A stretch of 64,000 bases of DNA from Pseudomonas lurida (GTDB taxonomy: Bacteria; Pseudomonadota; Gammaproteobacteria; Pseudomonadales; Pseudomonadaceae). The notes beneath the pieces were generated by a model, which was not told where the DNA came from, did no database searches, and was given only the letters and a program-made list of their open reading frames with translations. The position numbers and the translations under genes were made by a program. How positions within the stretch are numbered: position 1 is the first letter of the stretch; each line of letters begins with the position of its first letter. This document shows positions 1-64,000 of this stretch, piece by piece. The DNA is taken from contig NZ_PDJB01000001.1 in NCBI RefSeq assembly GCF_002563895.1, positions 4,633,501-4,697,500 on the forward strand, written 5' to 3'.

Positions 1-1317
1 AAGAATCGCTGCAAGAGCGGTGATCACTACTGGGTCAACGCCTACGTGACGCCGGTCTTCGAAGGCAATCAGGTCGTCGGCTACGAATCGGTGCGCATCA
101 AGCCCACTGCCGAGCAGATCCGCCGCGCCGAAGCGCTCTACCGCCGCATCAACCAGGGCAAGTCGGCGATCCCCCAGCGCGACAAGTGGCTGCCGGTGTT
201 GCAGGACTGGCTGCCGTTTATCCTGGTCAGCCAATTGAGCTTCATGATCGGTGCGTCGCTCAACTCCCACTGGGGCTTTGCCCTGGCGGCGGGGTTGTCA
301 GTGCCATTGGGCCTGCTGGGCCTGAGTTGGCAACAGCGCGGCCTCAAGCGCCTGCTGCGCCTGGCCGAGCAGACCACTTCCGACCCGTTGATCGCGCAGA
401 TGTACACCGACAGCCGGGGCGCCCAGGCGCGTTTGGAAATGTCGATCCTCAGCCAGGAAGCACGCCTGAAAACCTGCCTCACACGCTTGCAGGATACGGC
501 CGAACACCTCAACGACCAGGCCGCGCAGTCCAACACCCTGGCGCATAACAGCTCCAGCGGCCTGGAACGCCAGCGCGTGGAGACCGAACAGGTGGCCACC
601 GCCGTCAACCAGATGGCGGCCACCACCCAGGAAGTCGCCAGCCATGTGCAGCGCACCGCCGATGCCACCCAGGAAGCCAATCGCCTGACCGGTCGCGGCC
701 GCGATATCGCCGGGGAAACCCGCGAAGCGATCCAGCGTCTGTCGGTGGCCGTGGGCGAGACGGGCGTGACCGTCACCCAACTGGCCAAGGACAGCGATGA
801 AATTGGTGGCGTGGTCGATGTGATCAAAGGCATTGCCGACCAGACCAACCTGCTGGCGCTCAACGCCGCCATTGAAGCCGCGCGTGCCGGCGAGATGGGC
901 CGTGGGTTTGCGGTCGTTGCTGACGAAGTCCGTCAATTGGCGCAGCGCACCGCTGAATCGACCGGGCAGATCCATGCCCTGATCGCCAAGCTGCAACAGA
1001 CGGCCGCTGCCGCCGTGCAAACCATGGACGCCGGGCATCGCCAGGCCGAAGAAGGCGTGGCGCGGGTGATGGAGGCGGATCAGGCGCTGGTGGGAATCAG
1101 CGAAGCGGTGGCGCACATCACCGACATGACCACCCAGATCGCCGCCGCGACTGAAGAGCAAAGCTCAGTGGCCGAAGAGATCAGCCGTAACATCAGCACC
1201 ATTGCGTTGCTGGCGGACCAGACGTCGGAACAGGCGATGAACTCGGCGCAGTTGAGTGAAGAGCTGACCCATACGGCGAATACCCAGTATTCGCTGGTGG
1301 AGCGGTTCAACCGGTAG
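1..1317 (+). CDS. aer: Aerotaxis receptor Aer (methyl-accepting chemotaxis protein), 5' end cut by window
   Basis: The frame is open from base 1, so the start lies upstream; 438 residues remain. The first residues ([20 protein letters not shown]) look like the end of a PAS domain, which in Aer proteins binds FAD and senses redox state. A hydrophobic segment follows at about residues 63-105 of the visible part, then a long helical methyl-accepting signalling domain with the conserved hairpin tip ([16 protein letters not shown], then [16 protein letters not shown]) that contacts CheA/CheW. No HAMP domain is obvious. The position next to cbb3 oxidase genes matches the aer neighbourhood I recall in P. 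aeruginosa. This supports a role in steering cells by oxygen or energy state. The assignment to Aer rather than another PAS-type receptor is partly by context. Confidence 0.88.
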
Positions 1318-1323
1318 ACCGCT

Positions 1324-1395
1324 TTCGCGAGCAAGCCCGCTCCCACATTTGAATGCATTCACACATCAAAATGTGGGAGCGGGCTTGCTCGCGAA
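1324..1395. repeat. REPIN-type inverted repeat
   Basis: Two 25-base arms (1324-1348 and 1371-1395) are perfect reverse complements around a 22-base spacer. Each contains the core GTGGGAGCGGGCTTGC. It lies between the convergent ends of aer and the hydrolase gene and could also act as a transcription barrier. Confidence 0.85.
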
Positions 1396-1401
1396 GGGTC
1401 C

Positions 1402-2094
1402 CTAACAGGCGCCGAGAAACTCAGCGACCTTCACCGCCGCAGCCGCCAAATGCTGCTCATGCGTAAACCCCGACGCCTTCAACGGCTTCAAGTCATGATC
1501 CCCCGCCACCAACCACATCACCTCGATGCTCGGCGATAACACATACCCCTCCACCGTCGCCCGATTGCCCAGGGCATCGCGCTCGCCCTGCACAATCAAG
1601 GTCGGCGTCTTCAACCCCGCCAGATGCTCGACCCGTGGCTTCTCCGGCTTGCCCACGGCGTAGAACGGATACCCCAGGCACACCAGCGCATCGGCGCCCA
1701 CTTCATCAGCCAACAAACTGGCCATGCGCCCGCCCATGGACTTGCCGCCAATCGCCAGTTTCCCAGCGACATGACGTCGCACCTCGGCAACCACCTCGCG
1801 CCAGGCTTCCAGCAGTTTAGGCGCCGGATTCGGCGGGCGTTTGCCGCCGTCCGCCCGGCGTTGGGCCATGTAGGGAAACTCGAAGCGCAACACGTTCACG
1901 CCATGCCCGGCAAGGCGTGCAGCCATGTCGTCCATGAAGCCTGAGTCCATCGGTGCGCCGGCGCCGTGGGCCAGGATCAACGTCACCGGCGCGCCCTTCG
2001 CAGCAGTCGATGCGGCATCCCACAACCAGCCCCGTTCCCGCACACACTGCGCCCATTGATCCCCGTCAATACTGGCCTTGTGCTCTTTGCCCAT
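1402..2094 (-). CDS. Alpha/beta hydrolase (KANL3/Tex30 or dienelactone-hydrolase-like)
   Basis: The 230-residue protein has an alpha/beta hydrolase layout: an oxyanion-type HGAGA at residues 43-47, a nucleophile elbow GKSMGG with Ser119, a candidate acid in QGERDALGN and a late histidine in AGDHDLKP. No signal peptide is seen, so it is probably cytoplasmic. The substrate is unknown. An in-frame ATG exists further upstream, but I chose the ATG at 2094 because GAGG lies about 6 bases before it and the extra N-terminus lacks family features. It is divergent from ccoN. A perfect ANR-type box (2056-2069) falls inside its codons 9-13, so its beginning shares sequence with the oxidase control region. 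Confidence 0.82.
2056..2069 (+). promoter_or_regulatory. ANR/FNR box upstream of first ccoNOQP operon
   Basis: TTGATCCCCGTCAA matches the TTGAT-N4-GTCAA form of the Anr/FNR site exactly. It lies 104 bases before the ccoN start and inside the divergent hydrolase reading frame. A possible -10 (TATAAC, 2119-2124) would put the box near -68. An alternative start at -41.5 spacing has no good -10. The site is seen; its use is inferred. Confidence 0.65.
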
Positions 2095-2173
2095 GCTTGC
2101 CTCGCTTTTTAGTCTGCCTATAACTCCAGCCCAAGTGCCGCATTTGCTTGGGTTGAACCGTGGATGGGGAACC

Positions 2174-3598
2174 ATGAACACTACTTTAAGTACCGCCTAT
2201 AACTACAAGGTGGTCCGCCAATTCGCCATTATGACGGTGGTGTGGGGCATCGTCGGCATGGGGCTCGGGGTTTTTCTCGCCGCCCAATTGGTCTGGCCTG
2301 CACTCAACTTCGATTTGCCCTGGACCAGCTTCGGCCGCCTGCGCCCGTTGCACACCAACGCGGTGATCTTCGCCTTCGGTGGCTGCGCGCTGTTCGCCAG
2401 CTCCTTCTACTCGGTACAACGCACCTGCCAGGCGCAGCTGTTCGCGCCGAAAATCGCCGCGTTCTGCTTCTGGGGCTGGCAGCTTGTCATTCTCTTGGCC
2501 GCCATCTCGTTGCCACTGGGCTACACCAGTTCCAAGGAGTACGCCGAGCTGGAGTGGCCGATCGACATCCTGATCACCATCGTCTGGGTCGCCTACGCCA
2601 TCGTGTTCTTTGGCACGATCATGAAGCGCAACACCAAGCACATCTACGTCGGGAACTGGTTCTTCGGTGCGTTCATCATCACCGTGGCCATCCTGCATAT
2701 CGTCAACAACCTGGAAATCCCGGTCAGCCTGACCAAGTCCTACTCCCTCTATGGCGGTGCGACGGATGCCATGGTGCAGTGGTGGTATGGGCACAACGCG
2801 GTAGGCTTTTTCCTCACCGCCGGCTTCCTGGGGATGATGTATTACTTCGTGCCCAAGCAGGCCGAGCGTCCGGTGTATTCCTATCGTTTGTCCATCGTGC
2901 ACTTCTGGGCGCTGATCACCCTGTACATCTGGGCCGGCCCCCACCACTTGCACTACACCGCGCTGCCGGACTGGGCGCAGTCGCTGGGCATGGTGATGTC
3001 GCTGGTGCTGCTGGCCCCGAGCTGGGGCGGCATGATCAACGGCATGATGACGCTCTCGGGTGCCTGGCATAAGTTGCGCAGCGACCCGATCCTGCGCTTT
3101 CTCGTCGTCTCGCTGGCCTTCTATGGCATGTCGACGTTCGAAGGCCCGATGATGGCGATCAAGACCGTCAACGCCCTCTCCCACTACACCGACTGGACCA
3201 TCGGCCACGTCCACGCTGGCGCCCTCGGCTGGGTGGCGATGATCTCCATCGGCGCGCTGTACCACATGATCCCGAAAGTCTTCGGTCGCGAGCAGATGTA
3301 CAGCCTCGGCCTGATCAACGCGCACTTCTGGCTGGCCACCATCGGCACCGTGCTCTACATCGCCTCGATGTGGGTCAACGGCATCGCCCAGGGCCTGATG
3401 TGGCGTGCGGTCAACGAAGACGGCACCTTGACCTACTCCTTCGTCGAAACCCTGGTGGCCAGCCACCCAGGCTTCATCGTGCGGCTGGTGGGCGGTGCGG
3501 TGTTCCTCAGCGGAATGTTCCTGATGGCTTACAACACGTGGCGCACCGTGCGTTCGGCGCAGCCAGTCGAAGCCGCCACCACTGCGCAGCTGGCCTGA
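2174..3598 (+). CDS. ccoN: cbb3-type cytochrome c oxidase subunit I (CcoN), first copy
   Basis: This 474-residue, multi-pass inner-membrane protein is the catalytic subunit of cbb3 oxidase, carrying haem b and the haem b3-CuB site that reduces oxygen. Visible family motifs include [19 protein letters not shown] at the N-terminus, [17 protein letters not shown] (haem-ligand His region), [13 protein letters not shown] (CuB region), [15 protein letters not shown] and the late [16 protein letters not shown]. The start at 2174 gives a protein whose first residues match the second copy; an earlier in-frame start would add an unrelated leader. It is first in ccoN-O-Q-P. It is very similar to the second copy, most closely in the central and C-terminal membrane segments. 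Confidence 0.96.
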
Positions 3599-3608
3599 GG
3601 AGTCTGAG

Positions 3609-4217
3609 ATGAAACACGAAACGATTGAAAAGAACGTCGGCCTGCTGATGTTGCTGATGGTGCTCGCCGTGAGCATCGGCGGCCTGACCCAGATTGTCCC
3701 GCTGTTCTTCCAGGACGTGACCAATAAGCCGGTGGAAGGCATGAAACCCTACACCGCGCTGCAACTGGAAGGCCGTGACATCTACATCCGCGAAGGCTGC
3801 GTACAGTGCCACTCGCAGATGATCCGCCCGTTCCGCGCCGAGACCGAGCGCTACGGCCACTACTCGGTCGCCGGCGAGAGCGTGTGGGACCACCCGTTCC
3901 TGTGGGGCTCCAAGCGCACCGGTCCGGACCTGGCGCGCGTCGGCGCACGCTACTCGGACGACTGGCACCGCGCGCACTTGTACAACCCGCGCAACGTGGT
4001 GCCGGAGTCGAAAATGCCAGCCTACCCGTGGTTGGTCACCGCCCAGGTCGACAGCAGCCACACCGAGACCAAGTTGAAAGTGATGCGCACCCTCGGCGTG
4101 CCGTACACCGACGACGACATCAGCGGCGCCGTGGCCAGCCTCAAGGGCAAGACCGAGATGGACGCGCTGGTGTCGTACCTGCAAGTGCTCGGCACCGCCA
4201 TCAAGAGCAAGAGGTGA
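3609..4217 (+). CDS. ccoO: cbb3 oxidase subunit II (CcoO), first copy
   Basis: The 202-residue membrane-anchored monohaem cytochrome c passes electrons to CcoN. One transmembrane anchor lies at about residues 9-33. The haem c motif CVQCH has Cys64, Cys67 and His68. A later Met in the [11 protein letters not shown] segment is the expected axial ligand. It starts 10 bases after ccoN, with TGAGGAG as the ribosome site. It differs from the second copy in the haem motif (CVQCH versus CVGCH) and in the region after VTAQ. Confidence 0.96.
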
Positions 4218-4220
4218 ACC

Positions 4221-4421
4221 ATGGGATTTGACTTCGATGCGGGCACCCTCCGCGGCCTCGGCACGCTGGTGGTCGCCATCGCCTTTATCGGCTTGTCGCT
4301 GTGGGTGTTCAACAGCCGGCGCAATGCGGAATTCGAGCAGGCACGCCTGCTGCCCTTCGCCGATGAACCCTCTCCATCCGACGCTCAAGAAGAGCCTGCA
4401 ATAAGGAGCACTCGGCCATGA
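4221..4421 (+). CDS. ccoQ: cbb3 oxidase small subunit CcoQ, first copy
   Basis: This 66-residue protein has a single membrane span at about residues 8-30 ([20 protein letters not shown]), followed by an acidic cytoplasmic tail containing LLPFADEP. That is the usual CcoQ/FixQ form, and the family stabilises the complex. It starts 3 bases after ccoO, and its end overlaps the ccoP start by 4 bases, which implies translational coupling. Confidence 0.93.
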
Positions 4422-5332
4422 CCCTATTCTGGAGTACATGGATCTGCGTACTGACCCTCGGCAGCCTGATCGGCTTGACCTGGCTTTTGATCGGCACCCG
4501 CAAGGGCGAGACCAAAGGCAGCGTCGACCAGACCATGGGCCATGCCTTCGACGGTATCGAGGAATATGACAACCCGCTGCCCCAGTGGTGGTTCATGCTG
4601 TTCGCCGGCACCCTGGTGTTTGCGGTCGGCTACCTGATCCTCTACCCGGGCCTGGGCAACTGGAAAGGCGTGTTGCCAGGCTATGAAGACGGTTGGACCC
4701 AGACCAAGGAATGGGACAAGGAAATGGCCAAGGCCGACGCCAGGTTCGGGCCGATCTTCGCCAAATTCTCGGCCATGCCCGTGGAAGAAGTCGCCAAAGA
4801 CCCGCAAGCGCTGAAAATGGGCGGTCGCCTGTTTGCCTCCAACTGCGCGGTGTGCCACGGCTCGGACGCCAAGGGCGCGTTTGGTTTCCCGAACCTGGCG
4901 GACAACATCTGGCGCTGGGGGGGGTCGGCCGAGGCGATCAAGACCACCATCCTGAACGGCCGTCATGCGGCGATGCCGGCCTGGGGTGACATGCTCGGCG
5001 ACGAAGGCGTGAAGAACGTCGCCGCCTATGTACGCCACGATCTGGCCAAGCTGCCCCTGCCGGCTGATAGCACTGCCGACCTGGCGGCTGGCCAGACTGC
5101 ATTCAACACCACCTGTGTTGCCTGCCACGGTCCGGAAGGCCACGGCATGGAAGCCATGGGGGCGCCCGACCTGACCAAGCCGGCCGGCTACATCTACGGC
5201 ACCAGCCTCGCGCAGTTGCAGCAGACCATCCGTCACGGCCGCCAGGGCCAGATGCCAGCGCAGGAAGCGCTGCAGGGCAATGACAAGGTGCACCTGCTGG
5301 CGGCTTACGTGTATAGCCTGACCCATCAATAG
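4418..5332 (+). CDS. ccoP: cbb3 oxidase subunit III (CcoP), dihaem cytochrome c, first copy
   Basis: The 304-residue protein has two N-terminal membrane spans (about 3-26 and 56-76) and two cytochrome c domains. The haem motifs are CAVCH (Cys143, Cys146, His147) and CVACH (Cys233, Cys236, His237). It receives electrons from soluble cytochrome c and passes them to CcoO. The stretch between the membrane part and the first haem domain is 21 residues shorter than in the second CcoP ([14 protein letters not shown] here). It is the last gene of the first operon. No clear terminator was seen after it. Confidence 0.96.
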
Positions 5333-5359
5333 CAGCAGGTGAGCGGCAAGATTTAAGCG

Positions 5360-5427
5360 TCAAGCTGCAAGTGACGAGCCCCCCGCTCTGATCTTGCAGT
5401 TGCTTTTACGTGCAGCTTGCAGCTTGA
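5360..5427. repeat. Inverted repeat in the gap between the two cco operons
   Basis: TCAAGCTGCAAG (5360-5371) and CTTGCAGCTTGA (5416-5427) are exact reverse complements. A further partial copy, ATCTTGCAGTTGC, lies between them. This is a different family from the GTGGGAGC palindromes elsewhere in the window. It may serve as the end of the first operon. The rest of the 418-base gap (5333-5750) holds only the ANR-like site. Confidence 0.7.
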
Positions 5428-5652
5428 AACATCCCACCGCCGCTCTGCGGCCCTTTGTCACACCCTTCCAAAGCACACCTTTCCCCCCCTCACTTTCGGG
5501 TCTACGCTTGTTCCCACAGCGGACCAATCCTGGCGTACGCAACGACATTCGTTGCGACCCCAAAATTTTCCTGTCCACTCGATCAGCTTTCGATTTCTGA
5601 TTTTGTCCCTACGCAAAACATGGAAAGGGCGCAGAATCTGGCGTGGAACGCA

Positions 5653-5666
5653 TTGATACAGGTCAG
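5653..5666 (+). promoter_or_regulatory. ANR-like box upstream of second ccoNOQP operon
   Basis: TTGATACAGGTCAG matches TTGAT-N4-GTCAA except in the last base. It is 85 bases before the ccoN start. A class II position (-41.5) would set the transcription start near 5701. The -10 region there is poor (TACATA at 5696-5701 is slightly off). Confidence 0.55.
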
Positions 5667-5750
5667 CCATTGCGTTGCAATGGCCCCTCGCTTTCTACAT
5701 ACTTGCGGCCGATTTTACCTATAAAAAAACCTAAACCGTGGAACCTTAGA

Positions 5751-7193
5751 ATGAGCACAGCAATCAGTCCGACTGCTTATAACTATAAGGTAGTCCGCCA
5801 GTTCGCCATCATGACGGTGGTCTGGGGGATCCTTGGCATGGGGCTCGGGGTGTTCATCGCCTCGCAATTGGTTTGGCCGGAATTGAATTTCGGCTTGCCA
5901 TGGACGACCTTCGGTCGCCTGCGCCCGCTGCACACCAACCTGGTGATCTTTGCCTTCGGTGGATGTGCCCTGTTTGCCACCTCCTACTATGTCGTGCAGC
6001 GAACCTGCCAGACGCGACTGATCTCCGACAGCCTCGCGGCCTTCACCTTCTGGGGCTGGCAAGCGGTCATCGTGAGCGCCATCGTCACCCTGCCACTGGG
6101 GTACACCACCACCAAGGAATACGCCGAGCTGGAATGGCCGATCGCCATTTTGCTCGCCATCGTGTGGGTGACCTATGCCGTGGTGTTCTTCGGCACCATC
6201 GTCAAGCGCAAGACCAAGCACATCTACGTGGGCAACTGGTTCTACGGCGCCTTCATCCTGGTGACGGCGATGCTGCACATCGTCAACCACGCTTCGTTGC
6301 CGGTGAACCTGTTCAAGTCCTACTCGGCCTACGCCGGGGCCACGGACGCGATGATCCAGTGGTGGTACGGCCACAACGCCGTCGGGTTTTTCCTGACCAC
6401 CGGTTTCCTGGGGATGATGTACTACTTCGTGCCGAAACAGGCCGAACGTCCTATCTACTCGTATCGCCTGTCCATCGTGCACTTCTGGGCGCTGATCACC
6501 CTATACATCTGGGCCGGCCCGCACCACTTGCACTACACCGCGCTGCCGGACTGGGCGCAGTCCCTGGGCATGGCCATGTCGATCATCCTGCTGGCCCCGA
6601 GCTGGGGCGGCATGATCAACGGCATGATGACCCTGTCGGGCGCCTGGCATAAGCTGCGCACCGACCCGATCCTGCGCTTCCTGGTGGTGTCCCTGGCGTT
6701 CTACGGCATGTCGACCTTCGAAGGGCCGATGATGGCCATCAAGACTGTCAACTCGCTGTCCCACTACACCGACTGGACCATCGGCCACGTACACGCCGGC
6801 GCCCTCGGTTGGGTGGCGATGATATCCATCGGCGCGCTGTACCACATGATCCCCAAACTGTTCGGCCGAGCGCAGATGCACAGCGTCGGGCTGATCAACA
6901 CCCACTTCTGGCTGGCAACCATCGGTACCGTGCTCTATATCGCCTCGATGTGGGTCAACGGCATCACCCAGGGCCTGATGTGGCGTGCGATCAACGATGA
7001 CGGCACCCTCACCTACTCCTTCGTCGAAGCGCTGCAAGCCAGCCACCCGGGCTACATCGTCCGCGCCCTGGGCGGTGCGTTCTTTGCCGCCGGCATGCTG
7101 TTCATGGCCTACAACGTCTGGCGCACCGTGCGTGCTTCCGACCCTGCAGAAGCCGAAGCCGCCGCCAAGATCGCCGTTGTGGGAGCCCACTGA
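5751..7193 (+). CDS. ccoN: cbb3-type cytochrome c oxidase subunit I (CcoN), second copy
   Basis: This 480-residue catalytic subunit has the same motif order as the first copy: [45 protein letters not shown] and [16 protein letters not shown]. The start at 5751 aligns with the first copy; upstream in-frame codons add a leader with no counterpart. Its C-terminus is longer (ends with [10 protein letters not shown]). The stop overlaps the next start as TGATG. Differences from the first copy cluster at the termini and around residues 80-150, while the block from about residue 230 to 400 is almost identical, as expected if the copies recombine. Confidence 0.96.
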
Positions 7194-7801
7194 TGAAGCA
7201 TGAAGTAGTCGAGAAGAATATCGGCCTGCTGGCCTTCTTCATGGTCATCGCCGTGAGTATCGGCGGCCTGACCCAGATCGTTCCGCTGTTTTTCCAGGAC
7301 GTGACCAACAAGCCGGTGGAGGGCATGAAGCCGCGCACCGCCCTTGAACTGGAAGGCCGCGACGTCTACATCGCCAACGGTTGTGTCGGCTGCCACTCGC
7401 AGATGATCCGTCCGTTCCGTGCAGAAACCGAACGCTACGGCCATTACTCGGTCGCCGGTGAAAGCGTGTGGGACCACCCGTTCCTGTGGGGCTCCAAGCG
7501 GACCGGCCCGGACCTGGCCCGTGTCGGCGGGCGTTACTCCGATGACTGGCAACGTGCGCACTTGTACAACCCGCGCAACGTCGTGCCCGAGTCGAAGATG
7601 CCGGCGTACCCGTTCCTCGTGGAAAACAAGCTCGACGGCAAGGACACCGCGAAGAAGATGGAAGTCTTGCGCACCCTGGGCGTGCCCTACACCGACGAAG
7701 ACATCGCCGGTGCAGCCGCCGCCGTGAAGGGCAAGACCGAAATGGACGCATTGGTGGCCTACCTGCAAGGCCTGGGCACCCTCATCAAAAGCAAACGGTG
7801 A
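7193..7801 (+). CDS. ccoO: cbb3 oxidase subunit II (CcoO), second copy
   Basis: The 202-residue monohaem cytochrome c subunit has an N-terminal membrane anchor (about residues 9-33). The haem motif CVGCH has Cys64, Cys67 and His68, and a Met ligand candidate lies in [11 protein letters not shown]. It has the same length as the first copy. It is coupled to ccoN by a one-base overlap. Confidence 0.96.
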
Positions 7802-7806
7802 CCTAC

Positions 7807-7992
7807 ATGGATATCGGGATGATTCGAGGCCTGGGCACCGTTGTGGTGATGGTGGCCTTTATCGGCCTGGCGTTGTGGGTGTTCAGCCCCAAGCGCAAGT
7901 CGGAGTTTGACGACGCGACCATGCTGCCCTTTGCGGATGATCCCGAAGCCATCAAGCACGTCGAGCAAGCTTCTAGGAGTAACAAAGAATGA
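7807..7992 (+). CDS. ccoQ: cbb3 oxidase small subunit CcoQ, second copy
   Basis: This 61-residue single-span protein (about residues 5-27) is followed by the same LPFADDP tail motif as the first copy. I chose ATG at 7807; a GTG at 7798 would add only three residues. Its last codons overlap the ccoP start by 4 bases. Confidence 0.9.
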
Positions 7993-8966
7993 CTACGTTC
8001 TGGAGTCTGTACGTCACAGTCCTCAGTCTGGGTACCATCTTCGCCCTGACCTGGCTGCTGCTGTCCACCCGCAAGGGCCAGCGCGCCGAGCAAACCGACG
8101 AAACCGTCGGCCACTCCTTCGACGGCATCGAGGAGTACGACAACCCGCTGCCCAAGTGGTGGTTCATGCTGTTCGTCGGCACCATCATCTTCGCCCTCGG
8201 CTACCTGGCGCTGTACCCTGGCCTGGGCAACTGGAAAGGCCTGCTGCCGGGCTACGGCTACCTCGACAACGACAAGCAAACCCCCTTCGCCAATGGCCAG
8301 ACCGGCTGGACGGGCGTGCACGAATGGGAAAAGGAAATGGCCAGGTCGGACGCCAAGTTCGGCCCGATCTTTGCCAAATTCGCCTCGATGCCGATTGAAG
8401 AAGTGGCCAAGGACCCGCAAGCCCTGAAGATGGGTGGCCGCCTGTTCGCCTCCAACTGCTCGGTGTGCCACGGTTCCGACGCCAAGGGCGCCTATGGCTT
8501 CCCTAACCTGACCGATGCCGACTGGCGTTGGGGTGGCGAGCCGGCCACCATCAAGGAAACCATCATGAAGGGCCGCCACGCGGTGATGCCAGCCTGGCTG
8601 GATATCCTCAAGGAACAAGGCGTCAGCGATGTGGCCGCGTTCGTCGTCACCAACCTCGACGGCCGCAAGCTGCCGGAAGGCGTCAAGGCGGACGTTGCCA
8701 ACGGCGAGAAACTCTTCGCCGCCAACTGCGTGGCCTGCCACGGCCCGGCCGGCAAAGGCACCCCCGCCATGGGCGCCCCCGACCTGACCCACCCGGGCGC
8801 CTTCATCTACGGTTCCAGCTTCGCCCAACTGCAGCAGACCATCCGTTGGGGCCGCCAGGGCCAGATGCCTGCGCAGGAGCAACTGCAAGGGAACGACAAG
8901 GTGCACTTGCTGGCCGCGTATGTTTACAGCTTGTCCCATGGGGATAAGAAGGCCGAAGAGCAGTAA
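7989..8966 (+). CDS. ccoP: cbb3 oxidase subunit III (CcoP), dihaem cytochrome c, second copy
   Basis: The 325-residue protein has two N-terminal membrane spans and haem motifs CSVCH (Cys157, Cys160, His161) and CVACH (Cys247, Cys250, His251). Compared with the first CcoP it carries an additional loop at about residues 90-110 ([18 protein letters not shown]) before the first haem domain. A TAGGAG ribosome site precedes the start. It is followed by a strong terminator, so it closes the second oxidase operon. Confidence 0.96.
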
Positions 8967-8988
8967 GACAAACGGCAATGAAAACTGG

Positions 8989-9021
8989 CCTTGCCAGCGG
9001 TAGCTGGCAGGGTCTTTTTTT
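8989..9021 (+). terminator. Rho-independent terminator after second ccoP
   Basis: CCTTGCCAGC (8989-8998) pairs with GCTGGCAGGG (9003-9012) around a four-base loop, followed by a run of seven T after TC. It separates the oxidase operon from ccoG. The rest of the 321-base gap (8967-9287) holds an ANR-like site and no gene. Confidence 0.9.
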
Positions 9022-9120
9022 GAAGACACCACAGACCCACATTTGCCTGGCTTTGTTTTAAGTAACCGAGGCTCTGCCGCCCACCACAACCGCCAAAACC
9101 GTCCATACTTCCCAAGTCAA

Positions 9121-9134
9121 TTGATCCAGATCAC
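9121..9134 (+). promoter_or_regulatory. ANR-like box upstream of ccoG operon
   Basis: TTGATCCAGATCAC matches TTGAT-N4-ATCAA except in the last base. It lies about 150 bases before the ccoG start. It would place the oxidase maturation operon under Anr together with its target oxidases. No clear -10 was assigned. Confidence 0.55.
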
Positions 9135-9287
9135 ATACACCATCAATTAATTTCCCCCAACGCGACCAAAGGTCGCACCCTTTGCGCAGCACCGGGGGCG
9201 TATCATTAGGCCACTGCAACACCCCTAATTTGACCCCGGTTGGCACGTACTGGCCGAGGCAAATCTCCACCGCCGTGGGATGCAATG

Positions 9288-10703
9288 ATGAGCAACCAAA
9301 TACCGGTACACGACGTTACCCCGCCTACCAAAAACGCGAGCCAATCCGTCGACCTCTACGCGTCACGAGAGAAAATCTACACCCGCGCCTTCACCGGCCT
9401 GTTTCGCAATCTGCGCATGCTGGGTGGTGCCGGCCTGTTCCTGCTCTACTTCGGCACGGTGTGGCTGAACTGGGGCGGCCACCAAGCCGTGTGGTGGAAC
9501 TTGCCGGAGCGTAAGTTCTTTATTTTTGGCGCGACGTTCTGGCCCCAGGACTTCATCCTGCTTTCGGGCATCCTTATTGTTGCGGCGTTTGGCCTGTTCT
9601 TCATCACCGTGTACGCCGGTCGCGTGTGGTGCGGTTACACCTGCCCGCAAAGCGTGTGGACGTGGATCTTCATGTGGTGTGAAAAGGTCACTGAAGGCGA
9701 CCGCAACCAACGCATCAAGCTCGATAAAGCGCCGATGGGTGCCAACAAATTCCTGCGCAAATTCAGCAAGCACACCCTATGGCTGCTAATCGGTTTTGCT
9801 ACCGGCATGACCTTTGTCGGCTACTTTTCGCCGATCCGCGAACTGGTGTTCGACTTCTTCACCGGCCAGGCCGATGGCTGGTCGTATTTCTGGGTAGGTT
9901 TCTTCACCCTCGCCACCTATGGCAACGCCGGCTGGCTGCGCGAACAGGTGTGTATCTACATGTGCCCGTATGCGCGTTTCCAAAGCGTGATGTTCGACAA
10001 AGACACCCTGATCGTCTCCTACGACCCGCGCCGTGGTGAGGTCCGTGGCCCGCGCAAAAAAGGCACTGACTACAAGGCCGAGGGCCTGGGCGATTGCATC
10101 GATTGCACGATGTGCGTGCAGGTGTGCCCGACCGGTATCGATATCCGCGACGGCCTGCAGATCGAGTGCATCGGCTGCGCGGCCTGTATCGACGCCTGTG
10201 ACAACATCATGGACAAGATGGAGTACCCACGCGGCCTGATCAGCTACACCACCGAACACAACCTGTCGGGGCAGAAAACCCACAAGCTGCGTCCTCGCTT
10301 GATCGGCTACGCCCTGGTATTGCTGACGATGATCAGCCTGTTGGTGGCGGCCTTCTTCATGCGCTCGCTGGTGGGTTTCGATGTGAGCAAGGACCGTGTG
10401 CTGTACCGCGAAAACGCCGAAGGCCGGATCGAAAACGTGTACAGCCTGAAGATCATGAACAAGGACCAGCGTGACCACACCTACGTGCTCGACGCCGCCG
10501 GCCTGCCCGACCTCAAGTTACAAGGCCGCCGCGAGATCAAGGTGGCTGCCGGAGATATCGTCAGCATGCCGGTGGAGCTGTCGAGTGCGCCGGAGCAATT
10601 GCCGTCGAGCACCAACGAGGTGAAATTCATCCTCACCGATGCCGATGACGCCAGCGTCCACATTGAAGCCAAGAGCCGATTCATCGGCCCGCAAGTTCGT
10701 TAA
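9288..10703 (+). CDS. ccoG: Cytochrome c oxidase accessory protein CcoG (RdxA/FixG)
   Basis: The 471-residue polyferredoxin-like membrane protein takes part in copper handling for cbb3 oxidase assembly; the family is reported to reduce Cu(II). Several membrane spans are visible. A Cys pair lies in RVWCGYTCPQSVW (about 115-119). Two [4Fe-4S] clusters are predicted from Cys269, 272, 275, 279 and Cys293, 296, 299, 303 (CIDCTMCVQVCP and CIGCAACIDAC). The C-terminal periplasmic domain is Ig-like. ATG codons at 9285 and 9288 are adjacent; I prefer 9288 because GGGA lies 7 bases before it. It heads the ccoGHIS set. Confidence 0.95.
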   Translation: MSNQIPVHDVTPPTKNASQSVDLYASREKIYTRAFTGLFRNLRMLGGAGLFLLYFGTVWLNWGGHQAVWWNLPERKFFIFGATFWPQDFILLSGILIVAAFGLFFITVYAGRVWCGYTCPQSVWTWIFMWCEKVTEGDRNQRIKLDKAPMGANKFLRKFSKHTLWLLIGFATGMTFVGYFSPIRELVFDFFTGQADGWSYFWVGFFTLATYGNAGWLREQVCIYMCPYARFQSVMFDKDTLIVSYDPRRGEVRGPRKKGTDYKAEGLGDCIDCTMCVQVCPTGIDIRDGLQIECIGCAACIDACDNIMDKMEYPRGLISYTTEHNLSGQKTHKLRPRLIGYALVLLTMISLLVAAFFMRSLVGFDVSKDRVLYRENAEGRIENVYSLKIMNKDQRDHTYVLDAAGLPDLKLQGRREIKVAAGDIVSMPVELSSAPEQLPSSTNEVKFILTDADDASVHIEAKSRFIGPQVR

Positions 10704-10719
10704 TCAAGAGAACCGAACA

Positions 10720-11259
10720 ATGTCCGTAGCAACTGCCGCAAGCCCTTGGTACAAGCACCTCTGGCCCTGGATCATCATCGGGATCCTGGCCTGCTCGGTG
10801 ACGCTGACCCTGTCCATGGTCACCATTGCGGTGAATAACCCGGACAACCTGGTCAACGACAACTACTACGAGGCCGGCAAAGGCATCAACCGCTCCCTGG
10901 ACCGCGAGCTGCTGGCCCAGACCCTGCAATTGCGCGCCAAGGTGCACCTGGATGAGCTGACCGGTGAAGTCGAGGTGAACCTCACCGGCAACAGCAACCC
11001 GACCACGTTGGAATTGAACCTGATTTCCCCGACCCAGCCGCAGAAGGATCGCAAGATCAACCTGGCCCGCAGTGACAGCGAACCCGGCCGCTACATTGGC
11101 CAGGTCACCGACAAGGTCGAAGGTCGGCGCTTCGTCGAATTGCTCGGTGTGGAAGGTGATCGTACCTGGCGCATGTTCGAGGAAGAACTGGTCAGCCACG
11201 ACAAGGACTTGCTGCTGGGTGATGAGCCGTTGCAAGGCGCCGAAGACCTGAAGAAGTAA
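10720..11259 (+). CDS. ccoH: FixH/CcoH family oxidase assembly protein
   Basis: This 179-residue protein has one N-terminal membrane span at about residues 14-37 (WPWIIIGILACSVTLTLSMV) and a periplasmic domain with the FixH-type motif DNYYEAGKGINRSLDRE. The family helps assemble or stabilise cbb3 oxidase. It starts 16 bases after ccoG in the same operon. The start at 10720 follows AAGAGAACC. Confidence 0.9.
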   Translation: MSVATAASPWYKHLWPWIIIGILACSVTLTLSMVTIAVNNPDNLVNDNYYEAGKGINRSLDRELLAQTLQLRAKVHLDELTGEVEVNLTGNSNPTTLELNLISPTQPQKDRKINLARSDSEPGRYIGQVTDKVEGRRFVELLGVEGDRTWRMFEEELVSHDKDLLLGDEPLQGAEDLKK

Positions 11260-11279
11260 AAAGCCTGCGCTTCGCGCAT

Positions 11280-11340
11280 CGCGGGCAGGCCCGCTGCCAC
11301 ACTGGATCACGGTCCCTGTGGGAGCCGGGCTTGCCCGCGG
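11280..11340. repeat. REPIN-type inverted repeat between ccoH and ccoI
   Basis: GCGGGCAGGCCCGCTGCCACA and TGTGGGAGCCGGGCTTGCCCGC are imperfect reverse complements. The core has one extra C (GTGGGAGCCGGGCTTGC). It sits inside the ccoGHIS gene set, so it may lower read-through into ccoI. Confidence 0.75.
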
Positions 11341-11373
11341 TGAGGCCCTAACAGCCGACTAAGATCCATAGCC

Positions 11374-13824
11374 ATGACCAGCCCAATCCCCTGCTACCAC
11401 TGCGCCCTGCCCGTCCCGCCAGGCAGCCGTTTCACCGCAGTGATCCTCGGCGAACACCGCGAGCTGTGCTGCCCCGGCTGCCAGGCCGTGGCCGAAGCGA
11501 TCGTGGCCGGCGGCCTGGAAAGCTATTACCAGCACCGCAGCGAAGCCTCGGCCAACCCCGAGACGCTGCCGGTGCAACTGGTGGACGAGCTGGCGCTGTA
11601 TGACCGCGCCGATGTGCAAAAACCCTTTGTGCGCCACGACGGCGAACTGGCTGAAGCCACCTTGCTGATGGAAGGCATCAGCTGCGCCGCCTGCGGCTGG
11701 CTGATCGAAAAACACTTGCGCCGCCTGCCCGCCGTGGCCGAGGCCCGGCTGAACCTGTCCAACCATCGCTTGCAGGTGCGCTGGGCGGACGGGCAGCTGC
11801 CGCTGAGCCAGTTGCTCAGCGAGTTGCGCCATATCGGTTACGCCGCGCATCCCTATCAGGCGGACCGCGCTGCCGAACAACTGGCCAGTGAAAACCGCCT
11901 GGCCCTGCGTCAATTGGGCGTGGCCGGCCTGCTGTGGTTCCAGGCCATGATGGCGACCATGGCCACCTGGCCGGAATTCAATATCGACCTGAGCCCGGAG
12001 CTGCATGTGATCCTGCGCTGGGTGGCGATGTTTCTTACCACACCCATCGTGTTCTACAGCTGCGCACCGTTCTTCAAGGGCGCCCTGCGCGACCTGCGCA
12101 CGCGCCACCTGACCATGGATGTCTCGGTGTCATTGGCCATTGGCGGCGCCTACCTGGCGGGCATCTGGACCGCGATCACCGGCGTGGGTGAGTTGTACTT
12201 CGATGCAGTGGGCATGTTTGCGCTGTTCCTGCTGGCCGGTCGTTACCTTGAGCGCCGGGCCAGAGAGCGCACGGCCGCCGCCACCGCGCAGTTGGTGAAC
12301 CTGCTGCCCGCCTCGTGCCTGCGGCTCAAGACCGATGGCCAAAGTGAACGCATCCTGCTCCCGGAACTGGTGCTGGGTGACCGCGTCCTGGTGCATCCGG
12401 GCGCCGTGCTGCCGGCGGACGGGGTGATCCTCGACGGCCAATCGAGCATCGACGAATCCCTGCTCACCGGTGAGTACCTGCCACAACCGCGCCAGACCGG
12501 TGACGCAGTCACGGCGGGCACGCTGAATGTCGAGGGGGCCCTGACCGTCGAAGTGCGTGCCTTGGGCCATGAAACGCGATTGTCCGCCATCGTGCGCCTG
12601 CTGGAACGGGCCCAGGCCGAGAAACCACGCCTGGCGCAGATCGCTGACCGCGCCGCGCAGTGGTTCCTGTTGTGCTCGCTGATTGCCGCCGCCCTGATCG
12701 GCTTGCTGTGGTGGGAGCTGGACGCGTCACGGGCGTTCTGGATTGTGCTGGCAATGCTGGTGGCGACCTGCCCGTGTGCATTGTCCCTGGCCACCCCCAC
12801 CGCCCTCACCGCCGCCACCGGCACCTTGCACAAACTCGGGCTGCTCCTGACCCGTGGTCATGTGCTGGAAGGGCTGAACCAGATCGACACGGTGATTTTC
12901 GACAAGACCGGCACCCTCACGGAAGGACGCCTGGCGTTGCGCGCCATCCGCCCCTTGGGCGCGTTGAGCACTGACCTGTGCCTGAGCCTCGCCGCCGCCC
13001 TGGAACATCGTTCCGAACACCCGATTGCCCGCGCCTTTGGCCGCGCACCGCTGGTCGCCGATGAGGTGCTCAGTTCGCCTGGGCTTGGCCTGGAAGGCCG
13101 CGTGGGTGAGCGTCTCCTGCGCATTGGTCAACCGGGTTTCGTCTGCGCACTCAGTGGCTGCCCGATTCCCGCAGCGCCGGAGGTCTCTGGCCAATGGCTG
13201 CTGCTCGGCGACCGCGAAGGCGCCCTGGCCTGGTTTGTGCTCGACGACCGCCTGCGCTGCGACGCGCCCGCATTGCTGGCCGCGTGCAAGGCGCGCGGAT
13301 GGCGCACGCTGCTGCTGTCCGGGGACAGTTCGCCGATGGTCGCCAGTGTCGCCGCTGAGCTGGGGATCGATGAAGCCCACGGCGGCTTGCGCCCCGATGA
13401 CAAGCTGCAGGTGCTGCAACGACTGCACAAGGAAGGCCGCAAGGTGCTGATGCTCGGCGACGGGGTCAACGATGTGCCGGTACTGGCCGCAGCCGATATC
13501 AGCGTGGCCATGGGCACGGCCACCGACCTGGCCAAGACCAGCGCCGACGCGGTGTTGCTGTCCAACCGCCTGGATGCCTTGGTACAGGCTTTCACCCTGG
13601 CGCGACGCACCCGCCGGGTAATCATTGAAAACCTGCTGTGGGCCGGGCTGTACAATGGCCTTATGCTGCCGTTTGCCGCCCTGGGCTGGATCACCCCCAT
13701 CTGGGCCGCGATCGGCATGTCCCTCAGTTCGTTGACCGTGGTACTCAACGCCCTGCGCCTGACTCGCCTGCCGAGCGCGCCGGTGGCCCGAGCCCCTTCA
13801 GTAACCCGCCCGCTGCCGGCTTGA
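11374..13824 (+). CDS. ccoI: Copper-transporting P1B-type ATPase CcoI (FixI), for cbb3 assembly
   Basis: The 816-residue heavy-metal ATPase supplies copper for the CcoN active site. In order it shows: an N-terminal zinc-finger-like part (CYHC, residues 7-10, and CCPGC), an HMA domain with GISCAAC (Cys104, Cys107), an LTGEYLP actuator motif, the ion-path motif CPC at about residues 467-469, the phosphorylated Asp in DKTGTLTEG (about 510), EHPIARAF and the hinge GDGVNDVPVLAAADIS. The Cys-rich N-terminus and the operon place it with CcoI/CopA2 rather than a detoxifying CopA. A REPIN separates it from ccoH by 114 bases. Confidence 0.95.
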   Translation: MTSPIPCYHCALPVPPGSRFTAVILGEHRELCCPGCQAVAEAIVAGGLESYYQHRSEASANPETLPVQLVDELALYDRADVQKPFVRHDGELAEATLLMEGISCAACGWLIEKHLRRLPAVAEARLNLSNHRLQVRWADGQLPLSQLLSELRHIGYAAHPYQADRAAEQLASENRLALRQLGVAGLLWFQAMMATMATWPEFNIDLSPELHVILRWVAMFLTTPIVFYSCAPFFKGALRDLRTRHLTMDVSVSLAIGGAYLAGIWTAITGVGELYFDAVGMFALFLLAGRYLERRARERTAAATAQLVNLLPASCLRLKTDGQSERILLPELVLGDRVLVHPGAVLPADGVILDGQSSIDESLLTGEYLPQPRQTGDAVTAGTLNVEGALTVEVRALGHETRLSAIVRLLERAQAEKPRLAQIADRAAQWFLLCSLIAAALIGLLWWELDASRAFWIVLAMLVATCPCALSLATPTALTAATGTLHKLGLLLTRGHVLEGLNQIDTVIFDKTGTLTEGRLALRAIRPLGALSTDLCLSLAAALEHRSEHPIARAFGRAPLVADEVLSSPGLGLEGRVGERLLRIGQPGFVCALSGCPIPAAPEVSGQWLLLGDREGALAWFVLDDRLRCDAPALLAACKARGWRTLLLSGDSSPMVASVAAELGIDEAHGGLRPDDKLQVLQRLHKEGRKVLMLGDGVNDVPVLAAADISVAMGTATDLAKTSADAVLLSNRLDALVQAFTLARRTRRVIIENLLWAGLYNGLMLPFAALGWITPIWAAIGMSLSSLTVVLNALRLTRLPSAPVARAPSVTRPLPA

Positions 13825-13846
13825 ACCGCGCGGGCATGGAGTGCAG

Positions 13847-14065
13847 ATGCCAGCTTTATACGTGATGATTCCGGCGGCGCTGCTGTTAGTGGGCGTGGCC
13901 ATCTACATCTTCTTCTGGGCAGTGGACAGCGGCCAGTACGACGACCTCGACGGCCCGGCCCACAGCGTGCTGTTCGACGACCAGGACCCTAACCATCTGG
14001 CCGCCATCGACGAAGCCAACGACGCCGAACACCCGCCCAAGCCCAAAGACCCACCCCATGCTTGA
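13847..14065 (+). CDS. ccoS: cbb3 oxidase maturation protein CcoS
   Basis: The 72-residue protein has one membrane span at residues 3-23 and the FixS signature WAVDSGQYDDLDGPAHSVLFDD just after it. The family is needed for cofactor insertion into cbb3 oxidase. The start at 13847 follows GGAG; a GTG two codons earlier is possible. The end overlaps the next gene by 8 bases. Confidence 0.93.
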   Translation: MPALYVMIPAALLLVGVAIYIFFWAVDSGQYDDLDGPAHSVLFDDQDPNHLAAIDEANDAEHPPKPKDPPHA

Positions 14066-14741
14066 ACTGGCGCCGCTGCTGGTCTCCGCACTGATCCTTG
14101 GCCTGCTGGGCGGCGGGCATTGCCTGGGCATGTGCGGCGGGTTGATGGGTGCACTGACCCTGGCGATCCCCAAGGAACAGCGCGGCCGCAGGTTTCAACT
14201 GCTGCTGGCCTACAACCTGGGGCGCATCCTCAGTTATGCCGCGGCCGGCGTGTTGATCGGTTTGGCCGGCTGGGCGGTGGCGAACAGCCCGGCGGCGATG
14301 TTCATGCGCGTACTGGCCGGGCTGCTGCTGATCAGCATGGGCCTGTACCTCGCCGGCTGGTGGAGCGGCCTCACCCGTATCGAAAGCCTCGGGCGCGGCC
14401 TGTGGCGCTATATACAGCCCGTCGCCACCCGTTTGCTGCCGGTGTCCAGCCTGCCGCGCGCATTGCTGCTGGGCGCGCTATGGGGTTGGTTGCCGTGCGG
14501 GTTGGTCTACAGCACGTTGCTGTGGGCGGCGAGCCAGGGCAATGCACTGGACAGCGGGTTGCTGATGCTGGCATTCGGCTTGGGTACCTGGCCGGTATTG
14601 CTGGCGACGGGCTTGGCCGCCGAGCGGGTGACGGCGCTGCTCCGCAAACGCAGCGTACGCGTGGCTGGCGGCTTGCTGGTCATACTCTTCGGTATCTGGA
14701 CGTTACCCGGGCCGCACCAGCACTGGTTGATGGGCCACTGA
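14058..14741 (+). CDS. Sulfite exporter TauE/SafE-like (DsbD-like transmembrane) membrane protein
   Basis: This 227-residue multi-span inner-membrane protein carries GGGHCLGMCGGLMGAL near the N-terminus and WGWLPCGLVYSTLLWA near residue 140. These Cys-containing repeats are typical of the TauE/SafE or cytochrome c biogenesis (CcdA/DsbD-like) membrane group. Members next to ccoS are thought to take part in metal or redox steps of oxidase assembly, but the substrate is not shown here. It overlaps ccoS by 8 bases, so it is co-translated with the maturation operon. Confidence 0.85.
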   Translation: MLELAPLLVSALILGLLGGGHCLGMCGGLMGALTLAIPKEQRGRRFQLLLAYNLGRILSYAAAGVLIGLAGWAVANSPAAMFMRVLAGLLLISMGLYLAGWWSGLTRIESLGRGLWRYIQPVATRLLPVSSLPRALLLGALWGWLPCGLVYSTLLWAASQGNALDSGLLMLAFGLGTWPVLLATGLAAERVTALLRKRSVRVAGGLLVILFGIWTLPGPHQHWLMGH

Positions 14742-14770
14742 ATCACCCTGTGGCATAGCGCCGCTCCCCG

Positions 14771-14812
14771 TTGATGCAAATCAACATGCCACCTGCGGCG
14801 CGCCCCTAGACT
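14771..14812 (+). promoter_or_regulatory. Anr-dependent promoter of hemN
   Basis: TTGATGCAAATCAA (14771-14784) is a perfect Anr/FNR palindrome. A -10-like TAGACT lies at 14807-14812, so the predicted start near 14819 puts the box at -41.5, the class II activation position. The hemN start codon follows at 14845. This is the best-formed Anr promoter in the window. Confidence 0.85.
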
Positions 14813-14844
14813 CGGCCCACTAGCCTATCCGGGGGAACGCCCGC

Positions 14845-16227
14845 ATGCTCGACGCCATTCGTTGGGACGCCAATCTGATTCACCGCTACGACCTCGCGGG
14901 ACCGCGCTACACGTCCTACCCCACCGCCGTACAATTCGACAGCCAGGTCGGCACGTTCGACCTGCTCCACGCCCTGCGCGACAGCCGCAAGGCCGTAAGG
15001 CCCCTGTCGCTGTACGTGCATGTGCCGTTCTGCGCGAACATCTGCTACTACTGCGCCTGCAACAAGGTCGTCACCAAGGACCGTGGCCGCGCCCAGGCCT
15101 ACCTGCAACGCCTGGAGCAGGAAATCCAGCTGGTGGCCTGCCACCTCGACCCTAAACAGCGGGTGGAACAGCTGCACTTTGGCGGCGGCACCCCGACCTT
15201 TCTCAGCCACGACGAACTGCGCCAGGTCATGAACTGCCTGCGCCAGCATTTCAACCTGCTGGACGACGACTCCGGCGACTACGGCATCGAGATCGACCCT
15301 CGCGAGGCGGACTGGGCCACCATGGGCCTGCTGCGTGAGCTGGGTTTCAACCGCGTGAGCATCGGCCTCCAGGATCTCGACCCCGAGGTGCAACGGGCCG
15401 TCAATCGCCTGCAAAGCCTGGAGGAAACCCGCGCGGTGATCGATGCGGCGCGCACCCTGCAATTTCGCTCGATCAATATCGACCTGATCTACGGCCTGCC
15501 CAAGCAAACGCCGATCAACTTCGCGCGCACCGTGGAAGAGGTGATCAGGCTGCAACCGGACCGCTTGTCAGTGTTCAACTACGCCCACCTGCCGGAGCGC
15601 TTCATGCCCCAGCGGCGCATCAACACCGACGAACTGCCGTCCCCGGCGTCAAAACTCCTGATGCTGCAAACCACCATCGAGCAACTGACCCAGGCCGGCT
15701 ACCGCTACATCGGCATGGACCACTTCGCTCTGCCGGACGACGAGCTGGCGGTGGCCCAGGAAGAAGGCACCCTGCAACGCAACTTCCAGGGCTATACCAC
15801 GCACGGGCATTGCGATCTGATCGGGCTCGGGGTGTCGGCGATCAGCCAGATCGGCAACCTGTACTGCCAGAACAGCAGCGACCTCAACGGCTACCAGAAC
15901 ACCCTGGCCGGCGCACAGCTGGCCACCAGTCGTGGCCTGGTCTGCACCACGGACGATCGGTTGCGACGGGCGGTGATTCAGCAGTTGATCTGTAATTTCA
16001 GCCTGGCATTCGAGGCGATCGAGCAGGCCTTCACCATTGATTTTCGCGGCTACTTTGACGACATCTGGCCGCAACTCGAGGTCATGGCCCAGGATGGCCT
16101 GATCGAACTCGACGCCCAGGGCATTCGTGTGCTGCCGGCTGGGCGGTTGCTGGTGCGTTCGGTGTGCATGGTGTTCGATGCCTACCTGGAGCACCAGAAC
16201 AGGCAGCGATTTTCACGGGTGATTTGA
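14845..16227 (+). CDS. hemN: Oxygen-independent coproporphyrinogen III oxidase
   Basis: The 460-residue radical-SAM enzyme converts coproporphyrinogen III to protoporphyrinogen IX without oxygen. The cluster motif CANICYYC has Cys63, Cys67 and Cys70; HVPFC, GGGTP and SIGLQDLDPEVQ follow as in HemN. RYTSYPTA at the N-terminus is typical of true HemN rather than HemW. It has a GGGGGAACGCC ribosome site. With the Anr promoter it supplies haem for the cbb3 enzymes under low oxygen. It ends 7 bases from a convergent gene. Confidence 0.96.
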   Translation: MLDAIRWDANLIHRYDLAGPRYTSYPTAVQFDSQVGTFDLLHALRDSRKAVRPLSLYVHVPFCANICYYCACNKVVTKDRGRAQAYLQRLEQEIQLVACHLDPKQRVEQLHFGGGTPTFLSHDELRQVMNCLRQHFNLLDDDSGDYGIEIDPREADWATMGLLRELGFNRVSIGLQDLDPEVQRAVNRLQSLEETRAVIDAARTLQFRSINIDLIYGLPKQTPINFARTVEEVIRLQPDRLSVFNYAHLPERFMPQRRINTDELPSPASKLLMLQTTIEQLTQAGYRYIGMDHFALPDDELAVAQEEGTLQRNFQGYTTHGHCDLIGLGVSAISQIGNLYCQNSSDLNGYQNTLAGAQLATSRGLVCTTDDRLRRAVIQQLICNFSLAFEAIEQAFTIDFRGYFDDIWPQLEVMAQDGLIELDAQGIRVLPAGRLLVRSVCMVFDAYLEHQNRQRFSRVI

Positions 16228-16234
16228 GCCGGCG

Positions 16235-16702
16235 TTACCGCGACGCCAGGCTCATGGCCTCCATCTGCGACTCGGCGGGCTCGTCTTTCATGGCCTTGCC
16301 CAGTTGCAACTGGGCCATCGTCAGGCTGCTCTGCAGCATCGCCAACGCCGACTGCAGGTTACCCACCCGAGTCATGCGCTGCTCCGGACTCATGGAGGTG
16401 TCGGCCTGGGCCGCAGCGATCTCGGCCATTTTATCCGCGATCTGTTTTTTCAACTCACGGATCATTTTCAGCAACTGCTTGACGTTGTCCTTGAGGTTGC
16501 TGTCGTCGATGTCTTTATTGGAATCATTCTTGGCAGCCTGGAAGCCGGCACTGGAAATCGTCACCGCGACACCCTCGACCGGCTTGGCGTCGGCCTGTGG
16601 GGCCAATGGATTGCCAGCGTCTTCTTCCACCGCGTCCTTTTTCGGGTCCGGCACTGTAGGAATATGAACACTTGAGGGGTTAACACCACCGATGGAAAGC
16701 AT
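16235..16702 (-). CDS. Hypothetical helical protein between hemN and anr
   Basis: I do not recognise a named family with certainty. The 155-residue protein has no signal peptide or membrane span. Residues 1-60 are Pro/Ala/Asp-rich and probably disordered. Residues 65-145 are strongly helical with coiled-coil spacing (NVKQLLKMIRELKKQIADKM, then MAEIAAAQ and an Ala/Gln/Leu-rich tail); a resemblance to FlxA-like proteins is possible. I recall an unnamed gene between hemN and anr in P. aeruginosa too. It is convergent with hemN and divergent from anr. Confidence 0.75.
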   Translation of the reverse strand: MLSIGGVNPSSVHIPTVPDPKKDAVEEDAGNPLAPQADAKPVEGVAVTISSAGFQAAKNDSNKDIDDSNLKDNVKQLLKMIRELKKQIADKMAEIAAAQADTSMSPEQRMTRVGNLQSALAMLQSSLTMAQLQLGKAMKDEPAESQMEAMSLASR

Positions 16703-16855
16703 GATCCGAGCCCTGGATTATTGAGGTACACGTCTGTATCGACCCTGATACAAAAAGCTTTATACCGCTGCCGGTTTTTTGTACACGCTGGCCTCAGCGC
16801 CCCCCGGTGCGTTACCCTTACGTCTTATGTGTGTTTTCCCACAAGGATCTAAGAA

Positions 16856-17590
16856 ATGTCCGAGCCAGTTAAACTGCGCGCTCACAGCCAGGCTCATTGC
16901 AAGGATTGCAGCCTGGCCCCCCTCTGCTTGCCACTTTCGTTGAATTTGGAAGACATGGATGCGCTGGACGAGATCGTTAAACGCGGTCGCCCGCTGAAAA
17001 AAGGCGAGTTTCTGTTTCGCCAGGGCGACAAGTTCGATTCCGTTTATGCAGTACGTTCGGGTGCGCTGAAGACATTCAGCCTGAGCGACGGCGGCGAGGA
17101 GCAGATCACCGGGTTCCATCTGCCCAGCGAACTGGTGGGGTTGTCGGGCATGGACACCGAGATTCACCCGGTGTCGGCCCAGGCGCTGGAGACCACCTCG
17201 GTGTGCGAAATACCCTTTGAGCGCCTGGACGAACTGGCGCTTCAATTGCCGCAACTGCGCCGCCAGTTGATGCGCGTCATGAGCCGCGAGATTCGCGATG
17301 ACCAGCAAATGATGCTGCTGTTGTCGAAAAAAACCGCCGATGAACGCATCGCGACCTTCCTGGTCAACTTGTCGGCGCGGTTCCGTGCCCGTGGGTTCTC
17401 GGCCAATCAGTTCCGCTTGAGCATGTCGCGCAATGAAATCGGCAACTACCTGGGCCTCGCGGTAGAAACCGTGTCCCGCGTGTTTACCCGCTTCCAGCAA
17501 AACGCACTGCTGGCCGCCGAAGGCAAGGAAGTGCATATCCTCGACCCGATCCAGCTGTGCGCGCTGGCGGGTGGTTCGCTCGAAGGTTAA
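16856..17590 (+). CDS. anr: Oxygen-sensing transcriptional regulator Anr (FNR family)
   Basis: The 244-residue CRP/FNR regulator has the four Cys needed for an oxygen-labile [4Fe-4S] cluster: Cys15, Cys18, Cys24 and Cys117. A cyclic-nucleotide-like beta barrel covers about residues 25-150. The C-terminal helix-turn-helix has the FNR recognition signature E-T-V-S-R in [14 protein letters not shown]. The cysteines separate it from Dnr. It is expected to bind the TTGAT-N4-ATCAA sites listed before ccoN, ccoG and hemN. No convincing site was found upstream of anr itself. Confidence 0.97.
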
Positions 17591-17681
17591 GAGAGCGGCG
17601 GGGCCCGGCACCTGCGGCGCGCCAATCGGCGAGGCCGCAGGTATACTTCGAGTCCGTTTCCAGCCCCAGGACTCTTCGACG

Positions 17682-18230
17682 ATGACCTTCGATTCGTTCG
17701 ACATCAAATCCCTGATCCGCCCTGTCATCGACTTCCCCAAGCCTGGGGTGATCTTCCGTGACATCACGCCCCTGTTCCAATCGCCCCGCGCCCTGCGCCT
17801 GGTGGCGGACAGCTTTGCCCAGCGTTATGTCGAAGCCGATTTCACCCATATCGGCGCGATGGATGCGCGCGGTTTCCTGATCGGCTCGATCATCGCCTAT
17901 CAACTGAACAAGCCGCTGATCCTGTTCCGCAAGCAGGGCAAGCTGCCAGCGGACGTACTGGCCGAGGGTTACCAGACCGAGTACGGCGAGGCCTTCCTGG
18001 AAGTGCATGCTGACAGCCTGTGCGAGGGCGACTCGGTATTGATGTTCGATGATTTGATTGCCACGGGCGGCACCCTGATCGCGGCGGCGAACCTGGTGCG
18101 GCGCATGGGGGCAAAGATCTTCGAAGCGGCGGCGATCATCGACCTGCCGGAGCTGGGGGGTTCGCAACGCCTGGAAGACATGGGGATTCCGACGTTTTGT
18201 TTGACGCAGTTTGCATTGACTGAACGGTAA
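17682..18230 (+). CDS. apt: Adenine phosphoribosyltransferase
   Basis: The 182-residue purine salvage enzyme makes AMP from adenine and [18 protein letters not shown] lies at the N-terminus and the PRPP-binding loop [17 protein letters not shown] around residues 120-136. The start at 17682 fits the family length. It lies 91 bases after anr, as I recall in related genomes. A long palindrome follows and may end transcription. Confidence 0.96.
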
Positions 18231-18244
18231 GGGTCGCCAGGGCT

Positions 18245-18328
18245 GGCCTCATCGCAGGCAAGCCCGCTCCCACAGTTAACGGTGTTCATCAATCAAACTG
18301 TGGGAGCTGGCTTGCCTGCGATGAGGCC
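18245..18328. repeat. REPIN-type long inverted repeat between apt and acyl-CoA dehydrogenase
   Basis: The arms GGCCTCATCGCAGGCAAGC... and ...GCTTGCCTGCGATGAGGCC are nearly perfect reverse complements over about 30 bases each. The core variant is GTGGGAGCTGGCTTGC. It lies between two convergent genes. Confidence 0.85.
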
Positions 18329-18345
18329 CGAAAGACCAGCAAGGA

Positions 18346-19494
18346 TTACAACCCCATCTGCTTACTGATGATCTCGTTCATCACCTCCCGCGTCCCCCCG
18401 CCAATCGACAGGATGCGGTTATCCCGATACAACCGCTCCACCAGGTTACCGCGCATATAACCCTGCCCACCGAGGATCTGCACGGCGTCGTAGGTGACGC
18501 GATCAGCGGTGTCGGTGGCGAGGTTCTTGGCCATGGAGATCTCCTTGATCACGCTGATGCCGGCGGCCATTTTTGCCGCCTGCCGGTAGGTGAATTCGCG
18601 GGAGACTTCCACGGCGGTCGCCATCTCTGCCAGGCGATGCTTGATCACCTGGAATTTGCCGATGGGCTTACCGAAAGCTTCGCGCTGGGTGGCCCATTTG
18701 AGACTTTCCTCCAGGGCCAACTGCGCGGTCATGTTGGCCATCAGGGCCAGGGCCAGGCGTTCGCTCTGGAAGTTGCCCATGATGCAGGCAAAGCCCATGT
18801 TCTCAGCGCCGATCAAATTGCCTACGGGCACCCGGCAATCGTCGAAGAATAATTCAGCCGTGTCCGACGCCCACCAGCCCATTTTCTTCAACGGCTGGCC
18901 CACGTTGAAACCGGGGGTGTCTTTTTCGATCAGCAGCAAGCTGATACCGGCAAAGCCCGGCCCGCCAGTACGTACGGCCACGGTGTAGAAATCGGCGCGG
19001 ATACCGCTGGTGATGAACGTCTTGCTGCCGCTGACGCGGTAATGGTCACCGTCGCGAATGGCGCGGGTCTGCAGGCTGGCCACATCGGAACCACCGCCCG
19101 GTTCAGTGACCGCCAGGGCGATGATCTTCTCGCCCGACAACACCTGGGGCGCCACGCGCTCGCGCACCTCGGGCCGGGCCCATTTGACGATCGGCGGCAG
19201 GCCGATATCCAAGGAGCCCAGCCCCGCCACGACACCGCCCGAGCCACAGCGCATCAACTCCTCGCTGGCGGCCACCTTGGCGAACAAGTCACCTCCATGG
19301 CTTCCTCCCAGGGCTTCGGGATAACCAATACCAAGGATCCCCGCCGCGCCGGCCTTGAGGTACAGCTCCCGCGGGAAACTGTGCGCCTCCTCCCACTGCT
19401 CGATGCCCGGCAACATCTCGCGCTCGACAAAGCGACGCACGCTGTCGCGGACCAATTGGTGGCTGGGGTCGAAGTAGTCCTGATAGGCAGACAT
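18346..19494 (-). CDS. Acyl-CoA dehydrogenase family protein
   Basis: The 382-residue flavoprotein is of the size and order of soluble acyl-CoA dehydrogenases. ALAVTEPGGGSDVASLQT is signature 1, SGSKTFITSG follows, and QILGGQGYMRGNLVERLYRD near residue 350 is signature 2, with the final GGTREVMNEIISKQMGL. It oxidises an acyl-CoA to the 2-enoyl form and passes electrons to ETF; chain length cannot be told. I chose ATG at 19494, which has GGAG 7 bases upstream. It is downstream of recR on the same strand. Confidence 0.92.
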   Translation of the reverse strand: MSAYQDYFDPSHQLVRDSVRRFVEREMLPGIEQWEEAHSFPRELYLKAGAAGILGIGYPEALGGSHGGDLFAKVAASEELMRCGSGGVVAGLGSLDIGLPPIVKWARPEVRERVAPQVLSGEKIIALAVTEPGGGSDVASLQTRAIRDGDHYRVSGSKTFITSGIRADFYTVAVRTGGPGFAGISLLLIEKDTPGFNVGQPLKKMGWWASDTAELFFDDCRVPVGNLIGAENMGFACIMGNFQSERLALALMANMTAQLALEESLKWATQREAFGKPIGKFQVIKHRLAEMATAVEVSREFTYRQAAKMAAGISVIKEISMAKNLATDTADRVTYDAVQILGGQGYMRGNLVERLYRDNRILSIGGGTREVMNEIISKQMGL

Positions 19495-19594
19495 CGGCAA
19501 GCTCCATGGCGAGATGGAGCGAACTTACCAAGCGCTTGCTTGGTTATCAACCCCCCTACAAAACCCGCCGCCCACCTGTGTGTTGCCGTGTTCT

Positions 19595-20197
19595 TTAGAG
19601 CGCGATCGGTTTACGTCCGGCAAAGGAATGCGCCAGCGTCCCACCGTCCACCATTTCCAACTCGCCACCTAGCGGTACGCCGTGGGCAATGCGCGAGGTG
19701 ATCAAGCCTTTGTTGGTCAGCAATTGGGCGATGTAATGCGCGGTCGCCTCACCTTCCACCGTCGGGTTGGTGGCCAGGATCACCTCGGTAAACGAGCCCT
19801 GTTCTTCGATGCGAGCCACCAGCTGCGGAATGCCGATGGCTTCAGGGCCCAGGCCGTCCAACGGCGACAGGTGACCCTTGAGCACGAAGTAGCGCCCGCG
19901 ATAGCCGGTCTGCTCGACCGCGTAGACATCCATCGGCCCTTCCACTACGCACAGCAGCGTGTCGTCACGGCGCGGGTCGGCGCATTGCGGGCAGAGTTCT
20001 TCCTCAGTAAGGGTGCGGCACTGGCGGCAGTGCCCTACCCCGGTCATGGCCTGGCTGAGGGCCTGGGCCAACCGAGTGCCGCCACTGCGGTCACGCTCGA
20101 GCAATTGCAGCGCCATACGCTGGGCGGTTTTCTGACCCACGCCCGGCAATGTGCGCAGGGCGTCGATCAGTTGGCGAATCAGGGGGCTGAAGCTCAT
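19595..20197 (-). CDS. recR: Recombination protein RecR
   Basis: The 200-residue protein acts with RecF and RecO in loading RecA at gaps. A helix-hairpin-helix lies at residues 12-30 ([14 protein letters not shown]), a zinc finger uses Cys57, Cys60, Cys69 and Cys72, and a Toprim domain begins near residue 80 ([15 protein letters not shown]). In many genomes recR directly follows dnaX-ybaB; here a curA-like gene lies between. Confidence 0.97.
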
Positions 20198-20262
20198 GGG
20201 CAATGGTCCGACAAAACAACGAGACGCGGTTTATACCCGCGCCCCGGATTAGCGTCAAATCC

Positions 20263-21297
20263 TCAATCCTGCGCGACGCGCACCACCAACTTGCCGAAGT
20301 TGCGCCCTTCCAGCAAACCGATAAAGGCTTCGGGCGCCTGCTCGAGGCCGTCCACCACGTCTTCGCGGAACTTGATCTTGCCGTCCCGCACCCACGGCGC
20401 CATGGCGCTGAGGAACTCGGGCTGGCGGTCACCGTAGTCATCGAAGACGATAAAGCCCTGGATGCGCACTCGCTTGGTCAACAGCGTGCGCTGCAGCGCC
20501 GGCAAGCGGTCAGGCCCGCTGGGCGCTTCATGGGCGTTGTACCCGGCGATCAGGCCGCACAGTGGAATGCGCGCCTTGGGGTTGAGCAGCGGCACCACCG
20601 CATCGAACACCTTGCCGCCGACGTTTTCATAATAGATATCGACGCCCTTGAAGCACGCCAGGGCCAGATCATCGGCAAAGGTCGCGCTCTTGTGGTCGAC
20701 GCAGGCATCGAAGCCCAGTTCGTCCACCACATAGCGGCATTTCTCGGCGCCCCCCGCGATCCCGACGACGCGCAGGCCCTTGAGCTTGGCCACCTGCCCC
20801 ACCACTGAGCCCACTGCACCGGACGCGGCTGCCACCACCAAGGTTTCCCCATCCTTGGGCTGGCCGATGTCCATCAGGCCCATGTAGGCGGTCATCCCCG
20901 GCATGCCCAGCACGCCCAAGGCCATTGACGGGCTGGCCAGCCCATTGGGCACGGGCATCAGGTTGCGACCATCGGAAATGCTGTGGCTTTGCCAGCCGGT
21001 AGAGCCGACCACCAGGTCGCCCACTTCGAATTTTGGATTACGTGATTGCTCGATACGGCTGACAGCCCCGCCGGTCATCACCTCGTCGATCTCCACCGGG
21101 GCTGCGTAGGACGGTGCATCGCTCATACGTCCACGCATGTAGGGGTCGAGGGAAAGGTACAGGGTTTTCAGCAGGACCTGGCCGTCTGCGAGCTCCGGCA
21201 GATTGACGCGCTCCAGGCGGAAATTCTCCGGGGTCGGTGCGCCTTGGGGGCGTGAAACCAGGACAATGCGCTGGTTCAGGGTCGGTTCTTGAGGCAT
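20263..21297 (-). CDS. NADP-dependent oxidoreductase, medium-chain type (CurA-like)
   Basis: The 344-residue zinc-free medium-chain dehydrogenase/reductase resembles curcumin reductase and leukotriene B4 dehydrogenases. The N-terminal part has LSLDPYMRGRM, typical of this group. The nucleotide fold has AASGAVGSVVGQVAKL at about residues 155-170 and IAGGAEKCRYVVDELG. It probably reduces an activated enone with NADPH. The start ATG at 21297 follows GGAGCCC. It sits between ybaB and recR. Confidence 0.9.
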   Translation of the reverse strand: MPQEPTLNQRIVLVSRPQGAPTPENFRLERVNLPELADGQVLLKTLYLSLDPYMRGRMSDAPSYAAPVEIDEVMTGGAVSRIEQSRNPKFEVGDLVVGSTGWQSHSISDGRNLMPVPNGLASPSMALGVLGMPGMTAYMGLMDIGQPKDGETLVVAAASGAVGSVVGQVAKLKGLRVVGIAGGAEKCRYVVDELGFDACVDHKSATFADDLALACFKGVDIYYENVGGKVFDAVVPLLNPKARIPLCGLIAGYNAHEAPSGPDRLPALQRTLLTKRVRIQGFIVFDDYGDRQPEFLSAMAPWVRDGKIKFREDVVDGLEQAPEAFIGLLEGRNFGKLVVRVAQD

Positions 21298-21373
21298 GAA
21301 GGGGCTCCTTTATCGAATGCGTCGGTATAGGGTGCAGACCATGCGTGACGTGCCAGGGTTCGATCCAATTGGC

Positions 21374-21407
21374 ACAAACAAAAATGCCAGGCACGAGGCC
21401 TGGCATT
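21374..21407 (-). terminator. Rho-independent terminator after ybaB
   Basis: AATGCCAGGC (21383-21392) and GCCTGGCATT (21398-21407) form a 10-pair stem. On the minus strand the stem is followed by TTTTG and further T-rich sequence. It ends the dnaX-ybaB unit before the curA-like gene. Confidence 0.85.
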
Positions 21408-21430
21408 GGAGTCTAGCTAACGCTCACCCA

Positions 21431-21769
21431 TCAGAACGGCAGTTTCATGCCCGGTGGCAGTTGCATGCCAGCGGTCACGCCGCCCATTTTTTCCTGGCTG
21501 TTGGCTTCGATCTTGCGCACGGCGTCGTTGACGGCCGCGGCGAACAGCGCCTCGAGCATTTCCAGGTCATCTTCGCCAACGCCTGGCAAGACGCTTGGGT
21601 CGATGCTCACGCGCTTGATGTCGTGACGACCGGTCATCACGACGCTGACCATATCGCCACCGGCTTTACCGGTGACTTCGGCGTTGGCCAGTTCTTCCTG
21701 CATCTTGGCCATCTTTTCCTGCATCTGCTGTGCCTGCTTCATCAGGCCGGCCATGCCACCTTTCATCAT
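21431..21769 (-). CDS. YbaB/EbfC family nucleoid-associated protein
   Basis: The 112-residue DNA-binding protein begins [20 protein letters not shown] and ends in the Met/Gly/Pro-rich tail usual for YbaB. The family binds DNA as a dimer and is almost always next to dnaX and recR. Two adjacent ATGs are possible starts; GAGGTGATTCC precedes them. It is 43 bases downstream of dnaX. Confidence 0.95.
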
Positions 21770-21812
21770 GGGAATCACCTCAAAAGTACGTGGATCAATT
21801 AATAGCCCGGTT

Positions 21813-23867
21813 TCATGACGCCTGGGGCACCGGGGCTTCGACAGGTTCAATAGTATCGTGACGGACGACCGCACCGAACTGTTGCATCATTTGCTGGATG
21901 AGCGGATCACCCTGGATCGAATCCTCGGCCTCACGCTGACGGTTGATACGTCGACGGGTCGCGGCCTGGGCCGGGGTTTCCTGCTCGGGCTTGATCAGCT
22001 CGATGGTGATGGTCAGCGGGCGCTCATGGTACTGGTTAAGCGCATCGTTGAGGCGGCGCTGCTGGGTGGCGTTGAACAGGGCGCTGTGGGCCGGGTCCAG
22101 GTGCAACAGCCAGTGGTCGCCCTCGATGGAGATCAGTGTGCAGTTGGCGGCGATGCTGCCGGTCATGCCGGAAATCGGCAATTTGGGGAACAGCTCCAGC
22201 CATTGCAGGGCCAGGCCGGTGGCCGGGGCTGCAGCGGGTTCCGCCTCGGGCTCGGGGGCCGGTTCGGCGGTGTGTTCGCTGGCCAGGTCGTCCAGGTAGC
22301 TGTAGGCGGAATCCATGTCCGGCTCGATGTAGTCTTCGTCCAGCGGCGGTTCGTCGTCGAGGTCGATACCCGGCGTGGCGGCTTCCACCTGAGCCACGGT
22401 GGGCTCGGGAACCGGTGCAGACACCCACTCGGGAGCATCCGGCACTACGCTGTCCGGGGTCGGCGTGGGCATCGGCGTCAGTTCGGGCTGCTCACCGCTG
22501 GTTTCCAGCACAGGCTCCACGGCCGGCGCCAACTCGACGTCGACGTCCGCCTCTACCGGATCATTCCAGGGCAGGTCGACGACCGGCTCAGGCTCACTCG
22601 CTGGCTCAGGCTCGACCACTGGCGCAGCAGCGACAGGCTCAGGCTCAGCCAGCGCAGCGACAGGCGTCGGCGCAGCCGCCACTGGCGCAGCCACTGCCGC
22701 GCCAGCCACTGGTTTGGCGGAATCAACTGTGGCCTGGCTGATCCCCACTGGCTTTAGCGGCTGTCTCGGCGCATCGGGCGCGTCGGCGGGCCGGAAGGCC
22801 AGCATTCGCAGCAGCACCATTTCGAAGCCCCCGCGCGGGTCGGGCGCCAGGGGCAGGTCGCGGCGACCAATCAGGCCCATCTGGTAGTAGAACTGCACAT
22901 CTTCGGCCGGCAACGCCTGCGCCAGGGCCAGCACGCGGTCGCGGTCGCCATGGCCGTTGTCGACCCCTTCAGGCAGGGCCTGGGCGATAGCAACGCGGTG
23001 CAGCACATTGAGGATTTCCGAGAGCACGCCATTCCAGTCCGGGCCTTGCTCCGACAGGTGACGCACGGCTTCAAGCAACGCCTTGGCGTCGCCTTCGATC
23101 AGCGCGTGCAACACGTCGAACACCTGGCCGTGGTCCAGGGTCCCGAGCATGGCGCGCACGTCGGCGGCCATGACCTTGCCTTCACCAAAGGCGATGGCCT
23201 GGTCGGTGAGGCTCATGGCATCACGCATCGAGCCATCGGCGGCGCGGCCGAGCAACCACAGTGCGTCGTCTTCGAACGGTACGTTCTCGACACCCAGCAC
23301 GTGGGTCAAATGCTCGACAACCCGCTCGGGGGTCATGTTTTTCAGGGAAAACTGCAGGCACCGCGACAGAATCGTTGCAGGAAGTTTCTGCGGGTCAGTG
23401 GTGGCCAGGATGAATTTGACGTAGGGCGGCGGCTCTTCCAGGGTTTTCAACAAGGCGTTGAAGGAATGGCTCGACAACATGTGCACTTCGTCGATCAGGT
23501 AGACCTTGAAGCGGCCACGGCTGGGCGCGTATTGCACGTTGTCGAGCAGCTCGCGAGTGTCTTCGACCTTGGTACGGCTCGCGGCGTCGATTTCGATCAG
23601 GTCGACAAAGCGCCCTTCGTCGATTTCCTTGCACACCGAGCAGGTGCCGCACGGCGTCGACGTGATACCGGTTTCACAGTTCAGGCATTTGGCGATGATG
23701 CGCGCAATGGTGGTCTTGCCCACGCCCCGGGTACCGGTGAACAGGTAGGCATGGTGCAGCCGTTGGCTGTCCAAGGCATTGATCAGAGCCTTGAGCACAT
23801 GGGTCTGGCCGACCATTTCGCGGAACGAGCGCGGACGCCATTTACGTGCAAGAACCTGATAACTCAT
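21813..23867 (-). CDS. dnaX: DNA polymerase III subunit tau (and possibly gamma)
   Basis: The 684-residue clamp-loader ATPase has Walker A GTRGVGKT at about residues 45-52, zinc ligands Cys64, Cys73, Cys76 and Cys79, Walker B/DEVH near residue 128 and the sensor [10 protein letters not shown] long Pro/Ala/Glu-rich linker (about 390-550) precedes the tau-specific domain that contacts the polymerase and helicase. The start at 23867 matches the family N-terminus ([12 protein letters not shown]); longer reading is upstream non-coding. I saw no A6G-type slippery site, so a programmed frameshift to gamma is not supported. Confidence 0.96.
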
Positions 23868-24000
23868 CGAAAACCGTCGCAACTGGGAAGCGGGAGCCGG
23901 TAATGCTAGCGGAGCAAGGGGGAAATTGCATCCGGCACGCTCGCCTAATCTGACTAAGCTTGCGTGGTTGGCCCCAAAAAGGCCTGAACCCGGAGTGTGT

Positions 24001-24750
24001 ATGCGCGTAGTCCTGGGCGCTTTATGGATGATCACCGCGGCTTGCCTCGCAGCGCCTGCACCGTTGCGCTTCTCGGTTTCCGACAGCTGGGCCATGCCCA
24101 TGGTGCAACTGGAAGACGGCCGGCCTACCCAGGGTATTTTGTATGACCTGATGTTGAGCCTGGCCACCCAGGTCGGTCGACCCGCGCAATTCCATGTACT
24201 GGCGCGGGCGCGTATCGCGGGCGCCATGCAGCACGGCGACATCGATGTGCGCTGTTATGTCACCCAGGCCTGGGTCGACAACCTGTCCGGTGATTACACC
24301 TGGAGCCTTCCCTTGATGGTGCAGCGCAACCTGTTGGTCAGCACCCACATTCCCCCGCAGCCGGTGCAGGTCGGCAAACTGGCACCACAAGCCATCGGCA
24401 CGGTGCTCAATTACCGCTATGCCACCCTCGAACCGCTGTTTGCCAGCGGCCAACTCAGCCGCGACGATGCCCGCAGCGAAGAGCAGGTGCTGCACAAACT
24501 GGTGGCTGGGCGCTTCAAGTTTGCCGTGACCAATGAATGGATCCTCGACCGCTTCAACCAGCGGATGCCAGTGGGCAAACGGCTGCACAAGGTCGCGGTG
24601 ATCGATGAGCAGAACCTCGGCTGCACCGTGCGCAATGACCCGGACGTGCCGGTGCAGCAAATCCTGCGCACCTTGCTGCGGATGAAGATGTCGGGCGAAA
24701 TCGACCAGATCATCCAGCTCTACACCGGTGAGACTCCTGACAGGAACTGA
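24001..24750 (+). CDS. Periplasmic solute-binding protein, family 3-like, orphan
   Basis: The 249-residue protein starts with a signal peptide (VVLGALWMITAACLAAPA, cleavage near residue 17-20) and continues as a two-lobe amino-acid-type binding protein (LRFSVSDSWAMPMVQLEDGR, then GILYDLMLSLATQ). No permease or ATPase gene is adjacent, so it may be an orphan sensor or uptake component. GGAG lies 7 bases before the start. It is the first gene of the accessory block between dnaX and ffs, divergent from dnaX. Confidence 0.82.
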   Translation: MRVVLGALWMITAACLAAPAPLRFSVSDSWAMPMVQLEDGRPTQGILYDLMLSLATQVGRPAQFHVLARARIAGAMQHGDIDVRCYVTQAWVDNLSGDYTWSLPLMVQRNLLVSTHIPPQPVQVGKLAPQAIGTVLNYRYATLEPLFASGQLSRDDARSEEQVLHKLVAGRFKFAVTNEWILDRFNQRMPVGKRLHKVAVIDEQNLGCTVRNDPDVPVQQILRTLLRMKMSGEIDQIIQLYTGETPDRN

Positions 24751-24808
24751 CAGCACCGCCTTATAGACTCGGCGCCCTCAATCAAACGAGCGTTCCCAAG
24801 GAGCCCGC

Positions 24809-25180
24809 ATGAACACCGTCGCCCATTACTTCCTGCTGTATGTGGACAGCCCGGCCACCAGTGCCAACTTCTATAGCCGCCTGCTGGACAAGCCGCCGGT
24901 GGAGCTCAACCCGACCTTCGCCCTGTTCATTCTCGATAATGGGGTAAAGCTGGGGCTGTGGTCGCGCCATACCGTGCAGCCAGCGGCCCGGTTCACGGGC
25001 GGTGGCGGTGAAGTGGGGGTGTCCCTGGCCAACCAGGCCGCCGTGGATGCCTTGCACGACCAATGGGTCGAGCGCGGCGCGACAATCATCCAGTCACCGA
25101 CCACCCTGGACTTCGGCTACACCTTTGTCGCCCAAGACCTCGATGGCCACCGGTTGCGCGCATTCTGCCTGAGTGACTGA
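24809..25180 (+). CDS. VOC-superfamily (glyoxalase/bleomycin-resistance-like) protein
   Basis: The 123-residue protein has two beta-alpha-beta-beta-beta units; it begins HYFLLYVDSPATSANFYSRL and ends VAQDLDGHRLRAFCLSD. This is the PhnB/DUF-type VOC fold. Its substrate is unknown. AAGGAG precedes the start. Its 3' end overlaps the convergent EamA gene by 87 bases. Confidence 0.87.
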   Translation: MNTVAHYFLLYVDSPATSANFYSRLLDKPPVELNPTFALFILDNGVKLGLWSRHTVQPAARFTGGGGEVGVSLANQAAVDALHDQWVERGATIIQSPTTLDFGYTFVAQDLDGHRLRAFCLSD

Positions 25181-26053
25181 CCGCCAGCGCCCTTCCAGGC
25201 TGATGGCGGCGACGCTGGCCAACACGATTACGCCGCCCAGTGCCACTTGCAGGGCGATGTGCTCGCCCAGCAGTGTCGCCGCCATCGTCATCGCCACCGG
25301 CGGGATCAGGTACATCGCCACCGACGCGCGGCTGACCTCGACGTGTTTCAACACATACCCCCAGGCCAAGTAGGCCAGGGCGCTGGGGAAAATCCCGAGC
25401 ACCAGCACCGCGAGGTTCTCCGACAAAGGCGCCTGCATCACGGCGGCGGGCAGGCCCGGCAGGTTCACGCACAGCATCAAGGTGCCCGCCCACACCATGT
25501 AGCACGCCATCGTCAGCGGGCTGTAGCGATGGGCATAGTGTTTCTGGATGGCGAAATACAGGCTCCAGGACACCGCCGCCAGCAGGATCAGTAAGCCGCG
25601 CGGGTCGATGTCACCCACGGCGTGATCGCCCCAGATCACCACCAGTACGCCGAGCAACCCCAGCAACACGCAGCTCCAGCGCCACAGGCTGACCCGCTCC
25701 TTCAAGCAGAAAAACGCGATCAGCCCGCTGAACAGCGGCGCCGATTGCGCCAGCACGCTGGACGCCGCCGCCGTCACGAATTGCTGGCCGTAATTAAGGC
25801 TGGTGTGGTGCAGGAACACGCCGAAAAAACTCAGCACCAGCAGCCACGGCAAATCCCGCAGACGTGGCCGGCCGATGCCCAGCACCAGTGCCACGCCGGC
25901 CATGAACACCGAGGCGATCAGAAACCGCAGCAACGCAAGCTGGCCGGGGCCGTAGCTGTGCAGCCCCATGTGCACGCCAATCGGCGAATAGGCCCAACAG
26001 AGGATGACGCTGGCGATGACTAGCGTAAGCTTCAGGGGTGACGGGGTATTCAT
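25094..26053 (-). CDS. EamA/DMT-superfamily transporter (10 membrane spans)
   Basis: The 319-residue protein has about ten hydrophobic segments in two EamA repeats, with the typical ending ASVAMYLIPPVAMTMAATLLGE and a last span before SLEGRW. Such proteins export amino acids or metabolites; the substrate is not predictable here. I chose ATG at 26053; an ATG at 26062 is possible. The last 29 codons overlap the VOC gene on the other strand. A LysR gene is divergent and likely controls it. Confidence 0.88.
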   Translation of the reverse strand: MNTPSPLKLTLVIASVILCWAYSPIGVHMGLHSYGPGQLALLRFLIASVFMAGVALVLGIGRPRLRDLPWLLVLSFFGVFLHHTSLNYGQQFVTAAASSVLAQSAPLFSGLIAFFCLKERVSLWRWSCVLLGLLGVLVVIWGDHAVGDIDPRGLLILLAAVSWSLYFAIQKHYAHRYSPLTMACYMVWAGTLMLCVNLPGLPAAVMQAPLSENLAVLVLGIFPSALAYLAWGYVLKHVEVSRASVAMYLIPPVAMTMAATLLGEHIALQVALGGVIVLASVAAISLEGRWRSVTQAECAQPVAIEVLGDKGVAEVQGGR

Positions 26054-26155
26054 CGACGGCATCCACGCACTGAGAAGGAATGCCGTCAGTCTTGGCTGGG
26101 GCAAGGCCCAGGACAATTAACCGTTTCTGACTTCTGAAATCACTGGAACTGAGCA

Positions 26156-27022
26156 ATGGAACTGGCCCAACTGAAAATGGTGCGAGCCGTGGCACAAACC
26201 GGCAGCGTGGCCCAGGCCGCCGTGCAATTGCATTGCGTGCCGTCCAACATCACCACGCGTATCAAGCTGCTGGAAAACGAGTTGGGCACACCGCTGTTTA
26301 TCCGCGCCGGGCGTGGGCTGGCGATCAGTGCTGCCGGTGAGATCTTCCTGGAATACTGCGAACGCATTCTGGCGTTGGTGGACGAGTCCAAGCGCGCCGT
26401 GGACGCCAACGCCATTCCCCGTGGCACCCTGCGTATCGGCGCAGTGGAGTCCAGCGCCAGCGGGCGCCTGCCGCCGCTGCTGGCGGAATATCACCGGCGC
26501 TACCCGGATGTCAGCCTGGAACTGGTGACCGGCGCCTGGGGCGAACTGCTCGACGATCTGCAACACCACCGCCTGGACGTGGCGCTGGTGGCTGCCGGCA
26601 ACAAACGCGCGAAGCTCGAACACAGCGTGGTCTACAGCGAACGCCTGGTGCTGATCGCCAGCGCCTCGAGCGAACCTATCCATAGCGCCGAAGACCTGGC
26701 CGGCCGCACCCTGCTGGTATGGCCACCCGGCTGCCCCTACCGGGCGGCGCTGGAGAATTGGGTCAAGCCCCACGCCTTCAAGCCGACCATTGCCAGCTAT
26801 GCCAGCTGGGGCACGATCATCGGTTGTGTCAGTGCGGGGATCGGCGTGGCGCTGGCGCCGGAAGGCATCCTGGCCCGCTATGAACAGGCCAATCAGCTGG
26901 CGTCGTACCGCTTTGAGGAACTGCAGGCGGTGGACAACCTGCTGTTCTGGCACAAGGACACGCAACGGCACCTGGCGCGGGATGCGTTTGCCGGATTACT
27001 GCGCGAAACATTCGGTGGATGA
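26156..27022 (+). CDS. LysR-type transcriptional regulator
   Basis: The 288-residue protein has an N-terminal winged helix (residues 1-60, with GSVAQAAVQLHCVPSNITTRIKLLE) and a periplasmic-binding-protein-like effector domain (about 90-288). The VPSNIT recognition helix belongs to a subgroup including PtrR/PtxR-like proteins. It is divergent from the EamA gene with a 102-base gap, the usual layout for control of that neighbour. Confidence 0.92.
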   Translation: MELAQLKMVRAVAQTGSVAQAAVQLHCVPSNITTRIKLLENELGTPLFIRAGRGLAISAAGEIFLEYCERILALVDESKRAVDANAIPRGTLRIGAVESSASGRLPPLLAEYHRRYPDVSLELVTGAWGELLDDLQHHRLDVALVAAGNKRAKLEHSVVYSERLVLIASASSEPIHSAEDLAGRTLLVWPPGCPYRAALENWVKPHAFKPTIASYASWGTIIGCVSAGIGVALAPEGILARYEQANQLASYRFEELQAVDNLLFWHKDTQRHLARDAFAGLLRETFGG

Positions 27023-27053
27023 AGACCCGCTCGCACATTTAGATTTTTATCGT

Positions 27054-27644
27054 TCAGCGCTTGGGAGCTGCCAGCCGCGCGTACTGATCCTGGCTGATCC
27101 ATCCGGTAAACGAGCGATCATCGGCATTGATGAACTCGACCTGGGCCCAGCCATCCTTGAATGCCAGCACACCGACCACGTCATTCTTGACGATGTACGG
27201 ACGCTTGGCGGCCTTGGCACTTGGATTTTTCAGCAGGTATGCCTTGTCGGCTGAGACCTTGACCAGGCCGATCCATTTTTTGCTGGCGGTCTGGGTCAGG
27301 TCCAGGCCGGTGGCAATCTCCGGCATCAGCACATTGAGGCAACCCGGATGCTGACGGCCTTCTGCCACGGTCAGGGTCACGCCATCGGACGACGGTGCCA
27401 CGCTGCCGGGGTAAGCGTCGTCGAGCCACGTGGTCAGCGCGGCGGGCGGGCCTTGCAGGTAGAACGCGCAACCGCGGGTCACGCCCTCGCCCATTGTTTG
27501 CGAATAGTAGCCTTCGACCTGGTGCTCAGGCGTCACCGCCAGCATCAGCTCTTCGTATTTGCCCGAATGCAATGCGGGTGAACCGGCAAAGGCAGGCGCA
27601 ACGGCGCACAACGACAACACACCCAGTGCTAGAAAACGGATCAT
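27054..27644 (-). CDS. Secreted protein with C-terminal SH3-like domain, paired with muramidase
   Basis: The 196-residue protein has a clear signal peptide (IRFLALGVLSLCAVAPAFAG, cleaved after about residue 21). The middle part has two or more Cys (GCAFYLQGP, HPGCLNVLMPE) that may form a disulphide. Residues 125-190 look like a bacterial SH3 fold (KAYLLKNPSAK ... VVGVLAFKDGWAQVEF ... GWISQDQYARL). It begins one base after the muramidase stop, with AAGGG as ribosome site, so the two are co-translated. Periplasmic location and tight coupling suit an immunity or modulator role, which is inference. Confidence 0.8.
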   Translation of the reverse strand: MIRFLALGVLSLCAVAPAFAGSPALHSGKYEELMLAVTPEHQVEGYYSQTMGEGVTRGCAFYLQGPPAALTTWLDDAYPGSVAPSSDGVTLTVAEGRQHPGCLNVLMPEIATGLDLTQTASKKWIGLVKVSADKAYLLKNPSAKAAKRPYIVKNDVVGVLAFKDGWAQVEFINADDRSFTGWISQDQYARLAAPKR

Positions 27645-27645
27645 C

Positions 27646-28692
27646 TTATTTTTTCCCTTCAAGTTTCTCGTAGGCTTTTTGCATAAGGACGTCATAGTTG
27701 CCGTAGTCCTCGCCGTTATAGTTACGGGCCATGCCGGTAAAATCCTTGCTTTTCATGGCTTTCATCAACGCCGGGCTCTTGCTGCAAAATCCGAGGAATG
27801 CCTTTAGTTGATGACCGGCATTCACTTTTAATGCCGCAGAGAATTCAAACACTGTCTTGTAACCGCAGGAGGCGTAGTTGAACCCCATGATCTGAAACAT
27901 GCCCCACGACGCCGACATCAACGCGGCTTCCTGATCCAGGGCAAAGGCAGTGGCCATGGTTTCCCAGGCCTTGGCCTGGTCCTTGTTATTGGTCTGCCAC
28001 TGCGGCCCGGCCTTTTTCTTGTAGGGGTACGACAGCAGCGGGTGCGCCTGGTCGTAAATGTGTTTGGTGTACTTGCGAAACAGGTGCCCCTCGAACGCGA
28101 TCACCGGCAACTTGGCCGGCCCGAAGCCGGAACGCCCTCCGGATTCCACGGTGGCAAACGCCTTGATGATATTCACCGAAATGCCATTACCCAACTGTGT
28201 GGCGGCATTCTGGAAGTCGGTCTCGCTCAGGGTCATGCCCCCATCGCACGTGGCCTGGAGCATCAATTGGCGGTTGCGCTTCTCGGCCTCGATCATCGCC
28301 CGCATGCGGTCCAGGTAGACATTGACCGTGGCCTGCACCGCATCCCCCTGATTGTTGCCGAACGCATTCAGGAAGGTCGGTATGCGCATGCTCGGGAAGG
28401 CTTTGACCGGCACCTTCACCGCCTCCTCGATCAAGCTGTTGAAGGTTTTACCGGTAGGGTCGATCACGCCATCGGGGTGGGCGTATTTGAGATGGCGAAA
28501 CTGGTACTGGCTGATGCACTGCACCAACTGGCCGTCGCACTTGCCGTTTTCGGCCAGCGGAAAACCCAGCTTGGGAATGATCAGATTGAATAAATACTGG
28601 ATGCACTGCACATCGGCGGGCAAGTTGCGGGCTTTACCGGGCGCGCCTACCGAAGCACTGATAAGACGGGGCAACCCTTGCAGGCTTTTCAT
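27646..28692 (-). CDS. N-acetylmuramidase-domain (DUF3380-type) protein, possible secreted effector
   Basis: The 348-residue protein has a C-terminal N-acetylmuramidase domain (about 150-345): ATVESGGRSGFG carries the likely catalytic Glu, with AFEGHLF, SWGMFQIMGFNY and ARNYNGEDYGNYD following, all typical of the family. The N-terminal 100 residues (DVQCIQYLFN ... KCDGQLVQCISQYQ) resemble a peptidoglycan-binding-like repeat. There is no signal peptide and no holin or phage gene nearby. ATG at 28692 has AAGGA 8 bases upstream; ATG at 28701 is an alternative. Substrate would be peptidoglycan glycan strands. Confidence 0.85.
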   Translation of the reverse strand: MKSLQGLPRLISASVGAPGKARNLPADVQCIQYLFNLIIPKLGFPLAENGKCDGQLVQCISQYQFRHLKYAHPDGVIDPTGKTFNSLIEEAVKVPVKAFPSMRIPTFLNAFGNNQGDAVQATVNVYLDRMRAMIEAEKRNRQLMLQATCDGGMTLSETDFQNAATQLGNGISVNIIKAFATVESGGRSGFGPAKLPVIAFEGHLFRKYTKHIYDQAHPLLSYPYKKKAGPQWQTNNKDQAKAWETMATAFALDQEAALMSASWGMFQIMGFNYASCGYKTVFEFSAALKVNAGHQLKAFLGFCSKSPALMKAMKSKDFTGMARNYNGEDYGNYDVLMQKAYEKLEGKK

Positions 28693-28849
28693 CACAGACA
28701 TCCTTGTTAGTTAAAGATGTGGTGGCACTTCAATATCAACTCCCTCCCCTTGTCATACTCTGAAACAAGTGGCTGGCGGAAACTAACAAGGTAGTTTTGG
28801 GTTGTCCAGAGCGACCGGTGAAAGTTGTGAAACAGCCGAATTAATTAAC

Positions 28850-30811
28850 TCAGTAACCGTGGAATTCCCGGGTTTTCTGATATTTGTGGAAATCAATCCA
28901 CTCGACCACATCGTAAGGCAGGTAAAGCTGCACCCGCGCCCGGGAGATGGCGATGTAGACCTCGCAGAGTCGTTGGTCGAACGCGTAGGCATCCTTGAAC
29001 TTCACGTTGGTGAGCAACTCGGGTGTCAACAGCACCCGATCGAACTCCATACCGCCTGCCTCTTCCGCCCGCATCAGCAGGCAGCGCTTGCCAGGGACGC
29101 CACCCAGGCGGTTCAAGCGTGTGATATCGGCCACGTTGAAGCCTTTTTCCAGCTCACTCTCCACCCACAGGAACGCCTCATCGAACTGGCTGGCATCACG
29201 CACCTGCTGCCAGTCGTCCAGGTCGCTGAAATACGCGTGGGGGCCATTGTCATTGTGCTCGTTGCTGTAGAACTCCGGCTTGAACAAGGCGATGACGCTG
29301 ATCATAAAGCGTTGCAGATCCTGCTGCGCCGCGCTGTCGGGGAAACCGAACGGGCAATTGGCTTGCTGCAACTGGATCGCCCACTTCATGGTGTCCCAAT
29401 AGGACGCGGTCAACACCACGCAGCCTTCCGGTGGCACGAAGCCCTGGGGGTAGTGTTCGATGCCGACGTCGGCATCCCGCGCGCCTTCGAAGGGCGTCTT
29501 GCACTTCTGCGAATGCACACTGATCAACGGGTTGACCAAGCGCTCGACGTTGCGGCCCGAGCGCACGGAATAACTGATGTCCGTGTGCCGGACCTCACGC
29601 TTTCTGCGGACCATCACACCGCGGGCCAATTGGTATTCATCGCCGAGGGTAATCAGCACCTGGCGGCCGCGCTCGATAATCTGCAGCAGCGACGGCGGGA
29701 TGTCCTGGCTTTCATCGATCAACACGTGGGTGTACCGGGGCGGCACCACACAGCCTTCAAGGCAGGCGCGCTTGATCAGCCACAGCGCCGCGAAGGCGGT
29801 CTGGCCGGCCCATTGCGGGTTGGCCTCCAGGTACGTCCACAAACGGCTGGAATACTCCAACAGCGCCTGGGCATCCACGCTGGACAACGGCTGTTTGAAA
29901 TGCGGCAAATGCCTGGCCGACAGACTGTGATGGCTGGAATGGCAGTAGCTTTCGAGCACCTTCAGGCAGATATCGAGTGTTGCCGCGCCATCGTGCCCCC
30001 GCCAGCCATGGATATTAAGGGCCTGGGACACTTCGTGTTTACCGGGCAACCTGGCCGGCGTGTTCTGAGCGCCGGGTCGTGGCCCCTGCAACAGGGCCTT
30101 GGCGAAGGCGGCAAAGGTCGAACCGGCCTTGCTGTCTTTCGCCAGCCCCATACGCTCGCGCAGCGTCGCCAGTTTTGCCCCGGTACGCGCCAGCACCAGG
30201 GTCTGCGCGGGGCGCAGGCACTCCATCAAGGCGCCGAGCAGGTGGCTTTTGCCAATGCCCGCGTAGCCTTGCACATGCAGGTCTTCGTTCAGGTTGGCGC
30301 GAAACGTCCGCACCAGTTTGTCCTGGGCCGGGCTGAGCCAGCGTTCGCGGTGACGGGGCGTGATCATCTGCTGGCTGAACGGGTCATTGCTGCGTAGATG
30401 CCGAACTTTGTAGCCGATATCCCATTTGCCCGAAGGCAGCAGGTATTCCCGCGCCGCGACTTCTTCAGCCGACAGCAGCCGCAAGTTGACGGTCTTGAGT
30501 GCATTGAAACCGAAGTACAGCTTGCGCGGATCGAACAGCCGCTGGGCTTCGGACAGCAACGTCGCGGCGCCCCCAGGCTGCGCGTCTACCGCCCAGTCGA
30601 TCAGCTTGGTCAGGATGCGCTCGGCGCCGGCGCACGTCAGGTCTTTTTCCGCGGCCTGGGTGAGGTTCTGGATGACCAGCACGGCGGCCAGCTCCGGGTC
30701 CGTGAGGCCGGCCAGGGCCTTGGCGCCGTCCACCCCGAGCAGGGCCGTGCAGGTTTCATCCGTGACAGGCAGGAAGACAGGGCTGGATAAATCAAAGTGT
30801 TCCGGTTGCAT
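28850..30811 (-). CDS. UvrD/Rep-like SF1 helicase or ATPase of unknown role
   Basis: The 653-residue protein carries a full set of SF1 motifs. These are a Q-like LSPAQDKLV, Walker A GYAGIGKS (about residue 183), Walker B LIDESQDIPP (about 370), motif III LGDEYQ, motif IV SYSVRSGRNV, motif V GMEFDRVLL and motif VI YIAISRARVQL. The first 150 residues have no recognised domain. It is shorter than UvrD/Rep and its position is not that of any housekeeping helicase. It follows a 157-residue gene by 20 bases as a probable two-gene operon. A defence role is possible but not shown. Confidence 0.82.
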   Translation of the reverse strand: MQPEHFDLSSPVFLPVTDETCTALLGVDGAKALAGLTDPELAAVLVIQNLTQAAEKDLTCAGAERILTKLIDWAVDAQPGGAATLLSEAQRLFDPRKLYFGFNALKTVNLRLLSAEEVAAREYLLPSGKWDIGYKVRHLRSNDPFSQQMITPRHRERWLSPAQDKLVRTFRANLNEDLHVQGYAGIGKSHLLGALMECLRPAQTLVLARTGAKLATLRERMGLAKDSKAGSTFAAFAKALLQGPRPGAQNTPARLPGKHEVSQALNIHGWRGHDGAATLDICLKVLESYCHSSHHSLSARHLPHFKQPLSSVDAQALLEYSSRLWTYLEANPQWAGQTAFAALWLIKRACLEGCVVPPRYTHVLIDESQDIPPSLLQIIERGRQVLITLGDEYQLARGVMVRRKREVRHTDISYSVRSGRNVERLVNPLISVHSQKCKTPFEGARDADVGIEHYPQGFVPPEGCVVLTASYWDTMKWAIQLQQANCPFGFPDSAAQQDLQRFMISVIALFKPEFYSNEHNDNGPHAYFSDLDDWQQVRDASQFDEAFLWVESELEKGFNVADITRLNRLGGVPGKRCLLMRAEEAGGMEFDRVLLTPELLTNVKFKDAYAFDQRLCEVYIAISRARVQLYLPYDVVEWIDFHKYQKTREFHGY

Positions 30812-30831
30812 AGTTCCTCACAGCCAGGAAA

Positions 30832-31305
30832 TCAGGGATTGCCCTGACCACCCAGCTCAAACCGATATTCTCCAAGAGAGCCTGACATACCGCCGCCATG
30901 GGGACGCGCGTCGGGCGTAGAGACCATCGCCGTGACCTGCTGCTGGAGTTCGAAGACCGCCATATCGAGCAGCCTGCGCAGGTCCTCGGCACGGTGTGCG
31001 GCCACATTCAATTGCAGCGTATAACCACCAGCAAGCGGCGGCGGCGCGGGCTCGGCGAGCGATGCGGGCTCATCGGCCACGTCGGTCGCACGGATCATTT
31101 GCGCCTCGCTGAGGATCTCCGCGTGCTCGTCATCCATGAGGTCCAACACCCTTGATAACTCCAGGGTCTGTTCAGGGTGCGATTGGATGCGATCCTTGAT
31201 TTCCAGGCGCCGCATCTGCCATTCCCGCAGTTTTTCGCGAGTGAGGTCGTCGACTTTTTCCACGTGTGCTGTCTCCGGATGCCAGGCACTGGAGTATGCC
31301 GCCAT
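30832..31305 (-). CDS. Hypothetical protein upstream of the SF1 helicase
   Basis: I do not recognise a family. The 157-residue soluble protein has a highly charged helical N-terminal half (VEKVDDLTREKLREWQMRRL, then ELSRVLDLMDDEHAEIL), a Pro-rich linker (EPAPPPLAGG) and a shorter C-terminal part with YTLQLNVAAHRAEDLRRLLD. The start at 31305 follows AGG by 6 bases. It lies 20 bases before the helicase gene and just downstream of ffs. It may be a partner of the helicase. Confidence 0.68.
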   Translation of the reverse strand: MAAYSSAWHPETAHVEKVDDLTREKLREWQMRRLEIKDRIQSHPEQTLELSRVLDLMDDEHAEILSEAQMIRATDVADEPASLAEPAPPPLAGGYTLQLNVAAHRAEDLRRLLDMAVFELQQQVTAMVSTPDARPHGGGMSGSLGEYRFELGGQGNP

Positions 31306-31383
31306 GGGCTGCCTGATGGCAGATGGCGTGAAAGCATTTTTGAATTGATAGTGAAGAGGTACTGCAAGAAAGAGCGTTATGGA

Positions 31384-31493
31384 GGCAACCCCACCAGCCA
31401 CACCCCGGCACACAATGTTCCCGCTGTGGCTGCTGCCTTCCGGCTCTGACCAGGTTCACGGGTAATCGTTGCGGGGGGACCGATGGGGTCACC
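31384..31493 (-). ncRNA. ffs: Signal recognition particle 4.5S RNA
   Basis: Read on the minus strand, the sequence has the SRP apical loop GGTCAGAGCCGGAAGGCAGC, matching the universally conserved GGTCAGG-CCGGAAGG-AGCA region. The closing stem pairs GGTGACCCCATCGG at the 5' end with CTGGTGGGGTTGCC at the 3' end. The length of about 110 bases fits the small bacterial form. It binds Ffh and directs membrane protein targeting. I recall ffs next to dnaX in P. aeruginosa; here accessory genes separate them. Confidence 0.93.
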
Positions 31494-31624
31494 ATAACGA
31501 CGCTGGCCTCTCGGCAAGCCGCGCCATTGTACCGATCTCATCGGAAGTTACAACCGTTCGGGCCGGATAAAAAATATGAAGGGGCTCAAGTACTTGCCAC
31601 AGCCCTCAGCATCACGCTTGTCCC

Positions 31625-31716
31625 CTGTGGGAAGGGGCTTGCCCCCGATGACGGTCTACCGGCCCATAAATCAGTTAACGGGCGCACCGCCATCCGGGGC
31701 AAGCCCCCTGCCACAG
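31625..31716. repeat. REPIN-type inverted repeat downstream of metallopeptidase gene
   Basis: CTGTGGGAAGGGGCTTGCCCC and GGGGCAAGCCCCCTGCCACAG face each other across about 50 bases. The core variant is GTGGGAAGGGGCTTGC. It lies in the 418-base stretch 31306-31723, which otherwise contains ffs and no gene. Confidence 0.82.
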
Positions 31717-31723
31717 TGGCTCA

Positions 31724-32890
31724 TCATTGTGCCAAGACCACCTCATCCGCCCGGCCACCCTCTTCCTGGATCACCAGGTGAATGAAGTGCAGCTTGGCGA
31801 TCACCGCCGGTGGCAGCACGAAGGGATAGAAATCCGGCTGGCCCATGCTGCGTGACAGTTCGTTGAGCATGCCGGCCAGCTCGATCCAGGCGTTGACGAA
31901 CGACAGGAACGCCGCGCCGCCGGGATGCTCAGGATCGTAGAGCGTGCTGAGGGGGAATGGCTGGTAATCCAGGTCCATCTCGCGGGCGCTCATGCCAAAG
32001 CCGAGGGCGGTGTCGACAGCATCCATCATGTGCAGGTAGTGGGCCCAGGTTTCGGCCCAGTCTTCCCAGGGGTGCATGGTGGCGTAGGCGCTGACGCAGG
32101 TTTGCTGCCAGTCAGGGCGTGGGCCGTTCTGGTAGTGGTAGTCGAGTGCATCGGCGTAACTGGCGCGTTCGTCGCCGAACAGGCTGCGAAACGGTTCAAG
32201 CCAGTGGGTATTGGCGATCAGGCGATCCCAGTAGTAATGGCCGACCTCATGGCGAAAGTGACCGAGCAGCGTGCGGTAGGGTTCGCGCATCTGTACGCGA
32301 ACCTTCTCACGGTGGGCGTCGTCGGCTTCCTTGATGTCGAGGGTGATCAAGCCGTTCGCATGGCCCGTCATCGGCGCATTGCCTTCCAGGTCGATACCGA
32401 CGAAGTCAAAGGCCAGGCCGCTGTCTTCATCAGCGGTCTTGGGCACCACTTTAAGGCCGAGGCTGATCAATTGCGCGACCAGCCGGCGCTTGGCGGTTTC
32501 GACTTTGCGCCAGCGCTCAGGGTTTTCCGCGATCGACAGGTCGGGGATGGTGCGGTTGAGGCTGCACGCCACGCACAGCGGCGCGGTGCTGTGCGCTGGG
32601 ATCAGCCAGTTGCAAGCGGCCGGTGTGTCGAGGTTGGCGCAGCGACGGAAGGCACCAGCGTCGAGGTTGCCATCTTGCAGCCAGGTGCCTTCGACCGGGC
32701 CGGGCTGCAGGGAAGCAAGCCGGCTTTGTTGCGGTTGATAGCCCAGCAATGCCTGGCAGGCCAGGCATTGGCTGTTGCGAAAGAACAGGGATTGGCCGCA
32801 GCGGCACTCCCATACCTTGCTGTCACGAGACGTACCGGCTACGAAGGGTGCAGCAATGCGCGAACTGAGTTGCTCGAAGTAGCGGAACAT
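31724..32890 (-). CDS. Putative zinc-binding metallopeptidase with N-terminal zinc ribbon
   Basis: The 388-residue protein starts with a zinc ribbon (CRCGQSLFFRNSQCLACQ, residues 27-45) and a second Cys pair in VACSLN. The catalytic-type motif HFRHEVGHYYWDRL, about residue 236, gives HEVGH with a downstream acidic region. This matches the putative zinc-binding peptidase group (Peptidase_Mx). No signal peptide is seen. The start at 32890 has GGGAGAG 7 bases upstream. Its substrate is unknown. Confidence 0.85.
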   Translation of the reverse strand: MFRYFEQLSSRIAAPFVAGTSRDSKVWECRCGQSLFFRNSQCLACQALLGYQPQQSRLASLQPGPVEGTWLQDGNLDAGAFRRCANLDTPAACNWLIPAHSTAPLCVACSLNRTIPDLSIAENPERWRKVETAKRRLVAQLISLGLKVVPKTADEDSGLAFDFVGIDLEGNAPMTGHANGLITLDIKEADDAHREKVRVQMREPYRTLLGHFRHEVGHYYWDRLIANTHWLEPFRSLFGDERASYADALDYHYQNGPRPDWQQTCVSAYATMHPWEDWAETWAHYLHMMDAVDTALGFGMSAREMDLDYQPFPLSTLYDPEHPGGAAFLSFVNAWIELAGMLNELSRSMGQPDFYPFVLPPAVIAKLHFIHLVIQEEGGRADEVVLAQ

Positions 32891-32970
32891 GGCGATCTCT
32901 CCCTGGGTGACTGAGACTAGATCAATTCCCTTCGAAGATCGTTCCGAAAATATAACGATACCTTGCAGGA

Positions 32971-33023
32971 GCCCGGCTTTGCGGCGATGACGATTTCGCG
33001 CACGTATCGCCAGCAAGCCGGGC
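32971..33023. repeat. Short palindromic repeat between metallopeptidase gene and ligA
   Basis: GCCCGGCTTTGCGGCGAT and ATCGCCAGCAAGCCGGGC are imperfect reverse complements. This looks like a diverged member of the REP family in this genome. Confidence 0.6.
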
Positions 33024-33041
33024 GCCTACCGTGGAGGGGTG

Positions 33042-35452
<2,411 letters not shown>

Positions 35453-35498
35453 AATATGTTAGTGCGCTTATTCTACTGACAACGCTGAAGACCAATCC

Positions 35499-36362
35499 TC
35501 AGCGTTTCTGTGTCAGGGCGCGACGCTCGAACTCGACGATGCGCTGACGGTAATGTTCGATGGTTTGCGCGGTGAGGACGCTACGCTGGTCGTCCTTGAG
35601 CTCGCCATTGAGTTCCTGGGACAGCTTGCGGGCCGCGGCCACCATCACGTCGAACGCTTGTTTCGGGTGACGCGGGCCTGGCAAACCAAGGAAGAAGCTC
35701 ACGGCCGGGGTGCTGAACAGGTCGATATCGTCCAGATCAAACGTGCCCGGCTTGACGGCGTTGGCCATGGAGAACAGCACTTCACCGTTACCGGCCATGC
35801 TCTCGTGACGGTGGAAAATATCCATCTCGCCAAAACGCAGGCCGCTTTCGAGGATGTTCTGCAGCAAGGCCGGGCCTTTGAAGCCAGCGGCGTCGCGGCA
35901 GATCACGCTGATCACCAGCACTTCTTCGGCAGCCGGCTGGTCGTTCACCGATTGGCGCGACGCCGTTTTACCCAAGTTTTCATCCGGGAAATCATCATCG
36001 CGGCTGCTGAAGCTCGGGCCTTCGTCGACGTCAAGGTTCAGGTCACCCTGATGCGGCTCGGCCACGGCGGCATTGGCGCGCTTGCCACGCTTGGAGGACG
36101 GCTCGCGGGCTTCACGCACGGGTGCGCTCATCGAGGGCAAGTCGTGCTCGTCCAGTTGTGGCTCTTTATGGGTATCCAGCACACGGGGCGGCCCCAGCAG
36201 CTCGGCGCTGCCGTCGTCGTCGGGCAAGTTGGACAGGTTACGGTCCAGACGGAATTTGAGCTTGCCCTTGCCACCGCGCATCCGGCGCCAGCCATCAAAA
36301 AGAATACCGGCAATGACAATAATGCCGATGACGATCAGCCACTCGCGCAGACCGATTTCCAT
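35499..36362 (-). CDS. zipA: Cell division protein ZipA
   Basis: The 287-residue protein tethers FtsZ to the membrane. An N-terminal anchor lies at residues 6-22 ([17 protein letters not shown]) followed by a basic patch, a charged Pro/Asp linker (about 40-140) and a C-terminal FtsZ-binding domain from about 150 ([20 protein letters not shown]). The start at 36362 is right before the anchor. The 259 bases upstream, to smc, are AT-rich and carry no clear gene. Confidence 0.95.
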
Positions 36363-36621
36363 GTAATCCCGTGCCTCTAATAAAAAATGCTGAAAAATAA
36401 GGGGTTTAGCAACGTGCAAACCGCTTTAAAACGTGGCGCCAACTCTATGTTCTGACTGACGTTTTGCCCACGCATACGAAAATTTGACATTAAACTAGCA
36501 CGACCAAAGATAACTTTACACCGTCTGTCAAAATGCCTTGAACAAATATGTCCATTTGCCACTTTCGCCAGGCCGGTAAATCGTCCTACAGCGTGCTAGG
36601 AATTTTCTCTGTTGGCGCGGC

Positions 36622-39600
36622 TCAGGATTCAACCATCGCCATCGCTTCTTCCACATCCACCGCCACCAGGCGCGAACAACCCGGTTCGTGCATCGTGACA
36701 CCCATCAACTGATCAGCCATTTCCATGGCGATCTTATTGTGGGTGATATAGATGAACTGCACGGTCTGGGACATCTCCTTGACCAACCGCGCGTACCGTC
36801 CAACGTTAGCGTCATCCAGCGGGGCGTCAACTTCGTCGAGCATGCAGAACGGCGCCGGGTTCAACTTGAAGATGGCAAATACCAGGGCCAGTGCGGTCAG
36901 GGCTTTCTCGCCGCCGGACAACAAATGGATGGTGCTGTTCTTCTTGCCCGGAGGCCGCGCCATGATCGTTACCCCTGTATCGAGTAGATCTTCGCCCGTC
37001 AGTTCCAAGTAAGCGCTGCCACCGCCGAAAACTTTCGGGAATAAGGCCTGTAAACCGCCATTAATCTGATCAAAGGTATCTTTGAAGCGGTTACGGGTTT
37101 CCTTGTCGATCTTGCGGATCACGTTTTCCAGGGTGTCCAGCGCTTCCACCAGATCGGCGTCCTGGGCATCCAGATAGCGCTTACGTTCCGATTGCTGCTG
37201 GTATTCGTCGATGGCTGCGAGGTTAATCGCGCCCAGGCGCTGGATACGCGCGGCAATGCGCTCGAGTTCTTCTTCGGCTTCTTTTTCGTTGGCCTGGGCG
37301 GTCAGCGTATTGAGCACGCCGTGCAGGTCGTAGCCGTCTTCCAGCAATTGGTCTTGCAGGGTCTTGCGGCGCACGGTCAGGGCTTGCCACTCCATGCGCT
37401 GTTGTTCGAGTTGGCCGCGGATCAACTGGGATTGCTGCTCGGCCTGGGTGCGGCGTTTTTCGGCGTCGCGCAGTTCGCGGTCGGCGTCTTCCAGGGCGAT
37501 CTGCGCGGTCTTGAGCTCTTCGTCGACGGTCATGCGCTTGTCGAGCAACTCTTCGAGCTTGAGGCGGAGTTCTTCGAGCGGCGCTTCGCCCTCTTCGAGG
37601 TTGAGGCTCAGTTGCTCGCGCTTTTCGGTGAGGCGCTCGGATTGCATCTCCAGGCGCTCAAGGGCCTGGGCCGTCGACGCGTGCTGGGCCTTGAGCGAAC
37701 CCAAGCGCACGGCCAACTGGTGGGCGTGGTCCTTGTGCTGGCGCGCCTCCTGGCGCACGCGGTCGAGGCGCTCGCGCAAGCTGTCGCGCTGGGCCAGCAG
37801 CAGTTCGCGCTGCTCGGTGTCCAGCGCCATGCTGTCGAGGGCTTCCTGCAAGTGCAGGCGGGCCTCACCAATCTGTTCGTGTTCGAGCGCGCGTTGCTCG
37901 CCCATCTCGGCGACTTCTTCGTCAAGCCGGGTGCGGCGCAGGGTCAGTTGCTCGACCTTGGCTTTGCTCGCAGAAAGCTGGGCCTTGAGCTCGCCTTGCT
38001 GGCGCGCTTCGTCCTGCAGGAGGCGGCGCAGGTGTTCGCGGCCGGTCTCTTGCTGGCGCTGGGTGGCGCGCAGGGTTTGCAATTCGGTTTCCAGGCTTTC
38101 GAGGGTGGCTTCACGCTCTTCGCGCTCGGCGGTCAGGTTGACGATTTCCTGGCCACGGGCCAACACGCCGCTTTCCGCTTCACTGGCGCGGCGCACGCGC
38201 AGGAAATGGCGCCCCACCCAATAGCCGTCGCGGCTGATCAGGCTTTCGCCGGCCGCCAGTTGGCCGCGCTGGGCCAGGGCCTGCTCAAGTGAGTCGACCG
38301 GCCTGACCTGGCCCAGCCACGGCGACAGATCAATCGCCGCTTCAACTTTATCCAGCAAGCTGCCCGGCACCCGTGTGCCATCGGCAGCCGGGCTGAGCAA
38401 ACGCAAATCACCCTGGGCAAAACCGGCCAGGTCGAAGCCGCCAAAGTCATCGACCAATACGGCTTGCAGGTCGGCGCCTAAAACGGTTTCTACCGCCAAC
38501 TCCCAACCCGCCTCGACTTTCAACCCCTCGGCCAGGCGCGGGCGTTCGGCCAAATGCTGATCGCGCAGCCATTCGGCAGTGCCAGTGCCTGGGTCCAATG
38601 CGGCTTGCTGCAAGGCTTCAAGGGAGGCCAAACGACCGTTGAGCCGCTGCAGATCGCCCTGAGCCTGTTGCTGCGCCTGGGTCGCCTGTTGCAGCTGCTG
38701 ACGCAATTGCTCCAGGCGCTCCACTTGTTGTTCTTCGCTGGCTTCCAGTTCCTCCAGCGTCATCTCGCTTTCGGCCAGTTGCTCGCTCAGCTCCATGATG
38801 GCCGCGTCTTCCGGGTCGGCGGCGAGCAGCACGCGCTCTTCCTGCAGACGACGCTGGCGCTCGGCCAGGCGCTCCATGCTGGTTTCCAGCTGCTGGATGC
38901 GTGACTGCTGCACCTCGGCCTGGCGGCGCGGCTCGGCGGACTTGAGGTTGAACGTGTCCCACTGCTCCTGCCAGCCGTGCATGGTGGTTTCGGACTCTTC
39001 CAGCGCGGCGGCGGCTTCTTCGGCGGCGGCGCTGGTGATTTCCTGCTCGGGGATGAGCATGTCGAGTTCTTCGCCGAGGGTCAGCAGCAAAGTGCGGTCG
39101 TGGCCCAGGTGCGATTCGGTTTCCAGGCGCGCGCGCTCGGCTTCTTTCAAATCATCCTGCAACTGGCGCAGCCGCTGCTGGCCGTGCTGGATGCTCTGCT
39201 CCACGCGAGCAATGTCGCCCCCCACCGAATAGAAGCGGCCTTGCACCAGATTGAAGCGCTCGGACAGGTCATGGTGACCGTCACGCAGGCGTTCGATGCT
39301 GGCGTCGGCGTTGCGCTGCTCGGCCACCAGGGCTTCGAAGCTGATTTCCTGGGTGCCGATGATCGCTTCGCGCTGCCCCACCTGGTCATTCAGCGCCTGC
39401 CAACGCAAGGCCGACAATTGCGCCTTGAGCTGGCGCTCCTCGCCCTTGTATTCCTGATACTTCTCGGCAGCCTGGGCCTGGCGGTGCAGGCGCTCCAACT
39501 GGCGCTCCAGCTCTTCGCGCAGGTCGGTCAGGCGAGCGAGGTTCTCGTGGGTGCGGCGGATGCGGTTTTCGGTCTCGCGGCGGCGCTCCTTGTACTTGGA

Positions 39601-40110
39601 GATGCCGGCCGCTTCCTCGATGAAGTTACGCAGGTCCTCGGGCTTGGCTTCGATCAACTTGGAGATCATGCCCTGCTCGATGATCGAGTAGCTGCGCGGG
39701 CCCAGGCCCGTGCCGAGGAAAATATCGGTGATGTCACGACGGCGACACTTGGTGCCGTTGAGGAAATAGCTGTTCTGGCTGTCGCGGGTCACTTTGCGGC
39801 GAATGGAAATTTCCGCGTAGGCCGCGTACTCGCCGATCAACGTGCCATCGGAGTTATCGAACACCAGCTCGATGCTGGCCTGGCTGACGGGCTTGCGGCT
39901 GGTGGAGCCGTTGAAGATGACGTCGGTCATCGACTCGCCACGCAGGTTTTTTGCCGAGCTCTCGCCCATCACCCAGCGGACGGCGTCGATGATGTTCGAC
40001 TTGCCGCAACCATTGGGCCCGACCACCGCCGCCATGTTACTGGGGAAGTTCACCGTGGTCGGGTCGACGAAGGACTTGAACCCCGCCAGTTTGATGCACT
40101 TGAGCCGCAC
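36622..40110 (-). CDS. smc: Chromosome segregation protein SMC
   Basis: The 1162-residue condensin ATPase has Walker A GPNGCGKS near residue 32, two very long coiled coils with a central hinge (about 500-640), the signature LSGGEKALTAL and Walker B FCMLDEVDAPLDD near the end. It begins with GTG at 40110; the first residues VRLKCIKLAGFKSFVDPTTV match the family start. It lies 2 bases after the GntR gene stop, so the two are co-transcribed. Confidence 0.96.
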   Translation of the reverse strand: MRLKCIKLAGFKSFVDPTTVNFPSNMAAVVGPNGCGKSNIIDAVRWVMGESSAKNLRGESMTDVIFNGSTSRKPVSQASIELVFDNSDGTLIGEYAAYAEISIRRKVTRDSQNSYFLNGTKCRRRDITDIFLGTGLGPRSYSIIEQGMISKLIEAKPEDLRNFIEEAAGISKYKERRRETENRIRRTHENLARLTDLREELERQLERLHRQAQAAEKYQEYKGEERQLKAQLSALRWQALNDQVGQREAIIGTQEISFEALVAEQRNADASIERLRDGHHDLSERFNLVQGRFYSVGGDIARVEQSIQHGQQRLRQLQDDLKEAERARLETESHLGHDRTLLLTLGEELDMLIPEQEITSAAAEEAAAALEESETTMHGWQEQWDTFNLKSAEPRRQAEVQQSRIQQLETSMERLAERQRRLQEERVLLAADPEDAAIMELSEQLAESEMTLEELEASEEQQVERLEQLRQQLQQATQAQQQAQGDLQRLNGRLASLEALQQAALDPGTGTAEWLRDQHLAERPRLAEGLKVEAGWELAVETVLGADLQAVLVDDFGGFDLAGFAQGDLRLLSPAADGTRVPGSLLDKVEAAIDLSPWLGQVRPVDSLEQALAQRGQLAAGESLISRDGYWVGRHFLRVRRASEAESGVLARGQEIVNLTAEREEREATLESLETELQTLRATQRQQETGREHLRRLLQDEARQQGELKAQLSASKAKVEQLTLRRTRLDEEVAEMGEQRALEHEQIGEARLHLQEALDSMALDTEQRELLLAQRDSLRERLDRVRQEARQHKDHAHQLAVRLGSLKAQHASTAQALERLEMQSERLTEKREQLSLNLEEGEAPLEELRLKLEELLDKRMTVDEELKTAQIALEDADRELRDAEKRRTQAEQQSQLIRGQLEQQRMEWQALTVRRKTLQDQLLEDGYDLHGVLNTLTAQANEKEAEEELERIAARIQRLGAINLAAIDEYQQQSERKRYLDAQDADLVEALDTLENVIRKIDKETRNRFKDTFDQINGGLQALFPKVFGGGSAYLELTGEDLLDTGVTIMARPPGKKNSTIHLLSGGEKALTALALVFAIFKLNPAPFCMLDEVDAPLDDANVGRYARLVKEMSQTVQFIYITHNKIAMEMADQLMGVTMHEPGCSRLVAVDVEEAMAMVES

Positions 40111-40112
40111 GT

Positions 40113-40772
40113 CTAGGCGTCCGCCAACGCAGCGATGACCAGCGAGCAACTGCGCTGGCCGTAGGCCGACAGCACCTGGCGGATCTGCACCAGGTCGCGC
40201 GCCAGCACGGCGGCAAGCAACTGCTCGAACAGCGCCAGGTACTCGCTCATGGAAGCCTTGCGTTGATCCAGCGCGAGGTAATAGGCGCGGTTCATCGCCG
40301 GCTGCAGGTTCTCGACGGTTTCCTGCAAGTAGGGGTTATTGGCGAAGGGGTACGCGGCGCGCATCACATTGAAGCTTTCTTCGACGAAGGCGCGGATGTC
40401 CTGGCGCTCGAAGCTGCCCACCAGCCGTTGCTGGATCTGCAGGAACGGCGCCATGTCGGCCTGCACACGCCAACCTTCGGCAACCGCGTTGCCGAGCAGG
40501 ATGTACAACTCCCCCATCAAGGTGCACAGGCTCTGCACCTTGTGGGCGGTGAGTTCGGTGACATGGGCGCCACGACGCGGCAAGATCGCGATCAAGTGAC
40601 GGCGTTCGAGGATCAGCAAGGCTTCGCGCACGGAACCACGGCTGACGTTGAGTGCCAGCGTGACCTTTTGCTCCTGGATCCGCTCCCCAGGCTTGAGATC
40701 GCCGCGAATGATGCGTTCGGCGAGGTGGTGAGCGATTTGCTCGGCGAGACTGTCCGGCGCCTTGAACGTCAT
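40113..40772 (-). CDS. GntR-family regulator (FCD type) upstream of smc
   Basis: The 219-residue protein has an N-terminal winged helix (residues 8-75, with LAERIIRGDLKPGERIQEQ and VSRGSVREALLILERR) and an all-helical FCD ligand domain. It is co-directional with smc and divergent from xdhA, with 280 bases between. The tandem palindromes at 40957-40993 are a candidate operator. Purine control is inferred only from position. Confidence 0.9.
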   Translation of the reverse strand: MTFKAPDSLAEQIAHHLAERIIRGDLKPGERIQEQKVTLALNVSRGSVREALLILERRHLIAILPRRGAHVTELTAHKVQSLCTLMGELYILLGNAVAEGWRVQADMAPFLQIQQRLVGSFERQDIRAFVEESFNVMRAAYPFANNPYLQETVENLQPAMNRAYYLALDQRKASMSEYLALFEQLLAAVLARDLVQIRQVLSAYGQRSCSLVIAALADA

Positions 40773-40956
40773 GTTTTCCCTTCAAAATCTTCTATCGGTA
40801 CAAGCGCGGCAGTGTAGCGCATTGGCCCGCTGATGGCGCTACGCCCACCGTGGCGAATTTGGCATGAAATAAGCAACACGCAAACCCCATAAGCCGCCAA
40901 AAACAACGGTTCCAGAAGACTGGACCATAATTGAAAGTGTTGCGATCGCAATTTCT

Positions 40957-40993
40957 TGACCTTCTGGTCAGAAAATCGTTGACCGAAAAGTCA
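40957..40993. promoter_or_regulatory. Tandem palindromic operators upstream of xdhA
   Basis: TGACC-TTCT-GGTCA (40957-40970) is a perfect inverted repeat. TGACC-GAAA-AGTCA (40980-40993) repeats it 23 bases downstream with one mismatch. The spacing is close to two helical turns. The sites lie 60-96 bases before the xdhA start. The pattern resembles GntR-type and RutR-type (TTGACCA-N2-TGGTCAA) sites. The 280-base gap holds no gene. Confidence 0.6.
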
Positions 40994-41052
40994 GACATGA
41001 CTAGATTCGGCGCAAAGCGGTTAACAACAATAATGAGTCTGCGAGGCCTTCC

Positions 41053-42501
41053 GTGATCCAGTTTTTACTCAACCAGGAACTCCGTAGCGAGCACGCCCTG
41101 GACCCCAACCTGACTGTGCTCAACTATTTGCGTGAGCACCTGGGCAAATCCGGTACCAAAGAGGGCTGCGCCAGCGGCGACTGCGGTGCGTGCACCGTGG
41201 TGGTCGGCGAGTTGCACACGGACGACCAGGGGGCCGAACATATTCGTTATCGCAGCCTCAACTCGTGCCTGACCTTTGTGTCGTCGCTGCACGGTAAACA
41301 ACTGATCAGCGTCGAGGACCTCAAGCACCAGGGCCAACTCCACAGCGTGCAGCAGGCCATGGTGGAGTGCCATGGTTCGCAGTGCGGCTTTTGTACCCCT
41401 GGTTTCGTGATGTCGCTGTTCGCCCTGCAAAAGAACAGCGAAGCGCCGGACAGCCAGAAGGCCCATGAAGCCCTGGCCGGCAACCTGTGCCGCTGCACCG
41501 GCTATCGTCCGATCCTCGCGGCTGCCGAACAGGCCTGCTGCAACAAACCTCAGGACCAGTTCGACAGCCGTGAAACCGAGACCATCGCCCGCCTCAAAGC
41601 CATCACCCCGACGCAAACCGGTGAACTCAACAGCGGCGACAAACGCTGCCTGGTGCCGCTGACCGTCGCCGACCTGGCCGACCTTTATGACGCCTATCCG
41701 CAAGCCCGCCTGCTGGCCGGCGGCACCGACCTGGCGCTGGAAGTCACCCAGTTCCACCGCACGCTGCCGGTGATGATCTACGTTGGCAACATTGAAGAAA
41801 TGAAGCGCATCGAAGACTTCGACGACCGCCTGGAAATCGGCGCTGCCACCGCCCTTTCCGACTGCTACGCCGCGCTGCACCACGCATACCCGGACTTCGG
41901 CGACCTGCTGCACCGCTTCGCCTCCCTGCAAATCCGCAACCAGGGTACCCTCGGCGGCAATATCGGCAACGCGTCGCCAATTGGCGATTCGCCGCCGCTG
42001 CTGATCGCCCTCGGCGCACAGATTGTGCTGTGCAAGGGCGAGACACGCCGCACGTTGGCGCTCGAAGACTATTTCATCGATTACCGTGTCACCGCCCGCC
42101 AGGACAGCGAGTTCATCGAGAAGATCATCGTGCCGAAGGGTCACGCGTTGTTCCGCGCCTACAAGGTTTCCAAGCGCCTGGACGATGATATTTCCGCCGT
42201 CTGCGCCGCGTTCAATCTGAAGATCGACAACGGTGTGATTCGCGAAGCCCGCGTCGCGTTCGGCGGCATGGCCGCCACGCCCAAGCGCGCCAAGAGCTGC
42301 GAAGCCGCGTTGGTCGGCGCCACCTGGAACAGCGCCACCGTGGAAAAAGCCTGCGCCGCCCTGGCCCAGGACTTCACCCCCTTGTCAGACTTCCGCGCCA
42401 GCAAGGAATACCGCCTGCTCAGCGCCCAGAACCTGCTGCGCAAATACTTCATTGAACTGCAAACGCCGCACATCGAGACTCGGGTGACCGCTTATGTCTA
42501 A
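41053..42501 (+). CDS. xdhA: Xanthine dehydrogenase small subunit (FeS and FAD domains)
   Basis: The 482-residue subunit carries two [2Fe-2S] clusters: plant-type with Cys39, Cys44, Cys47 and Cys72, and a helical one with Cys111, Cys114, Cys146 and Cys148. The FAD domain begins around residue 195 (ARLLAGGTDLALEV) and contains NQGTLGGNIGNASPIGDSPP. It moves electrons from the molybdenum subunit to NAD. It starts with GTG at 41053 after CGAGG. Its end overlaps xdhB by 8 bases. Confidence 0.96.
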   Translation: MIQFLLNQELRSEHALDPNLTVLNYLREHLGKSGTKEGCASGDCGACTVVVGELHTDDQGAEHIRYRSLNSCLTFVSSLHGKQLISVEDLKHQGQLHSVQQAMVECHGSQCGFCTPGFVMSLFALQKNSEAPDSQKAHEALAGNLCRCTGYRPILAAAEQACCNKPQDQFDSRETETIARLKAITPTQTGELNSGDKRCLVPLTVADLADLYDAYPQARLLAGGTDLALEVTQFHRTLPVMIYVGNIEEMKRIEDFDDRLEIGAATALSDCYAALHHAYPDFGDLLHRFASLQIRNQGTLGGNIGNASPIGDSPPLLIALGAQIVLCKGETRRTLALEDYFIDYRVTARQDSEFIEKIIVPKGHALFRAYKVSKRLDDDISAVCAAFNLKIDNGVIREARVAFGGMAATPKRAKSCEAALVGATWNSATVEKACAALAQDFTPLSDFRASKEYRLLSAQNLLRKYFIELQTPHIETRVTAYV

Positions 42502-44893
42502 CCATCACGCCGTCGTTAAAACCCAGGCCGAACTCGCCGAGCTGTTTGCCCGCGACCTCACCTCCGGGGTCGGCCGCAGCGTCAAGCATGACAGCGCCGC
42601 CAAACATGTTTCCGGCGAAGCGCAGTACATCGATGACCGCCTGGAATTTCCCAATCAGTTGCACCTGTATGCACGCATGTCCGACCGCGCCCATGCTCGA
42701 ATCCTCAGCATCGACACCGCGCCCTGCTACGCCTTCGACGGCGTGCGCATCGTCATCACCCATGAAGACGTGCCAGGCCTCAAGGATATCGGCCCGTTGA
42801 TGCCTGGCGATCCCTTGCTGGCGATTGATACGGTGCAGTTCGTTGGGCAGGTCGTGCTGGCCGTCGCCGCCCGCGACCTGGAAACCGCGCGCAAGGCCGC
42901 CATGGCGGCGGTGATCGAATACGAAGACCTGGAACCGGTGCTGGATGTGGTCGAGGCCTTTCGCAACAAACATTTCGTGCTCGACAGCCACACCCATCAA
43001 CGAGGTGATTCGGCCAGCGCACTGGCGACTGCGAAAAACCGTATCCAGGGCACCCTGCACATCGGTGGCCAGGAGCACTTCTACCTGGAAACCCAGATCT
43101 CTTCAGTGATGCCCACCGAAGACGGCGGCATGATCGTCTACTGCTCCACACAGAACCCCACCGAAGTGCAGAAACTGGTGGCCGAAGTACTGGACGTGTC
43201 GATGAACAAGATCGTGGTCGACATGCGCCGCATGGGCGGTGGTTTCGGTGGCAAGGAAACCCAGGCGGCCAGCCCCGCGTGCCTGTGCGCAGTCGTGGCG
43301 CGCCTGACCGGCCAGCCCACCAAGATGCGCCTGCCGCGGGTCGAAGACATGTTGATGACCGGTAAGCGCCACCCGTTCTATATCGAATACGACGTGGGCT
43401 TCGACGACAGCGGCCGCCTGCACGGGATCAACCTGGAACTGGCGGGTAACTGCGGCTGCTCGCCAGACCTGTCGAACTCGATTGTCGACCGTGCGATGTT
43501 CCACGCCGACAACTCGTATTACCTGGGCGATGCCACCGTCAACGGCCATCGCTGCAAGACCAACACCGCGTCTAATACCGCCTATCGCGGTTTCGGCGGG
43601 CCCCAAGGCATGGTCGCCATCGAGGAAGTGATGGACGCCATCGCCCGCCATCTGGCCCTCGACCCGCTGGCCGTTCGCAAGGCCAACTATTACGGCAAGA
43701 CCGAGCGCAACGTCACCCACTACTTCCAGACAGTCGAGCACAACATGCTCGAAGAGATGACTGCCGAGCTGGAAGCCAGCAGCCAATACGCCGAGCGCCG
43801 CGAAGCGATCCGGCTGTACAACGCCCACAGCCCGATCCTGAAAAAAGGCCTGGCATTGACGCCGGTTAAATTCGGCATTTCGTTTACCGCCAGCTTCCTC
43901 AACCAGGCCGGTGCATTGATCCATATCTACACCGACGGCAGCATCCACCTGAACCACGGCGGCACCGAGATGGGCCAGGGCCTGAATACCAAGGTCGCGC
44001 AGGTGGTGGCCGAGGTATTCCAGGTTGAAATCGACCGTGTGCAAATCACCGCCACCAACACCGACAAGGTGCCCAACACCTCGCCAACGGCGGCTTCCAG
44101 CGGTGCCGACCTGAACGGCAAGGCCGCGCAGAACGCCGCCGAAACCATCAAGCAGCGCCTGGTGGAATTCGCCGCACGCAAATACGACGTGAGCGAAGCG
44201 GATGTGGAATTCCACAACGGTCACGTGCGCGTGCGTGACCAGATACTGACCTTCGAGGCGTTGATCCAGCAGGCGTATTTCGCCCAGGTCTCGCTGTCCA
44301 GCACCGGTTTCTACAAGACCCCGAAAATCTTCTACGACCGCAGCCAGGCGCGGGGCCGGCCGTTCTACTACTTTGCGTTCGGCGCGGCGTGCTGCGAGGT
44401 GATCGTCGACACGCTGACTGGCGAATACAAGATGCTGCGCACCGACATCCTCCACGACGTGGGCGCCTCGCTGAACCCGGCCATCGACATCGGCCAGGTG
44501 GAAGGCGGCTTTATCCAAGGCATGGGCTGGCTGACCATGGAGGAGCTGGTGTGGAACAACAAGGGCAAGCTGATGACCAACGGCCCGGCCAGCTACAAGA
44601 TCCCGGCGGTGGCTGACATGCCGCTGGACCTGCGGGTGAAGCTGGTGGAAAACCGCAAGAACCCCGAAGACACGGTGTTCCATTCCAAAGCCGTGGGCGA
44701 GCCGCCGTTCATGCTCGGCATCGCTTCGTGGTGCGCGATCAAGGACGCGGTGGCGAGCCTGGGTGACTATCGTCATCAGCCGAAGATCGATGCGCCGGCG
44801 ACACCGGAGCGTGTGTTGTGGGGCTGCGAACAGATGCGGCAGTTGCAGGCGGCGAAGGCTGTTGAGGCTGAAACCGAGATGGCTTCGCTCTAG
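42494..44893 (+). CDS. xdhB: Xanthine dehydrogenase molybdopterin-binding subunit
   Basis: The 799-residue subunit oxidises hypoxanthine to xanthine and on to urate. Visible motifs include GGQEHFYLETQ, the glycine-rich MGGGFGGKETQA, AYRGFGGPQGM, HGGTEMGQGLNTK and the catalytic Glu in AVGEPPFMLG. It is translationally coupled to xdhA. The cofactor needs XdhC, which is encoded just downstream. Confidence 0.96.
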   Translation: MSNHHAVVKTQAELAELFARDLTSGVGRSVKHDSAAKHVSGEAQYIDDRLEFPNQLHLYARMSDRAHARILSIDTAPCYAFDGVRIVITHEDVPGLKDIGPLMPGDPLLAIDTVQFVGQVVLAVAARDLETARKAAMAAVIEYEDLEPVLDVVEAFRNKHFVLDSHTHQRGDSASALATAKNRIQGTLHIGGQEHFYLETQISSVMPTEDGGMIVYCSTQNPTEVQKLVAEVLDVSMNKIVVDMRRMGGGFGGKETQAASPACLCAVVARLTGQPTKMRLPRVEDMLMTGKRHPFYIEYDVGFDDSGRLHGINLELAGNCGCSPDLSNSIVDRAMFHADNSYYLGDATVNGHRCKTNTASNTAYRGFGGPQGMVAIEEVMDAIARHLALDPLAVRKANYYGKTERNVTHYFQTVEHNMLEEMTAELEASSQYAERREAIRLYNAHSPILKKGLALTPVKFGISFTASFLNQAGALIHIYTDGSIHLNHGGTEMGQGLNTKVAQVVAEVFQVEIDRVQITATNTDKVPNTSPTAASSGADLNGKAAQNAAETIKQRLVEFAARKYDVSEADVEFHNGHVRVRDQILTFEALIQQAYFAQVSLSSTGFYKTPKIFYDRSQARGRPFYYFAFGAACCEVIVDTLTGEYKMLRTDILHDVGASLNPAIDIGQVEGGFIQGMGWLTMEELVWNNKGKLMTNGPASYKIPAVADMPLDLRVKLVENRKNPEDTVFHSKAVGEPPFMLGIASWCAIKDAVASLGDYRHQPKIDAPATPERVLWGCEQMRQLQAAKAVEAETEMASL

Positions 44894-44909
44894 ACCGAGG
44901 CGCTGCCTT

Positions 44910-44971
44910 CGCGGGCAAGCCCGCTTCCACATCTGGAATGCATTTCCCTGTGGGAGCGGGCTTGCCCGCGA
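44910..44971. repeat. REPIN-type inverted repeat between xdhB and xdhC
   Basis: CGCGGGCAAGCCCGCTTCCACA and TGTGGGAGCGGGCTTGCCCGCG face each other with one mismatch. It sits inside the xdh operon, so it may modulate the ratio of XdhC to XdhAB. Confidence 0.85.
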
Positions 44972-45008
44972 TAGTGGCCTGACTGACAACAGAGATGTTG
45001 AGGTAGAC

Positions 45009-45866
45009 ATGAACAACTGGATCAGCGCCCTCGCCGACCTGCAGAACAAGGGTGAACCCTGCGTGCTGGTCACGATCATCGAAGAGCTCGGCTCCACGCC
45101 GCGCAATGCCGGTTCGAAGATGGTGATCAGCGCCGCGCAGACCTTCGACACCATCGGTGGCGGGCACCTGGAATACAAGGCGATGCAGATCGCCCGCGAA
45201 ATGCTCGCCAGTGGCCACCAGAACACTCGCCTGGAGCGCTTCAGCCTGGGCGCGAGCCTGGGCCAGTGCTGCGGCGGCGTGACCGTGTTGCTGTTCGAGC
45301 CCATGGGCCAGGTGCAGGCACAGATCGCCGTGTTTGGCGCCGGCCACGTGGGGCGTGCGCTGGTGCCGCTGCTGGCGAGCCTGCCGTGCCGGGTGCGCTG
45401 GATCGATTCCCGTGACCAGGAGTTTCCGGACACGCTCCCTGAAGGCGTGCGTAAAATCGTCAGCGAAGAGCCGGTCGACGAAATTGCCGACTTGCCAGCG
45501 GGCAGTTACTGCATTGTCATGACCCACAATCACGCGCTGGACCTGGAACTGACTGCCGCCCTGCTCAAACGCAACGACTTCGCCTACTTCGGCCTGATCG
45601 GTTCGAAGACCAAACGGGTCAAGTTCGAGCATCGCCTGCGCGATCGCGGCTTCGACACCACACAGCTGCAACGCATGCGCTGCCCCATGGGCCTCTCCGA
45701 GGTGAAGGGCAAGTTGCCGGTGGAGATCGCCATCTCCATCGCCGGCGAAATCATCGCCACCTATAACGCCAATTTCGGCCAGCACACCGCCAGCGCCGAA
45801 CCCATTGCCAAACTGCTTGTGGCTTCGCGCCGCAGCCAAGCTTTGACTTCTTTTGCCAAGAATTGA
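45009..45866 (+). CDS. xdhC: Xanthine dehydrogenase accessory protein XdhC
   Basis: The 285-residue chaperone binds molybdenum cofactor, supports its sulphuration and inserts it into XdhB. An N-terminal XdhC/CoxI domain (ETIGGGHLEYKA-like IGGGHLEYKAMQ, LGQCCGG) is followed by a Rossmann domain with FGAGHVGRAL near residue 110 and the late IGSKTKRVKF. The ATG at 45009 follows AGGTAG. It is 7 bases before guaD. Confidence 0.94.
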   Translation: MNNWISALADLQNKGEPCVLVTIIEELGSTPRNAGSKMVISAAQTFDTIGGGHLEYKAMQIAREMLASGHQNTRLERFSLGASLGQCCGGVTVLLFEPMGQVQAQIAVFGAGHVGRALVPLLASLPCRVRWIDSRDQEFPDTLPEGVRKIVSEEPVDEIADLPAGSYCIVMTHNHALDLELTAALLKRNDFAYFGLIGSKTKRVKFEHRLRDRGFDTTQLQRMRCPMGLSEVKGKLPVEIAISIAGEIIATYNANFGQHTASAEPIAKLLVASRRSQALTSFAKN

Positions 45867-45873
45867 GAACACC

Positions 45874-47178
<1,305 letters not shown>

Positions 47179-47201
47179 CTTCAGATACACCACAAAACTA
47201 C

Positions 47202-47291
47202 TGTGGGAGCGGGCTTGCTCGCGAATACGGAGTGTCAGTCGCCAGATGTATTGACTGATTCATCGTATTCGCGGGCAAGCCCGCTCCCACA
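47202..47291. repeat. REPIN-type long inverted repeat after guaD
   Basis: TGTGGGAGCGGGCTTGCTCGC and GCGGGCAAGCCCGCTCCCACA, with flanking CGAATACG/CGTATTCG, are reverse complements across a 33-base middle. The right arm is followed by TTTTTTT, so it could terminate the purine operon. It lies between convergent guaD and the GntR gene. Confidence 0.87.
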
Positions 47292-47319
47292 TTTTTTTGT
47301 CCCATGTGAAGCCGGGAGC

Positions 47320-48084
47320 TTACAGCTTGATGGACGAGCGCCCCGGCTTCTTGGTCTGCAACAGGTGTGAGAACACCGCATGCAAATCATCCGACGCGCT
47401 CTCTTCATCGAGGTTGAGCTTGCTGTCGATATGGTCCATGTGATGCATCATCAGGTTTACCGCCAGCGCCGCATCCCGTGCCTCGATCGCATCGATCAAT
47501 TGGGTGTGCTCATCGTAGGAACAGTGCGAGCGATTGCCGCTTTCGTACTGGGCGATGATCAATGAGGTCTGGGACACCAGGCTGCGCTGGAAGCTGATCA
47601 GCGGTGCATTCTTGGCCGCTTCGGCCAGCTTGAGGTGGAATTCGCCGGAGAGGCGGATACCGGCTCCGCGATCGCCACGGGAAAAGCTGTCGCGTTCATC
47701 GTTGACCATCTGGCGCAGCTCGGCGAGTTGCTCGGCCGTGGCGTGTTGCACCGCCAATTCGGTGATCGCCCGCTCCACCAGACGCCGTGCGAGGAACACC
47801 TGGCGTGCTTCCTCGACACTCGGGCTGGCGACCACTGCACCGCGATTGGGCCGCAGCAGCACCACGCCTTCATGGGCCAGGCGCGACAAGGCGCGGCGAA
47901 TAATGGTGCGGCTGACGCCAAAGATCTCGCCCAGTGCCTCTTCACTCAACTTGGTACCGGGTGCCAGGCGTTGTTCGAGGATCGCCTCGAAGATATGCGC
48001 GTAGACGATATCGTCCTGGGTTCCGATGCGACCAGCCTTGCCGGCACGCGGTTGTTTCTTGAGAGGTTGCAACTGTTCGTTCAT
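47320..48084 (-). CDS. GntR-family regulator (FCD type) of the purine cluster
   Basis: The 254-residue protein has a 20-25 residue basic leader, a winged helix (about 28-95, with LAPGTKLSEEALGEIFGVSR and TIIRRALSRLAHEGVVLLRPNRGA) and a helical FCD domain. It sits between guaD and the BenE-type transporter and is divergent from the latter, so it probably regulates one or both. ATG at 48084 is preferred over a GTG two codons earlier. Confidence 0.92.
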   Translation of the reverse strand: MNEQLQPLKKQPRAGKAGRIGTQDDIVYAHIFEAILEQRLAPGTKLSEEALGEIFGVSRTIIRRALSRLAHEGVVLLRPNRGAVVASPSVEEARQVFLARRLVERAITELAVQHATAEQLAELRQMVNDERDSFSRGDRGAGIRLSGEFHLKLAEAAKNAPLISFQRSLVSQTSLIIAQYESGNRSHCSYDEHTQLIDAIEARDAALAVNLMMHHMDHIDSKLNLDEESASDDLHAVFSHLLQTKKPGRSSIKL

Positions 48085-48172
48085 GGGCACTCGGGTTTGG
48101 AGAACGGCGGCGAATTAACGGTAATACGGCAACAGCGTGTCGCTGGCAAGTATCACCTAAAAACAGGGCACA

Positions 48173-48205
48173 TTGTACACAACCCAATGCGCCAACACAC
48201 TGTAC
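48173..48205. promoter_or_regulatory. Possible GntR operator pair upstream of the BenE-type gene
   Basis: TTGTACACAA (48173-48182) is a near palindrome around TGTACA. A second TGTAC core occurs at 48201-48205, 26 bases on. Both lie in the divergent gap between the GntR and transporter genes. No other feature is seen in the 226-base gap. Low confidence. Confidence 0.35.
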
Positions 48206-48310
48206 GGCTATTTGCGGCCGCGGCTGTATTGCAATGAGTCGTTACGTTTGAGTTTAGGCTTGAATCTGCGCCGTCACCGGCTACACCCCAGGTAAAAGGA
48301 ACACCTCTGC

Positions 48311-49501
48311 ATGAACGACGCCACCCAAGCGCCTTTGCGCCCGCTGGCCGACACGTCTGCGTCGGCCGTCGTCGCCGGCTTCATTGCCATGATGACCGGC
48401 TACACCAGCTCCCTGGTCCTGATGTTTCAGGCCGGACAGGCCGCCGGCTTGACCACGGCGCAGATTTCTTCATGGATCTGGGCGATTTCCATCGGCATGG
48501 CGGTGTGCAGCATCGGCTTGTCCCTGCGCTACCGCACGCCCATCACCATTGCCTGGTCGACGCCGGGCGCCGCGCTGCTGATCACTAGCCTGGGGGGGGT
48601 GAGTTATGGCGAGGCCATCGGCGCCTACATCACCTGCGCCGTGCTGGTGACGATTTGCGGGTTGACCGGCAGCTTTGAAAAACTGGTCAAGCGCATCCCG
48701 GCATCCCTGGCAGCCGCGTTGCTGGCGGGGATTCTGTTCAAGATCGGCAGCGAGATCTTCGTCGCCGCACAGCATCGCACCGGGCTGGTATTGGGGATGT
48801 TCTTCACCTACCTGGTGATCAAGCGCCTGTCGCCGCGTTATGCGGTACTCGCCGCACTCGTCATCGGCACCCTGCTGTCAGGGCTCATGGGGTTGCTGGA
48901 CTTCAGCGGTTTCCACCTGGAAGTGGCGACGCCCGTGTGGACCACGCCGCACTTCTCGTTGGCGGCGACCATCAGCATCGGCATCCCACTGTTCGTGGTC
49001 GCGATGACCTCGCAGAACATGCCCGGCGTCGCGGTACTCAGGGCGGACGGCTACAACGTGCCCGCCTCGCCCCTGATCACCGCCACCGGCCTGGCTTCGC
49101 TGGTGCTGTCGCCATTCGGCTCCCACGGCATCAACCTGGCCGCCATCAGCGCGGCGATCTGCACCGGGCCCCATGCCCACGAGGACCGTAACAAGCGTTA
49201 TACCGCCGCGGTATGGTGCGGGGTGTTCTACGGGATTGCCGGCGTGTTTGGCGCGACCTTGGCGGCCTTGTTTGCGGCCTTGCCCAAGGAGTTGGTGCTG
49301 TCGATTGCAGCGCTGGCGTTGTTTGGCTCGATCATCAATGGCCTGAGCATCGCCATGAATGAGCCGAAGGAACGCGAAGCGGCGCTGATCACCTTCATGG
49401 TCACCGCGTCTGGCTTGACGTTGTTTTCCATCGGGTCGGCGTTCTGGGGGATTGTGGCGGGGGTGTTGACGCTGCTGATTCTGAACTGGCGCAAGGCATA
49501 A
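48311..49501 (+). CDS. BenE-family transporter in a purine catabolism cluster
   Basis: The 396-residue inner-membrane protein has about 11-12 spans and the motifs of the BenE/YdcO benoate-type symporters: AWSTPGAALLITSLGG near residue 78, PLFVVAMTSQNMPGVAVL near 227, SPFGSHGINLAAISAAICTG and the late MVTASGLTLFSIGSAFWG. The family name refers to benzoate/H+ symport. Its position next to xdhABC-guaD and a GntR gene suggests instead a purine or related ring compound as substrate, which is inference. Confidence 0.87.
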   Translation: MNDATQAPLRPLADTSASAVVAGFIAMMTGYTSSLVLMFQAGQAAGLTTAQISSWIWAISIGMAVCSIGLSLRYRTPITIAWSTPGAALLITSLGGVSYGEAIGAYITCAVLVTICGLTGSFEKLVKRIPASLAAALLAGILFKIGSEIFVAAQHRTGLVLGMFFTYLVIKRLSPRYAVLAALVIGTLLSGLMGLLDFSGFHLEVATPVWTTPHFSLAATISIGIPLFVVAMTSQNMPGVAVLRADGYNVPASPLITATGLASLVLSPFGSHGINLAAISAAICTGPHAHEDRNKRYTAAVWCGVFYGIAGVFGATLAALFAALPKELVLSIAALALFGSIINGLSIAMNEPKEREAALITFMVTASGLTLFSIGSAFWGIVAGVLTLLILNWRKA

Positions 49502-49534
49502 AAAAACGGCGACCCTCAGGTCGCCGTTTTCTTC
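49501..49534. terminator. Bidirectional terminator between BenE-type gene and yggL
   Basis: AAAACGGCGACC (49503-49514) pairs with GGTCGCCGTTTT (49519-49530) around CTCA. A-rich and T-rich flanks serve both convergent genes. Confidence 0.9.
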
Positions 49535-49538
49535 AGTA

Positions 49539-49883
49539 TCACTTGGCCGCGTTGATCGGCTTATCCGGATACCACACGTCCAGCAACGGGCTGACTTCAG
49601 CGCTTTTCAGCTCGCTGCGGCCTTTGAGCCAGCCTTCAACGGCAGCACGCTGCTCTTCGCTGACCGAACCACGCTTCTGCAGGCAAACCAGACCGTAGTC
49701 ATCGCCGCCAACATAGCCGAGACCGTTGGCCTCCATCGCTTCTTTCAGGAAGGCGTCGAGGAAAGCGTCAATAGCCTTGTCGTCCAAACCTTCTACGAAA
49801 TCCAGGTTCAGTTCGAAACCCAGCTCTTGAAATTCATCAACGCACAGTTTTTTGCGCAGACGCTGGGAACGGTTAGTCGCCAT
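49539..49883 (-). CDS. yggL: YggL family protein (DUF469)
   Basis: The 114-residue protein begins MATNRSQRLRKKLCVDEFQE and contains the family's GLGYVGGDDYGLVCLQKRG segment. The family has been linked to the 50S ribosomal subunit. GAGGATTGTTCC precedes the start at 49883. Single gene, convergent with the BenE-type gene. Confidence 0.93.
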   Translation of the reverse strand: MATNRSQRLRKKLCVDEFQELGFELNLDFVEGLDDKAIDAFLDAFLKEAMEANGLGYVGGDDYGLVCLQKRGSVSEEQRAAVEGWLKGRSELKSAEVSPLLDVWYPDKPINAAK

Positions 49884-50120
49884 TGGAACAATCCTCATAA
49901 GTAATAACGGGCGGCACTTTAGCAGTTTAAGGCGGCGATTGCCCGACTCTCTGGGACAGGCGGCACTTTGCAGGTAAAAAAAACGCTGATTACCAGCTAT
50001 CGTTCAGCTACAACGGGATCCACCTTGGGGCATAATGCCGACACTTTCATGACTATTGAGGGATTTTCTTCTATACCCCTCGCCTTTTTCACCCTCCTCA
50101 GCAGTAGGGTTCTACTTCTT

Positions 50121-51581
50121 ATGATCAAATCTTTGCGTTCCGTGTTGCTCGCCGGTTTTCTTCTTCCACTGGCCTTTTCCACCTCCGCTGCCCCCGTCAA
50201 CAACACCCTGCCGCCCAATGTTCAGCAGGCACTCGCCAAAGCCAAGCTACAAAACACTGCGCTGTCCCTGGTGATGATCCCCCTGAACGGCCCCGGCACG
50301 CCTACCGTATTCAATGCCGACGTGTCGGTGAACCCGGCTTCTACCATGAAGCTGGTCACCACCTATGCGGCCCTTGAAATGCTCGGCCCTAACCACCAGT
50401 GGAAAACCGAGTTCTACACCGACGGCACCCTCAGCGGTGGCGTGTTGCACGGCAACCTGTACCTCAAGGGCGGCGGCGACCCCAAGCTGAACATGGAAAA
50501 ACTCTGGCTGCTGATGCGCGACCTGCGGGCCAACGGTGTGCAGCAAGTCACCGGGGACCTGGTGCTGGACCGCAGCTTCTTCAACCAGCCGCTGTTGCCG
50601 GAATTCAATGACGATGGCAACGACGAGAACAAACCGTTCCTGGTCAAGCCGGACGCGCTGCTGGTCAACCTCAAGGCCCTGCGTTTTGTGACGCGCAATG
50701 ATTCCGGCCGGGTGCTGGTGTCGGTCGAGCCGCCGATTGCGAGCATCCGCATCGACAACCAGGTCAAGGTTTCCAACGCCAAGCAGTGCACTGGCGATGT
50801 GCGCTACAACCCGGTCACCGCCGCCGATGGCAGCGTTACAGTCACTGTCAGCGGCCAGTTGGCCGATGGCTGCAGTTCGCAGACCTATCTGTCATTGCTG
50901 GACCACGCCACCTACACCGCCGGTGCCGTACGGGCGATCTGGAAGGAACTGGGCGGTACCATCCAGGGCCGCGACATCCAGGCGCCGGTGCCCAAGGACG
51001 CCAAGGTGCTGGCCCGGGCCTTCTCGCCGGACCTCGCAGAAATCATCCGCGACATCAACAAATACAGTAACAACACCATGGCCCAGCAGCTGTTCCTGAG
51101 CCTGGGCGCGCAGTTCCGCAACGATGCCGACGGCGACGATGCCAAGGCCGCGCAACGGGTGGTGCGCCAGTGGCTGGCGAAGAAAGGCATCACCGCGCCG
51201 CACCTGGTGATGGAGAACGGCTCCGGCCTGTCCCGTGCCGAACGGGTCAGCGCCCGCGAGATGGCCGCCATGCTGCAAGCCGCCTGGAAAAGCCCTTACG
51301 CCGCGGAGTACATCAGCTCGATGCCGATTGCCGGCACTGACGGCACCATGCGCAAACGCCTGAAGACCACCGCCATGCGCGGCGAAGCGCACGTCAAGAC
51401 CGGCACCTTGAACACTGTGCGCGCCATCGCCGGTTTCAGCCGCGACAACAACGGCAATACCTGGGCCGTGGTGGCGATCCTCAACGATCCAAAACCATGG
51501 GGCGCTTCGTCGGTGCTGGACCAGGTGCTGCTGGATTTGTATCGCCAGCCGAAGGTGATGGCGGCCGCTCCCGTCCTTTAA
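50121..51581 (+). CDS. dacB: D-alanyl-D-alanine carboxypeptidase/endopeptidase (PBP4, DacB type)
   Basis: The 486-residue low-molecular-mass penicillin-binding protein trims and cleaves peptidoglycan peptides in the periplasm. A signal peptide covers residues 1-24 (LLAGFLLPLAFSTSAAP). Active-site motifs are SxxK (Ser74-Lys77 in NPASTMKL), SxN (YSNNTMAQ) and KTG (HVKTGTL near residue 425). The large insert domain between the first two motifs is typical of class C PBP4. Longer in-frame starts exist; ATG at 50121 is chosen because it leads straight into the signal peptide. AGGG lies 11 bases upstream. Confidence 0.93.
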   Translation: MIKSLRSVLLAGFLLPLAFSTSAAPVNNTLPPNVQQALAKAKLQNTALSLVMIPLNGPGTPTVFNADVSVNPASTMKLVTTYAALEMLGPNHQWKTEFYTDGTLSGGVLHGNLYLKGGGDPKLNMEKLWLLMRDLRANGVQQVTGDLVLDRSFFNQPLLPEFNDDGNDENKPFLVKPDALLVNLKALRFVTRNDSGRVLVSVEPPIASIRIDNQVKVSNAKQCTGDVRYNPVTAADGSVTVTVSGQLADGCSSQTYLSLLDHATYTAGAVRAIWKELGGTIQGRDIQAPVPKDAKVLARAFSPDLAEIIRDINKYSNNTMAQQLFLSLGAQFRNDADGDDAKAAQRVVRQWLAKKGITAPHLVMENGSGLSRAERVSAREMAAMLQAAWKSPYAAEYISSMPIAGTDGTMRKRLKTTAMRGEAHVKTGTLNTVRAIAGFSRDNNGNTWAVVAILNDPKPWGASSVLDQVLLDLYRQPKVMAAAPVL

Positions 51582-51598
51582 GACATCACGCAGGCCCA

Positions 51599-51616
51599 TG
51601 TGGGAGCGGGCCTGCG
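51599..51616. repeat. Single REP half-element after dacB
   Basis: TGTGGGAGCGGGCCTGCGG is one arm only, without a facing partner nearby. It marks a solitary or decayed REP between convergent genes. Confidence 0.55.
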
Positions 51617-51622
51617 GCGGTC

Positions 51623-54022
51623 TCAAGCGCGCAAGCGCTCGGCCTCCACCCTGTCCCTGCCCGCTTGCTTGGCCACGTACACGGCTGAGTCGGCGCGCAG
51701 CAGCAGCCCGTCGATGCCCTCATCCACTCGCCAGCTGGCCACGCCAAAGCTGGCGGTGACGGTCCCTACCGGCTCCATGGGCGCACAGCGCAGCGACTCC
51801 CACAACTCTATCGCCAGGCTATAGGCCTGATCGCCATCGGTGTGGGGGCACAGCACCATGAATTCCTCGCCACCCAGGCGGCAGAACACATCGGTGCGAC
51901 GCAGGCGCTGGCCGATGCGTTTGCACAGCTCCTGCAACACCCCATCGCCGACGGCATGCCCATGCTGGTCGTTGATACGCTTGAAGTGATCGATATCGAG
52001 CATGATCAACGACAACGCCCCCGAGGTGCGGTTGAGCCTGACCATCTCGGCCTTGAGGCGATCCTGGAAATAGCGACGGTTGTGGATGCCGGTCAGGGAG
52101 TCGGTAATCGACAGCGCACGCAGCTCTTCTTCCACCCGCTTGAGATCGGAAATATCCGACACGTAGCCATGCCATAGCGTACCGCCTGCGGGTAACTCTT
52201 CTGGCGTGGCCTCGCCACGAATCCAGCGCAGACCACGCTGTGGCAACAGCACCCGGTACTCCTCGCGCCAATGGCTCAACTGCAACGCCGACAAGCGGAT
52301 CGAGGCGCGCACCCGTTCCGCATCCAGGGGATGGATGCGCTCGAAGACCTTCTTCGCATCCTGCTGCAACACGCCGGGCTCGATTTCATAGATGTCGCGC
52401 ATGCCATCACTGGCGTAGATAAACTTCCAGTTGTCGTGGGGTTCGAGGGTGAACTGGAAGATTCCGCCGGGGACGTGGGCGCTGAGTTTCTTGAGCAGGC
52501 GGTCCCGAGCCGCCAAGGCTTCGTAGGCACGCTTTTGTTCGGTAATGTCCAGGTAAATCGCCAGGTGCCCGATCCACAAACCATGGTCATCCAGCAAGAC
52601 CGTGGCCAGCATGTTCACGGTCAATGGGCTGCCGTCTTGGCGGACCAAGGTCCATTCACGGGCTTCGTGCAGGTTGTCCGGGCTTTCCACCAGCATCGCC
52701 TGGCTCGCGGGTATGCGCTTGCCCAGGGCCACCGTCAGGCTGGCGGAGCGCGCTTCCAGTTCAGTCGCCAGATGCAGGCTTTCCAGGGTGTGCGTGCCCA
52801 CCACGTCTTCGGCCTTGAAGCCCAGCATCTGCTCGGCACCGGCGTTGAACGTGTTGATGACACCGCGCAGGTCGGTGGCAATGATCGCCACCTGGGTGGC
52901 GGCATTCAGCACGCTGCGCAATTGGCCATGGGCACCGCGCAATTCCTGCTCACGCAAACGCAATTGGGCAGTGCGCTGCTCCACCAGTTTCAACGCACGC
53001 TGGCGCTGGCTCACCAGTACATAGAGCAAGGCGCTGAGTAACAGGCTGAGCAAGCCACCCATGGTCAGCACCGTAGACAGCGAAGAGTGGTTGGCCTGGT
53101 CGAACACTTGGCTTGGGCGCAGTTTCAGGGCGTACACATGGTCGCCCAATGTGAGGCGGCGCGCGCCGACAAGGGGACTCTCGCCAACGGCATTGTTGGA
53201 CTCGAAGAGCACGCGCTGCTGCAGGTCGGAGGTATCGACGATCTGCATCACCAGGTTGTCCCGATTCGGCTTGGGCAAGCCGTCGGCCACCAGCTGGCGC
53301 ATGCTGATCACCGCCATCACATAGCCGTAGGGTTCGTTCTGGGATTGTTCGGAAGTGGACAGGTGGCTCACCGGCGCGACCAGTAAAACCCCGGTCGCAT
53401 AAGCCGGTTCTACCCCCACCAATTGCATGGGTTGGGAGACCGCCAGCCTGCCGGTGTTTTGCGCACGTTCGAGGGCCGATCGTCGCAGCGGTTGGGCCAA
53501 CAGGTCAAAGCCAAGCGGTGCGCCCAGCAGGCTTTGGGTCTGGCTGTACAACACCGGCACGTACTCGTCGCGCTCGGGCGCAGGCACCAACTCACCGGCC
53601 GAATTCAACTCTCGGATAACAAAGGGCATGCCGCGCTGGTGGGACACGGCTTGTTCAAACTGGCCGCGCTGCTCGCGATATACCCTGGGCGCCCAGGAAT
53701 AAGCGCGGGCGCGCAACAACAAGGGCTGGGCAAAACCGTCGAACTCTTCACGGGATACGTCGTCGGAATTGACGAAGAAACGCCGCAGGCTGTTCAGACG
53801 TTGCTCCTGGTCGTCGAAGCGTTCCTGCAGGCGGGTATAGCGCTCATTGACCAGCAACTGAAAGCGCTGGCGCACCTGTTGCTGATAAAGGTCGGACGCC
53901 GCCCAGGCGACAATCGCCGTCAAGGCAAACCCTGCCAGTAACACCACCAATGCCACCAGCCAAGCCGACGCCTGCTCACTGATAAAGCCTAGGATTTTCG
54001 GGCGGACAGCTTGCAACGGCAT
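51623..54022 (-). CDS. Membrane sensor diguanylate cyclase (CHASE-PAS-PAS-GGDEF)
   Basis: The 799-residue protein has a first membrane span at about 20-42, a periplasmic CHASE-type sensor region (about 75-270, with SWAPRVYREQRGQFE), a second span near 315-337, a PAS domain (about 365-480), a second PAS/PAC region (about 500-620) and a C-terminal GGDEF domain. The active loop is GGEEF, and RRTD five residues before it is an RxxD inhibition site, so c-di-GMP synthesis with product inhibition is expected. No EAL domain. ATG at 54022 is used; GTG at 54031 is possible. Confidence 0.9.
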   Translation of the reverse strand: MPLQAVRPKILGFISEQASAWLVALVVLLAGFALTAIVAWAASDLYQQQVRQRFQLLVNERYTRLQERFDDQEQRLNSLRRFFVNSDDVSREEFDGFAQPLLLRARAYSWAPRVYREQRGQFEQAVSHQRGMPFVIRELNSAGELVPAPERDEYVPVLYSQTQSLLGAPLGFDLLAQPLRRSALERAQNTGRLAVSQPMQLVGVEPAYATGVLLVAPVSHLSTSEQSQNEPYGYVMAVISMRQLVADGLPKPNRDNLVMQIVDTSDLQQRVLFESNNAVGESPLVGARRLTLGDHVYALKLRPSQVFDQANHSSLSTVLTMGGLLSLLLSALLYVLVSQRQRALKLVEQRTAQLRLREQELRGAHGQLRSVLNAATQVAIIATDLRGVINTFNAGAEQMLGFKAEDVVGTHTLESLHLATELEARSASLTVALGKRIPASQAMLVESPDNLHEAREWTLVRQDGSPLTVNMLATVLLDDHGLWIGHLAIYLDITEQKRAYEALAARDRLLKKLSAHVPGGIFQFTLEPHDNWKFIYASDGMRDIYEIEPGVLQQDAKKVFERIHPLDAERVRASIRLSALQLSHWREEYRVLLPQRGLRWIRGEATPEELPAGGTLWHGYVSDISDLKRVEEELRALSITDSLTGIHNRRYFQDRLKAEMVRLNRTSGALSLIMLDIDHFKRINDQHGHAVGDGVLQELCKRIGQRLRRTDVFCRLGGEEFMVLCPHTDGDQAYSLAIELWESLRCAPMEPVGTVTASFGVASWRVDEGIDGLLLRADSAVYVAKQAGRDRVEAERLRA

Positions 54023-54108
54023 AGGCAACACTCACAACGCCAGTGTGCGGGGGGTGTCACTTTGGCTAGGCCTTAGTTATAGCCATCGGTCCTGAATTTG
54101 ACCAGCGT

Positions 54109-54148
54109 AAAAAAGCCGCAAGCCCGGAATAAATCAGGCTTGCGGCTC
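54109..54148 (-). terminator. Terminator after rlmKL
   Basis: AGCCGCAAGCC (54114-54124) and GGCTTGCGGCT (54137-54147) form an 11-pair stem. On the minus strand it is followed by TTTTTTAC. It ends rlmKL transcription before the cyclase promoter region. Confidence 0.9.
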
Positions 54149-54163
54149 TTTTAGGGGCAGCGA

Positions 54164-56428
54164 TCAGCGTGCGGTGATTTTCCACGCCCGGTGGATCTTC
54201 GCATTGCGTGCAAAGTCCGGGTCGATGGTCTTGTCGCTGATTTCCTCGACCGCATAGCGTTCGCTGAGGTTGTCCTCCAGCGCGAACTTGCGGAAGTTGT
54301 TCGAGAAGTACAACACGCCGCCCGGCGCCAGGCGCGCCATGGCCAGGTCGAGCAACTGCACATGGTCACGCTGCACGTCGAAGATGCCTTCCATGCGCTT
54401 GGAGTTGGAGAAGGTCGGCGGGTCGATGAAGATCAGGTCGAACTCATCACGGCTGGCCTCCAGCCATGCCATCACGTCACCCTGCTCCAGGCGGTTCTTG
54501 TCAGAGAAACCGTTGAGGGAGAAGTTGCGGCGCGCCCAGTCCAGGTAGGTCTTGGACAGGTCGACACTGGTGGTGCTGCGCGCGCCGCCCTTGGCCGCGT
54601 GCACACTGGCGGTAGCGGTGTAGCAATACAGGTTCAGGAAGCGCTTGCCGGCGGCTTCTTTCTGGATGCGCAGACGCATCGGGCGATGGTCGAGGAACAG
54701 GCCGGTGTCCAGGTAGTCGGTGAGATTGACCAGCAGCTTCACGCCGCCTTCGCTGACTTCGGTGAACTTGCCCTGCGCACTCTGGCGCTCGTATTGCTTG
54801 GTGCCGCTCTGGCGCTCGCGACGCTTGACCACCACGCGGCTCTTGTCGATGTTAAGCGCCTGGGGAATGGCCGCCAGCGCATCGAACATGCGTGCGGAGG
54901 CTTTTTCCGGGTCGATGGACTTGGGCGCCGCGTATTCCTGCACGTGGACCCAATCGTGATACAGGTCGATCGCCATGGAGTATTCCGGCATGTCGGCATC
55001 GTACACGCGGTAGCAATCCACGCCTTCGCGCTTGGCCCACTTGCCTAGCAGCTTCAGGTTTTTTTGCAGGCGGTTGGCAAACATCTGCCCGCCTTCGCTC
55101 AGGCGCGCCTGCTCGACCACGGGGGCCGGGGCGGGTTTGATCGGGTTGCCGTTCTTGTTGTACTGGCGCTCTTGCGGTTCAGCCGGGGCTTGATCGTACG
55201 CAGCTTGCTCACGCTCGGCCTGGCGCTGCTCCGGGGTGCGACGCTCGCCGGTGACGAACTGGTCAGGGTTGACCTTGATCAGCAGCAACTTGCACGGCAA
55301 GGCGCCGTTCCAGAACGAATACTGCTTGTGGCTGCGGATGCCCATGCGCTTGCCCAGGTCCGGTGCGCCGGTGAACACCGCCGCCTCCCAGCCCATGCAC
55401 GCCTGGCGCAGGCGCTCGCCGAGGTTCTGGTAGAGGTACAACAGGCTGGCTTCGTCACCCAGGCGCTCGCCGTACGGCGGGTTGCAAATGACCAGGCCTT
55501 TCTGGTTCTGGTCCGGACGCGGCTCGAAGGTGCCAACTTCGCCCTGGTACACCTTGATCCAGTGACTCAGGCCGGCGCGCTCGATGTTGTTGCGCGCAGG
55601 CTGGATGAGGCGTGGATCAGCTTCGTAGCCACGGATCCACAGCGGCGGCTTGTTCATGCCAATAGCGGCACGTTCAGTGGCCTCGGCATGCAGTTTTTTC
55701 CACAGCGCCGGGACGTGACCAAGCCAGGTGGTGAACCCCCACAGTTCGCGGTTCAAGTTCGGCGCCATGTCGGCCGCGATCATCGCGCCTTCCACCAGGA
55801 AGGTCCCCACACCGCACATCGGGTCGCTCAGCGCGCCGCCTTCAGCGGCAATACGCGGCCAGCCGGAGCGGATCAGGATCGCGGCCGCCAGGTTTTCCTT
55901 CAACGGCGCTGCACCCTGCTGCAGGCGGTAACCGCGCTGGTGCAGGCTGTGGCCGGACAGGTCGAGGGACAGGATGGCTTCGCCGCGGTCCAGGCGCAGG
56001 TGAATGCGCAGGTCCGGGTTGATCTTGTCGATGGACGGGCGTTCGCCGGTCGGGGTGCGCAGCTTGTCGACGATCGCATCCTTGACCTTCAGCGCGCCAA
56101 AGTGGGTGTTGTCGATGCCCGAGCCGTGGCCACTGAATTCCACCGCCAGGGTGCCATCCGGGACCATGTGGTCGGCCCACTCGATATCCAGTACGCCGTG
56201 GTAGAGGTCTTCGGCGTCCTTCATAGGGAAGCGCTTGAGCACCAGCAGCACGCGGTTGGCCAGGCGCGACCAGAGGCACAGGCGGTAGGCGGTTTCCATG
56301 TCGGCCATGCCGCGCACGGCCGAGGTGTGCTCGCGGGCTTCCTCAAGGCCAAGCCCGACGGCTTCCTCGATCAGCAGGCCTTCGAGGCCCTTGGGGCAAG
56401 TGAGGAAGAGTTCAAAACGGTCCGACAT
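54164..56428 (-). CDS. rlmL: Bifunctional 23S rRNA methyltransferase RlmKL (m2G2445 and m7G2069)
   Basis: The 754-residue fusion modifies 23S rRNA. An N-terminal THUMP region (about 45-155) precedes the RlmL methyltransferase with DPMCGVGTFLVEGA and the NPPYGERLG catalytic motif near residue 310. The RlmK domain follows from about 480, with LNLYCYTATASVHAAKGGA, TTSVDLSKTYLDWAR and DPPTFSNSKRM. The join has a charged linker (about 390-430). The start at 56428 matches MSDRFELFLTCPKGLE. Confidence 0.95.
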   Translation of the reverse strand: MSDRFELFLTCPKGLEGLLIEEAVGLGLEEAREHTSAVRGMADMETAYRLCLWSRLANRVLLVLKRFPMKDAEDLYHGVLDIEWADHMVPDGTLAVEFSGHGSGIDNTHFGALKVKDAIVDKLRTPTGERPSIDKINPDLRIHLRLDRGEAILSLDLSGHSLHQRGYRLQQGAAPLKENLAAAILIRSGWPRIAAEGGALSDPMCGVGTFLVEGAMIAADMAPNLNRELWGFTTWLGHVPALWKKLHAEATERAAIGMNKPPLWIRGYEADPRLIQPARNNIERAGLSHWIKVYQGEVGTFEPRPDQNQKGLVICNPPYGERLGDEASLLYLYQNLGERLRQACMGWEAAVFTGAPDLGKRMGIRSHKQYSFWNGALPCKLLLIKVNPDQFVTGERRTPEQRQAEREQAAYDQAPAEPQERQYNKNGNPIKPAPAPVVEQARLSEGGQMFANRLQKNLKLLGKWAKREGVDCYRVYDADMPEYSMAIDLYHDWVHVQEYAAPKSIDPEKASARMFDALAAIPQALNIDKSRVVVKRRERQSGTKQYERQSAQGKFTEVSEGGVKLLVNLTDYLDTGLFLDHRPMRLRIQKEAAGKRFLNLYCYTATASVHAAKGGARSTTSVDLSKTYLDWARRNFSLNGFSDKNRLEQGDVMAWLEASRDEFDLIFIDPPTFSNSKRMEGIFDVQRDHVQLLDLAMARLAPGGVLYFSNNFRKFALEDNLSERYAVEEISDKTIDPDFARNAKIHRAWKITAR

Positions 56429-56790
56429 GGGGCAATCCAAGCTTTTCAGCAATAAATGAACGGGCGACGCATCGCCGGCTCGGTTTTCAATCAAGCACTT
56501 TTCTTGAAGAGTGCTCGCGTGGCACGAATGTGCCGTCCCACCCCGCCTGCTGGGCCTTTGAGCCTTTTAATGACGGGGCAGATGAATAATTTGACGTAAC
56601 AAAAAGAAATATTCCGACCCTTCGTCGAATAATAACCGACTGCAGCGGGCGGGCATTCTCACTAAAGGATTAAACCCATCCTCTTTGCAGGGTGCATCAT
56701 AGCTGGCTTTGCCGAATAAATGGGGCGAAAAGCCATCCCAGCTTATGGCTATAGCATCGTTATCGTTACGTGCTTATGACAAAACGATCA

Positions 56791-56819
56791 TTGAATCCAT
56801 GTGACCTATTGGTTAGAAC
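56791..56819 (+). promoter_or_regulatory. Candidate promoter of rmf
   Basis: TTGAAT (56791-56796) and TAGAAC (56814-56819) are spaced by 17 bases and would start transcription near 56826. This leaves a leader of about 136 bases. It is the best match in the 533-base gap 56429-56961, which otherwise contains no gene. The site is weakly supported. Confidence 0.4.
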
Positions 56820-56856
56820 TCAACACAGGTTGGCGCCGTAACGACGCCGACACATA

Positions 56857-56922
56857 GGCTCGCCACGCCGGCAGCGAGCCCACCAACGGCAGAAAAACTC
56901 TGCCCGGCCTCTGACGAGGCCG
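56857..56922 (+). other. Paired hairpins in the rmf leader
   Basis: GGCTCGC (56857-56863) pairs with GCGAGCC (56874-56880). CGGCCTC (56905-56911) pairs with GAGGCCG (56916-56922) around TGAC. Neither has a T run, so they look like leader RNA structures rather than terminators. They lie 40-105 bases before the rmf start. Confidence 0.55.
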
Positions 56923-56961
56923 AAGGATATCAAGACAGTCAACAAGTGAGGGAAACACCCT

Positions 56962-57177
56962 ATGAGAAGACTTAAGCGTGATCCGTTGGAAAGAGCATTT
57001 TTACGCGGATATCAATATGGCGTTCATGGCAAATCCCGTGAGCTTTGCCCATTTACTCTACCGTCGGTACGCCAAGCCTGGATCAATGGCTGGCGAGAAG
57101 GACGCGGCGACAACTGGGACGGTATGACTGGCACTGCGGGCATCCACAGACTCAACGAACTTCACGCCGTCGGCTAA
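56962..57177 (+). CDS. rmf: Ribosome modulation factor
   Basis: The 71-residue basic protein drives formation of inactive 100S ribosome dimers in stationary phase or stress. The RMF signature is visible: MRRLKRDPLERAFLRGYQYG, then CPFTLPSVRQAWINGWREGR. The family is usually about 55-70 residues. GTGAGGG lies upstream of the start. It is followed by a strong terminator. Confidence 0.96.
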   Translation: MRRLKRDPLERAFLRGYQYGVHGKSRELCPFTLPSVRQAWINGWREGRGDNWDGMTGTAGIHRLNELHAVG

Positions 57178-57263
57178 TCAAGGGCAATTAATTCCGACAC
57201 CACCTTTGAATTTGTAACGACTTACCATGCACGCCCCATCCGGGCGGCGGGCTTCGGCCCAGG

Positions 57264-57288
57264 GGGCTCCTTCAAGGAGCCCTTTTTT
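57264..57288 (+). terminator. Rho-independent terminator after rmf
   Basis: GGGCTCC (57264-57270) and GGAGCCC (57276-57282) around TTCAA, followed by six T. Confidence 0.93.
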
Positions 57289-57375
57289 ATGGTGGCGAGG
57301 GGACTTGCCGGCATCAGGGGGCGACGCAGCCCCGACACCAGGCGCCGCATTTTCACCTGAAAAATTGCCTGGGCC

Positions 57376-58428
57376 TTATTGGGCCTGCTTCGCAGCCCAA
57401 CGCGGGGCAAGCCCGCTGGCCGCAATGGCATCCACCGACTGGCGAATCAACGCCGGCCCCTTGTAGATGAAGCCGGAGTACAACTGCACCAGGCTCGCGC
57501 CGGCAGCGATCTTCTCAGCCGCATGCTTGCCTTCGGTAATGCCACCGACCGCGATGATCGGCAAGCGCCCGCCCAGTTCGGCAGCCAGCACCTTGACGAT
57601 ATGCGTGCTCTTGTCACGCACCGGGGCACCCGACAGGCCGCCAGCCTCATCTCCATGGGACAAGCCTTCGACGCCGACGCGGCTGAGGGTGGTGTTGGTC
57701 GCGATCACCGCGTCCATTCCCGAATCCACCAGGGCCTGGGCAACCAGCACGGTTTCTTCGTCGCTCATGTCCGGGGCAATCTTGATCGCCAACGGCACAC
57801 GCTTGCCATGGCGCAACGCCAGGTCTTCCTGGCGCTGGCGCAAGGCTTCGAGCAACTGCTTGAGGGAGTCGCCGAACTGCAGGCTGCGCAGGCCCGGGGT
57901 ATTGGGCGAACTGACGTTGACCGTGACGTAGCTGGCGTGGGCGTAGACCTTGTCCAGGCAGATCAGGTAGTCATCCACCGCGCGCTCAACCGGCGTGTCG
58001 AAGTTCTTGCCGATATTGATGCCCAGGATGCCCTTGTACTTCGCCGCTTGAACACGCGACAACAGATGATCAACCCCCAGGTTGTTGAAGCCCATGCGGT
58101 TGATGATCGCCTCGGCTTCCGGCAGGCGGAAAATCCGTGGCTTGGGGTTACCCGGTTGTGGTCGCGGGGTCACGGTGCCGATTTCGACAAAACCGAAGCC
58201 CAGCTGTGCAAAACCATCGATGGCCGCACCGTTTTTATCCAGGCCAGCCGCCAGCCCGACCGGATTGGGGAAATCGAGCCCCATCACCGATACCGGCATT
58301 TTTGCCGGTGCCTTGCATACCAGGCCATTGAGCCCCAGGCGACCACCGGCACCGATCAGGTCCAGGGACAGATCGTGGGAGGTTTCCGGGGAGAGTTTGA
58401 ACAACAGCTGGCGGGCCAGGGTATACAT
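57376..58428 (-). CDS. pyrD: Dihydroorotate dehydrogenase (quinone), class 2
   Basis: The 350-residue membrane-associated flavoenzyme makes orotate in pyrimidine synthesis. An N-terminal amphipathic helix ([20 protein letters not shown]) is the class 2 mark. The FMN region has [16 protein letters not shown] near residue 55, catalytic Ser in [12 protein letters not shown] and the C-terminal [21 protein letters not shown]. The start at 58428 fits the family; longer frames add unrelated sequence. Convergent with rmf. Confidence 0.96.
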
Positions 58429-58514
58429 GGGCGGGCTAGACTCGGATGGCGGCGAAAGGTGGCGGCGATTATAGCCGGGGTGACAGGTGCCGCGCGAGGC
58501 GTGAACCTCAATCA

Positions 58515-58991
58515 TCAGTAGCGATGCGCGACCAACTGCTCATAATACGCCCAGATTTTCTCCGCATACTGCATGCGCAACGCTTCACGCTCAGGCCCCG
58601 ACCCCGTCCCCGCGTTGTAGGAACCTACTGCCTTCCAGTTGTAGCCAAAGCGCTGGATGAACTCGGCGAGAATCGAAGCCCCCACTTCTACCGACAGGCA
58701 TGGCTCAGTGAGCAGGCGTTCCTCGGTAATCCCCTGCTTGAGCAGGCTCGGCAGGTGGATGCTGTTGATCTGCATCAGGCCGATGTCTCGGGTGCCATTG
58801 CGGTTGGCATGATTCATCGCTTGCGCACGAAAACCCGACTCCACGGCGGCGATCGCTTGCAGCAACTCCGGCTCGATATTGTGCTGGCTGGCAGCCTCCT
58901 CCCAGCAAAACGCCAGTGCCTGATTGCTGGCCATCATCACGCTCAGCGCCACGCCCTTGCTCAAGAACCTAGCCACGCTTGACCCACCCAT
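58515..58991 (-). CDS. Lytic transglycosylase, IagB/IpgF-like (type III secretion associated family)
   Basis: The 158-residue protein has a signal peptide (about residues 7-27, ending NQALAF) and an SLT domain. [20 protein letters not shown] leads to [11 protein letters not shown] with the catalytic Glu, then [13 protein letters not shown] and SYNAGTGSG. The Cys right after the signal peptide and overall length match IagB-like proteins, which open peptidoglycan for secretion machines. ATG at 58991 overlaps the upstream gene by 23 bases; GTG at 58976, with GGTGGG before it, is an alternative. It is last of a three-gene minus-strand set. Confidence 0.87.
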
Positions 58992-59373
58992 GGCTGACTT
59001 GGCCGCAGGACGTGCACACATGCTCCACGCGGTCGGGTGCATGGCCCCCGGTCACCACCGGGCATGTAAAGCGGTAGCCCCGACCGTAGATCGTCTTGAT
59101 AAAGCCCTTGTCGGCACCCAGGTACTTGCGCAGTGAGTAAATGCAGCGCGTCAGAGATTCCTCGGCAACCTCACCTTGAGGCCAGGCCAGCTCCAACAAC
59201 CGGTCCTTGGTCATCAACACGCCACCAGATACCAGTAATAGCCGCAACACTTGCCACTCCTTGGGTGGTAACTGAACGTCCGCCCCCGCGCCTGCCAGGC
59301 GACCATCGCCATGCAGGACCCAGCACGCAAAGATCAGGGGAGTCGTCGCCCCTCCCTCACCCACGACAGCCAT
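58969..59373 (-). CDS. HilA/OmpR-type winged-helix DNA-binding protein
   Basis: The 134-residue protein has one domain, a winged helix of the OmpR/ToxR class (about 12-105): LPPKEWQVLRLLL, ELAWPQGEVAEESLTRCIYS and KGFIKTIYGRGYRFTCPV. No receiver, TPR or membrane domain is present, so it is much shorter than HilA (about 550 residues). The tail has CTSC. GAGG lies 6 bases before the start. It overlaps the transglycosylase gene, which implies coupling. Likely a local regulator of the set. Confidence 0.82.
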   Translation of the reverse strand: MAVVGEGGATTPLIFACWVLHGDGRLAGAGADVQLPPKEWQVLRLLLVSGGVLMTKDRLLELAWPQGEVAEESLTRCIYSLRKYLGADKGFIKTIYGRGYRFTCPVVTGGHAPDRVEHVCTSCGQVSHGWVKRG

Positions 59374-59587
59374 TGCTACCTCGATATCCGACTGCTGACA
59401 TTGAAGTCCTCACATTCATTACTGGCTCATGTGCCCCTGCCACGACTATACGAACCTGACACACGACTCACGCTAGGAAAAAGCCGATATATCCAGCGGT
59501 TTTGGAGACCGCGCCGTAAGACGTTTCACCATTCACCGTTTCCAGGCCGCCGCCTGATACACCTCGCGCCATTCAACGCCCAGTCAG

Positions 59588-61021
59588 TCACGGTGAGACA
59601 TCACGCCCCCGACGCACAAACGCACGCTGGACGCGCTCGTATTGCGTAGCCGTCAAGGGCGGTGGCCCTGCGGCGCCCCCTTTCGGCTCGTCCTCCAGGG
59701 CCCTGGCCTGGATCACGAACAGCCGTACTTGCGCTGGACGACCAGGCCCTCGCCGTTCTGGCTCCCGCTCGAATGCGCCGAGCCATAGACGCCTGCCCTG
59801 AGGTACACGCACCACACTGTTGATGCTCACTCGCCCCACTGCCGTGTTTTCTTCACGCCGCCCCGCCTCGCTCATCTGGCGCTCCTCTCCAACCTCCAGG
59901 CGCATCTCGATCTGGTTGGCCTCGGCAAAACGCGGCAGTACGCTGACCTGGGTGCCATAACGCACAGGCTTCCAATCAACCCGATCGTCTCCGGCAGAAG
60001 GCAGGTAGAACGTGCGGTTGTCCTGGAACACCGCAGGCACATTCTCTTGGGTGAGAATCACCGGCAATGTCGCCACCCTCGCTCGCCGACGACGCTCCAA
60101 TGTGCCGATCTTGGCCATCAGGTCACGATCGTCCTGCGGCGCCAGGACTCGCGTCGGCGAAGCGTTCGCGCCCTCGTCCCAGTCCAGGCCGAGCTTCTTG
60201 AGTTCAGCGCGCTCCACATCCACCACCCACAGCGAGACCTCGATGGGCCGCTTGGGTATGTCGAGCTCCGCAACCAGGTTCTGGATGAAACTCACCTGCG
60301 CCGGCTTGCCCTTGATCAGCAGGCTGTTGCTGTCCGCGTAGGCGATCACGCCAAGACTCTTGTCGGCGAGCAACCCCTCGTGTTCGCTGGCCAGCAGGGT
60401 TTCGACCATCGACGCCATGCCCGGTACGGTGACCGGATTGTCGCGCGTGCCGTAGTGCCGGTCTGCGACATCGGTGTTGAGCACCTGGATGACGGCAAAG
60501 GCCTGCTTGCCCACCGTCAGGTCAGCTCTTTGCCGGTCCATCAGTTGGGCCAGGCGCAGCACCTGGTCGACATATTTCGGTGGGCCCGACACATAAAATG
60601 TTCGCCCTCCATTTTCACGCAAGGGATGACGTGACTCATCGAGGCCCGCGCGGCGCATGAGGCTACGCAGCCGGTCGACGGATATATGCCGCAAGGTTAC
60701 GGCCGAGCGCGTGGCCTCGTCAGCGTCATAGACATACAGCGCTTGCGCATCGCCATACCAGATCAGCCCCTGTTGCAGCGCAAGCATCTCCAGGGCCTGC
60801 TGCGGCGCATCGAAATCCAGCGCTGCGCTGACGCGTTTGCGTGCCACTGCCTGGCTGACGACGATAGGCAACCCGAGCGACTCCGAGAGGGCAGTCAATA
60901 CGGTATGCAGGCTGTCGTTGTGTGCCTGGTAGAGCGTGCCCCTGGCCAGCACGCTCTGCGACAGCAGCGCGCAAATGAGCGCAACAAACAATAACCATCG
61001 GCAAAACCGGAGGCGGGGCAT
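59588..61021 (-). CDS. Secretin of the type III secretion outer-membrane ring (SctC/InvG-like)
   Basis: The 477-residue protein has a signal peptide (about residues 5-27, CRWLLFVALICALLSQSVLA), an N0-like domain (HTVLTALSESLGLPIVVSQ), ring-building N1 and N3 regions (TFYVSGPPKYVDQVLRLAQL; SLLIKGKPAQVSFIQNLVAE) and a secretin domain with VILTQENVPAVF and VVRVPQGRRLWLGAFERE. It is somewhat shorter than InvG (about 560). ATG at 61021 is used; GTG at 61045 would add eight residues. No other secretion apparatus genes are in the window. Confidence 0.86.
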   Translation of the reverse strand: MPRLRFCRWLLFVALICALLSQSVLARGTLYQAHNDSLHTVLTALSESLGLPIVVSQAVARKRVSAALDFDAPQQALEMLALQQGLIWYGDAQALYVYDADEATRSAVTLRHISVDRLRSLMRRAGLDESRHPLRENGGRTFYVSGPPKYVDQVLRLAQLMDRQRADLTVGKQAFAVIQVLNTDVADRHYGTRDNPVTVPGMASMVETLLASEHEGLLADKSLGVIAYADSNSLLIKGKPAQVSFIQNLVAELDIPKRPIEVSLWVVDVERAELKKLGLDWDEGANASPTRVLAPQDDRDLMAKIGTLERRRRARVATLPVILTQENVPAVFQDNRTFYLPSAGDDRVDWKPVRYGTQVSVLPRFAEANQIEMRLEVGEERQMSEAGRREENTAVGRVSINSVVRVPQGRRLWLGAFEREPERRGPGRPAQVRLFVIQARALEDEPKGGAAGPPPLTATQYERVQRAFVRRGRDVSP

Positions 61022-61294
61022 CGTTGCAGGGAAGTCGGCATACACCGTGGCGTTTCCTGGGCGGTCTGGCTAGAGAGTGCCGCCATACTGAAAGGCCGCC
61101 TGGTTTGAATCTTGATGGAAAGTTGACGACCGACTCAACCTTCACCCCCGTGGCATGTGCCTTGCTATGAAGTCTGTATCAGAGCCCGCGCCAACGGCGG
61201 AGCGAGCTTACGGACAAAGGCGTCGTTACCCACACTGGCTTGCATCGCCATCTGCGGGAACGACGCTTTTTTTTGAATGAAAAGGTAGGTGTTG

Positions 61295-62521
61295 ATGAAC
61301 GATTCGGCAGGCGACAGCCCGATGAACGACCCGCTGGCCTGGGTCAATGGCAGTGATGCCCCGGAAAAAAGCAGCCTCGACCTGGGTTTCATGGCCTTGA
61401 GCGACTGCGCCTCGATGGTGGTGGCGGCCACCCAGGGCTTCGCCCAACCCTACGGCCTGACGCTCAATCTCAAGCGCCAATCATCCTGGGCCAACCTGCG
61501 CGACAAACTGGTCAGCGGCGAACTGGACGCCGCCCACAGCCTGTACGGGTTGATCTATGCGGTGCACCTGGGCATCGGCGGCGTCGCGCCCACCGACATG
61601 GCCGTACTGATGGGGCTTAACCAGAACGGCCAGAGCATCAACCTGTCCCACGGTTTGCAACAGCAAGGCGTGATCACTCCTGAGGCGCTGGATCGCCACG
61701 TGCACCAAAGCCGAACAAAACTGACCTTCGCCCAGACCTTTCCCACAGGCACCCACGCCATGTGGTTGTATTACTGGCTGGCGAGCCAAGGCATTCATCC
61801 CTTGCACGATGTGGACAGCGTGGTGGTCCCGCCGCCGCAAATGGTTGCGCACCTGCAAGCTGGGCGTATCGATGGCTTTTGCGTCGGCGAACCCTGGTGC
61901 GCCAGCGCGGTGAAGCAGAACCAAGGGTTTACCTTGGCGACGAGCCAGGCGATCTGGCCGGACCATCCGGAAAAGGTGCTCGGCTGCACCCAGGCGTTTG
62001 TCGAACAGTACCCCAACACCGCGCGCGTGCTGGTGATGGCTATCCTGGAGGCCAGCCGGTTTATCGAAGAGAGCAGCGAAAACCGCCGCTCCACCGCCCA
62101 ACTGCTCAGTGGGCGCGAGTACCTTGACGCTCCACTCGACTGCATCGAACCACGACTGCTGGGCGCCTATGACGACGGCCTGGGCAACCAGTGGCAAGAT
62201 CCCCACGCCCTGCGTTTTTTCGCCGGTGGCGAGGTGAACCTGCCCTACCTTTCCGACGGCATGTGGTTCATGACCCAGTTCCGGCGCTGGGGCCTGTTGC
62301 GTGAGGATCCCGACTACCTGGGCATTGCCCGCCAGGTGCAGCAACTGGCGCTCTACCGTGAAGCGGCCAAGGCGCTGGGCATTGCCGACAACGGCCATGA
62401 CATGCGCAGCAGTCAGTTGATCGACGGCAAGGTCTGGGACGGCGCCGACCCCACCGGCTATGCGCGCAGCTTCCGCCTGCATGCCATGGCAGAACCTTCC
62501 AGCCGCCACGCCTTGCGCTGA
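61295..62521 (+). CDS. nasS: Nitrate/nitrite sensor NasS (CmpA/NrtA-like, cytoplasmic)
   Basis: The 408-residue protein has the NrtA/CmpA solute-binding fold (GFMALSDCASMVVAATQGFA, WANLRDKLVSGELDAAH, VVVPPPQMVAHLQAGRIDGF, FCVGEPWCASAV) but no signal peptide. That is the mark of NasS, which holds NasT inactive without nitrate. ATG at 61295 has AGGTAGG upstream; ATG at 61322 is possible. It is divergent from the secretin gene and 13 bases before nasT. Confidence 0.92.
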   Translation: MNDSAGDSPMNDPLAWVNGSDAPEKSSLDLGFMALSDCASMVVAATQGFAQPYGLTLNLKRQSSWANLRDKLVSGELDAAHSLYGLIYAVHLGIGGVAPTDMAVLMGLNQNGQSINLSHGLQQQGVITPEALDRHVHQSRTKLTFAQTFPTGTHAMWLYYWLASQGIHPLHDVDSVVVPPPQMVAHLQAGRIDGFCVGEPWCASAVKQNQGFTLATSQAIWPDHPEKVLGCTQAFVEQYPNTARVLVMAILEASRFIEESSENRRSTAQLLSGREYLDAPLDCIEPRLLGAYDDGLGNQWQDPHALRFFAGGEVNLPYLSDGMWFMTQFRRWGLLREDPDYLGIARQVQQLALYREAAKALGIADNGHDMRSSQLIDGKVWDGADPTGYARSFRLHAMAEPSSRHALR

Positions 62522-62534
62522 CAGGAGGCCCCCG

Positions 62535-63110
62535 ATGCTGCGAATCCTGTTGATCAACGACACCCCGCGCAAGGTCGGCCGCCTCAGGGCGGCGCTGATC
62601 GAGGCCGGTTTTGAGGTGATCGATGAGTCCGGCCTGACCATTGACCTACCCGCGCGCGTCGAAACGGTGCGCCCGGACGTCATCCTGATCGATACCGAGT
62701 CACCGGGCCGCGATGTGATGGAGCAAGTGGTCTTGGTCAGCCGCGACCAACCCCGTCCCATTGTGATGTTTACCGACGAGCACGACCCGAACGTAATGCG
62801 CCAGGCGATCAAGTCCGGCGTCAGCGCCTACATCGTCGAAGGCATCCAGGCCCAGCGCCTGCAGCCGATCCTCGACGTGGCCATGGCCCGCTTTGAAAGC
62901 GACCAGGCCTTGCGCGCCCAACTCCACGCGCGCGACCAGCAACTGGCCGAGCGCAAGCGCATCGAGTTGGCCAAGGGCATGTTGATGAAAATGAAAGACT
63001 GCAACGAGGAAGAGGCCTATACCCTGATGCGCCGCCAGGCCATGAGCCGTCAGCAGAAGCTGATCCAGGTGGCGGAGCAGATTATCGCCATGAGTGAGTT
63101 GCTGGGCTGA
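62535..63110 (+). CDS. nasT: Nitrate antitermination regulator NasT (ANTAR domain)
   Basis: The 191-residue protein has a receiver-like domain (residues 1-120; VILIDTESPGRD holds the acidic site) and a C-terminal ANTAR domain (about 130-188, with ERKRIELAKGMLMKMKDCNE and EEAYTLMRRQAM). It binds dual-hexaloop leader RNA to prevent termination when nitrate is sensed by NasS. AGGAGG precedes the start. A matching leader lies immediately downstream. Confidence 0.94.
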   Translation: MLRILLINDTPRKVGRLRAALIEAGFEVIDESGLTIDLPARVETVRPDVILIDTESPGRDVMEQVVLVSRDQPRPIVMFTDEHDPNVMRQAIKSGVSAYIVEGIQAQRLQPILDVAMARFESDQALRAQLHARDQQLAERKRIELAKGMLMKMKDCNEEEAYTLMRRQAMSRQQKLIQVAEQIIAMSELLG

Positions 63111-63130
63111 TCGGGCTCAGCGATTGCTCT

Positions 63131-63146
63131 TGGCGCAGCTCTTGCT
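63131..63146 (+). promoter_or_regulatory. Sigma-54 promoter of the nitrate transporter operon
   Basis: TGGCGCAGCTCTTGCT fits the -24/-12 consensus TGGCACG-N4-TTGCW with exact GG-GC spacing. The predicted start near 63157 is only 4 bases before the first leader hairpin. NtrC control is expected for nitrogen assimilation. Confidence 0.8.
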
Positions 63147-63160
63147 AAGTAAACATCACA

Positions 63161-63200
63161 GGTAGCCAACGGCGGTTGCCCCTCCACGACAAAGACGTCG
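63161..63200 (+). ncRNA. ANTAR-target antitermination leader, two hexaloop hairpins
   Basis: Hairpin 1 (63161-63180) is GGTAGCC-AACGGC-GGTTGCC. Hairpin 2 (63187-63200) is CGAC-AAAGAC-GTCG, six bases later. Both loops have six bases with A at position 1 and G at position 4, the signature of RNAs bound by ANTAR proteins such as NasT. The 3' arm of hairpin 2 overlaps the terminator stem. Confidence 0.88.
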
Positions 63201-63242
63201 CACACCCGGTTTGCCCTCGCGAACCCGGTGGCGGCGTTTTTT
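63196..63242 (+). terminator. Conditional terminator of the nas leader
   Basis: CGTCGC (63196-63201) pairs with GCGGCG (63231-63236) around an inner ACCCGGTTTG/CGAACCCGGT stem, followed by six T (63237-63242). It shares GTCG with hairpin 2, so the two structures exclude each other. Confidence 0.85.
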
Positions 63243-63337
63243 CGTTTTGGCCCCGGAGACGGGGCCGGTGGGGCGGCCTTAGCCGGCTGTTCCATCACCA
63301 GGCCTTCTTACAAGACTCCCAACCGTTGAGGTGCGTG

Positions 63338-64000
63338 ATGAAATCAAGCTTCTGGAAATCCGGGCACACCCCGACCCTGTTTGCCGCGTTCCTGTATTTC
63401 GACCTGAGCTTCATGGTCTGGTACCTGCTGGGCCCCTTGGCGGTGCAGATTGCCGCCGACCTGCACCTGACCACCCAACAACGCGGCCTGGTGGTGGCGA
63501 CACCCATCCTCGCGGGTGCGGTGCTGCGCTTCCTGATGGGCATGCTGGCAGACAAACTGTCGCCCAAGACCGCCGGCCTGATCGGCCAGGTGATTGTGAT
63601 CTGCGCCTTGTTCGGCGCCTGGAAACTGGGCATCCACAGTTACGAACAAGCCCTGCTGTTGGGCGTGTTCCTCGGCATGGCCGGCGCTTCCTTCGCGGTT
63701 GCACTGCCGCTGGCTTCCCAATGGTACCCGGCCGAGCACCAGGGCAAGGCCATGGGCATCGCTGGCGCGGGCAACTCGGGCACCGTGTTCGCCGCGTTGC
63801 TGGCGCCTGTGCTGGCGGCCGCATTCGGCTGGAGCAACGTCTTCGGCTTTGCATTGATCCCGCTGGTGCTGACCCTGATCGTGTTTGCCTGGCTGGCGCG
63901 CAATGCCCCTAAACGGCCCAAGGCCAAGTCCATGGCCGACTACTTCAAGGCGCTGGGCGACCGTGACAGCTGGTGGTTCATGTTTTTCTACAGCGTGACC
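63338..64000 (+). CDS. nasA: Nitrate transporter, NasA/NarK-type MFS, 3' end cut by window
   Basis: The frame is open to the window end, giving the first 221 residues. It starts MKSSFWKSGHTPTLFAAFLY and contains about six membrane spans, with LSFMVWYLLGPLAVQIAADL in span 1 and the NarK-type glycine-rich MAGASFAVALPLASQWYPAE near residue 115. It imports nitrate for assimilation, downstream of the NasT leader. GAGGTGCGTG precedes the start at 63338. A nitrate/nitrite reductase gene set probably follows outside the window. Confidence 0.9.
   Translation, partial: MKSSFWKSGHTPTLFAAFLYFDLSFMVWYLLGPLAVQIAADLHLTTQQRGLVVATPILAGAVLRFLMGMLADKLSPKTAGLIGQVIVICALFGAWKLGIHSYEQALLLGVFLGMAGASFAVALPLASQWYPAEHQGKAMGIAGAGNSGTVFAALLAPVLAAAFGWSNVFGFALIPLVLTLIVFAWLARNAPKRPKAKSMADYFKALGDRDSWWFMFFYSVT

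Follow-up and report, generated by a model that had tools for sequence, protein, structure and literature searches.

The window, a 64,000-nucleotide stretch of the Pseudomonas lurida genome, carries near its end the genes nasS and nasT and the first part of a gene for a NarK-family transporter. A leader element precedes nasS and another precedes narK. The features of both are listed below with the basis on which each was placed.

61151-61166, + strand: sigma54-type promoter of the nasS leader, TGGCATGTGCCTTGCT (sequence pattern)
61152-61226, + strand: sub-threshold match of the nasS leader to the Rfam narK RNA (35.2 bits against a gathering cut-off of 43.2)
61182-61209, + strand: predicted hairpin P1 of the nasS leader, hexaloop AACGGC at 61193-61198, two internal mismatches (folding, covariation)
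61213-61224, + strand: predicted hairpin P2 of the nasS leader, hexaloop AAAGGC at 61216-61221 (hexaloop scan and loops of relatives)
61216-61274, + strand: predicted terminator of the nasS leader, eight T at 61267-61274 (folding)
61289-62521, + strand: nasS, an NMT1-like protein of the periplasmic-binding type and presumed nitrate sensor (an ATG at 61295 is also possible)
62535-63110, + strand: nasT, response-regulator receiver and ANTAR RNA-binding domain (ANTAR E 2.1e-16)
63131-63146, + strand: sigma54-type -24/-12 promoter of the narK leader, TGGCGCAGCTCTTGCT (sequence pattern)
63132-63201, + strand: match to Rfam RF03032, narK RNA (81 bits, gathering cut-off 43.2, Rfam release 15)
63157, + strand: predicted transcription start of the narK leader (from the promoter)
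63161-63180, + strand: predicted hairpin P1 of the narK leader, hexaloop AACGGC at 63168-63173 (folding, family-wide P1 covariation)
63187-63200, + strand: predicted hairpin P2 of the narK leader, hexaloop AAAGAC at 63191-63196 (folding, hexaloop scan)
63191-63242, + strand: predicted intrinsic terminator of the narK leader, six T at 63237-63242 (folding)
63338-64000, + strand: NarK-family nitrate/nitrite MFS transporter (TIGR00886, partial and below its cut-off)

The narK gene begins with the ATG at 63338 and runs past the window end; in locus L011 it encodes 403 amino acids. It is followed 3' by a protein kinase/PP2C phosphatase gene and then by a tetrapyrrole methylase gene (cobA-type). Positions 58515-61045, beside nasS, carry three features on the opposite strand: a transglycosylase-like ORF, judged by eye, a regulator resembling HilA, and a type III secretion secretin of the SPI-1 type.

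The narK leader sits between nasT and the transporter gene, and it follows nasS-nasT directly, as the original prediction had it. The C of the -12 element at 63145 places the transcription start at about 63157, four bases 5' of P1, also as predicted. P1 (GGUAGCC-AACGGC-GGUUGCC) and P2 (CGAC-AAAGAC-GUCG) each have at least three pairs and a six-base loop with A first and G fourth, and the two loops agreed with the earlier description to the base. Their loop-to-loop spacing is 23 nt. The claim that the second hairpin is shared with a terminator ending in six T was likewise borne out: the 5' arm of the terminator (63191-63201) consists of the P2 loop and the P2 3' arm.

The 64 kb contain the exact -24/-12 pattern four times, once each at the narK and nasS leaders, and by itself it is weak evidence. 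A dual-hexaloop and terminator scan of the window gave two matches on the plus strand and none on the minus strand, and both were the NasT-cluster leaders. Neither leader was listed by a sigma70 and terminator scan of the window, probably because of the loop and stem limits of that scan. A further hairpin, GGCCCC-loop-GGGGCC, follows the narK terminator at 63249-63266; its pattern occurs in 41 of 78 narK leaders.

The RNA folding check proposed with the original prediction was run on the narK leader. The full RNA folded at -46.9 kcal/mol (z -5.7), with equal stability in 0 of 200 shuffles. RNAs with 3' ends at 63181, 63201, 63215, 63225 and 63230 kept P1, plus P2 once it had been transcribed, and RNAs ending at 63235, 63240 and 63245 had lost P2 to the terminator. 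Loss of P2 from 63235 onward coincides with the appearance of the terminator 3' arm. P1 and P2 alone (63157-63201) were only moderately better than shuffles (z -1.84; 7 of 200 equally stable). When both were forced in the full RNA the energy was -32.2 kcal/mol, a cost of about 15 kcal/mol, which suggests that termination is the default in this leader. The same exchange was seen in relatives: 71 of 72 distinct narK leaders formed P1 and P2 in RNA ended 14 nt before the T run, and the terminated RNA kept P1 and lost P2 in all 72. P2 and the intrinsic terminator overlap and, in these folding models, are mutually exclusive.

The relatives were 80 named Pseudomonas loci, all close kin (NasT 95-99% identical). 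A scan of these loci (1.28 Mb, both strands, A1 and G4 required in both loops) returned 169 matches, namely 78 narK leaders, 46 nasS leaders, 44 downstream matches and 1 further stray. The downstream group comprised 41 matches with nirB-type P2 loops and 3 strays, giving four strays overall by loop type. The narK leader was thus present in 78 of the 80 loci; the other two (L075 and L097) differ in the sequence that follows nasT, of which they contain 257 and 950 nt. All 78 leaders had the -24/-12 element, with the -12 C 22-24 nt before the P1 loop (23 in 75/78), and the two loops were 23-24 nt apart in 75/78. Conservation over the 78 loci was 0.978 for P1, 0.999 for P2 and 0.869 for the promoter against 0.52 and 0.48 for the flanks, figures that include the scan's own requirement for A1/G4 and pairing, with the P2 letters partly set by the pattern.

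The leader is real, and it was already an Rfam family, RF03032, the same element as the one in the window. The suggested covariance-model search of other pseudomonads found RF03032 in 225 of the 249 genus genomes covered at E up to 0.01, 217 of them above the cut-off, with 150 matches listed individually. The Rfam structure pairs P1 only, and the P2 pairing and the terminator lie outside the model. The first approximately 25 positions of its alignment are the -24/-12 element and the stretch 5' of the predicted start. On this evidence the Rfam narK RNA reads as a NasT (ANTAR) leader whose annotated start would lie upstream of the transcript. A literature search by name for narK RNA found no paper, which does not imply absence from print.

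Beyond the genus, we searched with a custom model, R1, built from 42 leaders. At E up to 0.01, R1 had matches in 90 of the 119 family genomes, spread over 14 of 19 genera, a tally that takes in chance-level matches; at 30 bits or more, at least 10 of the 19 genera were represented among the matches listed. The best 29 new family loci (L142-L170; 7 in the genus, 22 outside) all adjoined a gene for NarK (21), NasS (7) or nitrate reductase (1). Family-wide covariation, from an alignment of 37 matches (A4), of which 30 were distinct and four scored below 30 bits, reached 0.408 compared to 0.113 in shuffled and at most 0.081 in slid pairings, and five P1 pairs showed double changes; A4 was fitted to the model, so this covariation leans towards the structure. 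P2 showed no covariation in the nasS set or the family-wide set, and it hardly varies. When the order was searched (115 genomes), single matches of 26.4-29.2 bits turned up in five genomes from outside the family; they are near chance level and were not counted. Seven matches in genome G320 with a 303-bp period (six at 26.9 and one at 24.7 bits) look like a repeated coding stretch and were set down to chance. The Pv1 sRNA of P. vranovensis was rejected as a narK leader since its reported flanks are iron and sugar operons.

The nasS leader repeats the module in front of the sensor and antiterminator genes themselves. It scored 54.6 bits with R1 and 18.8 bits against P11, the Rfam RNA discussed below. 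Its P2 has three firm pairs, and the shortened RNA from the window formed neither P1 nor P2 in its minimum-energy fold. In contrast to the strict scan, which found 46 nasS leaders, a promoter-anchored pattern recognised promoter and leader in 76 of the 80 named loci. The leader was degraded in L066 and L086; L091 (P. poae) and L092 (P. trivialis) kept the promoter, about 1.3 kb before nasT, and lost the whole leader. In this pattern the P2 arm GAC and A1 of the P2 loop were fixed, G4 of P2 and the P1 loop letters were free, and P1 was placed by a spacing of 21-25 and best pairing. With the window's leader included (n=77), the P1 loop had A1 in 77/77 and G4 in 76/77 while its other positions varied, G4 of the P2 loop was present in 77/77, and the loops were 22-23 nt apart in 75/77. 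P1 of this class covaries: there were 88 double-change cells compared to 35 in shuffles, and the score was 0.262 compared to 0.109 shuffled and at most 0.081 for slid pairings, with two of the five measures at shuffle level (double-change pairs 4 vs 4.0; further pair types 9 vs 9.5). Terminated RNA of 76 distinct nasS leaders kept P1 and lost P2 in 70 and formed neither in 6. Outside the genus, nasS leaders were found in L156, L157, L159, L160 and L164.

Such a leader implies that NasT would antiterminate its own nasS-nasT operon. A literature search on nasST antitermination and autoregulation found no report, and papers that it did not detect may describe it. The term autoregulation does not occur in two Paracoccus papers, whose consulted passages show no self-antitermination. 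In Paracoccus nasTS is reported among the nitrate-induced genes, and a rise in nasT mRNA on ammonium depletion has been reported for P. putida. The spacer of the nasS promoter contains a near-invariant palindrome over the -24 element, GGCATRTGCC (72/76), where a second regulator may bind. In genome G320, an additional, diverged nasS-nasT pair and yet another nasS gene each lie behind a leader-like R1 match (L172 and L173; 29.0 and 27.4 bits, near chance level).

Three leaders, those of narK, nitrate reductase and nasS-nasT, are predicted in the P. lurida genome, with perhaps an atypical fourth at nirB. The nitrate-reductase leader, at G000:C1:3282046, scored 53.5 Rfam bits and 43.4 R1 bits. 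The gene behind it encodes a protein of 1327 residues in which a molybdopterin oxidoreductase is joined to flavodoxin, FAD- and NAD-binding domains; we read it as an assimilatory nitrate reductase. Loop-to-loop spacing is 23 nt in all three leaders. The candidate nirB leader (L012 2312-2150, minus strand) is divergent from the nitrate-reductase leader and has a -24/-12 element, a P1-like loop AACGAC and a P2, CAGGC-AAAGAC-GCCUG, inside a terminator. Its two loops are 76 nt apart, its 15.3 and 13.3 Rfam bits are below the Rfam cut-offs, and the R1 genome search gave no match there; its assignment as an atypical nirB leader is uncertain. The fourth R1 match of this genome (G000:C1:1347269, 24.5 bits) falls within a long open reading frame and has no run of T nearby; it is one of the chance-level matches in the family tally and was dismissed.

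In other pseudomonads nirB is preceded by P11 (RF00625, gathering cut-off 70). P11 matched 43 of 59 genus genomes, 38 above the cut-off; the P. lurida genome was without a match, including at the window's narK site. On contig G047:C17, P11 lies 3.3 kb downstream of narK RNA on the same strand. All 51 loci tested (41 named and ten P11 loci) had a NirB homologue right behind the leader, 45 on the listed strand and 6 in loci held on the opposite strand, with identities of about 35%. The NirB query began about 30 residues early, which makes the true distances about 90 nt longer than the printed offsets (-20 to 28) and put 45 loci outside the preset 40-250 nt bin. These neighbourhoods indicate that narK RNA and P11 are sister leaders and that P11 marks the leader of nirB. 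Judged by position, NalA and P11 would be one RNA. Nie 2024 and Romeo 2012 are reportedly the primary papers on NalA.

The nirB leaders differ from the narK leader by a third hairpin, UCCCG-AGAGAA-CGGGA, between P1 and P2. Its stem was present in 38 of 38 distinct leaders, and its loop was AGAGAA in 37 and AUAGAA in 1 under a scan that required A1/G4; the middle loop of L117, AGAAAA, is without G4. The distance from P1 to the third hairpin was 23-24 nt in 37/38, and from there to P2 17-18 nt. For folding, 41 of the 44 downstream matches and 4 of the ten P11 loci were used (38 distinct), and in the terminated RNA P1 and the third hairpin both formed in 32/38 and P2 in none. A correctly spaced A1/G4 pair thus survives termination in the P11 class, which allows a reading of the terminated RNA as a decoy; terminated narK and nasS RNAs keep one loop at most, making a decoy role less likely there. 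We suggest, very tentatively, that the nitrate switch of Pseudomonadaceae is both self-amplifying and self-limiting, with NasT antiterminating nasS-nasT and terminated leaders, P11 included, sequestering NasT.

These leaders resemble several described systems. In the NalA/P11 leaders of nirBD in P. aeruginosa and P. putida, a review reports a sigma54 promoter acting via NtrC, antitermination by NasT and interference by c-di-GMP, and the A1/G4 hexaloops and the P2 within the terminator are shared with the narK leader. The original prediction was right that NasT antitermination is known in other bacteria, but it is not confined to them, NalA being a Pseudomonas case. P11 differs in preceding nirB, in its extra A1/G4 hairpin and NtrC-like site, and in the longer distance from promoter to P1. 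In the eutP leader bound by EutV in Enterococcus, which responds to a different signal, Ramesh 2012 reports two A1/G4 hexaloops at A29/G32 and A53/G56 with a spacing of 24 nt, close to the 23 nt of the narK leader; altered linker length hurt eutP induction, and the search model used there allowed a variable linker. The NasR-nasF leader of Klebsiella is also reported as a nitrate-controlled ANTAR leader with an A1/G4 loop, but NasR senses nitrate itself whereas here a separate protein, NasS, would do so. NasT is reported to bind both Pseudomonas NalA and the Paracoccus nasA leader, and a chromosomal mutation in hairpin I of the latter is reported to abolish growth on nitrate; Paracoccus differs in that nasT expression is described as dependent on an NtrC-type site.

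The original prediction had called the narK leader complete. All of the parts that it named are present, but the word overstated the case: on a crude score, none of the 78 loci had an NtrC-like palindrome of 13 or more at up to 350 bp from the narK promoter, and at least three such elements occur in the genome. By the same crude palindrome score, 9 of 76 nasS promoters reached 13 or more compared to 9.5% of 800 random stretches, a share not above background. Such a site lies some 71 nt before the promoter in the P11 class, with 26 of 41 reaching that score. Sigma54 promoters without upstream sites have been reported in Pseudomonas. A further misfit comes from Bradyrhizobium, where a NasT-type hairpin is predicted at narK, yet the gene is reported to be up in a nasT mutant under denitrification.

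With a probability of about 90%, we read the narK leader as a two-step sigma54 and NasT nitrate switch for the operon of narK, a nasA-type nitrate transporter gene. The anatomy, fold exchange, conservation, P1 covariation and gene neighbourhoods were computed; from the whole we infer NasT binding, the nitrate response, promoter use and the extent of the operon. A sigma54 promoter, presumably controlled by nitrogen limitation, would start the RNA just 5' of P1. Without nitrate, NasS would hold NasT, the terminator would take P2 and transcription would end at 63237-63242. With nitrate or nitrite, freed NasT would bind the A1/G4 loops of P1 and P2, 23 nt apart, and hold P2, such that polymerase would read into narK, the kinase/phosphatase gene and the cobA-type gene. 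The same module would act before nasS-nasT as self-induction, before the molybdopterin/diflavin nitrate reductase and, less certainly, before the atypical nirB.

The unit could also be an ordinary attenuator or sRNA terminator that mainly yields a stand-alone small RNA, with narK transcribed from elsewhere. The sister element P11 has the Rfam type gene and has been studied as an sRNA, and the predicted terminated product here is about 85 nt. An sRNA alone would have no need of the conserved hexaloops, 23-24 nt spacing and P2/terminator overlap, and a nitrate-assimilation gene lay directly downstream in 29 of the 29 best-scoring family loci checked; we consider this explanation very improbable. 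Since A1/G4 hexaloops are reported to be common to ANTAR targets, another ANTAR protein, of the AmiR type, might bind the leader in place of NasT. A Pfam ANTAR search of the whole genome gave a single match, nasT, and nitrate genes adjoin the confident leaders, both here and at the 29 family loci, leaving hardly any room for such a protein. NasT-type control, as originally proposed, is thus supported: the leader fits the ANTAR rules reported in Ramesh 2012, and the genome search found no ANTAR protein besides NasT.

For the nasS leader, the alternative is a remnant with no active switch, in which case nasS-nasT would be expressed regardless of nitrate. The four loci with lost or degraded leaders and the weak P2 of this class fit a remnant. 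Against it stand the retention of promoter and leader in the other 76 of 80 loci, the A1 and G4 kept while other loop bases drift, the covariation of P1, and the fold of the terminated RNA in 70 of 76. We regard a remnant as unlikely and retain the NasT-controlled self-leader as the preferred reading.

The narK leader itself is a further instance of a known RNA family and of a mechanism known in the genus. What is added here is the nasS self-leader, the grouping of several leaders into one regulon with a single ANTAR protein, and the connection of narK RNA to P11. These results assign a likely function to the Rfam narK RNA family and tie it, as a sister NasT leader, to P11, a small RNA reported in eLife to regulate a nitrogen assimilation operon with NirB, NirD and NasC and linked to learned avoidance in C. 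elegans. If the decoy reading is true, P11 would be the nirB leader and a NasT-sequestering small RNA at once. The self-leader predicts a positive feedback loop in nitrate sensing, within a small regulon that may be read from sequence: the sensor and antiterminator, the transporter, the nitrate reductase and perhaps the nitrite reductase.
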